In this document: piece by piece, positions 1 to 64,000 of the stretch | How positions within the stretch are numbered: position 1 is the first letter of the stretch | Layout: every line of letters begins with the position of its first letter | DNA from: Rhodospirillales bacterium | Lineage (GTDB): Bacteria > Pseudomonadota > Alphaproteobacteria > Acetobacterales > Acetobacteraceae | Length of the DNA: 64,000 nt | NCBI GenBank assembly: GCA_025352665.1 | Contig: JANXSM010000060.1 | Location: 1 to 64,000, forward strand | Reading direction: 5' to 3' | Notes under the pieces: model-generated | What the model saw: only the letters and a program-made list of their open reading frames with translations | Told to the model about the DNA's origin: nothing | The model's database searches: none | Position numbers and translations under genes: made by a program

Positions 1-120
1 CACCTCCAGCGCCTCGTCGACCACCGCGCGGATCGTGCGAAGCGGATGATCTGACGGAACACGCGCCTTGCAGCTGACATAGCTGAAACCAAAACCAGGC
101 TGGTCGTCCGAACCACGCAT
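1..120 (-). CDS. Insertion-sequence transposase, N-terminal fragment cut by window edge
   Basis: Reverse-strand reading from the ATG at 118-120 gives a protein starting MRGSDDQPGFGFSYVSCK and continuing with a VPSDHPLRTIRAVVDEALE stretch. This is the usual N-terminus of IS5/IS1182-group DDE transposases (SYV..., RVPxDHPLRxIR). The catalytic part lies to the left of the window. A 7-bp stem (CCGCTCT at 130-136, AGAGCGG at 144-150) sits just upstream of the start and could affect translation. The family group is recognised from the motif; the exact IS is not. Confidence 0.7.
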   Translation of the reverse strand, partial: MRGSDDQPGFGFSYVSCKARVPSDHPLRTIRAVVDEALEV

Positions 121-200
121 CAGAAGCCTCCGCTCTCACAAAAAGAGCGGATCACACACACGGTCTCACCGCACGGAGTTTTTCAGCAGCCTGCTAAGCC
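1..200. mobile_element. Right end of an insertion sequence
   Basis: The transposase start is followed outwards by about 60 noncoding bases ending in TTTTTCAGCAGCCTGCTAA at 179-197, which looks like a terminal inverted repeat of this transposase group. The element ends only a few bases before the stop codon of the neighbouring hydrolase gene (203-205), so it inserted at that gene's 3' end. The other end is outside the window and the element boundary is inferred. Confidence 0.5.
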
Positions 201-202
201 TC

Positions 203-2158
203 CTACTGCGGAAGTTTTGCGAGCTTTCCCACCTGAGCCGCATCGATTGCACGGGCGGCGTCCTCCTGGAGAAGTAGGCGTTCGGCCACCTGCCGCGCAG
301 CCGCATTACGAACGGTGGCGATGTAGGCGTCGTTGTCTCGATAGCGCTTGGCAAGGGATGGGCGAGGGTCGCCGGCCACGCTGCGCTCGGGCTCGGTCGT
401 AGCGAACGGCACAACAGCACCCTGCAGCGGATAGAGTGCCGTTGAACCGAAGCCTGCGGCACGCGGGTTCCAAGCTGTGTAGCTCGCCCGCGGCACCGCG
501 AGTGGGAGCATCCGCACGCCGGCCAATGCCATCCCGTCTGCATCGGCGCGGGGCACGAAAATCGGGTAAGATCCGATTTTGTGCGGAGGCAGGACGGACT
601 GATCGGAGAACCACGCGAGTGTGTGGATGGCGGTGTAAGGCAGTCCGGGAATGTTCGTGGGGACCGCAGCTTCGGCCTCAACCAATGTTCCGTGCGCGCG
701 CATTGGCACCCGGCTGGCCGGCGGGGCAATGCCTTCGCCAATCCAGGCATTCATCGCCGTGAGAAGTGCGCGCATCGGTGGCCCGGCGTGCATTGGGTTT
801 TGCAGCAGCGACAGCGCTGGAACGCCGGTTCGAGCGACCTCGTTGGCCTCAGCGAAATGCGGCGTTCCCACGATCATGTAGGCGCGAACCTCAGCGGGCA
901 AGTCGATGTGGTTGCCCTGCAGATCGGTCACGAGCAGCGACGCCTTGGATGCCCACCATTCGTGCTCGCTGTCGGACTGCATCACCTTCGGGCATGTGCC
1001 CGTCAACATGCATCGGCGCAGCAAGCCGTCGTGCCGACCGGACAGCGGATCATCCAACGTGGCGTAGGTGAATGGGAAGCTGTCCGCCTGCCACGCAGGA
1101 TCTTGTGGATGGCGCGCGTTGCGGCCGGGCTGGCCGAACCTGACGTTGGTCGCCATCCGGCGCGAGCCCGCGACGTGCGGCATCAGCCCGTCGAACACGA
1201 TGCGGCCCTGCGTATCTTCATTAAAGCCGAGATAGAGGAAATCTCGCAGGAAGCGCCCTGATTGGGACACACCGAAGGCGATGGCGTGGTTGACCAAGGG
1301 GCGTCCCGCCGCCGCCAGCGGATTGCCCGCGCTGACATTGCGCCGGAGGAAGCTCGCGACATCGCGAACGGCAGCAAACCCTATTCCGAGCACGGCTGGA
1401 TCACGTGCCGTGTAGGTCACCTCGTAGAGCGCGCCAGCGTCGAAGCCGACGGGACGAGTGATCTCCAACTGCATGGCGTCGATAAAGCGAGCCGTAAGCC
1501 CCGGGGGCGTCTGCCGTGCGTCGGACCAGGCGGCACGGACCGTCACGGCCACGTTCGATGGTTCGGCTGCCGGCCAGGTCACCGTCGCGCGCGAAGTGGC
1601 AGCTGTGTTGTCGAACACGAACTCTTCACGTGCGGGCCCTGTCACGCCCTTCAGCACAGGTGCTGCTAGTGCCAGCTGGTTTGGCTCGGAAGGAATATCG
1701 GCCTGCCAGCCCACCCACACCATCGTGTAACCCTGGCGATGTAGGAAGCCGATCCCGGCGTCCTCCGGCGTCTGCGCACGATTGGCGCCGGGTTGCGTTG
1801 AGTCGTCGAACAACTGTGGTGCTAGTTTTCGCCCGCGGTTGGGCACATCCAACAGCAAGGTGCCATTTCCGCGTGTGGGATCGGCAGGCCGCAAGATGAC
1901 TACGTCCGCGACCGCCTCGACGCGGCCCTGCGGTGATTTTGGGGCTAGGGCAAGGTCGACGATAACGGCGTTGCGGTCATCCGCGGCGTCGAGCGCTATC
2001 GTGGCGCGCGCGATGATCCGCTCGTATGGCCCGGTGTCACCAAAACTCCGCCCAGCAAAGGCCAGCACGCGCTCGACTATGTCGAACTTAATCACTTCGG
2101 CTCTCAAAGGTTGCGCGAGGATACAGAAGGCAAGAGTTGCAGCGAAAATCCTGCTCAT
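203..2158 (-). CDS. Secreted alpha/beta hydrolase-domain protein
   Basis: A 651-residue protein with a Sec signal peptide (MSRIFAATLAFCILAQPLRA) and the layout of the large alpha/beta hydrolase-domain family (PF20091 type): an N-terminal beta-rich part with FGDTGPYERI and LLLDVPNRG, then a hydrolase core. The nucleophile motif GVSQSGR is at about residues 296-302 and a PHVAGSRR stretch follows. The substrate cannot be told from sequence; family members are mostly uncharacterised esterase-like proteins. It stands alone, with an IS end against its 3' end and mobile-element relics upstream, so its C-terminus could have been altered by the insertion. Confidence 0.8.
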   Translation of the reverse strand: MSRIFAATLAFCILAQPLRAEVIKFDIVERVLAFAGRSFGDTGPYERIIARATIALDAADDRNAVIVDLALAPKSPQGRVEAVADVVILRPADPTRGNGTLLLDVPNRGRKLAPQLFDDSTQPGANRAQTPEDAGIGFLHRQGYTMVWVGWQADIPSEPNQLALAAPVLKGVTGPAREEFVFDNTAATSRATVTWPAAEPSNVAVTVRAAWSDARQTPPGLTARFIDAMQLEITRPVGFDAGALYEVTYTARDPAVLGIGFAAVRDVASFLRRNVSAGNPLAAAGRPLVNHAIAFGVSQSGRFLRDFLYLGFNEDTQGRIVFDGLMPHVAGSRRMATNVRFGQPGRNARHPQDPAWQADSFPFTYATLDDPLSGRHDGLLRRCMLTGTCPKVMQSDSEHEWWASKASLLVTDLQGNHIDLPAEVRAYMIVGTPHFAEANEVARTGVPALSLLQNPMHAGPPMRALLTAMNAWIGEGIAPPASRVPMRAHGTLVEAEAAVPTNIPGLPYTAIHTLAWFSDQSVLPPHKIGSYPIFVPRADADGMALAGVRMLPLAVPRASYTAWNPRAAGFGSTALYPLQGAVVPFATTEPERSVAGDPRPSLAKRYRDNDAYIATVRNAAARQVAERLLLQEDAARAIDAAQVGKLAKLPQ

Positions 2159-2309
2159 CGGCTTTCAGCCTCCCGGCGTGTGGTGTCGTGGCGTTGGGCG
2201 CCATCTCCGAAACCATCTGCGCCATAGAAGCTTGAAGGCGTCAAGACTGGATCGAAGCAAGGGGAGCTTCAAAGCAGCAGTAATACCAGAACCCATGGGC
2301 TCTGACTCG

Positions 2310-2462
2310 AATGTGAATTCTCCGACGCGGGACTGATCTGATTCGTTTTTGGACGAACACAGGAGGTTCGTCATGGTGCTTGCGCTTCGTGCTGACTTTG
2401 ATGCCCAGCAACTTCGTTCAGCTGCGCGAAAGAGCAAAGATGCCGCGCAGGCCCGCCCGAAG
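2310..2462 (+). mobile_element. IS630-family fragment (left end)
   Basis: A promoter-proximal piece of an IS630 element: a strong ribosome site (AGGAGG, about 2361-2366), the ATG at 2373 and the first roughly 30 codons of transposase. After about 2462 the sequence switches to the primase-like relic on the other strand, so the element is truncated and inactive. The left boundary is a guess. Confidence 0.5.
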
Positions 2463-2525
2463 TCGGTGACGGCGGCGATCATTGCCGGCCAGGTCTCGGT
2501 CGGCGAGTGCGGATCGGGCCGATAG
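2373..2525 (+). pseudogene. IS630 transposase, N-terminal remnant
   Basis: A 50-codon frame starting MVLALRADFDAQQLR and continuing SAARKSKDAAQARP. This matches the start of IS630-family transposases (ALRxDFDAxxLRxxARxSKDxAQxRR). Homology stops after about residue 30. The remaining codons, to TAG at 2523-2525, read the complement of the neighbouring primase-like relic. The helix-turn-helix and DDE catalytic regions are absent, so it cannot transpose. Confidence 0.6.
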
Positions 2526-2809
2526 TAGCAGCGTGGGTGGAAACGAAGGCTGGCAGTCCCGTGCAAAGACGTAATGCCGCGTCGACGTAAATACGTCTCT
2601 GCGATTGTGCCCGAAATCGGCTGAGATATTGCAAACAGGCGTCGCGCAGATTCAATCGAGTCGGTTGGCGTTGGCAGTGATCTCCTCTGTACATGCAACG
2701 TTCGCTCCGGCGCGGGCAAGCTGGACACCTCCAGAAACCCCTGGCGGCGGCGCTTCTGATCTGATTCGCTTTGTTGATCAGCGGTGGAGAGGGGTAGCCA
2801 CCACGACAA
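2462..2809 (-). pseudogene. Toprim/primase-like protein (DUF7146 type), truncated relic
   Basis: The reverse frame contains SARRLFAISQPISGTIAETY, then LRRRGITSLHG and LRFHPRCYYRP, then ETWPAMIAAVTD. This is the central signature of plasmid- and phage-borne DUF7146/toprim proteins. The frame then runs into the IS630 fragment at about 2462, so the toprim catalytic half is missing. The N-terminal zinc-ribbon part expected upstream is also absent, so both ends are lost. It marks a decayed mobile element together with the methyltransferase and DUF5681 stub to its right. Confidence 0.65.
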
Positions 2810-3234
2810 AGGCCCAATACGCCGCTACCCAGTGCACCTGCCGCACGGTGAAGGCGGCGCCAGAGGGAATTCAGTCAGGCATGACGTTGGTGATCAAGCC
2901 GGTCGTGCCGAGCAGCAGCACCATAGCGACCGTGAGAGGCTGCATCACGCCTGCGTTGAGGCGCAGAAAATCGGCTGAACCCATTATTGGAATTCAGCCG
3001 GCGTATAGAATGTGAGAGGGCGACCGTTGCCTGCAACGAGCAGGCAAGGGTTTCGGCTATTTTGCCTTATCGAGCCCTTCGTCAGGTTTTTGACTGGCGA
3101 TAAGCCATGCCTGGGCTTGGTGAAGGCCGAGTGCAACGGAGCAGCCCCTGCCGCAGGTGGACTGATCGCTGCTAAAGTTGCAATGGCACCCGCGGTGGTC
3201 AGCCGATCAAATTGATGATTGTGATCTTTTGGCA
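2810..3234. other. Gap between mobile-element relics
   Basis: About 425 bases with no convincing gene. Candidate small frames on the reverse strand show no recognisable domain, apart from one possible membrane segment (separate entry). CTGATCTGATTCG occurs at 2333-2345 and again at 2756-2768 at this gap's left edge. The base composition is lower in GC than most of the window. It is probably rearranged mobile-element DNA. Confidence 0.4.
2871..2984 (-). CDS. Possible 37-residue membrane peptide
   Basis: The reverse frame from ATG 2982-2984 to TGA 2871-2873 encodes a peptide with one hydrophobic stretch (VMQPLTVAMVLLLGTTGLI). It could be a small membrane protein of the mobile element or the tail of a broken gene. 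No family is recognised, and nothing but the hydrophobic run supports it. Confidence 0.2.
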   Translation of the reverse strand: MGSADFLRLNAGVMQPLTVAMVLLLGTTGLITNVMPD

Positions 3235-3393
3235 TTAGCAATTTCCTACTTTGTTGCCCAGCGGCCGGCCCCTCGGGTTGCCAGACTTTCCAGGCTGGAA
3301 CTGATGCCGCTTCGGTGGACGCCCGTATCCGACCGCGTCGTCATCCTCCTGGTTGCCGGCGCCTCGCCTTGCTTTGCTTTTATTTGAAGACAT
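3235..3393 (-). CDS. DUF5681-domain protein, short or truncated
   Basis: The chosen ATG (3391-3393) overlaps the 3' end of the methyltransferase gene by 14 bases and gives a 52-residue protein. It carries VGYGRPPKRHQFQPGKSGNP followed by RGRPLGN, the diagnostic motif of DUF5681 (YGxPPxxxxFKPGxSGNPxGRPxG). Family members are usually much longer, so this one stops soon after the motif and is probably truncated. DUF5681 genes often follow ParB-type methyltransferases in alphaproteobacterial mobile regions, as here. Confidence 0.65.
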   Translation of the reverse strand: MSSNKSKARRGAGNQEDDDAVGYGRPPKRHQFQPGKSGNPRGRPLGNKVGNC

Positions 3394-4828
3394 TGTCGTT
3401 CTCCAGGCTTTCCTCGCTATCTGCGTCGGCCGGCACGTCCACCGCGACGGCGCCGCCAACGGAACGGCTACAGAAATCGAATGGCCGGTTGTCCGCAGCG
3501 CGGCGCGCATGCCCGCCTGTAACTGCCTGCCAGCGCCGAACGGCCGTGTCGACGTAGACAGGGTCCAGTTCGATGCCGTAGCATCGCCGCCCCACTCGCT
3601 CGGCCGCCATCAGGGTGCTGCCGCTGCCGACGAAAGGGTCCAGCACGATGTCACGGCGCGTGGTGCAGTCGAGGATGGCATCTGCCACCAGATTGACCGG
3701 CTTCACTGTCGGGTGAAGTGCAAGAAGGTTTCCCTCCTCCGTCTTTCGGCTAAAGGAATTAATGCCTGGATAGCGCCAGATGTTCGACCGGTTCCGACCG
3801 TGCCGACCCAACTCCACATTGTTGCGGTGCTGACCCTTACCTTTTTTATACACCAGAACCAGCTCGTGCTGGCTGCGGTAAAACGAACCCATGCCGGCAT
3901 TATCCTTCACCCAGACGCACATATTCTTCATCTCGGTGTACACCGCGTCGCCTGCCGTCATGACCTCGCGAAGATGGCGCCAATCCATACACACGTAGTG
4001 CAGGGAGCCATCTTTGCTGTGCACCGCGGCCAATCCCAACGCCTTGGACAGGAAGGCCGTGAATTCCGCCTTGTTCATTTCGCCCGTGGCCATGGCGAAG
4101 TCGCGGTGCTTCACAACGCCCAGGCCGGATACATTGCCCTCGATCCGCACATTATAGGGCGGGTCGGTGAACACCATGCTGGCCTGTCGGGTGTCCATAA
4201 GCACATCAAACGAACTTGCTTCCAGGGCGCTGCCGCAGAGAAGCCTGTGCTGACCCAGCAGCCAGAGGTCTCCCGGTAGGGTGATCGGCGGGCCGTCGGC
4301 CGGCGACGGCATATCATCAGCAGCGTTCGGCTCTCCCGCCGAAGTCAGTGACAGACTCTCGATCCGCACATCGATTTCGGGCAGGTCAAAGCCGGTGACA
4401 TCGAGTGAAAAATCGAGGTCAAGCAGCGACAGATCCCGCAGCGTTTCGGCCAGCAGCTTTTCGTCCCACGACGAGATCTCCGTCAGCCGATTGTCTGCAA
4501 TCTGGTAGGCGCGCCTTTGCTCCGCGGTCAGGTGACTGACGGCGATCGTCGGCACCTTCGCACAGTCCAGACGCTGAGCCGCAAGAAAGCGCGCGTGGCC
4601 AGCCATGATCATACCGTCATCGCCGATCAGGATTGGGACCAGGAATCCAAATGTCCGGATGCTGGCTTCAACCTGCTGGATGTGGCGCGCCGTATGCTGG
4701 CGTGGACTCCTGGGGTCGAGCTTCAGTTCTGTTATCGGCCGGTAGGTGACTTGTAGGGAGAACTGGTTGTGGGTCGCCGGCGGGCCCGGCGGGGCAAAGC
4801 TATTGTTCAACCGACTCGGCATCTTCAC
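3380..4828 (-). CDS. ParB-domain DNA N4/N6 methyltransferase, probably orphan
   Basis: 482 residues. The N-terminal ParB/Srx-like domain (about 30-130) shows LKLDPRSPRQHTARHIQQ and IGDDGMIMAGHARFLAAQRL. The C-terminal part is a DNA methylase of the N4-cytosine/N6-adenine type, with the catalytic DPPY motif (VFTDPPYNVR, about residue 220) and the SAM-binding DPFVGSGSTLMAAERVGR near residue 400. It should methylate a specific DNA site. No restriction endonuclease gene is nearby, so it is likely a solitary methylase of phage or plasmid origin. It looks intact, unlike its decayed neighbours. Confidence 0.85.
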   Translation of the reverse strand: MKMPSRLNNSFAPPGPPATHNQFSLQVTYRPITELKLDPRSPRQHTARHIQQVEASIRTFGFLVPILIGDDGMIMAGHARFLAAQRLDCAKVPTIAVSHLTAEQRRAYQIADNRLTEISSWDEKLLAETLRDLSLLDLDFSLDVTGFDLPEIDVRIESLSLTSAGEPNAADDMPSPADGPPITLPGDLWLLGQHRLLCGSALEASSFDVLMDTRQASMVFTDPPYNVRIEGNVSGLGVVKHRDFAMATGEMNKAEFTAFLSKALGLAAVHSKDGSLHYVCMDWRHLREVMTAGDAVYTEMKNMCVWVKDNAGMGSFYRSQHELVLVYKKGKGQHRNNVELGRHGRNRSNIWRYPGINSFSRKTEEGNLLALHPTVKPVNLVADAILDCTTRRDIVLDPFVGSGSTLMAAERVGRRCYGIELDPVYVDTAVRRWQAVTGGHARRAADNRPFDFCSRSVGGAVAVDVPADADSEESLENDNVFK

Positions 4829-4917
4829 AGCTCCATGTGGAGCTGACCAAGTTCACCATTTTAACCCACGCGTGTTGTGCGGAAATTCGTCATACTACTT
4901 GGCGGCCGCATACCCTG

Positions 4918-5328
4918 TCAGTTCGCCTGCATCCGCCGCTGCAATTCTTCGTTCCAAAAGGTGACGAGGCCGGGTTCGGTGAGCATGCATGAGACTGTCG
5001 CCCCCAGGCGAACCAGCGCATCTCTGTTCTCCTCAAATTCCGCCGTCTCTTTTTTGAGCAAGGCCTCAGCCTCGTAGTAGCGTCGCTTCAGCGACGCGCC
5101 TGAAAGCCGACGCAGAAGCGGGCGGCCCGATCGCAGCACCTCGAAGCTAAACGTGCACTGATTGCAGATCGCGTTGACCGAAGACTGCCTGCGATGGACG
5201 TTTTCCTGCACGAAGAGCCAGATTTCCAGCAGGCTCCAAGCGTCATCAATCGCGGGCCGGCCACGCCCATGAACAGGCCGAATGGGAAGGCGCGTCTTAC
5301 CCGGGGAACGCTTTCTAGGGCTGGTCAA
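4918..5328 (-). CDS. Hypothetical protein beside the methyltransferase
   Basis: A 136-residue basic protein with a charged C-terminal half that is probably helical (LKRRYYEAEALLKKETAEFE). No family recognised. It is co-oriented with the methyltransferase, about 90 bases upstream of it, and shares the lower-GC composition of this mobile region. A role with the methylase is only a guess from position. Confidence 0.4.
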   Translation of the reverse strand: MTSPRKRSPGKTRLPIRPVHGRGRPAIDDAWSLLEIWLFVQENVHRRQSSVNAICNQCTFSFEVLRSGRPLLRRLSGASLKRRYYEAEALLKKETAEFEENRDALVRLGATVSCMLTEPGLVTFWNEELQRRMQAN

Positions 5329-5806
5329 GGTGGTGTTTCACGTTTTACCGATTAAACCCTGATTATAGCAAAATCGTCGCAAGCATAAATCGAAAATTTT
5401 CGTCGATCACACTTCTATGTGGCATTTCGGATGGGACATCACAGTTAACTGTGATTGAGATGACCGCTAATCTGGGCACTATGCGGCATTTGTCTGAACC
5501 AGGATGGTCTCTGGATTTCCAGATCAGACTAAAATCACTTGCATGGCGGGCGCGGCCGTTACCACATTTATGTGTGATAGTCGCGCGCCTTAATATTTCT
5601 GCGAAAAGCCCTGGCCCGGCTCCAGCCGCAGTTCTGTTTGGGACCGATTTTGATCCCTGATCGCGCGATTTGTCTCGCTGTTATTGGTCAGAGAAGTCCC
5701 TGTTATCGGCCGTAGGGAATTCAAAGCCAATTCATTGAAAGGATTGAGAAAAAACTGCTCCATTGCACAGTTGAGCATCGAAATCTCTACGTTTTCCCTG
5801 ATAAAA

Positions 5807-5821
5807 CCCTGTTAAACAGGG
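5807..5821. repeat. Perfect palindrome CCCTGTTAAACAGGG
   Basis: The two 6-base arms CCCTGT and ACAGGG are separated by TAA. A related CCCTGATAAAA lies just upstream, and AAACCCTGATTATAGC occurs near 5355. Such CCCTG/CAGGG palindromes are scattered in mobile regions of many alphaproteobacteria; no function is known to me. Confidence 0.5.
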
Positions 5822-5952
5822 AAATACGGCAGAGAGAGGTTCGCTCGTGACTGGCCCCTCCGCCAGGGCCACGCAAGTCTATCCCGGCAGCGTATTAGGT
5901 GCGCAGAACCCCGCATATCCCGACACCGTGCTCAGGGTATGAAGGGGACCCG

Positions 5953-5998
5953 CCTGCCGGGGACTCGAACCGGATGACGCCCGATAGGCGACGTCTTC
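5953..5998 (-). other. tRNA 3'-end-like fragment, possible attachment-site remnant
   Basis: Read on the reverse strand, the region contains CCGGTTCGAGTCCCCGG, which resembles a tRNA T-arm (GTTCGAGTCC), preceded by a GC-rich hairpin like a long variable arm. The T-stem pairing is imperfect and no anticodon or D arm follows, so this is not a working tRNA gene. Given the mobile relics to the left, it could be a remnant att site. Weak evidence. Confidence 0.25.
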
Positions 5999-6001
5999 CC
6001 G

Positions 6002-6068
6002 CTCTAGCTCTTTGTTTTATCGCGTGATTCAGACCTTTCGGTGATTCCACCTTCGGTGATCACGCTCC
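6002..6068. repeat. Dispersed palindromic repeat, family 1, copy A
   Basis: Starts CTCTAGCTCTTTGTTTTATC and contains GCGTGATTCAGACC, then GGTGATTCCACC, then ATCACGC. The outer arms GCGTGAT/ATCACGC and inner GGTG/CACC form a stem-loop. About 55 bases are identical to copy B near 28250-28304. It lies 3' of the beta-propeller gene, so it may end that transcript. Confidence 0.75.
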
Positions 6069-6089
6069 AGGCGCAGGCGCGCCGCGGCA

Positions 6090-7505
6090 CTACAAGCCCG
6101 GTGTGATCGCAAGCAGGTAAGGCTCGTTGCCCACCCCGGTCACTGTGCCGACGATCCTGCCATGCTCCAGGTCCACCACCCAGACCGAACCGCCGCCGGG
6201 ATTGTTGGCCTGGCCGCCGCCGACGATGGCGTATTTGCCATCGGCCGTTGCTGCCACCGCGCGGGGCTGTGACTTGGTGCCCGACCCCTGGGGCACAGGC
6301 AGCGGGATACGGGCGATTTCAGCTTTCGGATTGCCGGCAAGGGCCTGTTTCACGTCAACGACAGACAGGTTGGCGGCGATGAAGTTGGCAACCAGGATCT
6401 TGCTGCCATCCGGGGTGAAGGCGAGGCTGAAAGGGCGGCCTTCGCCTTTGAGGTCGTCGGTGCCAACCTGGATGCGGCGGAGTTCGGCGTCGGGTGATTT
6501 TGCAATCGCCTTGTCAACGTCGATCAGTGAGATGAAGCGGCCGGCTTCGTCCGTCTCGTCGTCGTCGCGGTTGGTGACAGCGACCAGCGTACCGTCCGGG
6601 CTGGTGGCGATGCCCCAGGGGCCGCGCTCGACCGGCACGCGGAATATTTCGAAGTCGGGCGCGCCGGCGAGGAGCTTGGCGAGGTTGATCACCGACACGT
6701 CATGCGTGCCTTCGTTGGCCGTGAACAGGGTGCCGCCGCCGCGCGGGCTGTAGCTCATGCCGTTGGGATCGGCGAAGCAGCCCCAGTCGGGATTGGGCGA
6801 GTCGTGCGGGATCAAAGCGGGGTTGATCGCCATCTCGGCGCAGGAATGGCCCGCCGATTGGCTGACGTGGCCGCCGTTTCCACGGGCCAGCATGGCCACG
6901 TGCTGTAGCTGCTGCGTGGCCAGGTTGATGACGCCGATCTCGCTGGCGCCATCCTCATGGCCGATGCCCTCGGAGTTGGCGACGATGATGTACTGCCGGT
7001 CTGGCGTCAGCACGATACCGGCCGGACCGCCGCCGCCGGAAGGATAGATGGCGTCGATGGCGTTGGTCGTGTCGTTGTTGGCAGGGTTGAGCGCCTTGGC
7101 GACATCGAGGATCGTCACGGCGCCAGGGTAGCCGTGCGGCATGCCGGAATTGACCTCTTCCGGGCGCGACAGCCCGGCGTGGTCGACCACATAGGCCTTG
7201 CCGCCGGGTGGGATGATGATGTTGTTGGCCAGCGCCTGGCCGGGAACCATCCGGATGCCGACAGTCTTGGCATCCGTCCGGACGGGATCGATGCTCGGCA
7301 CGTCGGGCGTGATGCGCACGCGGCTGACGATGGCGTTCTGTGTAAAATTGTTGGCCGGGTCCATTGCGCGGGCGATATCGATCACGATCACACGCGGGTC
7401 GCGACGCCCGGTCACGAAGGCATAGGGGCCTTGGGCCATGGCCGCACTGGAGGCCAGAAGGCCGATTGCCGTCAGCAGGGCCGGTGCCACGCGCAATGAT
7501 GTCAT
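6090..7505 (-). CDS. Exported YVTN-type beta-propeller protein
   Basis: The start chosen at 7503-7505 gives MTSLRVAPALLTAIGLLASS and a signal peptide ending AMA; a GGAG ribosome site precedes it. The longer frame upstream lacks support. The mature protein (about 450 residues) is made of repeats such as GIVLTPDRQYIIVANSEGIG, GIATSPDGTLVAVTNRD and SLAFTPDGSKILVANF, the DG..L.V.N pattern of YVTN/NHL-like propellers. The internal YSPRGGGTLFTANEGTHDVS repeat is also typical. It is predicted to be periplasmic or secreted; ligand unknown. It is alone in its transcription unit. Confidence 0.75.
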   Translation of the reverse strand: MTSLRVAPALLTAIGLLASSAAMAQGPYAFVTGRRDPRVIVIDIARAMDPANNFTQNAIVSRVRITPDVPSIDPVRTDAKTVGIRMVPGQALANNIIIPPGGKAYVVDHAGLSRPEEVNSGMPHGYPGAVTILDVAKALNPANNDTTNAIDAIYPSGGGGPAGIVLTPDRQYIIVANSEGIGHEDGASEIGVINLATQQLQHVAMLARGNGGHVSQSAGHSCAEMAINPALIPHDSPNPDWGCFADPNGMSYSPRGGGTLFTANEGTHDVSVINLAKLLAGAPDFEIFRVPVERGPWGIATSPDGTLVAVTNRDDDETDEAGRFISLIDVDKAIAKSPDAELRRIQVGTDDLKGEGRPFSLAFTPDGSKILVANFIAANLSVVDVKQALAGNPKAEIARIPLPVPQGSGTKSQPRAVAATADGKYAIVGGGQANNPGGGSVWVVDLEHGRIVGTVTGVGNEPYLLAITPGL

Positions 7506-7742
7506 GTGTTTTCGCTCCGTCGAGACGGCCGCTTGGCGCGGCGCTTGTGAGGACACGGCCCGATGATGGCCGATCGACCGGTGTCGTTTTTGACGCTTGC
7601 ACACTGCAGGGAGCGTGTCACCCAGCAGTATCGCCAGGACACCCCTTGCAAGCCTCTCCCGCCGTTATCTCTCTGGGCGAAATCCTTTCAGCCCGGCTCA
7701 CCCATACTTCCGGGCGGCTTAAAATCGGCTCATCGCAGCCCT

Positions 7743-8004
7743 TCGGGCTCGCCGCAAATGATCACCGACCTGCTGAGCAAGCAGATCGGCGCCGTGATCG
7801 ACCTCAGCGGCGGCTACCTGCCGCAGCTGCAATCGGACAATCTGCGCGCGCTCGCCATCATTGGCGGCAAACCCTGCGACCGGCTGCCCGGCATCGAACC
7901 GATGAAGGACCAGGGCTTGAACCTGTCTGTCGAGGCTTCGTACGCCATGGAAGGCCCGAAGGGTGTGTCGCGCGAGATCGTGAACCAACCCAACGCCGCC
8001 GTCA
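7743..8004 (+). pseudogene. TctC/Bug-family substrate-binding protein relic
   Basis: Within a longer frame, GSPQMITDLLSKQIGAVIDL, then YLPQLQSDNLRALAIIGGKP, then a PGIEPMKDQGLNLSVEAS stretch and PKGVSREIVN match the middle-to-C-terminal part of tripartite tricarboxylate receptor proteins (family pattern: ...LRALAV...LPDVPT..E.G.....S..G...P.G.P.EIV). The N-terminal half and signal peptide are missing and no start context exists, so this is a decayed fragment. No TctA/TctB membrane genes are nearby. Confidence 0.6.
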
Positions 8005-8209
8005 CGGGTATCCGGCTGCACGAAGATAACACGCGGGCGAACATCTTCATGCGCCGTTCCCATCCACACGTGGTCGCAAAGATGTGCCACCCGCCGGCTA
8101 CGGACGATACCGCTGTTGGCGAATGTCGGGCTGCGAAATAGCCGGAGATCGGCGGAGGCGCCTCGATCTGGGCCGCCGTCGGGTGGCAGGCGTTGCCCCA
8201 TGCTCCCGA

Positions 8210-8758
8210 TTACGCGCCGATCAGCTCAATGCGGATCAGCCGGTCGAGTTTCGGGAAATTCGCATCGAGATAGTCATTGCCGCCAGCAAACATCGCATCC
8301 TGCCGGCCGGCCCGCATGCCGCCGCCCGAGGTCTCGCCGTAGCCGGGGTGGAGCCTCGCCACGACATCCATACCAGCGGAAATCCTGCCGAACGGTGCGA
8401 AGCCAGGTTCGCGGTCGTTGTGCGCGTTATCGCCAAGATTGATGTAGATCTGGGTCGAGCGAGTGCCCGGGCCGGTGTTGGCGAAGCCGACAAAGCCCGT
8501 CGTGTTCGACTGGACAATCCTGTCGTCGGGAACCGTGCGGAAGCGCCAGGCCTGCGCGATCCCCGGGTCTCCGGCGATGCCGAACTGCGCCCATTTGCCT
8601 GCAACCACGCGAAAGAACCGCGAGTCGTCATAATATCCCAACCCAGCGAGCTCGAAGAAGCGATCGGCTGCGTGCGGCGACCAGCAGCGATGGACCTCGA
8701 TCTCGAACGCTCCCGACGTGGTGGCGACGATGGCGCGATAGGTCTCGAAACCGGTCAA
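8210..8758 (-). CDS. Cyclophilin-type peptidyl-prolyl cis-trans isomerase
   Basis: 182 residues covering one cyclophilin domain: DSRFFRVVAGKWAQFGIAGD (active-site strand with F..R....Q.G..GD), GFVGFANTGPGTRSTQIYIN (the canonical MA..GP.T..SQFFI region) and FGRISAGMDVV. It catalyses proline isomerisation during folding. No signal peptide is seen with this start, so a cytoplasmic location is likely. The C-terminus (LDRLIRIELIGA) ends in the usual final beta strand. It diverges from the acetamidase-family gene across 118 bases. Confidence 0.85.
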   Translation of the reverse strand: MTGFETYRAIVATTSGAFEIEVHRCWSPHAADRFFELAGLGYYDDSRFFRVVAGKWAQFGIAGDPGIAQAWRFRTVPDDRIVQSNTTGFVGFANTGPGTRSTQIYINLGDNAHNDREPGFAPFGRISAGMDVVARLHPGYGETSGGGMRAGRQDAMFAGGNDYLDANFPKLDRLIRIELIGA

Positions 8759-8876
8759 AGTCTTGCCCCTCGCAACGTGATGCCCCGGGCAGCATAAGCT
8801 CCGGTCCGGCGGGAGGGCTATCGCACGGCGCGGGTGTGGGCGACGATCCTGAAATCACACCGCGCAGGAAAAGCTG

Positions 8877-9785
8877 ATGAGCACGCACCGCTACCGCCCA
8901 AGCCGTTACTACAACGTCATCGGCACCGCCGAGCCATGCCTGCGCGTGGCCGACGGCGATACGGTCATCACCGACACGCTGGATGCGTCAGGCCTCGATG
9001 CCGGCGAGGCGGCGGCCGGCGCTCGGCCGAACCCGATGACCGGGCCGTTCTATATCGAGGGAGCCGAACCCGGCGACACGCTGGCGGTTCGCATCGACAG
9101 ACTGACGCCGAGCCGGGCGACGGGATGGACCTATTCGCCCCTGGCCACCACCGTTCTGGATCCCGCAGCCATCGCCGATCGTCCGCCGAGCGAGCGGTCC
9201 GTCTGGATCATCGATTCCAATGCGGGAACCGTGCGGCTGCGCGAGCCGCCGCCGGGCCTTGAAGCCTTCGCGCCGCCGTTGCAGCCGATGATCGGCTGCT
9301 TCGGCGTGGCTCCTCCATTGGGCCAGGCATTCTCCACCGCCACCAGTGCCGCGAATGGCGGCAACATGGATTACCGGCTGTTCGCACCAGGCACCACCGC
9401 CTGGTTTCCAGTCTCTGTGCCAGGCGCGCTGTTCTATCTCGGCGACGGCCATGCCTGCCAAGGCGACGGCGAAATCGTCGGTACCGGGATCGAAACCTCC
9501 TTCGAAATGCAGGTGACGTTCCAGGTTCTGAAGCGGACGATCGCCTGGCCGCGCGGCGAAACCGCGGACGATATCTTCACGATCGGCAATACCAGGCCGC
9601 TCGACCAGGCACTGCAGCACGCCACGACCGAAATGCTGCACTGGCTCGGGCAGGACTATGGCCTTGAACCTCGCGCCGCCAGTCATTTGATGGGCCAGGT
9701 GGTTCGCTACGATGTCGGCAATGTCTTCAACCCGGCCTTCACCGTCGCCTGCCGCATTGCCAAGCACTGGCTTACGAAGCGGTAG
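8877..9785 (+). CDS. Acetamidase/formamidase-family hydrolase
   Basis: 302 residues of the FmdA/AmdA fold. Recognisable segments are TGPFYIEGAEPGDTLAV near residue 55, MIGCFGVAP near residue 140, NGGNMDYRLFAPGTTAWFPV, and the metal/active-site region FYLGDGHACQGDGEIVGTGI near residue 185. The family hydrolyses short amides such as formamide or acetamide to ammonia and acid; the real substrate here is unknown. The protein is cytoplasmic. Whether it is transcribed with the downstream exported peptidase-like gene (about 200 bases away) is unclear. Confidence 0.85.
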   Translation: MSTHRYRPSRYYNVIGTAEPCLRVADGDTVITDTLDASGLDAGEAAAGARPNPMTGPFYIEGAEPGDTLAVRIDRLTPSRATGWTYSPLATTVLDPAAIADRPPSERSVWIIDSNAGTVRLREPPPGLEAFAPPLQPMIGCFGVAPPLGQAFSTATSAANGGNMDYRLFAPGTTAWFPVSVPGALFYLGDGHACQGDGEIVGTGIETSFEMQVTFQVLKRTIAWPRGETADDIFTIGNTRPLDQALQHATTEMLHWLGQDYGLEPRAASHLMGQVVRYDVGNVFNPAFTVACRIAKHWLTKR

Positions 9786-9989
9786 CGCGCGGCGGCCGTG
9801 GCGGGGCCCTTGCAGTCTTCGTGACACGAACAGCTACAGCGCATCAGCGAAACTACCGGATAACACGGGCGGGCGCCGTTCGCCCGACAGGACTGGTGCG
9901 ATTGCAGTCCCATGGCGCTGCACAAATGGCGTAGCGTGGCAGCAAGTGGGATCCACCAGGCTCCCACTGGTTTTAGGGTGAATGCCGCT

Positions 9990-11975
9990 ATGAACAGTCC
10001 GGGCAACTCGCGCCGCAGTTTCATCAAGGCCGTCGCGGGCGTGACCGCTGGCACCGTGCTGGCGCCCGCACTCGGCGGCTCCGCCCAAGGCACCATGCTC
10101 ATACCCAGCGCCATACCGGGCGCTATGTCAGGTGCGATGCATAGCGCACCCACGCGCATCGACCACCACCATCTGATCACGCCAGCCGAGGCGCTGAGCT
10201 GGAATAAATTCAAGGCCGCCGGTGGGCCAACCTATGCCGGAAGCGCCGGCTGGAAGCGCTACACGAACTTCCTGCTGGCGCGCATGGCCGAGTTCGGTGC
10301 CGTCGACATCGACCATGTCGACATCCCCTACGATCACTACATCGTCGACGATTGGCCCGACCACGGCACCCATGTCCACGGCTCTGGCAAGGCGGTGATG
10401 TCGCTGGTGACGGATGGCACGCCGGTGCCTGTGGTCGCCTCCTACGGCATGACCTCAGGTTCCACGCCGCCTGAAGGCGTCACCGCGCAGCTGCTGTGGT
10501 ATGACCCGGCGCACCGGCCGGCCGAGGCTGATATCGCCGGCAAGATCCTGGTGTTCCGCACCGCCGCCACTCCGGATCCGCCGTATTCCGAGGCGTTCCT
10601 CAACAGCTACACCTTGACGGATTACGCCTGGCGTTCGCCCGGCAAATGGGCGCCGCTGTTCGTGCCGCCGGCCGCCAGCGTCACCAGCTCGTATCATTCC
10701 CGCTGGGTGTGGGCGCAGCTCAACGCAATCGCTGCCATCGGCATCAAGGGCCATGCCGCGGGGATCGTTGTGGTTTACGATCTGTCGCCGGGTGCCGCCC
10801 TCGGCCTCGCCCAGCGCAGCGTCTACACGCCGGACGGCAAGGCTGGGCTCGGCGCCAAATACATTAATTGCCCCACGCTGGCACTCGACCGCGTGCACGG
10901 CGAGAAGGTGCTGGCGGACGCCAAGGCCGGCAAATCCGCGACGCTGACGCTGAAGGCACGGTTTCAGTCCGATGTCGGCCGCGCTTTCATCGCCTACCTG
11001 CCAGGCCGCGACTACGGCACGTCCAAGGACCAGCAGGTGCTGCTTGCAACGCATACCGATGCGATGTCGCTGATCGAGGAGAATGGCGGCCTCGGCATGC
11101 TCGGCATCATGTCGTACTACAACCGCATTCCCAAGGCCGCGCGCGACCGCACCTTGGTGTTCTACTTCGACTGTCGCCACTTCATGCCCGGCGGCGAAGG
11201 CAGCTGGCCGCAGTTCGATTATTACGCGATCCATCCGGAAAAGCTGAAACCGATCGTCGCCACCCTTGGCATGGAGCACATGGGCGGCCGCCAGACCATC
11301 GAGACTGGCCCTGCCGGCAATCACTACGTGTATTCGCCGGAACGGCCGGAAAACGGCGGCGTCATCACCAGCCTGGTGGATGTCTACAACAACAATCTTT
11401 GGCTGATCGACACCATCGCCCGGGCAGCAACCGACAACCACTGGCCGCGCGTGGATGTAAAGACCGGCAATGTCGAACCCGGGGTGAACGGCGGCTTCCA
11501 GGGTTCGGTGCGCAGCCCGATGAACAAGGGGCGCGACTATCGCATCCCCGGTGTGGGCCTGGCCGGCGACTGGCCGGGCGGCTGGACGCAGACCTACGCC
11601 CAGTTCGATACCGAGGCTGGGCTGCACGGGTTCGACGAAACCTATTTCGTCCAGCAGGTCGCAGGGCTTTCACAGATCGCCGGCGATCTCATGATGGTGC
11701 GGCCGCAGGTGATCGACCTCGGGTGGGGCAGCCTCAAATCCGCCTTGGTGAAGCTGCGCGACGCCGATTTCGCAACGGCTGCCGAGGCCGAGGTGAAGCG
11801 GCGCCATCTGGTGGAACGCTACGTCGCAGCTTTCCGCCAGGTCGAAGGAGCCGACCCGAAATCGGCGGATGCCACGCTGAAGGCGCTCGAAGCCGATGTG
11901 GCCGCGGTGGTCGTTCCTGACCAACAGCCAAAGCTCACAGCGCTCATCGAGACACAGCGGACCAAGCTCGCCTGA
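9990..11975 (+). CDS. Tat-exported M28-like metallopeptidase-family protein
   Basis: The start at 9990 gives MNSPGNSRRSFIKAVAGVTA, a clear twin-arginine signal (RRSFIK). A longer frame from 9912 would put this signal too far inside. The protein is about 661 residues. A PA-like insert lies in the middle (SYGMTSGSTPPEGVTAQLLW, GKILVFRTAA), followed by an aminopeptidase-like domain with LLATHTDAMSLIEENGGLGM and RTLVFYFDCRHFMPGGEGSW. In M28 enzymes these positions read HxD, DNxxG and EExG; here the second and third ligand sites are changed. It may bind metal differently or be inactive. Exported, substrate unknown. Confidence 0.7.
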   Translation: MNSPGNSRRSFIKAVAGVTAGTVLAPALGGSAQGTMLIPSAIPGAMSGAMHSAPTRIDHHHLITPAEALSWNKFKAAGGPTYAGSAGWKRYTNFLLARMAEFGAVDIDHVDIPYDHYIVDDWPDHGTHVHGSGKAVMSLVTDGTPVPVVASYGMTSGSTPPEGVTAQLLWYDPAHRPAEADIAGKILVFRTAATPDPPYSEAFLNSYTLTDYAWRSPGKWAPLFVPPAASVTSSYHSRWVWAQLNAIAAIGIKGHAAGIVVVYDLSPGAALGLAQRSVYTPDGKAGLGAKYINCPTLALDRVHGEKVLADAKAGKSATLTLKARFQSDVGRAFIAYLPGRDYGTSKDQQVLLATHTDAMSLIEENGGLGMLGIMSYYNRIPKAARDRTLVFYFDCRHFMPGGEGSWPQFDYYAIHPEKLKPIVATLGMEHMGGRQTIETGPAGNHYVYSPERPENGGVITSLVDVYNNNLWLIDTIARAATDNHWPRVDVKTGNVEPGVNGGFQGSVRSPMNKGRDYRIPGVGLAGDWPGGWTQTYAQFDTEAGLHGFDETYFVQQVAGLSQIAGDLMMVRPQVIDLGWGSLKSALVKLRDADFATAAEAEVKRRHLVERYVAAFRQVEGADPKSADATLKALEADVAAVVVPDQQPKLTALIETQRTKLA

Positions 11976-12037
11976 CCTAATGATGTCATGGCAATGCGCC
12001 GCTGACAGCGGCAATCCGGTGTGGCACGCTTGCCTTC

Positions 12038-13342
12038 ATGCAGAACGATCGTCAGGGCCTGGAGCTCACCACCGCTTCGGCTGCCAGCGCCAGCAGCTTC
12101 GACCATGCGCTCGAAGGCTTCATAGGCTTTCGCGCCGATATGGCCGGCCGCACGACAGCAGCGCTCGCAGCCGACCCAGACTTCGTCATGGCCCATGTGC
12201 TCCAGGCCAGCCTCGCAATGACCGCGTTCAAATCCGCCTGGCTGCCTGCGGTGCGCGAAACTGTCGCCACCCTCCAACGCCTCGCCCCCACAGCGACACG
12301 CCGCGAACAGGCCCATATCGCAGCCCTGGCCACCTGGCTCGACCACGGGCCCGATCCGGCCACCCGCATCTGGCGCGAGATCCTGGACGATCATCCACAC
12401 GACATGCTGGCCTTCCGCCTCGCCCATTTCGCCCATTTCTGGTCAGGCCGCCCCAAGGCGATGCGTGCGGATGTCGAGGCGATCTGGCCGGCCTGGACCC
12501 AGGATCGCCCCGGCTACCCGGCCCTCCTCGCCTGCCGCAGCTTCGCGCTCGAGGAATGTGGCGACTACGCCGAAGCTGAAGCCTGCGGCCGCGAGGCGGT
12601 CGCCCGCGACCCCACCGAAGCCTGGGGTGCCCATGCCGTGGCCCATGTGATGGAAATGCAAGGCCGCACCGCCGAAGGCGTCGCCTGGCTCGAAAACCTG
12701 GCGCCCAACTGGACCGGCATCGCCAATATTCAGCACCATCTATGGTGGCACTGCGCCCTGTTCCACCTTGAGCGCGGCGAGGTCGAACGCGTGCTGGCCC
12801 TCTACGACCAAAAGATCCGCAACCTCGCCTCCCCGCTCACCCAGGCGCTGCCGGACCTCTACATCGACGTGCAAAACGCGGTCAGCCTGCTGTTCCGCCT
12901 CGAATTGATCGGCGCCGATGTTGGCCACCGCTGGGAGGAACTCGCCCCCTGGGCCGCCGGGCGCATCGGCGACACGCTGAGCGGCTTCTCCATCCCCCAC
13001 TGGATGCTCGCCCTCGCCGCCACGGGCCGCAGCGCGGAAATGGCTGCGATGCTCGACACCCTCGAAGCCGACCCAAACCCGATCATCCGCACCATCGCCC
13101 TCCCCGTCGCCCGCGCCGTCGAGCGCCGGGCCTTCGGAGATCATCGCGCCGCCCTCGATGCCATGCGGCCAGTGCTGGACCTCATGCACCGGCTCGGTGG
13201 CAGCCACGCGCAACAGGAACTGCTCGAACTGCTGTTCCTCGACTGCGCGACCAAGGCCAAATCCGCCCCCGATCACGCGCTCGCCCTGCAACGCGCCTGC
13301 AATGGACGCTCGGTGCCGCCCGAGGCGCGCCTGCTCCAGTAG
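12038..13342 (+). CDS. TTC38-type tetratricopeptide repeat protein
   Basis: 434 residues, alpha-helical throughout, with TPR-like pairs such as GDYAEAEACGREAVARDPTE and a conserved core WGAHAVAHVMEMQGRTAEGV, then HHLWWHCALFHLERGE. That core (AxHxxAHxxExxGR ... WHxALxxLExG) is the hallmark of the TTC38 family, known from animals and many bacteria but of unknown biochemical role. No signal peptide. It starts 62 bases after the peptidase-like gene on the same strand. Confidence 0.75.
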   Translation: MQNDRQGLELTTASAASASSFDHALEGFIGFRADMAGRTTAALAADPDFVMAHVLQASLAMTAFKSAWLPAVRETVATLQRLAPTATRREQAHIAALATWLDHGPDPATRIWREILDDHPHDMLAFRLAHFAHFWSGRPKAMRADVEAIWPAWTQDRPGYPALLACRSFALEECGDYAEAEACGREAVARDPTEAWGAHAVAHVMEMQGRTAEGVAWLENLAPNWTGIANIQHHLWWHCALFHLERGEVERVLALYDQKIRNLASPLTQALPDLYIDVQNAVSLLFRLELIGADVGHRWEELAPWAAGRIGDTLSGFSIPHWMLALAATGRSAEMAAMLDTLEADPNPIIRTIALPVARAVERRAFGDHRAALDAMRPVLDLMHRLGGSHAQQELLELLFLDCATKAKSAPDHALALQRACNGRSVPPEARLLQ

Positions 13343-13458
13343 ACTGCTTCCTCCGACCAGTGATCCCGTTTGGTCGGAGAGGGGTTGGGTCAGGCAGATT
13401 CCGTTGATGCTCCCGCCACACCATGCAATCCAGGTCTTGGGCAAAAATGGAGGATGTG

Positions 13459-13974
13459 ATGCTGGTGTTGGCGGCATTGAACGAGATGGACGAGACGCGC
13501 TTCGTGGCAGCACTCGGCCCAGTGTTCGAAGCAACGCCGCATCTGGCAAGGGCACTGGCACCCTGTCGCCCCTTCGCCGATATCGCCGCCCTGACCGCGG
13601 CAGCGCGGCGGATCATCCGCGACCTCCCAGACGACGCGCGGCTCGCTTACGTGGCGTCGCATCCCGAACTCGCCGGTGCTGCGGCACGGGTCGGGGACAT
13701 CGGCGCGCATTCGGTGAGCGAGCAAGCCGGTATCAGCCTCGACCGGCTCGATCCGGATCAGCAGGCTCGGTTCGATGCCCTCAACATCGCCTACCGGCTG
13801 CGCTTCGGCTTTCCCTTCATCGCCGCCGTGCGCTTTCACACCAAAGCCAGCTTGCTGGAAGCCTTCGCCACTCGGCTGCACCACGCGCGCGCGGTCGAAC
13901 TCGTCACCGCCATCGATGAGATCTGCAAGATCGTGACGCTGCGACTGGAGGCACTCGTCACCGCGGGACAATAA
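13459..13974 (+). CDS. uraD: OHCU decarboxylase
   Basis: The ATG at 13459 is chosen because GGAGG (13449-13453) lies at ideal spacing; two in-frame ATGs upstream lack one. The 171-residue protein is 2-oxo-4-hydroxy-4-carboxy-5-ureidoimidazoline decarboxylase, which makes S-allantoin in the uricase pathway. Visible features: the active-site His in TPHLARAL (residue 28), the HPEL motif (ASHPELAGAA), the SEQAGISLD region and the FGFPFIAAVR stretch before the C-terminal helix. No other urate-degradation gene is in the window, so it is separated from its pathway partners. Confidence 0.85.
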   Translation: MLVLAALNEMDETRFVAALGPVFEATPHLARALAPCRPFADIAALTAAARRIIRDLPDDARLAYVASHPELAGAAARVGDIGAHSVSEQAGISLDRLDPDQQARFDALNIAYRLRFGFPFIAAVRFHTKASLLEAFATRLHHARAVELVTAIDEICKIVTLRLEALVTAGQ

Positions 13975-13985
13975 GCGGTTGGCAG

Positions 13986-14037
13986 GCTGCGGCCATCGTC
14001 TCAGCCGCCAGTGCACCGACTGACGCAAGGCCGCAGC
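13986..14037. terminator. Inverted repeat between convergent uraD and mfd
   Basis: GCTGCGGCC (13986-13994) and GGCCGCAGC (14029-14037) are perfect 9-base arms 34 bases apart, in the 66-base gap where uraD and mfd end head-on. A bidirectional terminator is likely, although there is no T-run. Confidence 0.5.
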
Positions 14038-14040
14038 TCG

Positions 14041-17474
<3,434 letters not shown>

Positions 17475-17478
<4 letters not shown>

Positions 17479-17747
17479 CTGCCACCTGCCAGTTTGATGG
17501 CCTGCAACATCGGACTGTCGACGCGATCGGGGATCGGGAGCCGCCCGGTGAGCCAATCCGCGAGATCGGCATCGGGCAATTCCATCACCTCCTCCAGCGC
17601 GTCCATGTCGGGTTCGGACATGGCGCCGATCCGGGCCGCGACAAAACCCCCGACCAACAGATCAGTTTCGTGGGTGCCGCGGTGCGTGGCACGGAACAGG
17701 AGGCGACGCCGGCGGATTTCCACAGGCGTGAGTTGGGGCGCTATCAT
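17475..17747 (-). CDS. sdhE: Succinate dehydrogenase assembly factor SdhE
   Basis: 90 residues with the family core EIRRRRLLFRATHRGTHETD (the RGxxExD motif, where the SDH5/YgfY family normally has RRGMxExD), then LLVGGFV and a DADLADWLTGRLP tail. It promotes covalent attachment of FAD to the succinate dehydrogenase flavoprotein. The RGTHETD variant keeps the conserved R, G, E and D. It is translationally coupled to mfd by a 4-base overlap; sdhE next to mfd and recG is common in alphaproteobacteria. Confidence 0.9.
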
Positions 17748-17952
17748 GACGGTCGTGATATAGCGATGCTACGCACCGGTGGGTAGTGTGCGCCGTGCGG
17801 CCTGGACCGCGTAGGGGTGGCCCTGGAAATTCGGGCAGCTGTACTGTCGGTTCCGAAGGTACGATAGTGTATCATCGGGCGCCCGCCCTAAGGCGACGTG
17901 CTCCTATCTACCAACGCTGCGTAATGCTAGGTTCCGGTAAATCCGGGGATGG

Positions 17953-18750
17953 TTGGCTGTGGCCGCATTGACACGCAACAACGTCCATATAACGGGCGAC
18001 GACAACAAGCGGGCGATGATTTTCGCCCATGGCTTCGGCTGCGACCAGCATATGTGGCGCTTCGTGGCTCCTGCGTTCGAAGCCAGCTTTCGCACTATCC
18101 TCTTTGACCATGTGGGATCGGGTGGCTCCGATCTGTCCGCCTATAACATGGACAAATATAGCAATTTGTCGGGTTATGCAGATGATATTGTCGAGATCGG
18201 GACCGAACTCAACCTGAAAAATGCGGTCTTCGTTGGCCATTCGGTGAGCGCCATGATTGGCGCCCTGGCCTCACTAAAGGCGCCAGGCATGTTTGAATGC
18301 TTGGTCCTGATCGGCCCTTCGCCGTGCTACATCAATGATGATGACTATGTCGGCGGCTTCAGTGCCCAGCAAATTGACGAGCTGCTGGACTTTCTGGGCG
18401 ATAATTATATGGGATGGTCGGCGGCTATGGCGCCCCTGATCATGGGCAATGCCGATCGCCCTGAGCTTGCCGAGGATCTGACCAACAGCTTCTGCCGCAC
18501 TGACCCCGAGATCGCCAAGGCGTTTGCCCGCGTGACTTTTACCTCCGACAATCGGGCCGATTTGCCCAAGGTCACGACACGCAGCCTGATCCTCCAGTGC
18601 AAAGCGGACCTGATCGCTCCGGCAGAAGTCGGAGAATTCGTCCACCGACATCTGCCAAACAGCCGACTCGTGCTGATGCAGGCGACGGGCCACTGCCCTA
18701 ACCTGAGCGCTCCGGAGGAGACAATTACTGCGATTCGGTCCTTTGTCTGA
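17953..18750 (+). CDS. RsbQ-type alpha/beta hydrolase
   Basis: 265 residues, closely resembling Bacillus RsbQ along its whole length: AHGFGCDQHMWRFVAPAFE, LFDHVGSGGSDLSAYNMDKY, VFVGHSVSAMIG, LIGPSPCYINDDDY, SLILQCKADLIAPAEVG and TGHCPNLSAPEET. The triad falls at Ser97, Asp219 and His247 (RsbQ: Ser96, Asp219, His247). RsbQ supplies an unknown small-molecule signal to the PAS domain of RsbP; the plant receptors D14 and KAI2 share the fold. The start is TTG at 17953 (a GTG two codons on is possible). The gene overlaps the PAS gene by 8 bases. Its GC looks lower than that of mfd and recG, suggesting transfer. Confidence 0.9.
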   Translation: MAVAALTRNNVHITGDDNKRAMIFAHGFGCDQHMWRFVAPAFEASFRTILFDHVGSGGSDLSAYNMDKYSNLSGYADDIVEIGTELNLKNAVFVGHSVSAMIGALASLKAPGMFECLVLIGPSPCYINDDDYVGGFSAQQIDELLDFLGDNYMGWSAAMAPLIMGNADRPELAEDLTNSFCRTDPEIAKAFARVTFTSDNRADLPKVTTRSLILQCKADLIAPAEVGEFVHRHLPNSRLVLMQATGHCPNLSAPEETITAIRSFV

Positions 18751-19195
18751 CAACAACCCGATCGAGAAATCCTCACCAACTGAGGATCTTGAGGACCTCT
18801 ACGAGAATGCCCCTTGCGGCTATCTGTCGATCGAGCCCAACGGCCGTGTCTTCAAAGTCAATTTGACATTCTCAACATGGCTTGGCTTTCCTCGTGAGGA
18901 GCTGGTTGGCAAGCAGTTTCACGATCTGCTGAATATTGCCGGACGTATATTTTTCGAAACACATTTTGCCCCGTTGCTGCGCATGCAGGGCTTTTTCAAT
19001 GAAGTGGCGCTCGACTTCGTCACCAAGCAAGGCGTGCGCCTTCCGGTATTGGTCAACGCGACCGAAAAGCGCGATGCCGAGGGTGGGCATGTTTTCACCC
19101 GCCTGACGATTTTCAATGCAACCGATCGACGACGCTATGAGCGGGAGCTTCTCACTGCGAAAGGCGCTGCTGAAGAGTCTCAAAAAGAATTGTAG
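18743..19195 (+). CDS. PAS sensor part of an RsbP-like PAS histidine kinase, ended by an in-frame TAG
   Basis: A TTG start inside the end of the hydrolase gene gives 150 residues. The PAS domain (about 8-130) reads LYENAPCGYLSIEPNGRVFK, GKQFHDLLNIAGRIFFETHF, APLLRMQGFF and RLPVLVNAT, closely like the RsbP PAS domain (NAPCGFL..., FPLLK, IPVLINA). A coiled-coil start (RYERELLTAKGAAEESQKEL) follows, and TAG at 19193-19195 ends the frame. The next codons continue the coiled coil and kinase in the same frame, so the ancestral protein was a single PAS kinase of about 398 residues. It may be a recent nonsense mutation, a sequencing error or a natural split. Confidence 0.75.
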   Translation: MSDNNPIEKSSPTEDLEDLYENAPCGYLSIEPNGRVFKVNLTFSTWLGFPREELVGKQFHDLLNIAGRIFFETHFAPLLRMQGFFNEVALDFVTKQGVRLPVLVNATEKRDAEGGHVFTRLTIFNATDRRRYERELLTAKGAAEESQKEL

Positions 19196-19240
19196 GCGCT
19201 CAACCGCGAGGCCAGCGTTGAAGCGAACCGCCAACAGGCA

Positions 19241-19939
19241 GTGCTCGTCATCGAGCAGGAAACCGCTGCCCTGCGCGAGGAATTCATTGCGGTACTGGGG
19301 CACGATCTGCGCAACCCCCTGGCATCCATTGATGCCGGTGCAAAAATATTGCTGAAAACACCTTTGACCGACCAAGCAACCGCTGTGGTCCAGCTCATGC
19401 AAAAAAGCGTGGTGCGGATTTCAGCGATGATAAATGATGTACTCGATTTCGCGCGGGGGCGGCTAGGCGCGGGGATCGGGGTGACTTTGAGCGCGGCCGA
19501 CACATCGCTCATGGAAACGCTCCATCAAGTGATCGCGGAACTCCGCACGAGTGCCCCCAGCCGAGCCATAGAGGCTGATATTGTGCTGACCGAGGCCATC
19601 AATTGCGATGCGGGCCGCCTCGGTCAATTGTTATCCAATCTACTTGGCAACGCGCTGACACATGGAGCCGACAACTCGCCTGTCCGGGTGCGGGCTGCCA
19701 CTGAGGGTGGCATGTTCACGCTGTCTGTCGCCAATATAGGGGAAACAATTACCCCGGCCGCACTGAAGCAGATGTTTCAACCATTTTTCCGGGGCGGCGT
19801 CAGACCAAGTCAGCAAGGACTGGGCCTGGGACTCTACATCGTTTCAGAAATTGCCCGCGCTCATGGTGGTGCAATGACGGCTGTGTCAGAGGCACACGAA
19901 ACACGGTTCACCTTCCGGATGCCGTTACAAAAATCTTGA
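19241..19939 (+). CDS. Histidine kinase core, in frame after the TAG
   Basis: 232 residues from a possible GTG start (19241), in the same frame as the PAS part. The HisKA-type H-box is EFIAVLGHDLRNPLASIDAG. The ATPase domain shows the N-box (LLSNLLGNALTHGAD), a G1-like segment (SVANIGETI) and G2 (QGLGLGLYIVSEIARAHGG). All catalytic motifs are kept, which argues against long-standing decay. If translated alone it would lack the sensor. No receiver or response-regulator gene adjoins it; the nearest receiver gene is at 61.9 kb. Its partner is therefore unknown. Confidence 0.75.
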   Translation: MLVIEQETAALREEFIAVLGHDLRNPLASIDAGAKILLKTPLTDQATAVVQLMQKSVVRISAMINDVLDFARGRLGAGIGVTLSAADTSLMETLHQVIAELRTSAPSRAIEADIVLTEAINCDAGRLGQLLSNLLGNALTHGADNSPVRVRAATEGGMFTLSVANIGETITPAALKQMFQPFFRGGVRPSQQGLGLGLYIVSEIARAHGGAMTAVSEAHETRFTFRMPLQKS

Positions 19940-20045
19940 GATATGCATCGGCCGGGTTTGGCGGGGAGTGGAACGGCTGCCTCAAACCCGCCCCCTCCAA
20001 CCGGCGGCCTTTGCAAAAATCCGGAAGTCAGGCACCACACGCAGC

Positions 20046-22106
20046 GTGCCAGCACCCTTGGAAACTCACCATCTCGACCCGCTCTTCGCCGAGCTGACCA
20101 GCCTGCGTGGCGTGGGCGGGGCCTTGGCCAAGCTCATGGCGAAGGCCATCGGTGGGTCCAGGGTGATCGATCTGCTGTTCCATATCCCGGAATCCTACCT
20201 CGATCGCCGAGAACGCAGCAGCATCGCGGCGGCGTTGCCTGGCCAGATGGTGACACTCGAGGTCGAGGTGGTGCGCATCACACCGCCCGACACGCCCCGC
20301 CAGCCCACCAAGGTGGCGGTGTCCGACGCCAGCGGCTTCTGCGACCTGGTGTTCTTTCGCGCGTTCCCCCGCGGCAAGCTCGGCCTCGGCGCCCGCGTCC
20401 TGATCGCCGGCAAGATGGACGACCGGCGCCAGATGGCGCATCCCGACCACATCGCGCCCATAGGATCGCCCGAGCAGTTTCCCGGCATCGAACAGGTCTG
20501 GCCGCTCACCGCCGGCCTGTTCGCCTGGCATCTGCGCAAACCGGTGGCCGAGGCGCTCTCTCGCGTTCCCGCCGGCCTGCCGGAATGGCACGACGAAACG
20601 CTGCTGGCCCGCGAAGGCTGGAAAGGCTTCGCCGAGTCGTTGGCCGCCTTGCAGACCCCGACCACCCTCCCCTCGCCGCTCGACCGCAAGCGCCTGGCCT
20701 ATGACGAACTGCTGGCCGGCCAGGTCGCGTTCGGGCTGATGCGTCAACGGGTGCGCGAACGCCCAGGACGCGCGCTGGTGGGGGACGGCCATCTGCGCGC
20801 CCAGGCGCTGGCCGCCTTCGGCTATGAAATGACCGCGCATCAGGCGCGGGTGATGGCGGAAATCGACGCCGATCTCGAAGCCCCCCATCGCATGCTGCGC
20901 CTGCTGCAAGGCGACGTCGGCTCCGGCAAGACGCTGGTCGCCATTCTGGCCATGCTGCGTGCGGTGGAAGCCGGCGGCCAGGCCGCCATCATGGCGCCGA
21001 CCGAAATTCTCGCCCGCCAGCACGCCCGCACGCTGGAGCGCATTTCCCCGGTGCCCGCCGCCCTGCTCGCCAGCACCGTCACCGGCAAAGCGCGCGCCCG
21101 CACCCTTGCAGGCTTTGCCGACGGTTCGATCAAGCTCGCCGTCGGCACCCACGCGCTGGTGCAGGACAGTGTCGCCTTCGCTGATCTCGCTCTCGCCGTG
21201 ATCGACGAGCAGCACCGCTTCGGCGTCGACCAGCGCCTGCAGCTTGGTGCCAAAGGCGAAATGACCGACGTGCTGGTGATGACCGCAACCCCCATCCCGC
21301 GCACCATGCTGCTGACGCAATGGGGCGAGATGTCGGTCAGCCGGCTGGACGGCAAACCCGCCGGCCGCAAGCCGATCCGCACCTCCATCCACCCCGTCTC
21401 GGCGCTGGCGGAGGTGAGCGATGCGGTGGCACGGGCCATCGACAGCGGCGCCTCGGTCTACTGGGTGTGCCCGATGGTGAGCGAAAGCGAGGTGGTCGAC
21501 CTCGCCGCCGTCGAGAACCGCTTCGCAAGCCTGACCCCACGCTTCGGCGCCAAGCTCGGCCTCGCCCATGGCCGCCAGGACTCGGGGGTGCGCGAACAGG
21601 CGCTGGCGGATTTCGCCGCCGGGCGAACCAGGCTGCTGGTCGCCACCACCGTCATCGAGGTGGGCGTGGATGTGAAGCAGGCCACCGTCATTGTGGTCGA
21701 GCAGGCCGAGCGCTTCGGCCTCGCCCAGCTGCACCAGTTGCGCGGCCGCGTCGGCCGCGGCGATGCCGCCAGCTACTGTTTGCTGCTGTATGACGAGCCG
21801 TTGAGCCATACCGCCCGCCAGCGCCTCATGCTGCTGCGCGACACCGAGGACGGGTTTCGCATCGCCGACGAGGATTTCCGTCTGCGCGGCGGCGGCGACC
21901 TATTGGGCACCCGCCAGTCCGGTTTGCCCGGCTGGCGGGTGGCCAACCCCGAGACCGATGAAGGCCTGCTGCACATGGCCGGGCGCGATGCGCAGGTGCT
22001 GTTGCATCATGACCCAAATTTAAATTCCGCACGTGGCCGCGCAATCCGCCTGTTGCTGCGATTGTTCGGCCTGCACGAGGCGTTCCGCACCTTGCACTCC
22101 GGCTGA
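20046..22106 (+). CDS. recG: ATP-dependent DNA helicase RecG
   Basis: The GTG at 20046 gives 686 residues, close to E. coli RecG (693); the frame stays open up to 19968 but the extra N-terminus is not family-like. An N-terminal wedge/OB domain (IDLLFHIPESYLDRRERS, GQMVTLEVEVVRI) is followed by SF2 helicase domains with Walker A QGDVGSGKTLVA, the DEQH box (VIDEQHRFG), TATPIPRTM, and motif VI QLRGRVGRGDAASYC. The C-terminal RecG region includes LRGGGDLLGTRQSG. RecG drives fork regression and branch migration during recombinational repair. Confidence 0.95.
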   Translation: MPAPLETHHLDPLFAELTSLRGVGGALAKLMAKAIGGSRVIDLLFHIPESYLDRRERSSIAAALPGQMVTLEVEVVRITPPDTPRQPTKVAVSDASGFCDLVFFRAFPRGKLGLGARVLIAGKMDDRRQMAHPDHIAPIGSPEQFPGIEQVWPLTAGLFAWHLRKPVAEALSRVPAGLPEWHDETLLAREGWKGFAESLAALQTPTTLPSPLDRKRLAYDELLAGQVAFGLMRQRVRERPGRALVGDGHLRAQALAAFGYEMTAHQARVMAEIDADLEAPHRMLRLLQGDVGSGKTLVAILAMLRAVEAGGQAAIMAPTEILARQHARTLERISPVPAALLASTVTGKARARTLAGFADGSIKLAVGTHALVQDSVAFADLALAVIDEQHRFGVDQRLQLGAKGEMTDVLVMTATPIPRTMLLTQWGEMSVSRLDGKPAGRKPIRTSIHPVSALAEVSDAVARAIDSGASVYWVCPMVSESEVVDLAAVENRFASLTPRFGAKLGLAHGRQDSGVREQALADFAAGRTRLLVATTVIEVGVDVKQATVIVVEQAERFGLAQLHQLRGRVGRGDAASYCLLLYDEPLSHTARQRLMLLRDTEDGFRIADEDFRLRGGGDLLGTRQSGLPGWRVANPETDEGLLHMAGRDAQVLLHHDPNLNSARGRAIRLLLRLFGLHEAFRTLHSG

Positions 22107-22150
22107 ACTCACGTCATCACGAATGGGTTACGGACTGGAGCGTTGCGACC

Positions 22151-22879
22151 ATGTCGGCCCTCATTGAAATATCAGGCCTTTCCAAACGGTTTGGCGGTTT
22201 CCAGGCAGTCGACAACGTCTCGTTCGACGTGGCCCGCGGCGAGGTGCTGGGCTTTCTCGGCCCCAACGGCGCCGGCAAATCGACCACCATGCGCATGCTG
22301 GCAGGGTTCATCACGCCCACCGCTGGCCGCGCCCGCATCTGCGGCTTCGATGTCGCAACTCAAGGTGTCGCCGCTCGCCGCCGGCTGGGCTACTTGCCCG
22401 AGGGTGCACCGACTTATCCCGACATGCTGGTGCGCGACTTCCTCGCCTTCACCGGCCGCATCCGCGGCTATTCCGGCGGCGAGCTATGGGACCGGGTGGA
22501 GCACGCCATCGGCCTCACCACCTTGCAAAGTGTGCGGCTGCAGCCGATCGAAACGCTGTCCAAGGGCTTCAAGCGCCGCGTCGGCCTCGCCCAGAGCCTG
22601 CTGCACGACCCCGACGTGCTGGTGCTGGACGAGCCGACCGACGGGCTGGATCCCAACCAGAAGCACGAGGTCCGCGCCCTCATCGCACAAATGGCGCCGC
22701 GCAAGGCGATCATCATCAGCACCCATATTCTTGAGGAGGTGGACGCCGTGTGCACTCGTGCCATCGTCATCACCGGCGGCCGCGTGGTGGCCGATGCCAC
22801 GCCGGCGGAGCTGGAAAAGCTGCATCCCTCGCATCGGCTGGACGACGTGTTCCGCCAGCTCACCACGAAGGCCGCCTGA
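22151..22879 (+). CDS. ABC transporter ATP-binding protein (GldA-like)
   Basis: 242 residues with Walker A GPNGAGKSTTMRM (about 38), signature LSKGFKRRVGLAQ, Walker B DVLVLDEPTDGLDPNQ and the H-loop STHILEE. The KGFKRRV signature instead of SGGQ is typical of GldA and of exporters with ABC-2 permeases. It is the first gene of a five-gene run (ATPase, permease, GldG-like protein, DUF4340 protein, Nudix). The complex is homologous to the Gld transporter named in gliding bacteroidetes but is widespread in non-gliding bacteria; cargo unknown. Confidence 0.9.
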   Translation: MSALIEISGLSKRFGGFQAVDNVSFDVARGEVLGFLGPNGAGKSTTMRMLAGFITPTAGRARICGFDVATQGVAARRRLGYLPEGAPTYPDMLVRDFLAFTGRIRGYSGGELWDRVEHAIGLTTLQSVRLQPIETLSKGFKRRVGLAQSLLHDPDVLVLDEPTDGLDPNQKHEVRALIAQMAPRKAIIISTHILEEVDAVCTRAIVITGGRVVADATPAELEKLHPSHRLDDVFRQLTTKAA

Positions 22880-22882
22880 ACC

Positions 22883-23614
22883 ATGCGGGCGACTTTCATC
22901 GTGGCGCGCCGTGAGCTCGCCAGCTATTTCGCAACCCCCGTCGCGGTCGTGTTCATCGTCATCTTCCTCGCCCTGCAAGGTGCGCTGACGTTCAACCTCG
23001 GCAATTTCTTCGACCGCAACCAGGCAGATCTCGGGCCTTTCTTCAACTTCCTGCCCTGGGTTCTGCTGCTGCTGGTGCCAGCACTCACCATGCGGCTCTG
23101 GGCCGAGGAACGCAGGCTCGGCACGATCGAACTGCTGCTCACTCTGCCGATTACCCAGGGCCAGGCCGTGCTTGGAAAATTTCTTGCAGCCTGGGCGTTC
23201 TGCCTGCTCGCCTTGCTGCTGACGTTTCCGTTCATTATCACCGTCAACTATCTCGGCCACCCCGACAACGCGGTGATCGCCTGCGGCTATCTCGGCGCCT
23301 TCCTGGTGGCCGGCTGTTTCCTGGCCCTCGGCGGCGCGGTCTCGGCCTCCACCAAGAACCAGGTGATCGCCTTCGTGCTGGCGGTCGCCTTCTGCTTTCT
23401 GGTCACCGTCACCAGCACCCCGCTGGTTACCGATTTCCTGGCCCGCTCCACGCCAATCCTTGCCACCATCGCCCGCCGCGTGGCCGTGGCGGAGCGATAC
23501 CAGTCCATGACCCGAGGCGTGATCTCGTTGCGCGACTTGATCTACTTCGCCTCGTTCATCGGCTTCTTCCTGTTCGTCAACACGGTCGTCGTCGACCATC
23601 GCCGCGCGGATTGA
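22883..23614 (+). CDS. ABC-2 type permease (GldF-like)
   Basis: 243 residues and about six membrane helices. The start (TFIVARRELASYFATPVAVV) and the segment LRLWAEERRLGTIELLLTLP, present here as MRLWAEERRLGTIELLLTLP, are diagnostic for GldF/NosY-like ABC-2 permeases. It begins 3 bases after the ATPase gene ends. It forms the membrane channel with the ATPase and the GldG-like partner. Confidence 0.88.
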   Translation: MRATFIVARRELASYFATPVAVVFIVIFLALQGALTFNLGNFFDRNQADLGPFFNFLPWVLLLLVPALTMRLWAEERRLGTIELLLTLPITQGQAVLGKFLAAWAFCLLALLLTFPFIITVNYLGHPDNAVIACGYLGAFLVAGCFLALGGAVSASTKNQVIAFVLAVAFCFLVTVTSTPLVTDFLARSTPILATIARRVAVAERYQSMTRGVISLRDLIYFASFIGFFLFVNTVVVDHRRAD

Positions 23615-23617
23615 TCC

Positions 23618-25495
23618 ATGACACGTCTCTGGTCCTCCCTCCTCGGCGTGCTCGGCCTGCTGGTTCTGCTGGTCGGCATCAACGTTCTCGCGGAAACCCG
23701 CCTCGCCTCGGTGCAATACGACGCCACCGCCACCAAAATTTATACGCTCTCGCCCGGCACACGCTCAATTCTGGCAGGCCTGAAGGAGCCGATCACGCTG
23801 CGGCTCTATTACTCTGCCAGCCTCGGCAGCCGGATCGCAGCCTTCGGCGCACAGGCTGACCGCGTGCGTGAAATGCTGCGCCAGTTCGCCCAGTTGGCGC
23901 CCGGCAAGATCAACCTCGAATTTCGTGACCCCGAGCCGTTCAGCGAAACCGAGGACCGGGCGCTGGCCTATGGCCTACAGGGCGTGCCGCTCGAACAGGG
24001 TGGCGAGCGGGTGTTCTTCGGTCTGGCCGGCTCCAACCTGCTCGACGACGAACGCGCCATCGCCTTCTTCCAGCCGGACCGCGAGCGTTTCCTGGAATAC
24101 GACCTCGCCAAGCTGGTCTATGACCTGTCGAACCCGAAGCGCCCCGTGCTCGGCGTCATGAGTGCGCTCAAACTCGATGGCGACCCGCAGGCCATGATGA
24201 TGCGCATGCGCGGCCAGCAGGCGCCCGGCGGCGATCCCTGGGCCGCGATGATGACTTTGCGCCAGAGCTTCACCGTAAAACCCGTCGCCACCGACGTCTC
24301 GGCCATCGACCCCGACATCCAGGTGCTTCTGGTCGCCCATCCGCAGAACCTGTCCGATGCCACGCTCTACGCCATCGACCAGTTCGTAATGCGCGGCGGC
24401 CGCCTGCTCGCCATGGTCGGTCCCAACAACGAGACACTCGGGACGGACCCACAGACCGGCGCCCCCCCGGCGGTCGTGTCCAGCGACCTGCACAAGCTGT
24501 TCGCCGCCTGGGGCATCGAATACGATCCGAACAAGGTGGTGGGTGACCTCACCGGCGCCTGGAAAGTGCGCGCCAACAGCGGCGGGCGACAGGATTCGGT
24601 GGATTACGTCGGTTACTTCAGCGTCCGCGCCGGCATCAACCACGACGACCCCGCGACGGCCGATTTGCAGGAGATCACGCTCGCCAACCCCGGATTCCTC
24701 ACCAAAAAACTTGGCTCGGACATCACGCTGACGCCCCTGCTGACCAGCAGCGACCATTCCGAGGTGCTGCCCGCCGAGCTCATCCGCAACAATCCCAATC
24801 CCGCCAAGATCCTGGCCGACTTCAAGCCAGACGGCGAACACCACATTCTCGCCGCCCGTGTGCGAGGCGTATTGCATTCGGCCTTCGACAAGGCGCCGGA
24901 AGGGTCCAAGGAGCCATACAAGGCGGAAACCGACGGCCCTGCCAACATGGTCATTATCGCCGACACGGACATGCTGTCCGACCGGTTCTGGACCCGCACC
25001 AGCGAGTTTTTCGGCCAGTCCGATCCCACGCCCTTCGCCGACAACGGCGGCTTCGTGGCCAATCTCGCGGGCACGCTGGCCGGCGGCGACGCACTGATCG
25101 GCCTGCGCGGCCGCGGCACGGTGGCGCGCCCGTTCGAAGTGGTCGACCGGATGCAGCGTGACGCCGAAGCCCACTACCGCCAGACCGAACAGACGTTGAC
25201 CGCCCATCTCGACGAAACCGTCAAGAAGATCGCTGATCTCCGTGGCGGGCGAGACGGCAGCAACAACGCCGCACTGAACGAGGCCCAACGCACCGCCATT
25301 GCCGACCTGCAAAAGGACATGCTGTCCACGCGCACCAAGCTGCGCACCGTGCAGCTTGACCTGCGCCGCGACATTTCCCGCCTGCAGAACAACCTGCGCC
25401 TGTTCGATATTGTTCTGGTGCCAGTCGTGCTGCTGGTGCTGGCCGTGCTGCTGGCCCTCACCCGAACCACGCGCCGCCGGAGGGTCCGGACATGA
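23618..25495 (+). CDS. GldG-family ABC transporter auxiliary protein
   Basis: 625 residues: one N-terminal membrane helix (LLGVLGLLVLLVGINVLAET), a large extracytoplasmic part with the ABC_transp_aux domain (KIYTLSPGTRSILAGLKEPI, LRLYYS, MLRQFAQLAPGKINLEFRDP, LYAIDQFVMRGGRLLAMVGP), a coiled coil near residues 510-590 and a final membrane helix (FDIVLVPVVLLVLAVLLAL). Members work with GldA/GldF-type ABC proteins at the inner membrane. The gene starts 3 bases after the permease and overlaps the DUF4340 gene by 4 bases. Confidence 0.85.
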   Translation: MTRLWSSLLGVLGLLVLLVGINVLAETRLASVQYDATATKIYTLSPGTRSILAGLKEPITLRLYYSASLGSRIAAFGAQADRVREMLRQFAQLAPGKINLEFRDPEPFSETEDRALAYGLQGVPLEQGGERVFFGLAGSNLLDDERAIAFFQPDRERFLEYDLAKLVYDLSNPKRPVLGVMSALKLDGDPQAMMMRMRGQQAPGGDPWAAMMTLRQSFTVKPVATDVSAIDPDIQVLLVAHPQNLSDATLYAIDQFVMRGGRLLAMVGPNNETLGTDPQTGAPPAVVSSDLHKLFAAWGIEYDPNKVVGDLTGAWKVRANSGGRQDSVDYVGYFSVRAGINHDDPATADLQEITLANPGFLTKKLGSDITLTPLLTSSDHSEVLPAELIRNNPNPAKILADFKPDGEHHILAARVRGVLHSAFDKAPEGSKEPYKAETDGPANMVIIADTDMLSDRFWTRTSEFFGQSDPTPFADNGGFVANLAGTLAGGDALIGLRGRGTVARPFEVVDRMQRDAEAHYRQTEQTLTAHLDETVKKIADLRGGRDGSNNAALNEAQRTAIADLQKDMLSTRTKLRTVQLDLRRDISRLQNNLRLFDIVLVPVVLLVLAVLLALTRTTRRRRVRT

Positions 25496-26541
25496 GGGCG
25501 CGCACCGCCATCAGCTTGATCTTGCTCGGCGCTCTCGTGCTCGGCGCCGCCGTCATGCTGCGACCGTCGGACGATCAAAACCCCGCAGGCGCCGGTCAGC
25601 TGGTCTTCCCGGGCCTGGCCGCAAATCTGCCCAAGGCGACGCGGATCTCGATCAGCGCGTCGGGTAAGCAGTCCACCCTGGTGCTGAAGGGCGACACCTG
25701 GGGACTGGAGGAGCGTGATGGCTACCCCGTGCTTCCCGCCAAGTTGCGCGAGCTGCTGGCCGGTTTGGCCGAGCTCAAGCTGGTCGAGCCGCGCACCGCG
25801 GACCCCGCCCAGTTTGGCCGCCTCGGTGTCGATGACCCCAAGGTCGCCGGCAGCACGGCCGCCGAGCTCAAGGTGCAGGATGCGAGCGGCACGCAGATGG
25901 TCGATTTGCTGCTGGGCCATCGCAGGACTCGCTCGCAAGGCGGCCTGCCCGAGGCTGTCTATATTCGCAAACCCGCCGAAACGCAGTCCTGGCTCGCCGA
26001 GGGCCAGGTGCCCGCCGACGGCGACCCGCAATCCTGGCTGGTGCGCGACCTCACGGATATTCCGCCCGAGAAGATCGCCAAGATGGTGGACGTCAGAGGC
26101 GACAGCACACTGACCTTCACCAAGGACGGCGATAGGCTCGCGTTGAACCCGCCTGCCCCGTTCAAGCTTGACGAATACCACCTGGACGAAACCGCCCGCG
26201 CGCTGTCCGGCCTCACGCTGGTCGATGTCAAGGCCGGCAAGCTGCCCGGCACCGCCTTGGGCAGCTCCGCCTACACGACGACGGACGGATTGATCGTCAC
26301 GGTCAGCCTGTCGAAAGACGGCGCCATATTATGGGCTGCCATCGCTGCCACCGGCAAAGGCGCCGAGCCTTATGCCAGGCTGGCAAATTGGGCTTTCCAG
26401 ATCTCCGACTGGCGCGAGAAGGCGCTGCTGCCGACGCTGGCAGAGCTGAAAGCGGCCGAGCCGGAAAAAACCCCAACCCCGACCGCACCCGTCGCACCCC
26501 CCGCCGCCGAGCCACCCGCCGAACCCGCGCCTCCCAAGTGA
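25492..26541 (+). CDS. DUF4340-domain protein
   Basis: 349 residues: an N-terminal membrane anchor or signal (AISLILLGALVLGAAVMLRP) and a DUF4340 core with SISASGKQSTLVLKGDTWGL, GYPVLPAKLRELLAGLAELK and RFGRLGVDDP-like AQFGRLGVDDPK. The C-terminus is a Pro/Ala-rich tail. DUF4340 proteins nearly always follow a GldG gene and are thought to be periplasmic parts of the same transporter; their function is not established. The ATG overlaps the end of the GldG-like gene, and its TGA overlaps the Nudix GTG start. Confidence 0.85.
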   Translation: MRARTAISLILLGALVLGAAVMLRPSDDQNPAGAGQLVFPGLAANLPKATRISISASGKQSTLVLKGDTWGLEERDGYPVLPAKLRELLAGLAELKLVEPRTADPAQFGRLGVDDPKVAGSTAAELKVQDASGTQMVDLLLGHRRTRSQGGLPEAVYIRKPAETQSWLAEGQVPADGDPQSWLVRDLTDIPPEKIAKMVDVRGDSTLTFTKDGDRLALNPPAPFKLDEYHLDETARALSGLTLVDVKAGKLPGTALGSSAYTTTDGLIVTVSLSKDGAILWAAIAATGKGAEPYARLANWAFQISDWREKALLPTLAELKAAEPEKTPTPTAPVAPPAAEPPAEPAPPK

Positions 26542-26969
26542 GCCGCGAATACCCCGCCCGGCCGCTGGTCGGCGTTGGGGTTGCGGTACTGCGTCCCGGC
26601 CAAGTGCTGTTGGCTCGCCGTGGCAACCCGCCCAACCAGGGTGCCTGGAGCCTGCCCGGCGGCGCCCAGCGGCTCGGCGAAACCGTGGAACAGGCGGGCC
26701 GGCGCGAGCTCGCGGAAGAAACCGGCCTTGTCGTCAGCGACTTGCATCTGGCAGCGGTGGTGGACAGCATGACGCCTGACAGCGAGGGCGGACTGCGCTT
26801 CCACTACACGATCATCGACTACGCCGCCCGCTGGCAGGGCGACACGGCCCGCGCCGGCGGCGACATCACCGAGGTGCTCTGGGCCGATTTCGATGGGCTG
26901 GAACAATACGAGCTATGGAGCGAGGCCTATCGTGTGATCACGGCGGCCAGAAAGCTGCTCGGTCTCTGA
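26538..26969 (+). CDS. Nudix hydrolase
   Basis: GTG at 26538 overlaps the DUF4340 stop (GTGA); upstream codons in the same frame are shadows of that gene. The protein is 143 residues with a perfect Nudix box, G-x5-E-x7-REUxEExGU: GAQRLGETVEQAGRRELAEE followed by TGL (about residues 36-58). It hydrolyses nucleoside diphosphates linked to another group, with Mg2+ bound by the Glu residues. Its ADP-ribose-pyrophosphatase-like start (RPLVGVGVAVLRPGQVLLAR) resembles NUDIX proteins acting on ADP-ribose or NADH; the substrate is uncertain. Translational coupling to a transporter operon is notable. Confidence 0.88.
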   Translation: MSREYPARPLVGVGVAVLRPGQVLLARRGNPPNQGAWSLPGGAQRLGETVEQAGRRELAEETGLVVSDLHLAAVVDSMTPDSEGGLRFHYTIIDYAARWQGDTARAGGDITEVLWADFDGLEQYELWSEAYRVITAARKLLGL

Positions 26970-27062
26970 CGGTTGCGATGTAACGTTTGCGCGGCGCCCG
27001 AGACGACGGGGTGCTGCCCCCGCGCAGAGAGACAATTTGGCGCCCGTTTTTGGAGAATCATC

Positions 27063-27464
27063 ATGCGTCTCGTATCGCTGCTTCGTCGTTCCGCTGTCGC
27101 GGTCGCGTTGCTCGCCTGCTCGCTTGCGACCGCCCACGCCGCGACCGAGGCACCCTTCACCCATGACGGCTTCGTTGCAGCCCAGTCCCAGGGCAAGCCG
27201 ATCCTGATCGAGGTGGATGCCAGCTGGTGCCCGACCTGTGCGCAGCAGCGGCCGATCCTCGCCAAGCTCAAGGAGGACCCGGCTTTCGCCGACTTGCAGA
27301 TCCTCAAACTCGATTTCGATACACAGAAGGCGGATTGGTCGGCCCTGGGCGTGCGGATGCAGAGCACGTTGATCGTGTTCACGGGCGCCGCCGAAAAGGG
27401 GCGTTCGGTGGGTGACACAAACGCCGCCTCGATCCGCGCGCTGCTCGAAAAATCGCACTCCTGA
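27063..27464 (+). CDS. Periplasmic thioredoxin-like protein
   Basis: ATG 27063 with a GGAG site upstream gives a signal peptide (MRLVSLLRRSAVAVALLACS ... AHA) and a mature thioredoxin-fold domain. The redox motif is DASWCPTCAQQ (CPTC), with LDFDTQKADWSALGV after it and a cis-Pro replaced region around STLIVF (no obvious cis-proline TP motif). It probably shuttles electrons in the periplasm with the CcdA-like membrane protein encoded 19 bases downstream, as in thiol-reduction systems for cytochrome c maturation or metal handling. Confidence 0.85.
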   Translation: MRLVSLLRRSAVAVALLACSLATAHAATEAPFTHDGFVAAQSQGKPILIEVDASWCPTCAQQRPILAKLKEDPAFADLQILKLDFDTQKADWSALGVRMQSTLIVFTGAAEKGRSVGDTNAASIRALLEKSHS

Positions 27465-27483
27465 CCGCCTGGCATCGCTGAGA

Positions 27484-28212
27484 ATGATCGCGTCCTGGGC
27501 CAGCATCGGCTTCGGCTTCGTTGCAGGCGTACTTTCCATCCTGTCGCCCTGCGTGCTGCCATTGCTGCCCATGGTGTTCAGCTCGGCCGCGACCGCGCAT
27601 CGCTTCGCCGTGGTGGCGCTCGCGGCGGGGGTAGTGGCGTCATTCGTTGCCGTCGGCCTGTTCGTGGCCACCATCGGCTTCGCGATCGGGCTGGATGGCG
27701 ACTGGTTCCGCACTTTCTCCGCGGTGCTGCTTGGCCTGCTCGGCATAGTGCTCCTGAGCACGCTGCTGCAGACACGGTTTGCTGTCGCTGCCGGCGGGAT
27801 CAGCAACGCCGGCAGTCAGCTGATCGGACGCTTCACACCGCAAGGCTGGTCTGGCCAGTTTCTGCTGGGCGTGCTGCTCGGCGCGGTCTGGAGCCCCTGC
27901 GTCGGACCAACCCTGGGAGCGGCCTCGGTCCTGGCCGCCCAGGGACGTGATCTTCTGGGCGTCGCAGCCGTGATGATCGCATTCGGCGTCGGCACGGCGG
28001 TGCCGCTGCTCGTGGTCGGCGCGCTGTCCCGCCAGGTGCTGCAACGCTGGCGGGGGCGCATGATGCAGGGGGCCAGGACAGGTAAGCTGATCCTGGGCGG
28101 CGGGGCGCTCACCGTCTCAGTGCTGATCCTGTCCGGCTTCGACCGTGTGCTGGAAACCGCCCTCGTGACCGCCTCGCCCGACTGGCTCACCAACCTCACA
28201 ACGTACTTCTAG
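27484..28212 (+). CDS. CcdA/DsbD-like thiol-disulfide transmembrane protein
   Basis: ATG 27484 gives a 242-residue protein with about six membrane helices. The two conserved cysteine motifs of the DsbD/CcdA family are present: GVLSILSPCVLPLLPMV near the N-terminus and WSPCVGPTLGAASVLAAQG after the midpoint. It passes reducing equivalents from cytoplasmic thioredoxin across the inner membrane, here most likely to the thioredoxin-like protein encoded just upstream. It ends at a convergent junction with the SYLF lipoprotein gene. Confidence 0.85.
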   Translation: MIASWASIGFGFVAGVLSILSPCVLPLLPMVFSSAATAHRFAVVALAAGVVASFVAVGLFVATIGFAIGLDGDWFRTFSAVLLGLLGIVLLSTLLQTRFAVAAGGISNAGSQLIGRFTPQGWSGQFLLGVLLGAVWSPCVGPTLGAASVLAAQGRDLLGVAAVMIAFGVGTAVPLLVVGALSRQVLQRWRGRMMQGARTGKLILGGGALTVSVLILSGFDRVLETALVTASPDWLTNLTTYF

Positions 28213-28213
28213 A

Positions 28214-28310
28214 GCGGGATGGCGTCTGATATGCAACATCATCCCACCCTAGCTCTTTGTTTTATCGCGTGATTCAGACCTTTCGGTGATTCCACCTTCG
28301 GTCATCAAGC
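28214..28310. repeat. Dispersed palindromic repeat, family 1, copy B
   Basis: A stem GGGATG (28216-28221)/CATCCC (28240-28245) is followed by TAGCTCTTTGTTTTATCGCG and TGATTCAGACCTTTCGGTGA; from about 28249 to 28304 the sequence is identical to copy A at 6.0 kb. It fills the gap between the convergent CcdA-like and SYLF genes and probably ends both transcripts. Confidence 0.75.
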
Positions 28311-28311
28311 T

Positions 28312-28989
28312 TTAGCCGCCGGAGTACCGCGCCAGCATCTCGCGCAGCGGGGCGGCTCCCGGATTGGTGCCGTCATGCGATATCACCAGCTGTTGGGCGG
28401 CCATCGGCTTGCCGTAGTAAGCCTGGTTCCAGTCGCTTTTGGTGCTGATCAGGCTGCCGTCCAGCGAAATGCCGGCGAACAGGCCGCGCGTCTTGGCGAA
28501 AGCCACGATATCCGCCCGCAACGCTGCCGTCGTCGCGCCCTGGATGCCGGCGCCGTACGCCGCCACCGCCACCGAGGCATCGCCGCCGATCTTGAACTGG
28601 CTGTCGAGCAGCGCCTGCAGCCCCTTGTCGGTTAGCACGATGAACACGATCTCGGCGTCCTGCACCCCGATCTGGAACCCGATGCTGCCGCTGCCCAGCG
28701 AATAGAACGCGGGGTTGCTCCAGCCATCGGCGCTGCGCCCGGCCATCACGCAGCCGCCGCCCTGGCCGCCCAGGATGAAGCCCGCCTTGAACACCTGCGG
28801 ACAGACCAGAATGCCTTTCGCGCGCTGCAGCAGGCTGCGCGCGTCAGACGCCTGGTCGCCGCTGAACATCTCCTGAACCGTGAGCGTCGCCCGGTCCACC
28901 AGCGTCTGCTGGTCGGCCGGCGACGGCTGGGCGCAGGCGGCGAGCAGCAGCGTCAGGGCCATCAGCTTGGTGGCGAGGAAGCGTTTCAT
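28312..28989 (-). CDS. SYLF (Ysc84-type) lipoprotein
   Basis: ATG at 28987-28989 with a GGAG site upstream; a longer frame has no support. 225 residues, a lipoprotein signal with lipobox LLAAC (Cys19), then the SYLF/YSC84 domain: ARSLLQRAKGILVCPQVFKA, GGQGGGCVMAGRSADGWSNP, FYSLGSGSIGFQIGVQDAEI, LLDSQFKIGGDASVAVAAYG and GLFAGISLDGSLI. In eukaryotes SYLF binds phosphoinositides; bacterial members are membrane-attached proteins of unknown role. Likely anchored in the outer membrane or outer leaf of the inner membrane. Confidence 0.88.
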   Translation of the reverse strand: MKRFLATKLMALTLLLAACAQPSPADQQTLVDRATLTVQEMFSGDQASDARSLLQRAKGILVCPQVFKAGFILGGQGGGCVMAGRSADGWSNPAFYSLGSGSIGFQIGVQDAEIVFIVLTDKGLQALLDSQFKIGGDASVAVAAYGAGIQGATTAALRADIVAFAKTRGLFAGISLDGSLISTKSDWNQAYYGKPMAAQQLVISHDGTNPGAAPLREMLARYSGG

Positions 28990-29050
28990 ACAACTCTCCA
29001 GATCGGACCAAGCCTTGTTTGGCATTTTGCATCGTGACCGAGCAAGCAGC

Positions 29051-29692
29051 TCACCCCAAGGGCATGGTGTTGACACACACCACACGCCATCCGCCGGCCA
29101 ATCGTTCCATCCGGGTGAGCGAAAGGTTCTGAACCGACAGATGCAGCGCGTTGTCGGCTGCGATCCCGAGCGCATGCGCCACCGCCGCCCGGATGGCGCC
29201 ACCGTGGCTCACGATCACGACGTCCTCGCCGTCATGCGTAACCGCCAGCCGCTCCAACGCGGGCCCGACGCGGGCGATGACCTCGGCCATGCTTTCGCCG
29301 CCCGGCGGCCGTTCGTCGCCAGCGAGCGGCCAGAATGGATGCGCGGGCGACTGCAGGTGCTGCGGCAGATCGGCATGCGGCAGGCCCTGCCAGTCGCCAA
29401 GATGCTGTTCGCTGAGATCAGGCTCGATCGTCGCGACCGGCAGCGGCTCACCCGCGTCTTCGATCGCCGCATCGTAGCCGGCGCGGCGGATGGCCTCGGC
29501 GGTGCGAATGGTGCGCGACAGCGGCGTGGTCACCCAGTGCGCCGGCCGCGGCAGCGTGCGTGCCAGCAGCTGATAGGTCGGCACCTGGGATTGCAGCGTA
29601 TGCGGGCATAGCTCCACGTCCATGGTGCCATACAGCACGGCGCGCGCGTTCTCCTCGACAAGGGCGTGGCGGATCAGCCAGAAGGCGGTCAT
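29051..29692 (-). CDS. Histidine phosphatase-family protein
   Basis: 213 residues. The catalytic motif at the N-terminus reads LIRHALVEEN (RHA rather than the usual RHG/RHE), with TTPLSRTIRTAEAI giving the second Arg, the conserved Glu in LSEQHLGDWQGLP, and the second catalytic His in VVIVSHGGAIRA. Fold and key residues fit a phosphoglycerate-mutase-like or alpha-ribazole-phosphatase-like enzyme; substrate not assignable. It starts 4 bases after the ABC permease gene and is probably in its operon. Confidence 0.85.
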   Translation of the reverse strand: MTAFWLIRHALVEENARAVLYGTMDVELCPHTLQSQVPTYQLLARTLPRPAHWVTTPLSRTIRTAEAIRRAGYDAAIEDAGEPLPVATIEPDLSEQHLGDWQGLPHADLPQHLQSPAHPFWPLAGDERPPGGESMAEVIARVGPALERLAVTHDGEDVVIVSHGGAIRAAVAHALGIAADNALHLSVQNLSLTRMERLAGGWRVVCVNTMPLG

Positions 29693-29696
29693 GGGG

Positions 29697-30506
29697 TCAC
29701 TCTCCGATAGACAGCAGCGCCCCGCGGGTGCGGGCCACCTGGAATTGCCGCCGGAATAACCAGGCGGCCGCGATCAGCCAAACCACGTTCAGCGCAAAGG
29801 CCCAACCAAGTTCGCCCCAGTCGATAACGCCCGTCAGCAGTGCCGCGCGCATGCCTTCGAACACGTGACTGGCCGGCACGATGAAAGCGATCGGGCGCAC
29901 CACCGCGGGCAGCGCCGAGACAGGGTAGAACACCGCCGCAAAGGGCGTGATGCCGAACAACACCGACCACGCCAGCGCCTCCGCACCGGCCCCATGGCGC
30001 AGGATCAGGCTGACCACGGCGAGCGCCACCGACCAGCCCAGGATCATGAGATTGAGGAAGAACAGCACCAGCACCGGCCCCAGGGCGAACATGTTGAACG
30101 CATAAAGCGCCCAGGCCAGCAGGGCGGCGGGGATAACGCCTGCCATCATGCGCAGGAACGACATGCAGATCAGCGCTGCCACCAGCTCGCCCGGCCGTAG
30201 CGGGCTTACGAACACATGGCCCAGATTGCGCGACCAGATCTCCTCCAGAAAGGTGATCGACATGCCCATCTGGCTGCGCAGCGAAACCTCCCACAGCAGC
30301 ACGCCCCCGATCAGCGCACCGCCGGCAAGAGCTGCTGGCGAGCCGGTGCGCGTGGCCAGGAAACTCGCCGTAAACCCCCAGATGCACATCTGCAGGACCG
30401 GCCAGTACATCAGTTCGACCAGCCGCGGCCAGGACCTGCGGAACAGCGCCAGATGGCGGAACATCATCCCCCAGATACGGCGGGCAGAGGCAGAAAACCC
30501 GCTCAT
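29697..30506 (-). CDS. ABC-2 type permease
   Basis: ATG at 30504-30506 overlaps the ATPase stop (ATGA); 269 residues and about six membrane helices, with LVELMYWPVLQMCIWGFTAS, SRNLGHVFVSPLRPGELVAA and ISPFAAVFYPVSALP-like ITPFAAVFYPVSALPAVVRP. The arrangement resembles NodJ/daunorubicin-type exporters. Works with the ATPase encoded upstream. Cargo unknown. Confidence 0.88.
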   Translation of the reverse strand: MSGFSASARRIWGMMFRHLALFRRSWPRLVELMYWPVLQMCIWGFTASFLATRTGSPAALAGGALIGGVLLWEVSLRSQMGMSITFLEEIWSRNLGHVFVSPLRPGELVAALICMSFLRMMAGVIPAALLAWALYAFNMFALGPVLVLFFLNLMILGWSVALAVVSLILRHGAGAEALAWSVLFGITPFAAVFYPVSALPAVVRPIAFIVPASHVFEGMRAALLTGVIDWGELGWAFALNVVWLIAAAWLFRRQFQVARTRGALLSIGE

Positions 30507-31252
30507 TTTGCGCCCTGGGTCTGCGGATGCGCGCGGTCGCGGGCGATATCGAGGAACACCTGCTCCAGGTCGTCGCGGCCGTAGCGCACCAGCAGTTCGT
30601 CCGGCGTGCCGCGATCGACGATGCATCCCTTCTTGAGCATGAGCACATCGCTGCAAAGCCGCTCGACCTCGGCCATGTTGTGGCTGGCCAGCAGAATGGT
30701 ACAGCCGGTCTCGTCTCGGTACCGCTCAAGCCACCCGCGCACGAGATCGCCGGTGTCGGGGTCAAGACTTGCGGTCGGCTCGTCCAGCAGCAGCACCTCT
30801 GGCCGGTTGATCAGCGATTTCGCCAGCGCGACCCGGGTCTTCTGGCCCGCCGACAGCTCGCCCGCGGCCCGGTCCAGCAACGCCTCCAGGTCCAGCTCGG
30901 CCGCCAGTTCCGCGATCCGCCGCGCCACTTGCCGCACATTGTACAGATGGCCGTAGACCTGCAGGTTCTCGCGCACCGTCAGCCGGTGGGGCAGGGCGAC
31001 ATAGGGCGAGGAGAAATTCATCCGTGCCAGGGCGGCGAACCGGTCACGCGCCATGTCATGGCCGAGGATGCGGATCTGCCCGGAAGTAGGGATCAAAAGC
31101 CCCAGCAACATGGCGATGGTGGTGGTTTTGCCCGCGCCGTTGCCGCCAAGCAGGCCCAGTGTACGGCCGCGCTCCACCTCGAAGTCGATCCCATCGACCG
31201 CGATCGTCTCACCATAGGACTTGCTGAGCCGCGTGACCGTGATTGCCTTCAT
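30503..31252 (-). CDS. ABC transporter ATP-binding protein
   Basis: 249 residues: Walker A GLLGGNGAGKTTTIAML, Q-loop region NFSSPYVALPHRLTVRENL, signature LSAGQKTRVALAKSL, Walker B EVLLLDEPTASLDPDTGDL and H-loop LLASHNM. The GGNGAGKT variant and KSL after the signature are like NodI/CcmA-type exporters. First gene of a three-gene unit with the ABC-2 permease and histidine phosphatase. About 80 bases separate it from the EAL-like gene on the same strand upstream. Confidence 0.9.
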   Translation of the reverse strand: MKAITVTRLSKSYGETIAVDGIDFEVERGRTLGLLGGNGAGKTTTIAMLLGLLIPTSGQIRILGHDMARDRFAALARMNFSSPYVALPHRLTVRENLQVYGHLYNVRQVARRIAELAAELDLEALLDRAAGELSAGQKTRVALAKSLINRPEVLLLDEPTASLDPDTGDLVRGWLERYRDETGCTILLASHNMAEVERLCSDVLMLKKGCIVDRGTPDELLVRYGRDDLEQVFLDIARDRAHPQTQGAK

Positions 31253-31335
31253 TTGAGGCGATTAGGCCGCCACGCGATCGACGCCAAGGGGGTTTATGTC
31301 ATGACAGTTGCCCGGCGCGGTTAAGGCCAAGCCTC

Positions 31336-32565
31336 TCACATCATTCCGCCATGCAGCGGACGGGCGCCAGCCTGGGCGACGGCGCGGCCGGAAAACAGGG
31401 TGATCCCGTTGGCGCCGCCCCAGAGCAAGGCCTGGGGCGTGTCCGTGTCAGTCAGCACGAGACTGCCCGCATGCGCCCGCAATTCGCCAAGATTATGGGT
31501 GGCGAGGTCGGCTGACCAGCGCAGCCTCATGAAGTCGACGCCGATCTGTTTGAACGAGAACACCGGCAGCAGATCGGTTGTCATGCTCCGCAAGGTGATC
31601 CGATAGCCGCGCGCCTGGGCGAAGTCGCGGGCAAACAGGAAGGCGGCCGGATCGGCAAGCAGGTCGTCTGGCAGCACATCGATCATCACCTGGCCGCGCA
31701 GGATCTGCGGCACCGCCTCGTCAAAGCGGAGGAACTCCGACGACAGCACCGAGCTGACGTTGAGGTTCAGCGCGAACGGCCCCGCCCCGTTGAGTTCGGA
31801 TTGAGCGGCCAGTAAAGCCAGCATACGCCGGTCGAGCGTGCGGGTCAGCCTGCGAAACAGCCAGGGGTCGGCGCGCGCGGAGTGCTCGGGGTCAAGGCTT
31901 GCCGACAGTTCGGAAATCGAGAGGTAGCGCTTCTCCCACCTCAGCCGAAAGCTGCCGTCCGGCAGCCGCGCACAGATCTGGCGGCGGCGGGCGAACCGGG
32001 CGACATCGGCGCGGCTCAGCCGTGCCTCAAACGTCGCCAGGGCGGTGATGTCGAGCGGCGGTGCCGGCGGCGGCGGCAGCGGCAGCTGCTCCGTCCGGTT
32101 GAGGATGGTCTCGGTCAGCGTCAGCAGACGGCCGGCATCCTGCGGCAGGATCAGATTCTCCCACAGCGGGCTGCGGGCCGACTGCCGGGCCTCGGCCGGT
32201 GAACGTTCCTCCTGGTCGAACAGCTGCAGGATGGCGGTGCGGCTCGCGCTCAGCGCCGCTTCCGCCTCACCGCGCCAGACCACGACAATATCGGTGGTCG
32301 GCAGCTCGAACAGCCGGGCGCGGTCGGCGTTGGCCAGCGGCTCCAAAGCGGATTTGGCCATCCGCAGATGATGCGGGCGCAGCCGGTCCGGCGGCAGGTG
32401 CGACAAATGCAGGATGCACGCGCGGCGGGCGATGCCTGCGGTGACGCATTCGGCGATCAGTGCTGCCAGGCGCAACGTCTCCTGCTGCCCCGCTTCGGCC
32501 GCATCGGGCCGCGGCTCGCGCCGCCGCAAAGTCGCCCCAGACGCATGGTTCACGGCCGAGTTCAT
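31336..32565 (-). CDS. Degenerate EAL-domain protein, second of a pair
   Basis: 409 residues. The N-terminal half is paralogous to its upstream neighbour (ARRACILHLSHLPPDRLRPH, TTDIVVVWRGEAEAA). The C-terminal half follows the EAL fold, with NLNVSSVLSSEFLRFDEAVP, IGVDFMRLRWSADLA (the DxxK position altered) and GITLFSGRAVAQAG (the QG motif altered). No EAL motif or metal-ligand set is visible, so cyclic-di-GMP hydrolysis is unlikely; it may be a binding or scaffold protein. It overlaps the upstream gene by ATGA. Confidence 0.6.
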   Translation of the reverse strand: MNSAVNHASGATLRRREPRPDAAEAGQQETLRLAALIAECVTAGIARRACILHLSHLPPDRLRPHHLRMAKSALEPLANADRARLFELPTTDIVVVWRGEAEAALSASRTAILQLFDQEERSPAEARQSARSPLWENLILPQDAGRLLTLTETILNRTEQLPLPPPPAPPLDITALATFEARLSRADVARFARRRQICARLPDGSFRLRWEKRYLSISELSASLDPEHSARADPWLFRRLTRTLDRRMLALLAAQSELNGAGPFALNLNVSSVLSSEFLRFDEAVPQILRGQVMIDVLPDDLLADPAAFLFARDFAQARGYRITLRSMTTDLLPVFSFKQIGVDFMRLRWSADLATHNLGELRAHAGSLVLTDTDTPQALLWGGANGITLFSGRAVAQAGARPLHGGMM

Positions 32566-34136
32566 GCCATGAGCTCCGCCGGCCGCTCGCAGTGCGGGGT
32601 GGAGAGAGGCTGATGCGCCGCGGGCATGTGAAGCGGCGGGGCCGCCGGGGGCGTGTGGAGCGGCGGGGCCGCCGCGTTAAGCAGGGTGTGATTGCCGCAG
32701 CCGGACCGTCCGGCAATTCCGGTGGCAGCGGCACGCTCGATGCATTGGCGCAGGGTGCAGCCCGGTGCCTGCGGACAGGCCACGATGCGTGAAGCGCCCA
32801 GCATGGCATCCACATGCCGACCCTGGAACCGGCGAATGCCGCGCGCCAGGCCCCATCGCACGGCGGCCTCGGTCTCTGCCCGCTGCAGCACAATCCGATC
32901 AGGGTCGATTTCGAGGATGGCGGCATCCACCTGCCGCGCATCCTCGCCGGCCAGATCCGGCAGCCGCGGCGACCAGTCGAGCTTCAGCAGATCAGGTTGC
33001 CAGCCGCCCGGCCGCGAGATCAGCAGGGCGAGGTGGGAGACGCCGTCCAACACCAGGAAGTGCCCGGCCTCGGCGATGCGCGCCCTTGCGCGGGCGAAGC
33101 TGGCCGGGTCGGCTGCAGCCTCGATAAGACTGACCTCGACGCCCACCCGTATCCCGTGCCGCTGCGAGGCAGCGACAAACTGGCTGTAGCCCTGCGACAA
33201 AATTCCCGGCAACGTCAGGTTGACATGCAGTGCGGTGCGCCGCCGCGCGCTGTCCGGTCCACCCGAAGGCGGCTGCGAAGCCGCCATCGGTTCAGCCGCA
33301 TCGAGCGGTCCGCCACGCCCTAAGGCGGCCCCCAGGATTTGAAGCATCCGCGCATCCAGACGTGTGGCGAGGTGGCGGAACAGGAACGGGTCGGTGGCGA
33401 CATGCCCCGCCATGGTGATGCGCGCTTCCAGCGCTGCGATCGAGAATGTGACCTCGCAGTAGATCGGCACCAGCGCGTTGTGCGATGCGCCAGGGGCCGG
33501 CAGAATGATGGCGGTCTGCCGCTGCATCAGGTCGCTGATCGCCGATGTCGTGACCAGCGAGCCGATCACGTCGACCAGGCCGGTCTGCTCCACGGGCTCG
33601 TCCTCGACCCCGGCATTGGGGGAGCTCGGCGCGGGCATTGCGATGTAGCGCAGCAGCTGCTCACCCTCCTGCTCCAGGCGCCACAGCGACACGATACGCA
33701 GCGGATCGGCGGCGTCGACCCGCAGCAGGCGGGCCAGGATCTGCGGCAGGGCTTGCGGATCGGCGGTCGTGGCGCGCAGCTGGGCCGCAGCGATGCCCGG
33801 TGGCGCCGCTGTTAACGCATATGCAGCCGCGCCAGGCGATGCCGCGGGCGAAGCGGCCGGGATGGCGCCGCGGCAGATCAGCACGAGATCGCCGGAGGCG
33901 CGGACAAAAACCTGCCCGTCGTGGCGGGAGGCTGTGTCCATCAACAATGCGCGGGCGATACGGCGGTGGTGCGGCCGCGGCGCTGGTGGTGGCATGCGGG
34001 AGAAATGCAGCACCAGAGCCATCCGGCCGGCCGGATGGCGCAACGCGCGCTGTGCCGCGTCCAGCAACTGCCGGTCATTTGCCGCCAGCTGCGCCTCGAC
34101 CAGGCGGGAGTCTGCGACGTTCATGCCTGCTGCCAT
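32562..34136 (-). CDS. Degenerate EAL-domain protein, first of a pair
   Basis: 524 residues. The N-terminal module (GRMALVLHFSRMPPPAPRPH, GDLVLICRGAIPAA) is shared with the downstream gene. The EAL-like region shows ALHVNLTLPGILSQGYSQFV, RVGVEVSLIEAAADPASFAR, LLKLDWSPRLPDL (DxxKxD partly kept) and IRRFQGRHVDAML (QGxxVD). The E-A-L motif itself is missing. The extreme C-terminus has CPQAPGCTLRQC, a Cys-rich tail absent from the partner. Transcribed divergently from the HldE-like gene. An inactive sensor of cyclic-di-GMP is one possibility. Confidence 0.6.
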   Translation of the reverse strand: MAAGMNVADSRLVEAQLAANDRQLLDAAQRALRHPAGRMALVLHFSRMPPPAPRPHHRRIARALLMDTASRHDGQVFVRASGDLVLICRGAIPAASPAASPGAAAYALTAAPPGIAAAQLRATTADPQALPQILARLLRVDAADPLRIVSLWRLEQEGEQLLRYIAMPAPSSPNAGVEDEPVEQTGLVDVIGSLVTTSAISDLMQRQTAIILPAPGASHNALVPIYCEVTFSIAALEARITMAGHVATDPFLFRHLATRLDARMLQILGAALGRGGPLDAAEPMAASQPPSGGPDSARRRTALHVNLTLPGILSQGYSQFVAASQRHGIRVGVEVSLIEAAADPASFARARARIAEAGHFLVLDGVSHLALLISRPGGWQPDLLKLDWSPRLPDLAGEDARQVDAAILEIDPDRIVLQRAETEAAVRWGLARGIRRFQGRHVDAMLGASRIVACPQAPGCTLRQCIERAAATGIAGRSGCGNHTLLNAAAPPLHTPPAAPPLHMPAAHQPLSTPHCERPAELMA

Positions 34137-34333
34137 GTCCTTCTCGGTAAAGAAGCCCCTGATCAGGGAAGCCTTCTCGTCGATCCAGGCCCGAAAATCC
34201 GGAAACCCGCAAAATCAGGATGGCGATGAGGCGTTACCGAAAAGTTACTACGTGGTATCAGTACAACCCCTTATGGAACCATGAATCGGGGTCCTAGCTT
34301 GCGCGTCCCCATCAGCGGCGCTAGCGGTAGGAC

Positions 34334-35791
34334 ATGGACGAAACTTTAGGCTTCCCCCGCCAGATCTTCCCGGCCCAGCATCCATCGGACCAGACTGCCT
34401 CGGGCCAGGTTCCGGGGGGCCGGTCCGGCCCGGAGCCGGAGGTGCTGAGTGCGGCCGTCCGCAGGCTGTCGCATGCAAGCGTGCTGGTGGTCGGCGATGC
34501 GATGCTCGATCGCTACGTTCATGGCAGCGTTACCCGCATCAGCCGAGAGGCGCCGGTGCCGGTGCTCGCCGTCGAGCGCGAGGTGGCGGTGCCCGGGGGC
34601 GCCGGCAACGTGGTGCGCAATCTCGGCGCCCTCGGCGTGGCCGTGGCCTTTGTCTCCGTGGTCGGCGACGACCAGGCCGGTTCCGACCTCACAGGACTGA
34701 TCGGCAGCCAGCCCGGCGTGGAGCCGTGGCTGCTGGTGCAGGGCAGCCGCACCACCACGCAGAAAACCCGCCTGATGTCGCAGGGCCAGCAGCTGCTGCG
34801 CACCGACCGCGAGGATGTCTCGCCGATCCACCCCAAGCTCGCCGAGCGGCTGCTGCGCATCGTGCGCGACGCGATGGCGGCGACCTCGGTGACCATCCTG
34901 TCCGACTACGGAAAGGGCGTGCTGTCGCGCAACATGCCGCAGCTGCTGATCGCCGCCGCGCGCGCCGCCTGCCGCCCGGTGATCGCCGACATCCACGACA
35001 CCGATTTCTCCCGCTATGCAGGCGCCGACCTGATCCTGCCGACCCAACGCGAGCTGGAACGCATCGCGGGTTACCGCCTGACCACCGACGAGCAGGTCGC
35101 CGAGGCCGCCGCGGCCTTGCGCCATGCCCATCAATTTGGCGCTGTCCTGGTCAGCCGCACCGATGACGGGCTGAGCCTGGTAGCGGAAGGAGCTGCGTTG
35201 CATCTGGCTTTCGAACCTGCCGATTTCATCGATCCGTCAGGTGTTGGCGATACCACGATCGCGGCGCTCGGCGCGGGGCTTGCAGCTGGGCTGGAGCTGT
35301 CGCTGGCGGTGCGCATCGCCCATATCGCGGCGGGCGTCGCCATGGGGCGGCCTGGCATGGCGGTGGCACGCGAGGGCGACCTGCTGGCGGCGATCAGCCC
35401 GCAGGGCAGCGCGCTGCGCAAAGTGATGAGCCTTGAATCAGCCGCAGCCCGGCTCGAAACCTGGCGGCGCGACGGCGCCCGCTCCGCCCTGGCGCTCGGC
35501 GCCTACGACCAACTGAACGAAAGCCATGTCGCGGCCCTGCGCATCGCCCGCAACCGGTGCGACCGGCTGGTGGTGGGGCTGGAATGCGACGCCCCCGGCC
35601 TGGTGCAGCCAGAAGCGGTGCGCGCCGCCCAGCTCGCAGGCCTCGACTGCGTCGATCTCGTGGTGATGACCGACACCCGCACGCCGACCGACCTGCTGCA
35701 GGCGCTGCGGCCGGATCTGCTGTTGGGCGCCCATACCCAGCCCGGGGTCGAGCTACTGGCCGGCTGGGGTGGCAGTCTGCTCGAGGCCTAG
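34334..35791 (+). CDS. HldE-like protein: ribokinase-family kinase plus degenerate nucleotidyltransferase
   Basis: 485 residues. Residues about 45-350 are a heptose-7-phosphate kinase-type domain (VVGDAMLDRYVHGSVTRISR, PGGAGNVVRNLGALG, ILSDYGKGVLSRNM, DPSGVGDTTIAALGAG with the catalytic Asp). The C-terminal part (370-485) aligns with the HldE adenylyltransferase (CDRLVVGLECD, LRPDLLLG), but the HxGH motif reads NESH (residues 395-398) and the GAD Y/VKG region is altered, so it is probably not catalytic. It could be a monofunctional kinase with a regulatory tail. Its TAG stop lies inside a repeat stem. Confidence 0.75.
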   Translation: MDETLGFPRQIFPAQHPSDQTASGQVPGGRSGPEPEVLSAAVRRLSHASVLVVGDAMLDRYVHGSVTRISREAPVPVLAVEREVAVPGGAGNVVRNLGALGVAVAFVSVVGDDQAGSDLTGLIGSQPGVEPWLLVQGSRTTTQKTRLMSQGQQLLRTDREDVSPIHPKLAERLLRIVRDAMAATSVTILSDYGKGVLSRNMPQLLIAAARAACRPVIADIHDTDFSRYAGADLILPTQRELERIAGYRLTTDEQVAEAAAALRHAHQFGAVLVSRTDDGLSLVAEGAALHLAFEPADFIDPSGVGDTTIAALGAGLAAGLELSLAVRIAHIAAGVAMGRPGMAVAREGDLLAAISPQGSALRKVMSLESAAARLETWRRDGARSALALGAYDQLNESHVAALRIARNRCDRLVVGLECDAPGLVQPEAVRAAQLAGLDCVDLVVMTDTRTPTDLLQALRPDLLLGAHTQPGVELLAGWGGSLLEA

Positions 35792-35893
35792 AGCTTGATC
35801 GCTTCTGGTAGGCGAATCGATCAGGCTCTAGCCTTTTGTTTTAGCCAGCAATTTTATCGAACGGTTGGTTCAACCTCAGGCGATATTGCTCTA
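35788..35893. repeat. Dispersed palindromic repeat, family 2, copy C
   Basis: CTAGAGCTTGATCG (35788-35801) pairs with CGATCAGGCTCTAG (35818-35831), 13 of 14 Watson-Crick plus one G-T, around a 16-base loop. It is followed by CTTTTGTTTTAGCC, as in family 1 (CTCTTTGTTTTATCG), and closes with TTGCTCTAGCC near 35885-35895. It sits between convergent genes and includes the HldE-like stop codon in its first stem. Confidence 0.75.
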
Positions 35894-35895
35894 GC

Positions 35896-36564
35896 CTAAC
35901 CAGGCGTGATCATCGGCGCGGGGGCGAGCGCGGGCCCCGGGGTAGGCACCGGAGCGGGTGTGGGCGCAGGTGTGGCAGCGGGAGCCGCAGGCCGCGTGGC
36001 GACCGCAGGTTCGAGCAACGGCGGTATCGGACTCACCACGATCGGTGCCGGCGTCGGCACTGGCTCGATCTTCTCCGGCTTCGGCGGCTCCGGCAGATTG
36101 ACCGTGTAGTCGGGCACGATGCGCGCCTGGGTGCCGGCGATCACCAGAACATGCTGGCCAATCGGCAGCGACGTCACGTCCTGTTGGGTCACGCTGATCA
36201 GCTTGTCGTCGGATTTGCGCACGATGTACTCGTACGCAGTTGTGGCACCGGTTATCTTCTCGCTGGACCGGCCGACCAGCGAGCCGATCAACCCGCCGCC
36301 CAGCGCCCCCAGCGCCTGGGTGGCGCCACTGCCCGGCAAGGCGGAACCCGCGATCCCGCCGGCGGCCGCCCCCGTCAAGGCGCCGGTCGTGCCATCGTTG
36401 GTCACCCCCACGGCGCGCACGCCGACGATGACACCCTGATCCACCGCATTTGCCTTCTGCACCGCGCCGCTGTCATAGGCGTCGGGCGAGTAGCTCGGCT
36501 TGCACGCCGCCAGCGGCAACAGGCCCACGCAGAGCCCGGCCACCACGAGAAACTTCACCGCCAT
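35896..36564 (-). CDS. Glycine-zipper outer-membrane lipoprotein (SlyB-like)
   Basis: ATG at 36562-36564 gives 222 residues: lipoprotein signal with LAAC (Cys21), a glycine-zipper region (GALTGAAAGGIAGSALPGSG, ALGALGGGLIGSLVG, about 62-98), an SH3-like KITGATTAYEYIVRKSDDKL, LPIGQHVLVIAGTQARIVPD segment typical of the SlyB/Pcp family, and a Pro/Ala-rich tail with PAPTPAPVPTPGP repeats. Likely an outer-membrane structural lipoprotein. It overlaps the ABC permease gene by 10 bases, so it may be cotranscribed with that importer. Confidence 0.85.
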   Translation of the reverse strand: MAVKFLVVAGLCVGLLPLAACKPSYSPDAYDSGAVQKANAVDQGVIVGVRAVGVTNDGTTGALTGAAAGGIAGSALPGSGATQALGALGGGLIGSLVGRSSEKITGATTAYEYIVRKSDDKLISVTQQDVTSLPIGQHVLVIAGTQARIVPDYTVNLPEPPKPEKIEPVPTPAPIVVSPIPPLLEPAVATRPAAPAATPAPTPAPVPTPGPALAPAPMITPG

Positions 36565-37304
36565 CGCGTCAGTCTCCGTTCCAACCGCCCGGCCAGAGCC
36601 AGCAGCGCCATCACGAACACCATGATGAGTGCCACCACCGCCAGGCTGAGGGCGGTGTTGTAGGTCGATTGCGCGAAGCTGAGCAAATATCCCAGTCCAC
36701 GGCTGGATGCCACGAACTCGCCCACGATGGCGCCGGTGAAGGCGAAACCCACGGCCACGCGAAGGCTCGACAGCATGAGGGCCGCAACCGAAGGCAGATA
36801 CACCTCGCGCAGCACCAGCCACCGCCCGCCGCCCAGGGTCCGCACCCGTTCGATCAGCCGGCGATCGACCCCGCCGACTGCCGAGAACACTGCGAAGAAT
36901 ATCAGCACCGCCACCAGCAGCAGCGCCAACGCGGCCTTCGACGCGATGCCGATGCCGAGCCAGATCACCAGCAATGGTGCCAGCACGATGCGCGGCACGG
37001 CGTTCAGCGCGCCCATCAAGGGCGCCAGCAGGATCTCGGCCGGCCGTGTTGCCACCGCCATCACCGCCAGCAGCGTGCCCACCACGACGCCGAGCACCAG
37101 GCCGATCATGGCAGCACCAAAGGTGGCGCCGATATGCGGCCACACCTCGCCGCCTGCGAACAGCTCGACCAGCGTGGCGCCGATCGCACTCGGCGCCGGC
37201 GCATAGAACGGGCTGACCAACCCCGCCCGCGCCGCCCATTCCCAGAACCCGAGCACTCCCACCACCGCCACGGTCTGGATCGTCCAGTCGGGAACCCGCC
37301 TCAT
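36555..37304 (-). CDS. ABC importer permease (SsuC/TauC type)
   Basis: ATG at 37302-37304 overlaps the ATPase stop (ATGA). 249 residues, about six helices. The EAA-loop region reads VRTLGGGRWLVLREVYLPSV, and the C-terminal SSRGLGYLLSFAQSTYNTAL matches the conserved G-GLGYL.....F of the SsuC/TauC/NrtB permeases. Works with the ATPase and binding protein encoded upstream in importing an anion such as a sulfonate, or a thiamine-precursor-like ligand. Ligand not determinable. Confidence 0.88.
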   Translation of the reverse strand: MRRVPDWTIQTVAVVGVLGFWEWAARAGLVSPFYAPAPSAIGATLVELFAGGEVWPHIGATFGAAMIGLVLGVVVGTLLAVMAVATRPAEILLAPLMGALNAVPRIVLAPLLVIWLGIGIASKAALALLLVAVLIFFAVFSAVGGVDRRLIERVRTLGGGRWLVLREVYLPSVAALMLSSLRVAVGFAFTGAIVGEFVASSRGLGYLLSFAQSTYNTALSLAVVALIMVFVMALLALAGRLERRLTRWR

Positions 37305-38035
37305 GCCACCACCGCCGACAGATCGGCCCATAGCCGTGCCAGCAGCGGGCCGAACCGCGGGTCTGCGCGCACCGTTGCGAGATTGCGCGGCCGCGGCAGG
37401 TCGATCGCGTGGAAGGCTGCGATATGCGCGTCCGGCCCCGAGGAGAGCAGATACACGGCATCGGACAAGGCCAGCGCCTCCTCCAGATCATGCGTGACCA
37501 GCAGCACCGTGATCCCCTGCCCTTCCACCTGCACCAGCAGATCCTGCGTGATCCGATGCCGCACGATGGCGTCGAGCGAGCCGAACGGCTCGTCCATCAG
37601 GATCAGCCGCGGCGCCAGTGCCATGACCTGCGCCAGCGCCACCCGCTTGCGCTGGCCGCCGGACAGGCGCCCGGGAAACCGGTCCTCGAGCCCGGCCAGG
37701 CCCATCTTGCCCAAAAACGCGTCGGCGGTCCGGCCGCGGGTTGCAGCATCGATGCCGCGCGCACGCAGGCCCAACGCCACGTTGTCCCGCGCGGAGCGCC
37801 ATGGCAGCAGCGCATCGTCCTGGAACAGGATGCCGATCTGGTCGCGCGGCACGCCAGCCGTGATCGTGCCCGCAAGTGCTGGCTGCAGGCCCATGACGGC
37901 GCGCAGGATGCTCGACTTGCCGGAGCCGGACGGCCCGACCAGGCTCACGATCTGCCCCGCCGCGACCGACAGATCGACGCCGCGCAGGATCGCCGCCCCG
38001 CCATAGCCGAGCGACAGGCCCTGGATCTCCAGCAT
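37301..38035 (-). CDS. ABC importer ATP-binding protein (SsuB/TauB type)
   Basis: 244 residues: Walker A VGPSGSGKSSILRAVMG, Q-loop ILFQDDALLPWRSARDNVAL, signature LSGGQRKRVALAQVM, Walker B LILMDEPFGSLDAIVR and H-loop LLVTHDLEEALALSD. The QDDALLPWR stretch is typical of nitrate/sulfonate/taurine importers. Its ATG overlaps the stop of the binding-protein gene by one base (TGATG). Confidence 0.9.
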   Translation of the reverse strand: MLEIQGLSLGYGGAAILRGVDLSVAAGQIVSLVGPSGSGKSSILRAVMGLQPALAGTITAGVPRDQIGILFQDDALLPWRSARDNVALGLRARGIDAATRGRTADAFLGKMGLAGLEDRFPGRLSGGQRKRVALAQVMALAPRLILMDEPFGSLDAIVRHRITQDLLVQVEGQGITVLLVTHDLEEALALSDAVYLLSSGPDAHIAAFHAIDLPRPRNLATVRADPRFGPLLARLWADLSAVVA

Positions 38036-39084
38036 CAGGCTGTCGCGATCGTCAGATCCAGAACCTGTTCGGCTGTGATCTCCGGCTTGATCAGGCCGAT
38101 GAACTTCAGCGTCTCCGCCACCCGGTCGCAGGCGGCGGGGTCGATCACCGTGTTGAGGGGGAACAGCGCCGCGCGGTAACGGCCCAGCACCTCCTCGGTG
38201 AGCGGGATATCGAGCCCCGCCCGCAACGGGGCCGGCAGCGCGCGCACCGCCTCGGCCGGCGTCATGCGCTGCAGTTCGACGAGACCCTTGGTCAGCGCAC
38301 GGCCGAGGGCGACCATTTCGTCGCGCCGCTGTCCCGCCTCCGCCTTGCGCACCGAGACGCCCATGAACTCGTAGCGCCCACCCAGCAGCCGGTTGGCATC
38401 GTCGGTCTCCATGAAGTTGACCAAGGCCTTGCCACCGGCGCGGACCACCAGGGTCAGCGAAGGCTCGTTGATCCAGGCTGCGTCCACCTGGCCCTGCCGC
38501 AAGGGTTCGAGAATATTCGGCCCGAGCGTGGCGTAATGCACCTTCGCGCCATCGGCGCCGGCTTTTTTCATCATGGCGCGCAACCAGCCTTCAGACGCGC
38601 TGCCCGGCGCCACCACGCCGACGGTGCGGCCTTCAAGATCCTTCAACTCGTTGATCTCGCTTGCCATCTTGGGCGCCACCGCCAAGGCGAACAACGGCAG
38701 CTTCGCCGTCGACAGGAAGCGTGTCACCGAAAGCCCCCGGCTCGTCGCCACCAGCACGTCGTCGAACGTGCTGGCGCCGTAATCGATGGCGCCGCCGACC
38801 AGCGCCTGCATCACTGCCGGACTGCCGCGCAGATTGACGATCTCGACGTCGAGCCCCTCGGCCTTGAAGAACCCGCCGGCCTGGGCCACCACGTACGGCG
38901 GCGCACACAGCAGCTGGCTGCAGAAACCCAGTTGCAGAACCTTCCCGGCCGCCTGCGCCGACCCGGCCACAAACGGCGCTGCCAGCGCCGGGGCTGCGGC
39001 ACGCAGCATGTGCCGGCGACCGACCTTGGTCGGCTCGACTGCGACCAGCTCGACATCGGCAAAGCCATTTCCACAGCAATCCAT
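38035..39084 (-). CDS. ABC importer periplasmic binding protein (NMT1/SsuA type)
   Basis: ATG at 39082-39084 chosen; a start nine codons further upstream is possible. The export signal is atypical: it follows a 25-residue leader and reads GRRHMLRAAAPALAAPFVAG (twin Arg), suggesting Tat export. The mature domain shows FKAEGLDVEIVNLRGSPAVM, LVGGAIDYGASTFDDVL, LEGRTVGVVAPGSASEGWLR and LRQGQVDAAWINEPSLTLVV, as in the NMT1/THI5-like family. First gene of the importer; 28 bases after the glycerophosphodiesterase gene. Confidence 0.85.
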   Translation of the reverse strand: MDCCGNGFADVELVAVEPTKVGRRHMLRAAAPALAAPFVAGSAQAAGKVLQLGFCSQLLCAPPYVVAQAGGFFKAEGLDVEIVNLRGSPAVMQALVGGAIDYGASTFDDVLVATSRGLSVTRFLSTAKLPLFALAVAPKMASEINELKDLEGRTVGVVAPGSASEGWLRAMMKKAGADGAKVHYATLGPNILEPLRQGQVDAAWINEPSLTLVVRAGGKALVNFMETDDANRLLGGRYEFMGVSVRKAEAGQRRDEMVALGRALTKGLVELQRMTPAEAVRALPAPLRAGLDIPLTEEVLGRYRAALFPLNTVIDPAACDRVAETLKFIGLIKPEITAEQVLDLTIATA

Positions 39085-39112
39085 AGTGATTTCCGATCCA
39101 ATTCCCAGCACG

Positions 39113-40003
39113 TTATACGCTTAAGAAAGTGAATTTACCCCACCCTTTTGGAACGCCCATGCCAGCTTGCGTCATCACGGCGCGGGCAATATCGGGATAA
39201 TCCGTACAGATCCCGTCTACTCCCCAGCCGATCAGGCGCGCCATGTCAGTGGCATCGTTCACCGTCCAGGGCGCCACGCGCAGCCCTGCCGCCTGCGCTG
39301 CGCGGATTTCGGCCTGTTGCAGTGTATGGGCCTGGGGCGCCCAGGTCGGTAGACTTGCTCGGGTGGGCCTGGGCATTGCTTCGATCTCGGCCATCACCGT
39401 GGCGAGCGTATCGGCGTTGGCTCGCTCGGTCAGCCAGGCCAGCGGCTGGTCCGGAGCGATCCGGCGCAGAAGGCGCAGGCCGCGCCAGTCGAACGAGCGC
39501 ACGACCAGCCGATCGCGCGCATCCGCGGCGATGGCGGCTGCCAGCACCAGTTCCGCCATGCGCTCCGGCGCCACGGTGCGCCCCGGCTGCCGCGGATCGG
39601 TCTTGAGCTCCACGTCGAACAGCACGCCGCTGCCGGTGCTGTCGCGCAGCACGTCCTCCAACCGGGGAATCCGCGCGCCGTCGAAACCACGCTGGCGGTC
39701 GTAAGTCTGCGCCACACGGCTGCCGGGCCGGGCGCGACCGACATCATAGTGCCGCAACTCCGCCAGGCTGAGGTCTCGCACCAGCGGGCCGACACCGTCG
39801 AGCCAGCCGTTCGGGTCGCGGGTCAGATCGGGGTTCAGCACCGGGTCGTGCACGACGACGGCGACATCGTCGGCGGTCACGGCCACGTCGAGTTCAATGC
39901 TGTCAACGCCCAGCGCGAGCGTGGCCTTAAACCCCTCACTTGTGTTCTCGGCGAACAGGCCGCGCGCGCCGCGATGTCCCTGCAGCTCGAATATGCGCTC
40001 CAT
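39113..40003 (-). CDS. Glycerophosphodiester phosphodiesterase
   Basis: 296 residues, a GDPD-type TIM barrel. The N-terminus has the catalytic GHRGARGLFAENTSEGFKA (HRG, with Glu of AENT) and IELDVAVTADDVAVVVHDP (metal-ligand E and D, then the HD pair). VVRSFDWRGLRLLRR and LRVAPWTVNDATDMARLIGW, then GVDGICTDYPD, complete the barrel. It hydrolyses glycerophosphodiesters to glycerol-3-phosphate and an alcohol. No signal peptide, so cytoplasmic (UgpQ-like). It may be the first gene of the importer operon downstream. Confidence 0.92.
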   Translation of the reverse strand: MERIFELQGHRGARGLFAENTSEGFKATLALGVDSIELDVAVTADDVAVVVHDPVLNPDLTRDPNGWLDGVGPLVRDLSLAELRHYDVGRARPGSRVAQTYDRQRGFDGARIPRLEDVLRDSTGSGVLFDVELKTDPRQPGRTVAPERMAELVLAAAIAADARDRLVVRSFDWRGLRLLRRIAPDQPLAWLTERANADTLATVMAEIEAMPRPTRASLPTWAPQAHTLQQAEIRAAQAAGLRVAPWTVNDATDMARLIGWGVDGICTDYPDIARAVMTQAGMGVPKGWGKFTFLSV

Positions 40004-40076
40004 GACGGCCCCTTCTGCAAACCTCCCCTGCCTGCCACAGGTTGGCGCGCCTGTCGCGCTCGGGCATTATCCCGCC

Positions 40077-40811
40077 ATGACAAACCGAATCCTCGGCGTG
40101 CTCGGCGGCATGGGTCCGCTGGCCAGCGCGCAGTTCATGTTGCGTCTCACGTTGCTGACGCCCGCTGAAACCGACCAGGAGCATATCCCGGCCGTGCTAT
40201 GGTCCGATCCGCGCATCCCCGATCGCGGCCGTGCGCGCCAGGGCGGGCCAGACCCGCTGTCGGCGCTGATGGCCGGGATCGACGGGTTGCGCGCGGCCGG
40301 GTGCGGAGCGATCGCCATTCCCTGCAACACCGCGCATGGGTGGTACGACCGCATGGCCGAAAGGACCGGCCTGCCGATTCTTCATATCGTCGATGCAGCG
40401 GCCGCCCAACTCGCCCTGGTCGCACCCTCCGGCATCATCGGCGTGATGGGCACCGCGGCGACCCTGGAGATGCGCCTCTACCAGGACCGGCTTGAGGCGC
40501 GCGGCTGGCAGGTGATCACGCCGGACGAGCGGGAAATGGCCGAGCTGGTGTCGCCGGCCATCCTCGCGGTCAAGTCCAACCGGGTGGCTGCCGCCTACGC
40601 GCCTCTGGCCGAGATGGCGCAGCGCTTGGCCGCCCGTGGTGCGAAAGCGGTTGTGCTGGGTTGCACCGAGATCCCGCTGGGGCTGCAGGCCGGCCCGTCG
40701 CACACGCTGGGCGTATTGCTTATCGATACGATCGACGCGCTTGCGCTGGCCTCGATCGCCTGGGCGAAGCCGGCACTGGGCATAATCAAGCTGGAATCGA
40801 CCGCCGCCTGA
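40077..40811 (+). CDS. Aspartate/glutamate racemase-family protein
   Basis: ATG 40077 is used (244 residues); the frame extends upstream without support. The start GVLGGMGPLASAQFM is the family signature, and the two catalytic cysteines are in IPCNTAHGWY (Cys83) and VLGCTEIPLG (Cys196), so PLP-independent racemase chemistry is likely. Substrate could be aspartate or another amino acid. Divergent from the glycerophosphodiesterase gene across about 73 bases. Confidence 0.88.
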   Translation: MTNRILGVLGGMGPLASAQFMLRLTLLTPAETDQEHIPAVLWSDPRIPDRGRARQGGPDPLSALMAGIDGLRAAGCGAIAIPCNTAHGWYDRMAERTGLPILHIVDAAAAQLALVAPSGIIGVMGTAATLEMRLYQDRLEARGWQVITPDEREMAELVSPAILAVKSNRVAAAYAPLAEMAQRLAARGAKAVVLGCTEIPLGLQAGPSHTLGVLLIDTIDALALASIAWAKPALGIIKLESTAA

Positions 40812-40923
40812 ACCGGCGCGATGGCGGTGCGGTGGGATTTTCCGGCAATTTCTCACACGCCACAACTTGGTACAGCAGCGATTTGTGTCTTTGTGTGAGG
40901 AAATTGTTGAAATAACGACGCCA

Positions 40924-40954
40924 TTGACCGTAGAGTGGCGCATTGCCCGATAAT
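40924..40954 (+). promoter_or_regulatory. Candidate promoter for the XRE regulator gene
   Basis: TTGACC (40924-40929) and GATAAT (40949-40954) with a 19-base spacer, longer than ideal, about 140 bases before the regulator start. Based on similarity to the sigma-70 consensus only. Confidence 0.25.
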
Positions 40955-41090
40955 AGGGCTGTTTCCCGAAGTTCGTCTCATGAAACGGGAAATTACCTAG
41001 TTATAAAACAACCGGCAAACCAGTGTGACAGCCCCAAGGGGCGCGTGCCCCGGGCGCAATCCCCCGGCGTGACGGAAAGGCGAGGACTGA

Positions 41091-41972
41091 ATGCGGTTTA
41101 CGGAGATCGGCCAGCAGTTGCGGGCTTACCGACTTGAGTCCGGACTCCGGGCGGAAGAGATCGCGGCGCGGCTGGGGGTTTCGCGGGCGGCGCTGTATCG
41201 CTACGAAAAGGGCGAGGTGATCAAGCTCGACACCATCAAGCGCCTGGCCGAGCTGCTCAAGATATCCCCTCTGTCGCTGCTCGGCATCGGCGTCGAATAT
41301 TACAACCGCCCGATCGGCTATCTCGAGCGCATGCGCCAGCTGGAGGAAACCGCCGACCAGCTGCTGCAGCTGCATGGCCCGATCTGCTACCTCACCACAT
41401 CGGACAGTTTCGACGCAGCCCTCGCCGAGGCGTTCGACGAGGCGAACGAGCAATCGGGCGGTGACCGCGCCGCCATCCGAGCCACCACCGAGCAGGTGCT
41501 GGGCATCATGGCCGCCCGCAAGCGTATGTACGGCATGCGGCGCCCCGGCATCATCTGCATGATCCCGGTCTCCCGCCTGCAGCAGTTCCTTGAAGGCGGC
41601 ATCGCCGCCGGCATGCCGTTGTCCGATCGTGCCCGGCGCATGTGCCGCCAGGTCGCCGCCGCCGAGGTGGAGAACATCGCCAACCTGATGGAAGCCGAAC
41701 CCATGGGCCTGCAGTTCGGCCTGCTGCCGGTCACCGAGCCGACCGGGGGTTTCAAGATCCTGCGGGCGCGCGATCGCGCATCCCTCGCCGTCAATCCGTT
41801 CCGCATCGACAGCAATCCCACCTCTCCCTCCGGCGTCGCCATGATCACCGGCGCCGACGAGGCGATCGCCGCTCACCAGCGTGTGGCCGAGGCGCAGTGG
41901 CGTGAAGCGCTTAAGGGAGCCGCGGCCGCGGCGCGCGTGCGACAACTCATTGCAGCACACCCAGTCAGCTGA
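41091..41972 (+). CDS. XRE-family helix-turn-helix regulator with large C-terminal domain
   Basis: 293 residues. An XRE helix-turn-helix occupies about residues 5-65 (IGQQLRAYRLESGLRAEEIA, ARLGVSRAALYRYEKGEVIK, LAELLKISPLSLLG). The remaining 220 residues form an uncharacterised regulatory domain (YYNRPIGYLERMRQLEETAD, KRMYGMRRPGIICMIPVS, GLLPVTEPTGGFKILRA). It resembles a family of XRE regulators seen in alphaproteobacteria whose effector is unknown. It lies 66 bases before the AlaX operon on the same strand and could regulate it. Confidence 0.8.
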   Translation: MRFTEIGQQLRAYRLESGLRAEEIAARLGVSRAALYRYEKGEVIKLDTIKRLAELLKISPLSLLGIGVEYYNRPIGYLERMRQLEETADQLLQLHGPICYLTTSDSFDAALAEAFDEANEQSGGDRAAIRATTEQVLGIMAARKRMYGMRRPGIICMIPVSRLQQFLEGGIAAGMPLSDRARRMCRQVAAAEVENIANLMEAEPMGLQFGLLPVTEPTGGFKILRARDRASLAVNPFRIDSNPTSPSGVAMITGADEAIAAHQRVAEAQWREALKGAAAAARVRQLIAAHPVS

Positions 41973-42038
41973 ACAGGCATCCCCCTACTGTCGTCTGTAC
42001 GGGTTGATCTCAGCCAACCGCGCGCCGATGCTACCGAC

Positions 42039-42755
42039 ATGACCGAAAAACTATTCCTGGATGATTCGTCCCTACGCGCCATGACCGCGACCGTGCTGTC
42101 CGCTTCCCCCGTGGCGATCGTGCTCGACCGCACGATCTTTTACGCCAGATCCGGCGGCCAGCCCGGCGATCGCGGCACATTGTCCTGGGACGGGGGCGAG
42201 CTCACCGTCACCGAGGCGGCCAAGGGCGAGGGCGAGACCGTGCTGCACGTGCCGGCTGAGGGCGCCCCGCTGCCGCCGGTCGGTGCCACCGTCACCGGCA
42301 CCATCGATTGGGCCTATCGGCATCAGCTCATGCGCATGCACTCCGCCTTGCATCTGTTGTGCGCGGCCTTGCCGGGCGTATCGGTCACCGGCGGGCAGAT
42401 CGGCGCCGAGAAATCCCGCCTCGACTTCGACATGGCCGAGCCCCCTGCCCGCGAAAAGCTGGAGGCCAGCCTCAACGCGCTGATCCAGGGCGACCATGCG
42501 ATCAGCCATGAATGGGTGGAGGAGTCGGTGCTCGACACCAATCCCGCCCTTGTGCGCACCCTGTCGGTCAAGCCGCCGCGCGGCACCGGCCGGCTGCGCC
42601 TGGTGCGCATCGGGGCCGGCGAAGCCCCGGTCGACCTGCAGCCCTGCGGCGGCACCCATGTTGCGCGCACGTCCGAGATCGGCACCGCGCGCATCGTCAA
42701 GATCGAAAACAAAGGCCGGCAGAACCGGCGCATATCGGTGGAACTCGCCTCATGA
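42039..42755 (+). CDS. Alanyl-tRNA editing protein AlaX
   Basis: 238 residues resembling the editing (SAD plus N-terminal beta) region of alanyl-tRNA synthetase. Signature segments: TIFYARSGGQPGDRGTLSW (FYPxGGGQxxDxG), MRMHSALHLLCAAL (HxxxH metal motif) and LQPCGGTHVARTSEIG (CxxxH metal motif). It deacylates mischarged Ser- or Gly-tRNA(Ala) in a zinc-dependent reaction. The stop overlaps the start of the sulfurtransferase gene (ATGA), the first link in a five-gene chain. Confidence 0.9.
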   Translation: MTEKLFLDDSSLRAMTATVLSASPVAIVLDRTIFYARSGGQPGDRGTLSWDGGELTVTEAAKGEGETVLHVPAEGAPLPPVGATVTGTIDWAYRHQLMRMHSALHLLCAALPGVSVTGGQIGAEKSRLDFDMAEPPAREKLEASLNALIQGDHAISHEWVEESVLDTNPALVRTLSVKPPRGTGRLRLVRIGAGEAPVDLQPCGGTHVARTSEIGTARIVKIENKGRQNRRISVELAS

Positions 42756-43582
42756 AACCTCTCGTCTCGACGGAATGGCTGTCCGATAATCTCGGCGAGG
42801 TCCGCGTGTTCGACTGCACCAAATATTTACCGACCGAGCCGCGCGACGCGCAGGCGGAGTTCGCTTCTGGGCATATACCCGGCGCCGGGTTTTTTGATAT
42901 CGATGCCATCGCCGATACCGACACCGACCTGCCGCACATGGTGCCCGCCCCCGGCCGCTTCGCACGCATGGTTGGCGAACTCGGCATTTCCAACACCACG
43001 CGCGTGGTGTTTTACGACCAGAAGGGCCTGTTCTCGGCCGCCCGCGGCTGGTGGATGATGGGGCTGTTCGGAAACGACCGCGCGGCCGTGCTGGACGGCG
43101 GCCTGCCCAAATGGGTGGCCGAGGGCCGCAGCCTGGAAGCCGGCGTGCCGCCGCGCGCCAAACCCGTGATCTTCCGCCCCGACCTGCGCGCCACCCGGCT
43201 GCGAGGGATCGGCGACATGCTTGACAACCTGACCCATAAATCCGAACTGATGCTCGACGCGCGTGCCGCCGGCCGGTTCGACGGCACCGTCGCCGAGCCC
43301 CGACCAGGCATGCGCAGCGGCCATATTCCGGGCGCCCGCAACCTGCCGATCGGCGATATCATGACAGCGAACCAGACCCTGCTGCCGCCCGACCAGCTGC
43401 GCGCCAAACTGGCAGCGCTCGGCGTCGACGGGTCGAAGCCCGTGGTCACCAGCTGCGGCAGCGGTGTGACCGCAACCGTGCTGACGCTCGCCATGGCGCG
43501 GGCGGGCCTGCCGCTTGGCGCCGTCTACGACGGTTCCTGGACCGAATGGGGCGCGCGCTCCGACACGCCTGTGGAGACCTGA
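42752..43582 (+). CDS. sseA: 3-mercaptopyruvate sulfurtransferase
   Basis: 276 residues, two rhodanese domains. The catalytic Cys235 lies in VTSCGSGVTATVL (CGSGVTA, the mercaptopyruvate sulfurtransferase loop). N-terminal rhodanese: EFASGHIPGAGFFDIDAIAD; C-terminal: PGMRSGHIPGARNLPIGDI. It transfers sulfur from 3-mercaptopyruvate to thiol acceptors. Its start overlaps AlaX. The cystathionine beta-lyase gene follows after one base, so cysteine/sulfur metabolism is grouped here. Confidence 0.92.
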   Translation: MKPLVSTEWLSDNLGEVRVFDCTKYLPTEPRDAQAEFASGHIPGAGFFDIDAIADTDTDLPHMVPAPGRFARMVGELGISNTTRVVFYDQKGLFSAARGWWMMGLFGNDRAAVLDGGLPKWVAEGRSLEAGVPPRAKPVIFRPDLRATRLRGIGDMLDNLTHKSELMLDARAAGRFDGTVAEPRPGMRSGHIPGARNLPIGDIMTANQTLLPPDQLRAKLAALGVDGSKPVVTSCGSGVTATVLTLAMARAGLPLGAVYDGSWTEWGARSDTPVET

Positions 43583-43583
43583 G

Positions 43584-44846
43584 ATGCCAGATGACGTGAA
43601 GCCGCCGGCCAACGGCAAAGACGCCCGGAAGCATGACTACACCACGCGCCTGTCCCACGCCGGCCGCGCCGGCACGCATGTCCACGGCTTCGTGAACCCG
43701 GCCGTGCATCGTGGCTCCACCGTGCTGTATCCCGACATGGCCGGGCGCAAGGCTGCCGGCAATCATCGGCTCGACCAGTATCTCGTCTATGGCGTGATGG
43801 GAGGGCCCACGCATTACGCCCTCGAGGACATGATCGCCGAAATCGAGGGTGGCACGCGCTGCCAGATCGTCTCGTCCGGCCTCGCCGCCGTCACCGTGCC
43901 GCTGCTTGCCTACCTCAAATCGGGCGACCACTGCCTGATGCCGGACAGCGTCTATGGCCCGGCGCGCACCTTCGCCGACGGCATGATGGCAGGCTTCGGC
44001 ATCACCACCACCTTCTACGATCCCTGCATCAATGCCGCCGGCCTGCGCGCGCTGCTGCAGGCCAACACTAAGGTGCTGTATCTCGAAAGCCCCGGCAGCC
44101 ACACGTTCGAGGTGCAGGACGTGCCGGCGCTGGCCGAGGTCGCCCACGCCCATGGTGCCAAGGTGCTGATGGACAACACCTGGGGCATTCACCACTTCCA
44201 GCCATTCACCCACGGCGTGGACGTGTCGATCCAGGCGCTGACCAAATATGCCGTCGGCCATTCCGATGTGATGCTCGGCAGCATCACCGTCAACGACGAT
44301 GCGGAGTGGGAAACGGTGCGCATGGCCACACTGTCGCTGGGGCAGTTCGCCAGCCCCGACGATTGCTGGCTGGCGCTGCGCGGCCTGCGCACGATGGCGG
44401 TGCGCATGGCACGCCAGGAAAAATCCACGATCGAGGTCGCGGCCTGGCTGCAAAGGCAGCCGGAGGTGGCGCATATCCTTTACCCTGCCCTGCCCGGAGC
44501 GCCCGGCCATGACATCTGGAAGCGCGACTTCACCGGCGCCTGCAGTCTGTTCGCGATTGTGATGAAACCCGGTTTCAGCCAGGACGCGGTGTTCGCCATG
44601 GCCGACCGGCTGGAACTGTTTGGCATCGGCGCCAGCTGGGGCGGCTTCGAAAGCCTGGTGATGCCGAGCGGCACCACCGTTCCGCCGGGCAGCCTGGGCG
44701 TCGTGCGCTCCGCGGGCACCGGCCAGTTCGGCGGCGAAATCGTGCGCCTGCATATCGGGCTGGAAGCGCCGGAAGACCTCATCGCCGATCTGCGCCAGGC
44801 GATGGACGTGCTTCACTCCAACACCATCGGCGGTGCGATCGACTGA
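43584..44846 (+). CDS. metC: Cystathionine beta-lyase
   Basis: ATG 43584, one base after the sseA stop; 420 residues. A PLP enzyme of the Cys/Met-metabolism class: DDYTTRLSHAGR-like HDYTTRLSHAGRAGTHVHGF, VNPAVHRGSTVLYPD, QIVSSGLAAVTVPLLAYLKS, VLMDNTWGIHHFQPFTHGVD and the PLP-Lys motif SIQALTKYAVGHSDVMLG (Lys221). The YGVMGGPTHYALE segment (TxYGRxGxPTxxALE type) and SWGGFESLVMP fit beta-lyase MetC. It converts cystathionine to homocysteine, pyruvate and ammonia. Coupled to hisI by TGATG. Confidence 0.9.
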   Translation: MPDDVKPPANGKDARKHDYTTRLSHAGRAGTHVHGFVNPAVHRGSTVLYPDMAGRKAAGNHRLDQYLVYGVMGGPTHYALEDMIAEIEGGTRCQIVSSGLAAVTVPLLAYLKSGDHCLMPDSVYGPARTFADGMMAGFGITTTFYDPCINAAGLRALLQANTKVLYLESPGSHTFEVQDVPALAEVAHAHGAKVLMDNTWGIHHFQPFTHGVDVSIQALTKYAVGHSDVMLGSITVNDDAEWETVRMATLSLGQFASPDDCWLALRGLRTMAVRMARQEKSTIEVAAWLQRQPEVAHILYPALPGAPGHDIWKRDFTGACSLFAIVMKPGFSQDAVFAMADRLELFGIGASWGGFESLVMPSGTTVPPGSLGVVRSAGTGQFGGEIVRLHIGLEAPEDLIADLRQAMDVLHSNTIGGAID

Positions 44847-45235
44847 TGCCCGACATCACCCAGATGCTCGATGCGATCAGCTTCGATGCCAACGGGCTGG
44901 TCGCGGCCATCGCCCAGCAGCATGATACCGGCGAGGTGCTGATGCTCGCCTGGATGAACCGCGACGCGGTCGCCGAGACGCTTTCGACAGGGCGCGTGTG
45001 CTACTGGAGCCGCAGCCGCGGCCGGCTGTGGCGCAAGGGCGAAAGCTCCGGCCAGACCCAGCGGCTCATCGACCTGCGCGTCGACTGCGACGGCGACACG
45101 CTGCTGGTTCTGGTCGAACAGACCGGCGTTGCCTGCCACACTGGCCGGCACAACTGCTTCTTCCGCGCCCTGCGAGACGATACGCTGGTGGAGATCGCAG
45201 CCCCCGAGGTCGATCCGGCCGAGCTCTATGGCTGA
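44846..45235 (+). CDS. hisI: Phosphoribosyl-AMP cyclohydrolase
   Basis: 129 residues, the HisI domain without HisE. Motifs: VLMLAWMNRDAVAETLSTGR, YWSRSRGRLWRKGESSGQTQ, LRVDCDGDTLLVLVEQTGVA and CHTGRHNCFFR; the Cys residues bind zinc and the DCDGD Asp residues bind magnesium. It opens the purine ring in histidine synthesis. No other histidine gene is nearby; instead it overlaps a CobW-type metal GTPase gene by 8 bases, an arrangement known from zinc-responsive hisI copies. Confidence 0.92.
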   Translation: MPDITQMLDAISFDANGLVAAIAQQHDTGEVLMLAWMNRDAVAETLSTGRVCYWSRSRGRLWRKGESSGQTQRLIDLRVDCDGDTLLVLVEQTGVACHTGRHNCFFRALRDDTLVEIAAPEVDPAELYG

Positions 45236-46232
45236 CCCGATCCCGCTGACCGTGCTGACCGGCTTTCTCGGCGCCGGCAAGACGACGTTGCTGAACCTTC
45301 TGCTGAAGCGGCCGGAAATGGCCAGAACTGCTGTTCTCGTAAACGAGTTCGGTGAGATCGGGCTCGACCATCTGCTGATGGAGCCGGTCGACGGAGACAC
45401 CATCCTGCTCGCCGCCGGCTGCCTTTGCTGCACCGTGCGCGGCGATCTGTCGCGTGCCCTGGCCAAGCTCGCCCCGCGCGTCGCCGCGGGCGAGATCGCA
45501 CGGGTGATCGTGGAGACCACGGGTCTGGCCGACCCGACCCCGATCATCGCAACGCTGCTCGGCGACCCGCTGGCCGCTACGATCTATCGCCTCGACGGCA
45601 TCGTAACCGTGGTCGACGCCGTGCACGCGATGGGGCAGATCGACGCCCATGAGGAGGCGCTGCGCCAGGTGGCGGTGGCCGACCGCATCGTGATCAGCAA
45701 ATCCGATCTCGCCGACACCGGCGAACTGCAAAAACGCCTCGCAGCGCTCAACCCAGGGGCGCCCATCATCATGGCCGACCAGGGCCGCATCGATCCCGCC
45801 GCCATCCTCGACGCCGGACTGTTCGATGCAACCGGCAAAAATCCTGATGTGGCCGGCTGGCTGCGCGACGTCGCGTTCGATGACCACCACCATCACCATG
45901 ACGTCAATCGCCACGACAAGCATATCCGGGCGTTCAGCCTGAAGTTCGACAAGCCGCTGCACTGGATCGGCATCGGCACGTGGCTGGAGATGCTGATAGG
46001 CACCCGTGGCGAGAGCCTGCTGAGGGTTAAGGGAATCCTTGATCTCGACGGACAATCGCGCCCTGTGGCAATTCATGGGGTTCAACATTTGTTTCACCCC
46101 CCGCAGCTTCTAAAAGCCTGGCCGCCCGGCGAAAAGCCCAGTTCCCGGCTGGTCTTCATCACAAAAGATCTCGATCGCGAATCACTGTTGCGCGGTCTCG
46201 AAGCCTTTGAGGCTGCCGTAAATCCGACATGA
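45228..46232 (+). CDS. CobW/COG0523-family metal-binding GTPase
   Basis: 334 residues from ATG 45228. P-loop LTGFLGAGKTTLLN (about 10-23), the metal-site motif GCLCCTVRGDL (Cys65, Cys67, Cys68), IVETTGLADPTPI, NKxD-like ISKSDLAD, and a His-rich loop with five consecutive His (220-224) plus DVNRHDKH. A CobW C-terminal domain (GTWLEMLIGTRGESLLRVKG, VQHLFHPP) follows. The His-rich loop and CxCC site suggest zinc or another divalent metal delivery to a client enzyme. HisI, a zinc enzyme encoded in overlap, is an attractive client. Confidence 0.9.
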   Translation: MADPIPLTVLTGFLGAGKTTLLNLLLKRPEMARTAVLVNEFGEIGLDHLLMEPVDGDTILLAAGCLCCTVRGDLSRALAKLAPRVAAGEIARVIVETTGLADPTPIIATLLGDPLAATIYRLDGIVTVVDAVHAMGQIDAHEEALRQVAVADRIVISKSDLADTGELQKRLAALNPGAPIIMADQGRIDPAAILDAGLFDATGKNPDVAGWLRDVAFDDHHHHHDVNRHDKHIRAFSLKFDKPLHWIGIGTWLEMLIGTRGESLLRVKGILDLDGQSRPVAIHGVQHLFHPPQLLKAWPPGEKPSSRLVFITKDLDRESLLRGLEAFEAAVNPT

Positions 46233-46322
46233 ACCCCGGTAACTATTGTTTAATCCTAATGAGACAGGTTCGCCATCGTGGGCCTGTTTCTATGGAGGCT
46301 GCCAAACCGGAGGACCTCTGCC

Positions 46323-46517
46323 ATGGGCGACCATTGCGAATGCCGTACCGAGCGTTTTGAGGCCCTGAGCTTCGAAGCGATGCTGACCGACCCCATGATC
46401 CGCCTTGTCATGGAAAGCGACCGCGTTTCCGTCGGCGAACTGGTGGCCGTGCTCGAGAACGCCCGCACCGCCGTTGAACAGCGCGCAGAGCATCATCCGC
46501 GCACGATATTCACCTGA
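46323..46517 (+). CDS. Small hypothetical protein
   Basis: 64 residues from ATG 46323, with a GGAGG site about 9 bases upstream; an earlier in-frame start at 46278 lacks one. Sequence MGDHCECRTERFEALSFEAM and LVMESDRVSVGELVAVLENA is acidic and probably helical. Similar short proteins occur in Acetobacteraceae but no function is known to me. Its TGA lies inside the palindromic repeat copy D. Confidence 0.55.
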   Translation: MGDHCECRTERFEALSFEAMLTDPMIRLVMESDRVSVGELVAVLENARTAVEQRAEHHPRTIFT

Positions 46518-46550
46518 TCGCTTCGCCTACCAGAAACGATCAGGCTCCAG
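46514..46550. repeat. Dispersed palindromic repeat, family 2, copy D (inverted)
   Basis: CTGATCG (46514-46520) pairs with CGATCAG (46537-46543) around CTTCGCCTACCAGAAA. The loop is the reverse complement of copy C's loop at 14 of 16 positions, so this is the same element in the other orientation. It fills the gap between convergent genes and contains the stop codon of the small protein. Confidence 0.75.
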
Positions 46551-47226
46551 CCGATTGTGCTCCAGACAGCGACGTTAGCGCCGTGCCATCCGGGGCGAAA
46601 TTAGATGGGTCGAGCCAGGCGAGAATGCGGTCACGCCGCGCTGGCCACTCGCTTTCGACGATCGAGTAATAGGCTGTGTCGCGCAGATGGCCCTTGACCA
46701 CCAGATGCGCGCGCAGCGTGCCCTCGTGGGTGAAGCCGAGCCGTTTCGCGGCCCGCACCGAAGGGGCGTTCAGCGCGTTGCATTTCCACACCAGCCTGCG
46801 GTAGCCGAGGTCGTCGGCGGCCAGGCGCAGCAGCAGGAACATCGCCTCCGTCGCCGCACGGGTGCGCTGCATGGCGGGCCCGAACCAGATATGGCCGAGT
46901 TCGATCGCGGCGTGTTTCGGCTGGATATCCATAAGCGTCAGCCAGCCCGTCACGACACCGGTGGCCACGGGGCGCGCTGCCCAGGCCATTGGGTCGTGCG
47001 TGGTCGCGAAATCGCCGATGAAACGGCGCAAATCCTGCTCCGAGGCGAACGGGCCGTAACCGAGATAGGCCCAGCTCGCGTCGCTGGCGGCCATCGCGTG
47101 CCACAGTTCGCCGGTGTGGCGCACATGCAGCGGCTCCAATTCGACATGGGTTCCGCGCAGTTTGATGCGGGCAGGCAAGGGACGTGGTGTTTCGTCGGCA
47201 ACCGGACCGATGGGTGGAACGTTCAT
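46540..47226 (-). CDS. GNAT-family acetyltransferase (RimJ/RimL type)
   Basis: The ATG at 47224-47226 gives 228 residues with RIKLRGTHVELEPLHVRHTG and a GNAT fold: AIELGHIWFGPAMQRTRAAT (acetyl-CoA site), LLRLAADDLGYRRLVWKCNA, and LNAPSVRAAKRLGFTHEGTL with RAHLVVKGHLRD. This order is typical of RimL-like N-terminal acetyltransferases or small-molecule GNAT enzymes. The acceptor is unknown. Confidence 0.85.
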   Translation of the reverse strand: MNVPPIGPVADETPRPLPARIKLRGTHVELEPLHVRHTGELWHAMAASDASWAYLGYGPFASEQDLRRFIGDFATTHDPMAWAARPVATGVVTGWLTLMDIQPKHAAIELGHIWFGPAMQRTRAATEAMFLLLRLAADDLGYRRLVWKCNALNAPSVRAAKRLGFTHEGTLRAHLVVKGHLRDTAYYSIVESEWPARRDRILAWLDPSNFAPDGTALTSLSGAQSAGA

Positions 47227-47342
47227 GCTGTGATAGTGACGCAAACCGCGCCTATTGCCACCGCCGATTTCCTTGTAGTCACCGATCCGTTGACCACATG
47301 CGGATCGCCACCCGCTTCGGCCAATAATTCCAGGAGAACATC

Positions 47343-47777
47343 ATGTCCCGCACCCTGCTCGCCGCCGTCCTGCTCACCGGCAGCGTCCTGTCCAGCATCG
47401 CCCTGTCTGGCACCGCGATGGCTGCCAACGTCGACTTCAAGGCCACACTGAACACCGCGTCGGAAGTGCCGCCCAAGACCACAGCGGGCCATGGCGTAGG
47501 CATGTTCTCGCTCGACACCACCACCAAGATGCTGCGCTACACCGTCACCTACTCGGATCTGACCGGCCCCGCCACGGCCGCCCATATCCATGGGCCGGCA
47601 GCGCCTGGGGTCAATGCGGGCGTCGCCGTGCCGCTCACCAACTCGGCCAGCCCGATGACCGGCACCGCCACGCTGACAGACGCACAGATCGCCGACCTCA
47701 TGGCCGGCAAATACTACGCCAACGTCCATACGGCGACGAACCCAGGCGGCGAAATTCGCGGCCAGATCACGAAGTAG
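47343..47777 (+). CDS. Exported CHRD-domain protein
   Basis: 144 residues. Sec signal (MSRTLLAAVLLTGSVLSSIA ... AMA), then a CHRD domain: FKATLNTASEVPPKTTAGHG, LRYTVTYSDLTGPATAAHIH, GPAAPGVNAGVAVPL, and YYANVHTATNPGGEIRGQIT. An AGGAGA ribosome site precedes the ATG. CHRD domains occur in chordin and in many bacterial secreted proteins; no defined bacterial role. Ends at the 40-bp tandem duplication shared with the convergent MFS gene. Confidence 0.88.
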   Translation: MSRTLLAAVLLTGSVLSSIALSGTAMAANVDFKATLNTASEVPPKTTAGHGVGMFSLDTTTKMLRYTVTYSDLTGPATAAHIHGPAAPGVNAGVAVPLTNSASPMTGTATLTDAQIADLMAGKYYANVHTATNPGGEIRGQITK

Positions 47778-47799
47778 CCGAACCAAAGCCCGCGGGCAA

Positions 47800-47879
47800 C
47801 AGCTTGCGGCCCGCAACTATGCCAAAACCGTGCGGGCCGCAGCTTGCGGCCCGCGACTACGCCAAAACCGTGCGGGCGG
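47800..47879. repeat. 40-bp tandem duplication covering the MFS gene's 3' end
   Basis: Two adjoining 40-base units (47800-47839 and 47840-47879), differing at about four positions. Each contains GCTTGCGGCCCGC and GCCAAAACCGTGCGGG. The unit in the gene encodes the last residues (ARTVLA) and the TAG stop; the other is noncoding. GCGGGC...GCGGCCCGC can form a hairpin, so the region could act as terminator between convergent genes. Confidence 0.8.
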
Positions 47880-49023
47880 CATGGACCCTGTGCCAGGTGA
47901 CCAGGGCCAGCGCCACGCAGATCGGCAGCACAACGGCCAGGTTGAGGCTCTCCCAGCCATAATGTTCGTGAATGGCGCCGGAGCTGAAGCTGGTGATCGC
48001 CACTGTGCCGAACACGATGAAGTCGTTGGCACCCTGGGCGCGCATCTTCTCGGCACTGCTATGCGCGGTTGCCAGCAGGTTGGTGGCACCGACGAACATC
48101 AGGTTCCAGCCAAGCCCCAGCACCATCAACGCGCCCATGAAGGTCGCAAGCGTCGAGCCGGTGAACGAAAGCGCCACGCAGCCCAGAGTCAGCAGCCCGC
48201 CCGCCAGAATCACCCGGTGCGTGCCGTAGCGCTGGATGACCCGGCCGGTCACGAAACCGGGGGCGAACATGAACAGCGCGTGGGCGCGGATCACGCCCGT
48301 GCTGTCGTTCACCCCGAACCCGCAGAACATCATCTGCAACGGAGTCGAGGTCATGATCAGGTTCATCGAGCCGTAGGCGACCAGCCCGGCCACGGCGGCT
48401 GTCACGAACCCAGGTCGCGCCATGATAACGCCGAGCGGCGTCGGCGAGGTCACTGAAGGCGGCGGCGGCGGCAGTTCGGTGATGACGAGCAGCACCATCG
48501 AAATCAGCGGCAGCACCGCAAGAATGGCGTATGTGCCGACGAACAGCAAAGGTCCGGCGATCTCCTTGGTGCGGATCACCAGTTCTGGCCCCACCAGCGC
48601 CGCCAGCACGCCGCCCGCCATGACGAGGGCGATGGCGCGCGGCCGCAGCAATGGCTGGGCGACCTCGGCCGCGGCAAACCGATAGTGCTGGCCAAGCCCG
48701 AAGCCGAGGCCGCAGCCGAACGAGCCGATGCAGAACAGCGTGAAATCGCCCCGCCAGACCGCGATGCCGCACACCACCGTGCCGACAAAACTGGCGAGTG
48801 CGCCGAGCAGAAAGCCCGTCTTGCGGCCAAGCCGGGTAAAGATCATCGCAGCCGGGATGGATGCGCACATCGTTGCGAGCATCTGCAGCGCATAGGGCAA
48901 CGTCGCCAGCGACTTGTCGGCGGCGATTGCGTGGCCGATCAACGCCGACATCGAGACGAAGGCGATGGTGGAGGTGTTGTTCAACGACTGGCAGAAGAAC
49001 AGCAGCCAGACGTTGCGGTTCAT
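47857..49023 (-). CDS. Major facilitator superfamily transporter
   Basis: 388 residues, about twelve membrane helices; ATG at 49021-49023 overlaps the thiL stop (ATGA). MFS features: RLGRKTGFLLGALASFVG (the GxLaDrxGrk.. loop) and symmetrical halves linked by LPPPPPSVTSPTPL. Substrate unknown. Last gene of the operon that runs from rpiB through the riboflavin and thiL genes; a role in exporting or importing a cofactor precursor is only a guess from position. Its 3' end is duplicated in tandem. Confidence 0.85.
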   Translation of the reverse strand: MNRNVWLLFFCQSLNNTSTIAFVSMSALIGHAIAADKSLATLPYALQMLATMCASIPAAMIFTRLGRKTGFLLGALASFVGTVVCGIAVWRGDFTLFCIGSFGCGLGFGLGQHYRFAAAEVAQPLLRPRAIALVMAGGVLAALVGPELVIRTKEIAGPLLFVGTYAILAVLPLISMVLLVITELPPPPPSVTSPTPLGVIMARPGFVTAAVAGLVAYGSMNLIMTSTPLQMMFCGFGVNDSTGVIRAHALFMFAPGFVTGRVIQRYGTHRVILAGGLLTLGCVALSFTGSTLATFMGALMVLGLGWNLMFVGATNLLATAHSSAEKMRAQGANDFIVFGTVAITSFSSGAIHEHYGWESLNLAVVLPICVALALVTWHRVHAARTVLA

Positions 49024-49961
49024 GAGAAATGGCTCCAGCCGGTGTGGGCGAGGGAGATTGAGTTTCCCTCCTTGTTCCTTACGGTGACATGCGGTTCTCC
49101 TGCGTGGAACTGCCCCACACGCGTGACTGCCAGTCGTAACGTGGCCGCATGGGCCTGGAATGCCGCTTCCTGGTCGGACGCGACCGCTACCAGCAGCTCG
49201 TAATCGTCACCGCCGGACAGGCAAAGGGCGAGCTCGGCCCCTGCTGCCTGCGGGGAGCGCGGCACCAGGTCGGCCTGCAACGCGGCGGCCACGCCACTGG
49301 CGCGGCAGATATGGCCCAGGTCCTGCACCAGCCCGTCCGACACATCCATGCAGGCTCGCACGAGACCGAAACGCGCCAGGCCCAGCCTTGGCCGCGGCAG
49401 GCGGTAGCGATCGGCCAGAAAGCCATCGGGATCGGGAAATTGGCCCAGCGCTGCCAGCAGCCCGACCGCACCATCGCCGATCGTCCCACTCACCCAAATC
49501 CCATCGCCGTCGCGCGCACCGTTGCGACGGATCGCCATCCCAGGTGCGACATGGCCCAGGATCGTCAACGACAGGCTGATCGGGCCCGGTGTCGAGGTGG
49601 TATCGCCGCCCAGCAGCGACAGGCCGAATTCCGCCTGGTCCATCGCAAGCCCAGCCGCAAAGCCCGCAAACCAGGCATCCTCCGTGCTCCGTGGCGTTGA
49701 GACGGTGACCAGATAGGCCCAGGGCACCGCCCCCATCGCCGCAAGATCGGACACATTGGTGCGGATCAGCTTGCGCGCCACCAGATCGGCGCGGTCGTCG
49801 GGCAGGAAATGCACGCCCTGCACCATGGCGTCGGCGGAAATCACCAGCTCGCGCCCCGCCGGCGGCGTCACGACGGCGGCATCGTCCGAAAGATCCAGGG
49901 AGCCCTCGCCCGCCAAGGGGCGGAAATGGCGGGCGATCAGCGAGAATTCAGCCGGGATCAC
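49020..49961 (-). CDS. thiL: Thiamine-monophosphate kinase
   Basis: 313 residues. AIR-synthase-like fold with EFSLIARHFRPLAGEGSLDL, DDAAVVTPPAGRELVISADA, MVQGVHFLPDD, DLVARKLIRTNVSDLAAMGA and CMDVSDGLVQDLGHICRASG, then LSGGDDYELLVAV; the Asp-rich motifs bind Mg-ATP. It phosphorylates thiamine phosphate to the diphosphate coenzyme. The start overlaps the nusB stop (ATGA). Confidence 0.93.
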   Translation of the reverse strand: MIPAEFSLIARHFRPLAGEGSLDLSDDAAVVTPPAGRELVISADAMVQGVHFLPDDRADLVARKLIRTNVSDLAAMGAVPWAYLVTVSTPRSTEDAWFAGFAAGLAMDQAEFGLSLLGGDTTSTPGPISLSLTILGHVAPGMAIRRNGARDGDGIWVSGTIGDGAVGLLAALGQFPDPDGFLADRYRLPRPRLGLARFGLVRACMDVSDGLVQDLGHICRASGVAAALQADLVPRSPQAAGAELALCLSGGDDYELLVAVASDQEAAFQAHAATLRLAVTRVGQFHAGEPHVTVRNKEGNSISLAHTGWSHFS

Positions 49962-50446
49962 ACCACGGCCGGCGGGAACTCAGCCGGCCGCAGCTCATGG
50001 GCCAGCCTATCCAGCACGCCGTTGGCCATGCGCGGCTCGTCACCCTCGAAGAAGCCGTGGGCGACGTCGAGATATTCGTTGATGACCACCTTGGCGGGCG
50101 GGCCGTCCTGCATCCACAGCTCGGCGGCGCCGGCGCGCATCAGCGCGCGCAGCACCGGGTCCAACCGATGGATCGGCCAGTCCGCCGACAGGGCGTTCAC
50201 CAGCAGCGGGTCGATCGTGTCCTGCTGGGCGGTTGCGGTGCGCACGATACGCGCAAACAGCTTCACATCCACATCCGGCACCCGGCCATCCTCGAATCCC
50301 TCATCCTCGCCCATTCGGCCAAGCCGGTAACGGATGAACTCGTCGATCACCGTCTCAGGGCTGGTCGGGCCCTGCTCGGCCTGGAACAGCGCCTGTACGG
50401 CGGCAACGCGGGAGCCGGTGCGCGTGCGGGGCTTGGGAGACGGCAT
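49958..50446 (-). CDS. nusB: Transcription antitermination factor NusB
   Basis: ATG at 50444-50446 shares one base with the ribH stop (TGATG); 162 residues. All-helical NusB fold: RTGSRVAAVQALFQAEQGPT, DWPIHRLDPVLRALMRAGAA, PAKVVINEYLDVAHGFFEGD and RMANGVLDRLAHELRP (a V(L/N)xxLD ending). It binds BoxA RNA with NusE/S10 in rRNA antitermination. The ribH-nusB-thiL order is a common conserved cluster. Confidence 0.93.
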   Translation of the reverse strand: MPSPKPRTRTGSRVAAVQALFQAEQGPTSPETVIDEFIRYRLGRMGEDEGFEDGRVPDVDVKLFARIVRTATAQQDTIDPLLVNALSADWPIHRLDPVLRALMRAGAAELWMQDGPPAKVVINEYLDVAHGFFEGDEPRMANGVLDRLAHELRPAEFPPAVV

Positions 50447-50928
50447 CAGACGGATCCCAGGAAACGTGCGGCGTTCAGTTGCACCAGCGCAGCCACGGCG
50501 GCCTCCGCCCCCTTGTTGTGTCCATCTGCGGAGGAGCGGTCGATCGCTTGCTGCTCGGAGTGAACCGTGAGCAGACCGTTGCCGACACAGACGCCATGCT
50601 TGAGCGCCACATGGGTCAACCCGGCCATCGCCTCGCGGCACACATGGTCGTAATGGTCGGTGTCGCCGCGCACCACGCAGCCGAGCGCCACATAGGCGTC
50701 GAACCTGCGCGGGCTGCGCACGGCCAGCTCGATAGCGCTGGCGAGTTCTAGGGCGCCCGCGACATCGAGCATCTCATGCGTGGCGCCGGCCTCGTCGAGA
50801 ATGCGCACAGCGCCATCGCGCAGCCCGTCCGCGATGGCCAAATAGTAAGGTGCGCGGATGATGAGCACATGCGGCATGGGCTCCTTCATCTGCGGCGCCG
50901 TGGGCAGCGGAGCGTCAGCAGTAATCAT
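50446..50928 (-). CDS. ribH: 6,7-dimethyl-8-ribityllumazine synthase
   Basis: 160 residues. Substrate-binding segments: IRAPYYLAIADGLRDGAVRI, MLDVAGALELASAIELAVRS, FDAYVALGCVVRGDTDHYDH and VGNGLLTVHSEQQAIDRS (family: GVLT..T.EQA..R). It condenses the ribityl-pyrimidine with 3,4-dihydroxybutanone phosphate. The VHSEQQA variant replaces the usual TxEQA. It is separated from the ribB-type gene by about 57 bases containing a tandem hairpin repeat. Confidence 0.93.
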   Translation of the reverse strand: MITADAPLPTAPQMKEPMPHVLIIRAPYYLAIADGLRDGAVRILDEAGATHEMLDVAGALELASAIELAVRSPRRFDAYVALGCVVRGDTDHYDHVCREAMAGLTHVALKHGVCVGNGLLTVHSEQQAIDRSSADGHNKGAEAAVAALVQLNAARFLGSV

Positions 50929-50985
50929 TCTTTAAAAGCCTTCCGATACGTCAAGACGGGCCATCTCCGATGGCCCTTTGGTACG

Positions 50986-52106
<1,121 letters not shown>

Positions 52107-52110
<4 letters not shown>

Positions 52111-52706
52111 GCATACTCCGTCAGGCGGGCGACGTAGCGCGCCACCGTGTCGATCTCGATGTTGACGCGATCGCCGACCTGGAGCTGGCCGAAATTGGTC
52201 ACCTCCGAAGTATGCGCGATGATGTTGACGCCGAAGCTGTTGCCGTCGACCTCGTTGACGGTGAGCGACACACCGTTGATGGCAACGCTGCCCTTGGGGG
52301 CGATGAAGCGGGCGAGCTCGCGCGGGACTTCGAAGCGCCAGCGCGTGGAGCCATGCTCCGGCGTCGCCGCCACGACAACGCCGACACCGTCGACGTGACC
52401 TGCCACGATATGGCCGCCAAGCTCGTCGCCCACCTTCAGCGGGCGCTCGAGGTTGACGCGAGTGCCCACCTTCCATTCGCCCAGCGTGGTCTTGCTGAGC
52501 GTTTCTGCCGATGCGTCGACCGCGAACCAGTCCGGCCCCAGGGCCACGGCGGTCAGGCAGCAGCCGGAACAGGCGATCGAGGCGCCGATCGGAATGCGCG
52601 CGGTATCCTGCCACGGCGTGGCGATCTCCAGCCGCATGTCCGAACCCTCGCCCAGCGGCTTGAGTGCGCGGATGGTGCCAAGACCCGTGACGATACCGGT
52701 GAACAT
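52107..52706 (-). CDS. ribE: Riboflavin synthase alpha chain
   Basis: 199 residues with two lumazine-binding repeats: MFTGIVTGLGTIRAL, GASIACSGCCLTAVALGPDW, ETLSKTTLGEWKVGTRVNLE, then GGHIVAGHVDGVGVVVAATP, GSVAINGVSLTVNEVDGNSF and NIIAHTSEVTNFGQLQVGDR. The N-terminal MFTGIV and the conserved Ser/His residues are present. It dismutates two lumazines into riboflavin. Its start shares one base with the ribD stop, and its stop overlaps the ribB-type gene (ATGA). Confidence 0.95.
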
Positions 52707-53803
52707 CAGGCAGCCCTTCGCAGTTCGGTGAGCATGTCGGATCCAACGGGTGTGGCAGTGGAACGCACGAAGCGTGGCATGTCCGCCAGATGCGAGACGC
52801 CGAAGGCCTGGGCTGCCGGCCAGGCGTCGCCGCCCATCACCGCCGGCGCATGGAACCAGGCGATCCGGTCCACCAGATCGGCCCGCAGCAGGGAGGCTGC
52901 CAGTTGCGCGCCACCTTCGACCAGAATCCGGGTGATGCCCTGAGCGGCCAGGGCTGCGAGCGCCTCGGCGGGATCGACGCCGACCACGCCGCGTGGCACG
53001 GCCACAAGGCTCACCCCGGCATTGCGCAAGGCTTCGGCGCGTATCGCGTCGGCGCCGACCGCGTGCATAATCCAGGTCGGCGTCTGCTGCGCGGTGACCA
53101 CCAGCCGGGCCAGCAGCGGCGTGCGCAGATGGCTGTCGAGCACCACCCTCACGTCCGGCACCTGCTTGTATCCGGGCAGCCGGCAGGTCAGCTCAGGATC
53201 ATCGGCCAGAACCGTGCCGACGCCGACCACGACAGCGTCATGCCGGCCGCGCAGCGCATGGGCGACGCGGCGGGCCGCTGTGCCGGTGATCCACTGGCTC
53301 TCGCCGCTGCGGGTCGCGATCCGCCCGTCCAGCGTGGTGGCGAGCTTGAGAGTGACCAGCGGGCGGCCACGGCGCATCCGGCTGATGAAACCGGCGGCGA
53401 CATCCTCGGCTTCCCCGGCCAGCAGGCCTTCCTCGACCACGATCCCGGCCGCCCGCAACCGGTCGATCCCGGCACCGTTCACCCGGGGGTCGCAGTCACG
53501 CGCCGCGATCACCACGCGGGCCACGCCGGCTGCGATCAACGCGTCTGTGCAAGGCGGCGTCCGGCCGTGGTGGCAGCAGGGTTCGAGCGTCACATAGGCC
53601 GTGGCACCGAAAGCCTCGGCACCGGCCATGGCGAGCGCCTGTGGTTCGGCATGTGGCCGCCCGCCGGGTGCTGTCACGGCGCGGCCGACCACGCGGCCGT
53701 TCTTGACCACGACGCAGCCGACCGAGGGATTGGGCCAGCACATGCCCAGGCCCCGACGCGCCAGGCTCAGCGCGGCGCGCATATGTTCGATATCGTCCAT
53801 CAT
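52706..53803 (-). CDS. ribD: Bifunctional riboflavin deaminase/reductase RibD
   Basis: ATG at 53801-53803 (or the next codon); the longer upstream frame overlaps nrdR. 365 residues. Deaminase domain: WPNPSVGCVVVKNGRVVGRA, GGRPHAEPQAL (HAE) and YVTLEPCCHHGRTPPCTDAL (PCxHxGRTPPCT, zinc). Reductase domain from about residue 145: RPLVTLKLATTLDGRIATRS, GESQWITGTAARR, and ILVEGGAQLAASLLRADLVD. It carries out the second and third steps from GTP. No FMN riboswitch-like leader is apparent before it, as nrdR lies 4 bases upstream. Confidence 0.95.
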   Translation of the reverse strand: MMDDIEHMRAALSLARRGLGMCWPNPSVGCVVVKNGRVVGRAVTAPGGRPHAEPQALAMAGAEAFGATAYVTLEPCCHHGRTPPCTDALIAAGVARVVIAARDCDPRVNGAGIDRLRAAGIVVEEGLLAGEAEDVAAGFISRMRRGRPLVTLKLATTLDGRIATRSGESQWITGTAARRVAHALRGRHDAVVVGVGTVLADDPELTCRLPGYKQVPDVRVVLDSHLRTPLLARLVVTAQQTPTWIMHAVGADAIRAEALRNAGVSLVAVPRGVVGVDPAEALAALAAQGITRILVEGGAQLAASLLRADLVDRIAWFHAPAVMGGDAWPAAQAFGVSHLADMPRFVRSTATPVGSDMLTELRRAA

Positions 53804-53807
53804 CGGC

Positions 53808-54263
53808 CTATGTGGGTTCGCCCAACTCGCCAAGGAAGGCCTCGAAGTCCTTCGCCTCGCGGAAGTTGCGATAGACGGAAGCAAAACGAACGTAGGCCAC
53901 GGCATCGACTTCCTTCAGCGTGTCCATCACCTGCTCGCCGATCGCCTTCGACGCGACATCCGCCTCGCCGGACGCCTCGAGCTTGCGCACGATGCCGTTG
54001 ACGATGCGCTCCATCCGCTCCTCGTCCACCGGGCGTTTGCGCAGAGCGATGCGCACCGAGCGGGCGAGCTTGTCGCGGTCGAACAGCACTCGCCGCCCGT
54101 CGGATTTCACCACGGTGATTTCGCGCAGCTGCACCCGCTCCACGGTGGAGAACCGCTGGGTGCAGGCCGAGCAGAAACGCCTGCGCCGGATCGCGGAGCT
54201 GTCCTCGGTGGGACGGCTGTCCTTCACCTGGGTGTCGTCGTGACCACAGAACGGGCAGCGCAT
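53808..54263 (-). CDS. nrdR: Transcriptional repressor NrdR
   Basis: 151 residues. N-terminal zinc ribbon [20 protein letters not shown] ... [20 protein letters not shown] (two CxxC pairs), then an ATP-cone ([33 protein letters not shown]) and the C-terminal [20 protein letters not shown]. NrdR represses ribonucleotide reductase genes in response to ATP/dATP. It sits between glyA and ribD, the usual alphaproteobacterial place. Confidence 0.95.
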
Positions 54264-54270
54264 CCGGCGT

Positions 54271-55587
54271 CTATTGGCTGTAGATCGGGCGGCTGTAGAT
54301 CGGGAAGCGCGCGCACAGCGCCTGCACCCGCGCCCCGACCGCAGCCTCGACCGCCGAATTGGTGCCGTCGTTGGACTTCGACAGCCCGTCCAGCACCTCG
54401 CCGATCATCCGGCCGATCTCCTCGAACTCCGCCACGCCAAAGCCACGCGTGGTCGCGGCCGGGGTGCCGAGGCGGATGCCGGAGGTGATGGCGGGCTTGG
54501 CGGGATCGAACGGAATGGCGTTCTTGTTCGCCGTCATATGCGCCCGTTCCAGCGACGCCTCGGACGCCTTGCCGGTGACGTTCTTGGGCCGCAGATCGAC
54601 CAGCATCAGATGGCTGTCGGTGCCGCCGGTGACGATGTGGAGACCCTGCGCCACCAGTGTCGCCGCCAGCACGCGGGCGTTCTCTGCCACCGCCTTCTGG
54701 TAGGTGCGGAATTCCGGCCGCAGCGCTTCGCCGAACGCCACCGCCTTGGCGGCGATGACATGCATCAGCGGGCCACCCTGCAGGCCTGGGAAAACCGCGC
54801 TGTTGATCTTTTTGCCGAGCGCCTCGTCGTTGGACAGGATCATGCCGCCGCGCGGGCCGCGCAGTGTTTTGTGGGTGGTCGTGGTCACCACATGGGCATG
54901 CGGCAGCGGGCTCGGATAGATGCCGCCGGCCACAAGCCCCGCGAAATGCGCCATGTCGACCATGAAGAGGGCACCGACCTCGTCGGCCACCTTACGGATC
55001 CGGGCGAAGTCGATCACGCGCGAATAGGCGGAGCCGCCGGCGATGATCAGCTTCGGCCGCTCAGCCCTGGCCAGGGCCTCCAGCTGCTCGTAATCCAGCA
55101 GCCCGTCCTCGGCGCGGACGCCGTACTGCACCGGGCGGAACCACTTGCCCGATAGATTGGGCGCGGCACCGTGGGTCAGGTGGCCGCCGGCATCCAGGCT
55201 CATGCCCAGGATGGTGTCACCCGGCTTTAGCAGCGCCAGGAACACCGCCTGGTTGGCGTTAGCGCCCGAATGCGGCTGCACATTGGCGAAGCTGCACTCG
55301 AACAGCTGCTTCGCGCGGTCGATCGCCAGCTGCTCGGCGACATCGACATAGACGCAGCCACCGTAATAGCGCCGCCCCGGATACCCTTCGGCGTATTTGT
55401 TGGTCAGCACCGAGCCCTGCGCCTCCAGCACGGCAGCCGAGACGATGTTCTCGCTGGCGATCAGCTCGATGCCATCCTGCTGGCGCACCAGCTCGTGGCC
55501 GATGGCTGCGGCCAGTTCCGGGTCGGCCTCGGAAAGCGGAGCGGTGAAGAAGCGCTGCAGGGAGGCGGCCGGCGACAACTCGTTCAT
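54271..55587 (-). CDS. glyA: Serine hydroxymethyltransferase
   Basis: ATG at 55585-55587; 438 residues. Motifs: [80 protein letters not shown] and the PLP-Lys [19 protein letters not shown] (Lys240). It interconverts serine and glycine with tetrahydrofolate, supplying one-carbon units. The C-terminus ends [12 protein letters not shown], a small in-frame duplication (CGGCTGTAGATCGG repeated). Lies between rpiB and nrdR with 11- and 7-base gaps. Confidence 0.95.
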
Positions 55588-55598
55588 GGGCGTGTCCT

Positions 55599-56036
55599 TC
55601 AGATCTTGGCGATCCGGCGGTCGTGGCGGCCGCCCTCGTATTCGGTTGCAAGGAACGTCGTGAGAATGTCGATTGCCATTTCCTCGCCGATCATCCGCCC
55701 GCCGAGGGCGAGCATGTTGGCGTTGTTGTGCATGCGGGCGAGTCGCGCCGAGGTGGCCTCGCTGACCATGGCGCAGCGGATTTCGGGATGGCGGTTGGCG
55801 GCATAGGACATGCCGAGCCCGGTGCCACACACCAGCACGCCAAACCGCACCCGCCCGTCGATCACAGCCTGGCAGGTCGGGTGGGCGATGTCGGGGTAAT
55901 CGACGCTGCCGGGACCATCGGTGCCCATGTCGAGCACCGTATGCCCGCGCGCGCGCAGCCATTCGACCAGCACGTTCTTGAGACGAAAACCGCCGTGGTC
56001 GGCACCCAGGGCCAGCGCGGGAAGATCCTGATTCAT
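55599..56036 (-). CDS. rpiB: Ribose-5-phosphate isomerase B
   Basis: ATG at 56034-56036; 145 residues. Motifs: [40 protein letters not shown], and the active-site [20 protein letters not shown] (Cys70, with GTG), plus [18 protein letters not shown] (His103). It interconverts ribose-5-phosphate and ribulose-5-phosphate; the latter is the substrate of the RibB enzyme in the same operon. First gene of the operon, with the promoter probably in the 168-base gap shared with divergent hemB. Confidence 0.93.
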
Positions 56037-56204
56037 GCGGTCCTCTAACACGCCCAGCCTCGGCTGGGGAATTGGTGCGTCGCACATCCCGGTCATGCGA
56101 AGGTTCTGCGCGCCTTTGTGCAGGCGTGCGATACCGGCTGGCAAAGGCTTGCACCATCAACGGCATCGGATCAATCCTGCCGGCCGATCCCAGGAGCCAA
56201 GCCA

Positions 56205-57200
56205 GTGACCGTCGGCAGCTTTCCCACCACCCGCCTGCGCCGAAACCGCGCCAATGCCTGGACGCGCCGGCTGGTCGCCGAGACCCACCTTAGCGTGAAC
56301 GATCTGATCTGGCCGGTCTTTGTCATGGATGGCGACGGCCAGACCACCGACATCGATGCGATGCCCGGTGTGCAGCGAGTCAGCATCGATCGCCTGGCGG
56401 CCCATGTCGCACCTGCGGCCAAACTCGGCATTCCCGCCATCGCTCTGTTCCCTGCCACGCCGCCGGCGCTGAAGGACCGCGAAGGCAGCGAATCGGCCAA
56501 CCCCGACAATCTGATTTGCCAGGCCGCTCGCCTGCTCAAGCGCGAATTCCCCGATATCGGCCTGCTCGGCGACGTGGCTCTCGACCCCTACACCGACCAC
56601 GGGCACGACGGCGTGATCCGCGACAACTACGTGGCCAACGACGAAACCCTGGGCATCCTGTGCCGCCAGGCGCTCAACCAGGCCCGCGCGGGCATCGACG
56701 TGATTTCGCCCTCCGACATGATGGACGGCCGCATCGCGGCACTCCGCGCGGCCCTCGACGCGGAGGGCTTCATCCACACCAGCCTGATGAGCTACGCCGC
56801 CAAATACGCCAGCGCCTTCTACGGCCCGTTCCGCGATGCGGTCGGCTCCTCCGGCGCGCTCAAGGGCGGTGACAAGAAAACCTATCAGATGGACCCCGCC
56901 AACAGCGACGAAGCCCTGCGCGAAGTGGAGATGGACCTGCTGGAAGGTGCCGACACCGTGATGGTCAAGCCCGGCATGCCCTATCTCGACATCATCCGCC
57001 GCGTGCACGAGACCTTCCACGTGCCCACCTTCGCCTACCAGGTGTCGGGCGAGTATTCGATGATCATGGCCGCCGTGCAGCGCGGCTGGATGGACCACGA
57101 TAAGGCGATGATGGAGAGTTTGCTCGCGTTCAAGCGCGCCGGCTGCGCCGGGGTGTTGACCTACTTCGCCCCCAAGGCCGCAGCGCTGATGCAGGCATAA
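56205..57200 (+). CDS. hemB: Delta-aminolevulinic acid dehydratase
   Basis: GTG at 56205 with AGGAG at about 56192-56196 is preferred over an earlier frame. 331 residues: [92 protein letters not shown] (first active-site Lys) and [18 protein letters not shown] (Schiff-base Lys). [15 protein letters not shown] suggests a Mg/Zn type without the full Cys triplet. It makes porphobilinogen in haem synthesis. Confidence 0.95.
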
Positions 57201-57262
57201 GACGGTTGCGGACTGCCAGGCGGCGGGCATAGACACAGACAGGTGAACTTGCGGATGACCGG

Positions 57263-57556
57263 ATGAGCCAGATCGTCAGCCTCACCTCCCGCGTGCCGAC
57301 ACGCGATGACACGATGTGGGCCGTGATGGCCACCATCGGTCGCACCAACCGCATCGCCGAACTCTACCCCAGCCGCGACGCAGCCCTGGCCGACCGCGCC
57401 TGGCGCGAAGCCCAGGTGCGCGACCACGCCAGCTTCCTGCGCACCAGCAAGCAGCCAGCACCGCGCTACTCGGTGGCCCCGGTACGCCGGGCCGATCTGC
57501 CCAAGGGCTGGCAACCCCTGCCCGCGCTTGGCTTCCTCCGCGGTCAGTTCGTGTAA
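57263..57556 (+). CDS. Small hypothetical protein downstream of hemB
   Basis: 97 residues, no recognised family. It is rich in Arg and Ala (YPSRDAALADRAWREAQVRD) and has a WAVMATIGRTNRIAELY segment that suggests a compact alpha/beta fold. 62 bases after hemB. The following 80-base inverted repeat probably ends the transcript. Codon use matches neighbours, supporting a real gene. Confidence 0.5.
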   Translation: MSQIVSLTSRVPTRDDTMWAVMATIGRTNRIAELYPSRDAALADRAWREAQVRDHASFLRTSKQPAPRYSVAPVRRADLPKGWQPLPALGFLRGQFV

Positions 57557-57559
57557 CCA

Positions 57560-57641
57560 GGTTCCGGCTGCGCCGGATGGCCTTCGGCCGGACCAGGGCA
57601 AAGCCCTGGCCGCGCGGAGCGCATCCGGCGCAGCCGGAACC
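57560..57641. terminator. Long inverted repeat with nested hairpin between convergent genes
   Basis: GGTTCCGGCTGCGCCGGATG (57560-57579) is perfectly repeated in inverse at 57622-57641. Inside lies a second hairpin, CCAGGGC AAA GCCCTGG (57593-57609). The structure fills the gap between the small gene and the serine hydrolase gene, which converge here; a bidirectional terminator is likely. Confidence 0.7.
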
Positions 57642-58859
57642 CTAGACCAGCGCCTGATAGGTCATCACGCGCAGCTGCTGGATCAGCGGGTAGGTGCTTG
57701 AGGGCATGAACTGGGTCATGAAGATGACCGCGAGATCTTCGGTGGGATCGATGAAGAACGCTGTGCTGGCAGCGCCTGACCAGTTGTATTCGCCGGCGCT
57801 GCCGACCAGTTGCGCGCGGGCGGGATCCAGGGTCACTGCGAAGCCCAGGCCGAAGCCGCGCCCATGGGCGGGGGTTCCGGTCAATCGGCCGAGACCATCC
57901 GCCATGATGGCTTCACCGACATGGTCGGCCACCATCAGCTCCACCGTTTTGCGGCCGAGCAGGCGCACGTCGCCCAGAGTGCCGCGGCCGAGCATGAGTT
58001 GGCAGAAGCGGAGGTAATCGGCGGCCGTGCTGAGCAGACCGCCGCCCCCGGAGGCGACGCGGCCCGGTGTTGCGAAAGGGCTGTCCTGCGCGTCGTCGAT
58101 CACGCGGAGGCTGCCATCGGCCAGGGCCGTGTAGACCGAGGTGAACCGATCGGCCTGGTCAGGGCGCAGCACGAAGCCGGTGTCGTGCATGCCGAGCGGC
58201 GCGAGAATGCGCTCCTGTATAAAGCTGTCAAAGCTCTGGCCTGAAATCATCGCCACGAGATGGCCGAGCAGATCGGTGGCGACGGAGTAGTTCCAGGCGG
58301 TGCCGGGCTGGCACAGCAGCGGCATGGTCGCGAGCCGTTCCGACACGTCGGCCAGTGAGCGGGCGGTGCCGAACTTGTCCAGTCCCGCCGCGCGGTACAT
58401 CGCATCCACCGGATGCTGGTCCACAAAAGCGTAGGTAAGGCCGGCGGTATGCGTCAGCAGGTCGCGAAATGTGATGTCGCGCCTGGCTGGCACCGTCTCT
58501 GGCCGGGTCGAGGAGCCACCGACATAGACGCGCATGTTGCGATATTCAGGCAAGAATTTCGTGATCGGCTCATCGAGCAGGAAATGGCCTTCCTCATACA
58601 GCATCAGGATCGCCAGGCTGGTGATCGGCTTGGTCATGGAATAGATGCGGAACACGCTGTCGGCGCGCAGCGCCACGTTGCGCTCGATATCGGCGTGGCC
58701 GTGCACCGACAGGAAAGCCACCTCACCGCGTCGGGCCACCAGTGTCAGTGTGCCGGCGAGCTTGCCGTCATCGACCAGACGCCTGCCCCAGGCATCGAGC
58801 CGGCCGAGCCGTTCGGCGGACAGGCCGAGGCTTGCCGGGTCCGTCAATCCCAGGATCAT
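57642..58859 (-). CDS. Serine beta-lactamase-like hydrolase
   Basis: ATG at 58857-58859 overlaps the hydroxylase stop (ATGA); 405 residues. SxxK motif SVFRIYSMTKPITSL (Ser74, Lys77), second motif YSV at 191-193 (TAWNYSVATDLLG), third motif near GSAGEYNWSGAASTAFFID (HxG replaced by SAGEY). These fit class C-like beta-lactamase/esterase or D-aminopeptidase relatives such as esterase EstB, rather than a true penicillinase. No signal peptide, so cytoplasmic. Last gene of a three-gene operon. Confidence 0.88.
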   Translation of the reverse strand: MILGLTDPASLGLSAERLGRLDAWGRRLVDDGKLAGTLTLVARRGEVAFLSVHGHADIERNVALRADSVFRIYSMTKPITSLAILMLYEEGHFLLDEPITKFLPEYRNMRVYVGGSSTRPETVPARRDITFRDLLTHTAGLTYAFVDQHPVDAMYRAAGLDKFGTARSLADVSERLATMPLLCQPGTAWNYSVATDLLGHLVAMISGQSFDSFIQERILAPLGMHDTGFVLRPDQADRFTSVYTALADGSLRVIDDAQDSPFATPGRVASGGGGLLSTAADYLRFCQLMLGRGTLGDVRLLGRKTVELMVADHVGEAIMADGLGRLTGTPAHGRGFGLGFAVTLDPARAQLVGSAGEYNWSGAASTAFFIDPTEDLAVIFMTQFMPSSTYPLIQQLRVMTYQALV

Positions 58860-59788
58860 GGTGCGACCGTTCGCACGAGGCGGCGCAGACCGGCCCATTG
58901 CTGGGCGGCATAGGATCCTGTGGCCATCGCTTCCTCCGCGGTCGGGTCGCCGGTCTGGGCATAGTCGGCCGAGAAGTCGGCAGTGTGGAACAGCATATCC
59001 CACCATGGCAGCACGGCGCCATAGTTCACGCTGCGCACTCCCGCCGCGAGCATGCCGTGATGGGCGCGATGAAACCGCGGCGACACCAGCAGCCGCTCGC
59101 CCAGCCAGCCGAAATTGAGCCGCACATTGGCATGCGACAGGCTCTCGAGTAGTCGCAGCAGCAGCACCAGCAGCGGAAACTGCATCGGCGGCACGCCAAT
59201 CAGCAAAGCCACTGCCATGAACCAGACGAACCCGATCACCTCGTCCAGCAAGTGGTTGCGATCGTCGGACCAGAAGGTCATCTGCCGTTGCGCGTGATGC
59301 AGGGCGTGCAACGCGTACCACCAGTTGAAGATGTGGCTGAGCCGGTGGCGCCAATATTCCGCGAAATCCAGGATGATGGCGTAGATCAGGAAGGTCAGCA
59401 CCGGCTGCCCCAACAGCTGCGGGACCAACCGTTCCAGCGTGGGCGCCACAAGATTATGATCGGCGAGCCAGCCATTCAGCGCGTATTGCACCTGGGTAAA
59501 CACGACGAAGGTCAACAGTGGCAGCAGCCCGACGCGTGCGATCAGCGTGTATACGATGTCGACGCTGACCGCCTTCTGGTCTGGCCAGCGCTCCACCGGG
59601 CGCCACCGCTCCAGCGGCAGGCAGATGGCATAGGCGATGATCACCTGCGCCAGCCCATACACGGCGAACAGCGACCAGCCGAAGCTGATCTCCTCCCAGT
59701 CCATCAGGTCCAGCGCATATAGCAGTGGCAGCACGGCGTGCTGCTGCAGCCAGCCGGCGACGAGATCGAAGGGAAGTGTGACGTTCAC
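58856..59788 (-). CDS. Fatty acid hydroxylase/sterol desaturase-family membrane protein
   Basis: GTG at 59786-59788 overlaps the beta-propeller stop (GTGA). 310 residues, about five membrane helices. The di-iron histidine clusters are complete: HRLSH (148-152), HALHH (161-165), His219 and HRAHH (240-244). The family uses O2 to hydroxylate or desaturate lipids. Membrane substrate unknown. It lies between an exported beta-propeller protein and a beta-lactamase-like hydrolase, possibly a small lipid-modification locus. Confidence 0.88.
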   Translation of the reverse strand: MNVTLPFDLVAGWLQQHAVLPLLYALDLMDWEEISFGWSLFAVYGLAQVIIAYAICLPLERWRPVERWPDQKAVSVDIVYTLIARVGLLPLLTFVVFTQVQYALNGWLADHNLVAPTLERLVPQLLGQPVLTFLIYAIILDFAEYWRHRLSHIFNWWYALHALHHAQRQMTFWSDDRNHLLDEVIGFVWFMAVALLIGVPPMQFPLLVLLLRLLESLSHANVRLNFGWLGERLLVSPRFHRAHHGMLAAGVRSVNYGAVLPWWDMLFHTADFSADYAQTGDPTAEEAMATGSYAAQQWAGLRRLVRTVAP

Positions 59789-60753
59789 GACACGGGCCTT
59801 GCCGGCAGACCCAGGAAAATACCGTGCGGCGAGCGGCCGACGGCGATGAGCTCCAGCTTGCCCGTGCGCGGATCGAGCACGCCAACCTGGCGGGCGAAGC
59901 GCAGCGTGAACCAGATCCGTCCGTCCGGTGCGAAAACCAGGTCGTCTGGCCCGCCCGGGATCGGATAGGTGTGGATGGGTGCGAGGCTTGTCGCATCCAG
60001 CGTCACGGTCGAACTGTCGACGCGGTTGTTGACGTAGATGAGCTTGCCATCCGGCGAGCGGAACAGCTGGTGCGCGCCGCGGCCGGTGCGGACGCGCCGC
60101 TCGACGGCTCCGTTGGCCGGGTTCACCACGGCCACGTTGTCCTCGCCCATGATGGCTACCAGCACACGACCGTTCTGATACATCACGCCCGCCGGTGCCT
60201 TGCCGACGATGACGTCCCACTTCACCGTCATGGCCCGCAGGTCGAGTGCCACCAGCTTGCCAGTGCCCTGCAGACTGACGAAGGCGGTGCCGCTGTCTGG
60301 CGTGAAGTCGATATGGCTGGGCATGGATTGCAGCGGAAACCGATGCAGCAGCCGATAGGTGCCGGCCTCGTAGACATCCACCTGTGCGCGGGCCAGGCCA
60401 GTGACGACCAGCATCCTGCCGTCTGGCGAGAAGCCAAGCTGATACGGGTCGGCCATGGTGATGCGCTTGCGGATCGCGAAGCTGGAGGGGTCGAGGAACA
60501 GCAGTTCGTTGGCCGCCGTGTCGCCGAGCAGAAGATCCTTGCCGTCCGGCGTCAGCATCACGTGGTGGGGCTCGCGCAGCACCGGGATCCGGCCGGTCTC
60601 GGTCTGGCTGGCAAGACCGATCACACTGAGCGAGGCCTCACCGGAATTGACCACGAGAACCGAACGATCCGCCGCCTCGGCCCCGGTCAGCGGTGCCGCG
60701 AGAAGCCAGGAAAAACACAGGCCGAGGAGGATCTTGGGCATGGAACTTCTCAT
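59785..60753 (-). CDS. Exported YVTN-type beta-propeller protein
   Basis: 322 residues from the ATG at 60751-60753 (AAGG a few bases upstream); a start four codons later is possible. Sec signal (MPKILLGLCFSWLLAAPLTG). Repeats such as HHVMLTPDGKDLLLGDTAAN, QLGFSPDGRMLVVTGLARAQ and HQLFRSPDGKLIYVNNRVDS show the PDG..L.V.. pattern, six to seven blades. Periplasmic; partner unknown. First gene of the operon with the hydroxylase and hydrolase genes. Confidence 0.82.
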   Translation of the reverse strand: MRSSMPKILLGLCFSWLLAAPLTGAEAADRSVLVVNSGEASLSVIGLASQTETGRIPVLREPHHVMLTPDGKDLLLGDTAANELLFLDPSSFAIRKRITMADPYQLGFSPDGRMLVVTGLARAQVDVYEAGTYRLLHRFPLQSMPSHIDFTPDSGTAFVSLQGTGKLVALDLRAMTVKWDVIVGKAPAGVMYQNGRVLVAIMGEDNVAVVNPANGAVERRVRTGRGAHQLFRSPDGKLIYVNNRVDSSTVTLDATSLAPIHTYPIPGGPDDLVFAPDGRIWFTLRFARQVGVLDPRTGKLELIAVGRSPHGIFLGLPARPVS

Positions 60754-60820
60754 AGCACCTTGGCCCCCTGCGCTGCGAGCGTGCGGCGCAGCATGGGTCA
60801 TGAAGATCGCGTAACCCCGA

Positions 60821-61852
60821 TCAGCGCAAAATGATCACATCCACCAGGGCGGTGGTTCCTGTCGCAGTGCTCGACTGCGCCACAAGCTTGCCCTGGCCTT
60901 TGCTGCCGAGCGAGGCCAGCACGGCCGCGGCCCGGCCTGTCGCCATGTTGCTGTCCGCGGGATCGACCGCCTTGACCCGCACGCCGCTTGGGTGGATGGC
61001 GCCGATCAGCTCGGCCAGCTGGGACATCCGCCCGTCGCTCGTCTCGGCCAGAGCGGCGCCGACGAACAGGGCGGCCGGCAGGCTCACCTGTGTGCCGTCG
61101 GCCAGCACCTCCCCCTGCAATGCCGCCATCAGCTGCACCACGCGGGTGATGCCGGCCGGCGGTGCGAGCGGCACCGCGCCCTGACCGATCTGCGAGTCTG
61201 CTTCGACCAGGCTGTCCTGGCCGAGCACGGTCACGCTCGGCGGCGCCCCGGCCGCCTTGAGACGATAGGTGACGACGCTGCTGTTGCCTTCGATGCGAAC
61301 CGGGGCCGCCGCCGCCAGTTCCGCGTCGACCAGATTGCCGTAGCCGCGCACCGTCAAGGACTGGCAGCCGCCGCGCAGCCGGTAGCGGGACATGTTGGCA
61401 TCCAAGGCCACCGGCCGGCCCGTGCAATCGAGCTCGATGCTTTGGTCGTCGCCCGTTAGTTTCGCGCTGTCGGACGCCGGTGCCGCACCCGCGGCTGCCG
61501 AGATGATCGTGTGATTGCCGGCCACGCGCAATTTCGTGGCGCGGCCTGCCACCACGTGCACCTGGTTGCCGCTGCCCTCTATGTCGATCGCGGCCTCGGG
61601 GACGAGCGACAGACTCACCCGGTTGCTCTCGCCACGCAAAGTGAGCGACTTGCAGATACCGGTGAAGGTCACGTTGTTGCGATTGCCGCTGACCGAGGCG
61701 GGCGCTTCCGCACAGGGCTGCGTGATGGTCTGCCCCTCCGCCTGAACCACGGGACCCGCGGCCGACTTGGCTTCGGCGGCAGCCGGCGTCGCGGCCCACA
61801 CGAAAGCGGGCATACCGGCCACCAGGGCCACTCCCAGCATCATGAACCGCAT
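60821..61852 (-). CDS. Exported DUF3060/OmpA-like protein
   Basis: 343 residues. Signal peptide (MRFMMLGVALVAGMPAFVWA). Residues about 35-200 carry DUF3060-type repeats: CAEAPASVSGNRNNVTFTGI C, LTLRGESNRVSLSLVPEAAI, IEGSGNQVHVVAG and GNHTIISAAAG (GSxNxV spaced by 20-25 residues, with C pairs), a right-handed beta-helix-like pattern. The C-terminal 110 residues (SLPAALFVGAALAETSDGRM, SNMATGRAAAVLASL, VDVIIL) resemble an OmpA-type peptidoglycan-binding domain, although the key Asp/Arg positions need checking. Probably cell-envelope associated. Divergent from the receiver-domain gene. Confidence 0.72.
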   Translation of the reverse strand: MRFMMLGVALVAGMPAFVWAATPAAAEAKSAAGPVVQAEGQTITQPCAEAPASVSGNRNNVTFTGICKSLTLRGESNRVSLSLVPEAAIDIEGSGNQVHVVAGRATKLRVAGNHTIISAAAGAAPASDSAKLTGDDQSIELDCTGRPVALDANMSRYRLRGGCQSLTVRGYGNLVDAELAAAAPVRIEGNSSVVTYRLKAAGAPPSVTVLGQDSLVEADSQIGQGAVPLAPPAGITRVVQLMAALQGEVLADGTQVSLPAALFVGAALAETSDGRMSQLAELIGAIHPSGVRVKAVDPADSNMATGRAAAVLASLGSKGQGKLVAQSSTATGTTALVDVIILR

Positions 61853-61918
61853 CGAGGCTCCTTTTCAGTTCCACACGCAACCGTGGTTTGTCGCGATCGA
61901 TTCGTTTCGATACATCCC

Positions 61919-62287
61919 GTGACCGTGAAAAACAGTATCAGAATACTGATCGTGGATGATCAGGAATTGGTGCGGGTCCTGCTCAGCCAGGCCATGCAGG
62001 ACGAAGGGTTCCGCGTTGCCAGCGCCGCCAATGGCGAGGAGGCGCTGCTGCTGTTGGGCCGCGAAACCTTCGATGTCGTGATGACCGACCTCCAGCTCGC
62101 GGGCCCGCTCGACGGCCAGGGGTTCGCCGCCGCCGTCAGGCTGCAGGCGCCGGGTGTGCCCATCATCTTCACCAGCGGCTGGCCCGAATGGCAGCACCCG
62201 GACGGCAACCGGTTCGAGACCTACATCGCCAAACCCTACCGCGCCGCCCAGGTTTGTGCCGCAGCGCGCCGACTGGCCAGCGCTTAA
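61919..62287 (+). CDS. Stand-alone response-regulator receiver domain
   Basis: GTG at 61919 (a second at 61925) gives 122 residues: ILIVDDQELVRVLLSQAMQD (Asp13-14), phosphoacceptor Asp57 in FDVVMTDLQLAG, conserved Thr/Ser in IIFTSGWPE, and Lys105 in TYIAKPYRA. No output domain. The SGWPEWQHP region is unusual. Single-domain receivers often serve phosphorelays or diffuse to a distant target. Its partner kinase is not in the window except possibly the PAS kinase at 19 kb. Confidence 0.85.
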   Translation: MTVKNSIRILIVDDQELVRVLLSQAMQDEGFRVASAANGEEALLLLGRETFDVVMTDLQLAGPLDGQGFAAAVRLQAPGVPIIFTSGWPEWQHPDGNRFETYIAKPYRAAQVCAAARRLASA

Positions 62288-62289
62288 CC

Positions 62290-64000
62290 TCAACAATTCG
62301 GCCGTCCCGGTGGGCAGGCGGGCCGCGACGCCGCGGGATGCGGCGGCGGCGGGGCCGGGCGCGGCTCGGGCCGGGCGATCTGCGGTGGCGGTGCTGGGCG
62401 CGGCTCCGGCCGGGCGACCTGCGGTGGTGGCGCCGGACGTGGAGCCGGGGGCGCAGGTTGGGCAATCTGTGGCGGAGGCGCCGGGCGAGGCTCGGGCCGG
62501 ACGATCTGCGGTGGTGGCGCCGGACGTGGAGCCGGGGGCGCGGGTTGGGCGATCTGTGGCGGAGGCGCCGGGCGAGGCTCGGGGCGGACCGCCTGCGGCG
62601 GCTCGGGCCGCACCGCCAGTGGCGGCGTGGGCCGGAGTGCCGGTGCCTCGATCCGCGGTGCGGCGGGCGGCGGGGGACGTGGCGCCTGGATCGGCGGCGC
62701 GGCTCTCGAAGCATCAGCGGGGCGGGGTGTCTCGGCAGCACGGGGCGCCTCAGCCGGGCGCGGAACCTCCCCGGGTCGCGGGGCCGCCGCACCGGGTACC
62801 ACTGGCTGCGGCGGCCTCGGCGCTTCCTGCGTCACAGGTGCGCGAGCCGGAGCACCGGGGGGGGGAGCGCCGGCAGGAGCGGCCCCAGGAGCGCCGGCAG
62901 GGGTGCCAGGACGCGGCTGGCCGCTGCGCGGCACGAAGGCGGGCCCTGGTGCCGTTGAGCCTGGCGGTGCTGTAAATCCTTGGGTGCGCGCGCCCGGCAA
63001 TGCCAGCGGCGGCAAGCCGCCCACGGCCGGGCGCCCGCCCGGCGGGCCAAACCCGGCTCCTGGCTGCGGCCGGGAACCCTGCTGCGGGCCGGGCTGGCCG
63101 CCGGGGGCTGCCCCGGGCTGAAAGCCCGTGGTGGGTGTGCCGGGCTGAAAGCCCGTGGCGGGTGGGCCGGCGCGGCCTGGCAAGGCAGCCGGTGTGACCC
63201 CGCCGGGACGACCACCTGGTAGCGGCGGCGGGGCACCGGGCCGTCGCGCCGACAGATCCGGTCCCGGCGCGTTCGGCTGTGGCAAGGCAGCGCCCGCACC
63301 GGCTGCCGGGGCCAGGTTCAACGAACGCGCCACCGCCGGCGTTATCCCACGGGTGGCAAGCGTCGGCTGCACCGGTGGGCGGTCGAGCGGCCGGGCTGAC
63401 GCGAACTGCGCCTGTGGCACCGGCCTCGCGAAACGGGCCACGTCCTGCGACTGCGTCATCGCCGATGCCGGCGCCATTGTGGCGCCGCGCTGGTTGACGA
63501 AGCGTTGGTTGTTGTTGATCTCGTTGATATTCGTCACGTTGGTGACGTTGGTGATGTTGACATTGCGGATATAGGTGTTCGACACGCGATACGGCGGCCG
63601 ATACGCCTCGCGCGGGCCCAGCGGCACCCAGCCCACCGAGGCGCCGATCCCCACGCCCAGGCCAACACCGACGGCAAGCCCCACAAAACTTACCAGCGCC
63701 GGCGCATAGATCGGCTGATAGTCGGGCTCGGCCCGCGGGCCCACCGGGGTCCAGGCCCAACGATCGTCGATCTCCACCCAGCGGCCGTAGTGAAACGGTG
63801 CGAAACCCCAGGGCGCGTCATCCACCCAGGTCCACCCCCAGGGCGAGACATAGCTCCAGCGGCCATGGCGATACGGCACCCAGTCGGGCTCGACCGGCGG
63901 ATACCAGACGCGCCCGTAGTCGGGCGCGTTCACCCAACTGCCGGTCTCCTCGACAGCCTCGTACCCGGTCATCTGCTCCACCACCGGCGGCGGTGCACCG
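62290..64000 (-). CDS. DUF6600-type protein with proline-rich repeats (runs off the window)
   Basis: The frame is open beyond 64000, so the N-terminus is missing. Visible part about 570 residues. The left half has WVNAPDYGRVWYPPVEPDWV, YRHGRWSYVSPWGWTWVDDA, PWGFAPFHYGRWVEIDDRWA and WTPVGPRAEPDYQPIYAPAL, the W/Y-rich repeats of the DUF6600 family, then a membrane-like GLAVGVGLGVGIGASVGWV. The right half is Pro/Ala/Gly-rich and ends with near-identical repeats of QIARPEPRPAPPP. Probably envelope-associated; the tail may be disordered. It converges with the receiver gene with two bases between stops. Confidence 0.75.
   Translation of the reverse strand, partial: GAPPPVVEQMTGYEAVEETGSWVNAPDYGRVWYPPVEPDWVPYRHGRWSYVSPWGWTWVDDAPWGFAPFHYGRWVEIDDRWAWTPVGPRAEPDYQPIYAPALVSFVGLAVGVGLGVGIGASVGWVPLGPREAYRPPYRVSNTYIRNVNITNVTNVTNINEINNNQRFVNQRGATMAPASAMTQSQDVARFARPVPQAQFASARPLDRPPVQPTLATRGITPAVARSLNLAPAAGAGAALPQPNAPGPDLSARRPGAPPPLPGGRPGGVTPAALPGRAGPPATGFQPGTPTTGFQPGAAPGGQPGPQQGSRPQPGAGFGPPGGRPAVGGLPPLALPGARTQGFTAPPGSTAPGPAFVPRSGQPRPGTPAGAPGAAPAGAPPPGAPARAPVTQEAPRPPQPVVPGAAAPRPGEVPRPAEAPRAAETPRPADASRAAPPIQAPRPPPPAAPRIEAPALRPTPPLAVRPEPPQAVRPEPRPAPPPQIAQPAPPAPRPAPPPQIVRPEPRPAPPPQIAQPAPPAPRPAPPPQVARPEPRPAPPPQIARPEPRPAPPPPHPAASRPACPPGRPNC

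Follow-up and report, generated by a model that had tools for sequence, protein, structure and literature searches.

Gene content of the locus

The window analysed here, a 64-kb stretch of DNA from a Rhodospirillales bacterium, carries a hydrolase gene, a PAS open reading frame (ORF) and a histidine kinase ORF in tandem on the forward strand, between sdhE (17475-17747, reverse strand) and the divergently oriented recG (19968-22106 as listed, forward strand). The hydrolase gene (17953-18750) begins at a TTG codon and encodes an alpha/beta hydrolase of 265 aa, identified by phmmer and by the Pfam families Abhydrolase_6 and Abhydrolase_1. Its top match among solved structures was RsbQ of Bacillus subtilis (phmmer against the PDB, 1wom; 309 bits, E 2e-91, residues 4-263), with the plant receptors KAI2 and D14 ranking below RsbQ and a few bacterial relatives. 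Alignment to RsbQ recovered the catalytic triad that an earlier note on this DNA had proposed, at Ser97 (within GHSVS; codon 18241-18243), Asp219 (codon 18607-18609) and His247 (codon 18691-18693). The hydrolase combines the two features used to define the RsbQ class, RsbQ as its closest solved structure and an intact Ser-Asp-His triad, and judged by its sequence it is a true RsbQ homologue.

The PAS ORF (18743-19195; 150 aa, Pfam PAS_9 and PAS) also begins at TTG, at position 18743, and ends in a premature TAG; since rsbQ ends at 18750, the 8-base overlap described in the earlier note is confirmed. The PAS domain itself occupies residues 24-127 (18812-19123), as delimited by Pfam PAS_9, the nine class positions described below and a profile alignment. 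AlphaFold2 returned a confident PAS fold for the ORF (mean pLDDT 93.5), and a Foldseek search with this model matched many PAS and LOV structures at approximately 12-26% identity, so the fold alone names no ligand. The residues that distinguish the RsbP-PAS class are, in RsbP numbering, C10, L13, L48, a basic residue at 53, an aromatic residue at 55, position 56, H or Y at 59, E72 and P86, together with the absence of a DIT motif (PMC3183031). All nine are matched here (C25, L28, L63, R68, F70, F71, H74, E87 and P101) in an ungapped alignment to RsbP at a constant offset of 15; the publication does not state explicitly which residue class applies at RsbP position 56, and F71 fits either applicable class. 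The domain ends in FNATDRR and not in DIT, and is 46-55% identical to the PAS domains of actinobacterial RsbQ-PAS-phosphatase proteins. The RsbP-like character of the domain is in this way well founded, and no better alignment to PAS families other than that of RsbP emerged. His74 (18962-18964), in the F-alpha helix, corresponds to a histidine that is nearly invariant among RsbP-type PAS domains and is replaced by Tyr59 in B. subtilis RsbP.

Downstream of the PAS ORF, and sharing its frame, the kinase ORF (19241-19939, from a GTG codon) encodes HisKA (Pfam, 19274-19462) and HATPase_c (Pfam, 19607-19930) domains. It retains the marks of a two-component kinase, namely the HisKA phospho-acceptor His187 (codon 19301-19303), an N box from residue 299 and the G-box sequence GLGLGL at residue 359. 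The output assigned to this locus in the earlier note is to that extent correct, but a TAG at 19193-19195 separates the PAS domain from the kinase, and the interval 18743-19939, previously read as one gene, is closed at codon 151. Elsewhere in the family the kinase part is joined to other N-terminal regions, and several matches cover the kinase half only; the PAS domain, unlike the kinase part, keeps to RsbQ. The other kinases of the same genome are 26-32% identical to the kinase part. No response regulator adjoins the module. The only receiver found in the window lies in an ORF at 61460-62284 (domain spanning residues 162-267 when counted on the stop-to-stop frame) and has no evident link to the kinase.

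Conservation of the RsbQ-PAS pair

The earlier note allowed that the pair might never co-occur in other genomes, and the opposite was observed. Among 398 genomes of the same family, strong RsbQ matches were found at 22 loci and a PAS gene was adjacent at every one; conversely, an RsbP-type PAS profile gave 25 strong loci in these genomes, 22 of them with RsbQ adjacent. Three RsbP-type PAS proteins of 726-786 aa (G262:C235:24931, G106:C52:10619 and G167:C31:5516) occur without a strong RsbQ match in the same genome, and are possible orphans of the module.

Beyond the family, the best 80 RsbQ relatives from a scan of 84,980 species genomes belonged to alphaproteobacteria, other proteobacteria, actinobacteria, Bacteroidota, cyanobacteria and others. 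The next gene was readable in 78 cases and encoded a kinase in approximately 52, a GGDEF protein in one and other outputs in 25; the four of these 25 that were checked by Pfam were all SpoIIE/PP2C. The survey of RsbQ beside PAS-kinase genes proposed earlier is thereby answered in the affirmative, and dozens of RsbQ-PAS modules are added to the 45 described in 2011. The present locus shares the arrangement of the class, with the PAS gene directly downstream of the RsbQ gene and the PAS domain most N-terminal.

Relatives in Bradyrhizobium, Tardiphaga and Rhizobium carry a gene for a single-domain receiver directly downstream of the RsbQ-PAS-kinase pair on the same strand (L055, 7998-8237; L056, 7974-8342; L063, 5047-5466; L064, 7979-8350; L050, 7930-8406), and in other relatives, such as L039, the receiver is fused to the kinase. 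This position suggests that the adjoining or fused receiver is a candidate phospho-target of the module.

A stop codon in the PAS-kinase linker

The TAG at 19193-19195 (forward strand) falls in the helical linker between PAS and HisKA and is the sole stop in the 398 codons of the PAS-kinase frame. In the closest intact homologue, a 413-aa open frame from an alphaproteobacterial MAG (L038; 62% identical), the aligned codon is CAG (Gln), which differs from TAG by one transition, and Q, R or H occupies this position in several hybrid-kinase relatives. Covalent joining of PAS to its output, a further defining feature of RsbQ-PAS modules, is absent here, as the stop precedes HisKA/HATPase_c; wherever the kinase frame of another member could be read, PAS and kinase were fused. 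Unless the TAG is a sequencing error, the locus would yield either a PAS stub or two polypeptides, and this copy is probably a disrupted member of the RsbQ-PAS class.

Translation through the stop was considered in two forms. Recoding or suppression of amber codons was rejected: TAG is a common stop in this DNA, ending 14 of 56 selected ORFs of the window, mfd among them, and no CTA anticodon was present among 42 typed tRNAs of 43 tRNA hits, the 43rd (L203) being weak, with nothing called there by ARAGORN. Programmed read-through producing a small amount of full-length kinase would be consistent with the frame remaining open beyond the stop, but the routine use of TAG and the missing anticodon count against it as well, no homologue carries the stop, and we regard it as extremely improbable.

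An error of sequencing, assembly or consensus, or a minority allele, would leave the module intact. The draft assembly comprises 177 contigs, a single base separates the codon from one for Gln, the remainder of the 398 codons is free of lesions, and the authors of the 2011 survey suspected a sequencing error in a similarly split Mesorhizobium member (PMC3183031). Nothing points directly to an error here, however, and the long neighbouring genes mfd and recG read through cleanly; we regard this explanation as unlikely.

The clean frame beyond the stop also bears on the age of the lesion. The nonsynonymous divergence (dN) of the kinase part was 0.389 to the intact homologue L038, compared with 0.414 between L038 and another intact relative (L015). 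Divergence not exceeding that between intact relatives would fit a recent break, weakly so, and as synonymous sites are saturated it says only that the break is not old. A long-decayed pseudogene is unsupported, given the single lesion and the lack of excess amino-acid change, a weak indication under the same saturation. No second intact copy of RsbQ or of the PAS domain was found in the same genome.

The same observations would be consistent with a functional split, in which translation would re-initiate at GTG 19241 to give separate PAS and kinase polypeptides, the kinase acting with no sensor covalently attached. The kinase ORF retains complete HisKA and HATPase_c domains, and no relaxed constraint was seen in the pairwise comparison. 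However, this GTG, the first candidate start, lies 166 codons past the PAS start and 46 bases beyond the stop with no evident Shine-Dalgarno sequence upstream, all other members with a readable kinase frame are fused, and PAS-output coupling as modelled for the class runs through a continuous coiled coil (PMC3183031). A split of this kind seems quite improbable, and its fuller version, in which RsbQ would have two separate working partners, an independent RsbP-type PAS protein that keeps part of the coiled coil and an independent HisKA kinase, both of them produced, still less probable.

Origin of the islet

The module lies within an inserted islet of approximately 2.2 kb (17796-19995, ends approximate), delimited by comparison with congeners. 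In one congener (G007, L120) both flanks are present and the insert is missing, with similarity stopping near 17795 and resuming by 20017. The sdhE-recG site is empty in six of seven congeners, in which the two genes are divergent neighbours with almost nothing between them, and neither RsbQ nor the RsbP-type PAS was detected in any of the seven, some of whose genomes are incomplete. In the seventh (G005, L124), a Phd/YefM antitoxin and PIN-domain toxin pair (770-1452) occupies the gap, indicating that this gap takes different inserts in different species.

The G+C content is 56.5% in the islet and 65.8% in the window; at third codon positions it is 0.60-0.69 in the islet against 0.82-0.84 in mfd and recG. 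Plasmids carry RsbQ relatives too: 66 records were found, of which 24 are predicted to be conjugative, and on one, the conjugative plasmid of Neorhizobium sp. EC2-8 (L206), the two genes again overlap by 8 bases and a transposase lies downstream. A search for transposon boundary repeats at the islet found only short, imperfect repeats, and a promoter scan gave nothing above chance. Horizontal acquisition would be the simplest account of an islet with this composition and distribution.

The islet also places the kinase ORF directly upstream of recG (junction region 19940-20060), in contrast to the approximately 40 bases that separate sdhE and recG in congeners, and it may have changed recG expression.

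Proposed function and its probable loss

In the model proposed in 2011, RsbQ binds the PAS domain through the F-alpha helix, either delivering a product or reporting that it is itself occupied, and a coiled coil carries the resulting change to the output (PMC3183031); physical contact between RsbQ and PAS has been shown for B. subtilis only (PMC3183031). In the intact form of the present module, RsbQ would dock on the PAS domain, via the F-alpha helix as in B. subtilis, and would either supply the PAS pocket with a product of hydrolysis or signal that its own active site is occupied. Relayed by the coiled coil, this signal would then reach the HisKA/HATPase kinase, leading to phosphorylation of a response regulator.

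The explanation that we favour, and consider probable, is that a horizontally acquired RsbQ-PAS-kinase islet was interrupted, most likely recently, by a single C-to-T change (CAG to TAG) that cut the gene within the coiled coil. The products would then be RsbQ and a PAS stub lacking any kinase or, at best, a kinase made separately through re-initiation, and RsbQ would no longer control the kinase. The same TAG may yet be a sequencing or assembly error, and the clean frame beyond it fits an error or a functional split equally well. The signal-sensing unit wired to a kinase that the earlier note envisaged is real in its pairing and in its RsbP-type PAS domain, but the wiring is interrupted in this copy by the linker stop.

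Comparison with known systems

The proposal that this locus represents a new hydrolase-receptor kinase system does not hold, as RsbQ-PAS with a histidine kinase was published in 2011. Nadezhdin, Brody and Price described 45 RsbQ-PAS modules whose output is a phosphatase, a diguanylate cyclase or, among Gram-negatives, a histidine kinase (PMC3183031), the PAS domain being joined covalently to its PPM, HK or GGDEF output, usually by way of a coiled coil; one member of their set was split from its kinase by a frameshift (PMC3183031). The open-access literature searched yielded no later experimental work on the kinase version. Like the published kinase modules, the present one has RsbQ immediately upstream, an N-terminal RsbP-type PAS, a helical linker, HisKA/HATPase domains in a Gram-negative and the class residues; unlike them, it has an in-frame TAG in the linker and resides in an islet absent from congeners.

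The RsbQ-RsbP pair of B. subtilis, which serves the energy-stress branch of sigma-B activation, shares with this locus the hydrolase and its triad, the PAS signature and the tandem order. The output of RsbP is a PP2C (PPM) phosphatase, whereas here it is a histidine kinase, split off by the stop. The plant karrikin and strigolactone receptors KAI2 and D14 have the fold and broad family of the hydrolase in common with it, but they signal via F-box/SMXL partners and not via PAS domains; the link to them is one of fold and ancestry, not of pathway.

The loci of Rhizobium johnstonii 3841 (L042) and Neorhizobium sp. EC2-8 have the gene order seen here but an intact kinase. The module travels among bacteria, here as an islet and elsewhere on conjugative plasmids, and its intact kinase version with an adjoining receiver, as in Bradyrhizobium and Tardiphaga, would be better suited than this interrupted copy to finding the signal and the phospho-target. 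Set beside these relatives, the interrupted RsbQ-PAS-kinase locus is an ordinary, probably broken member of a known and mobile class, which has here probably undergone a recent loss of function.
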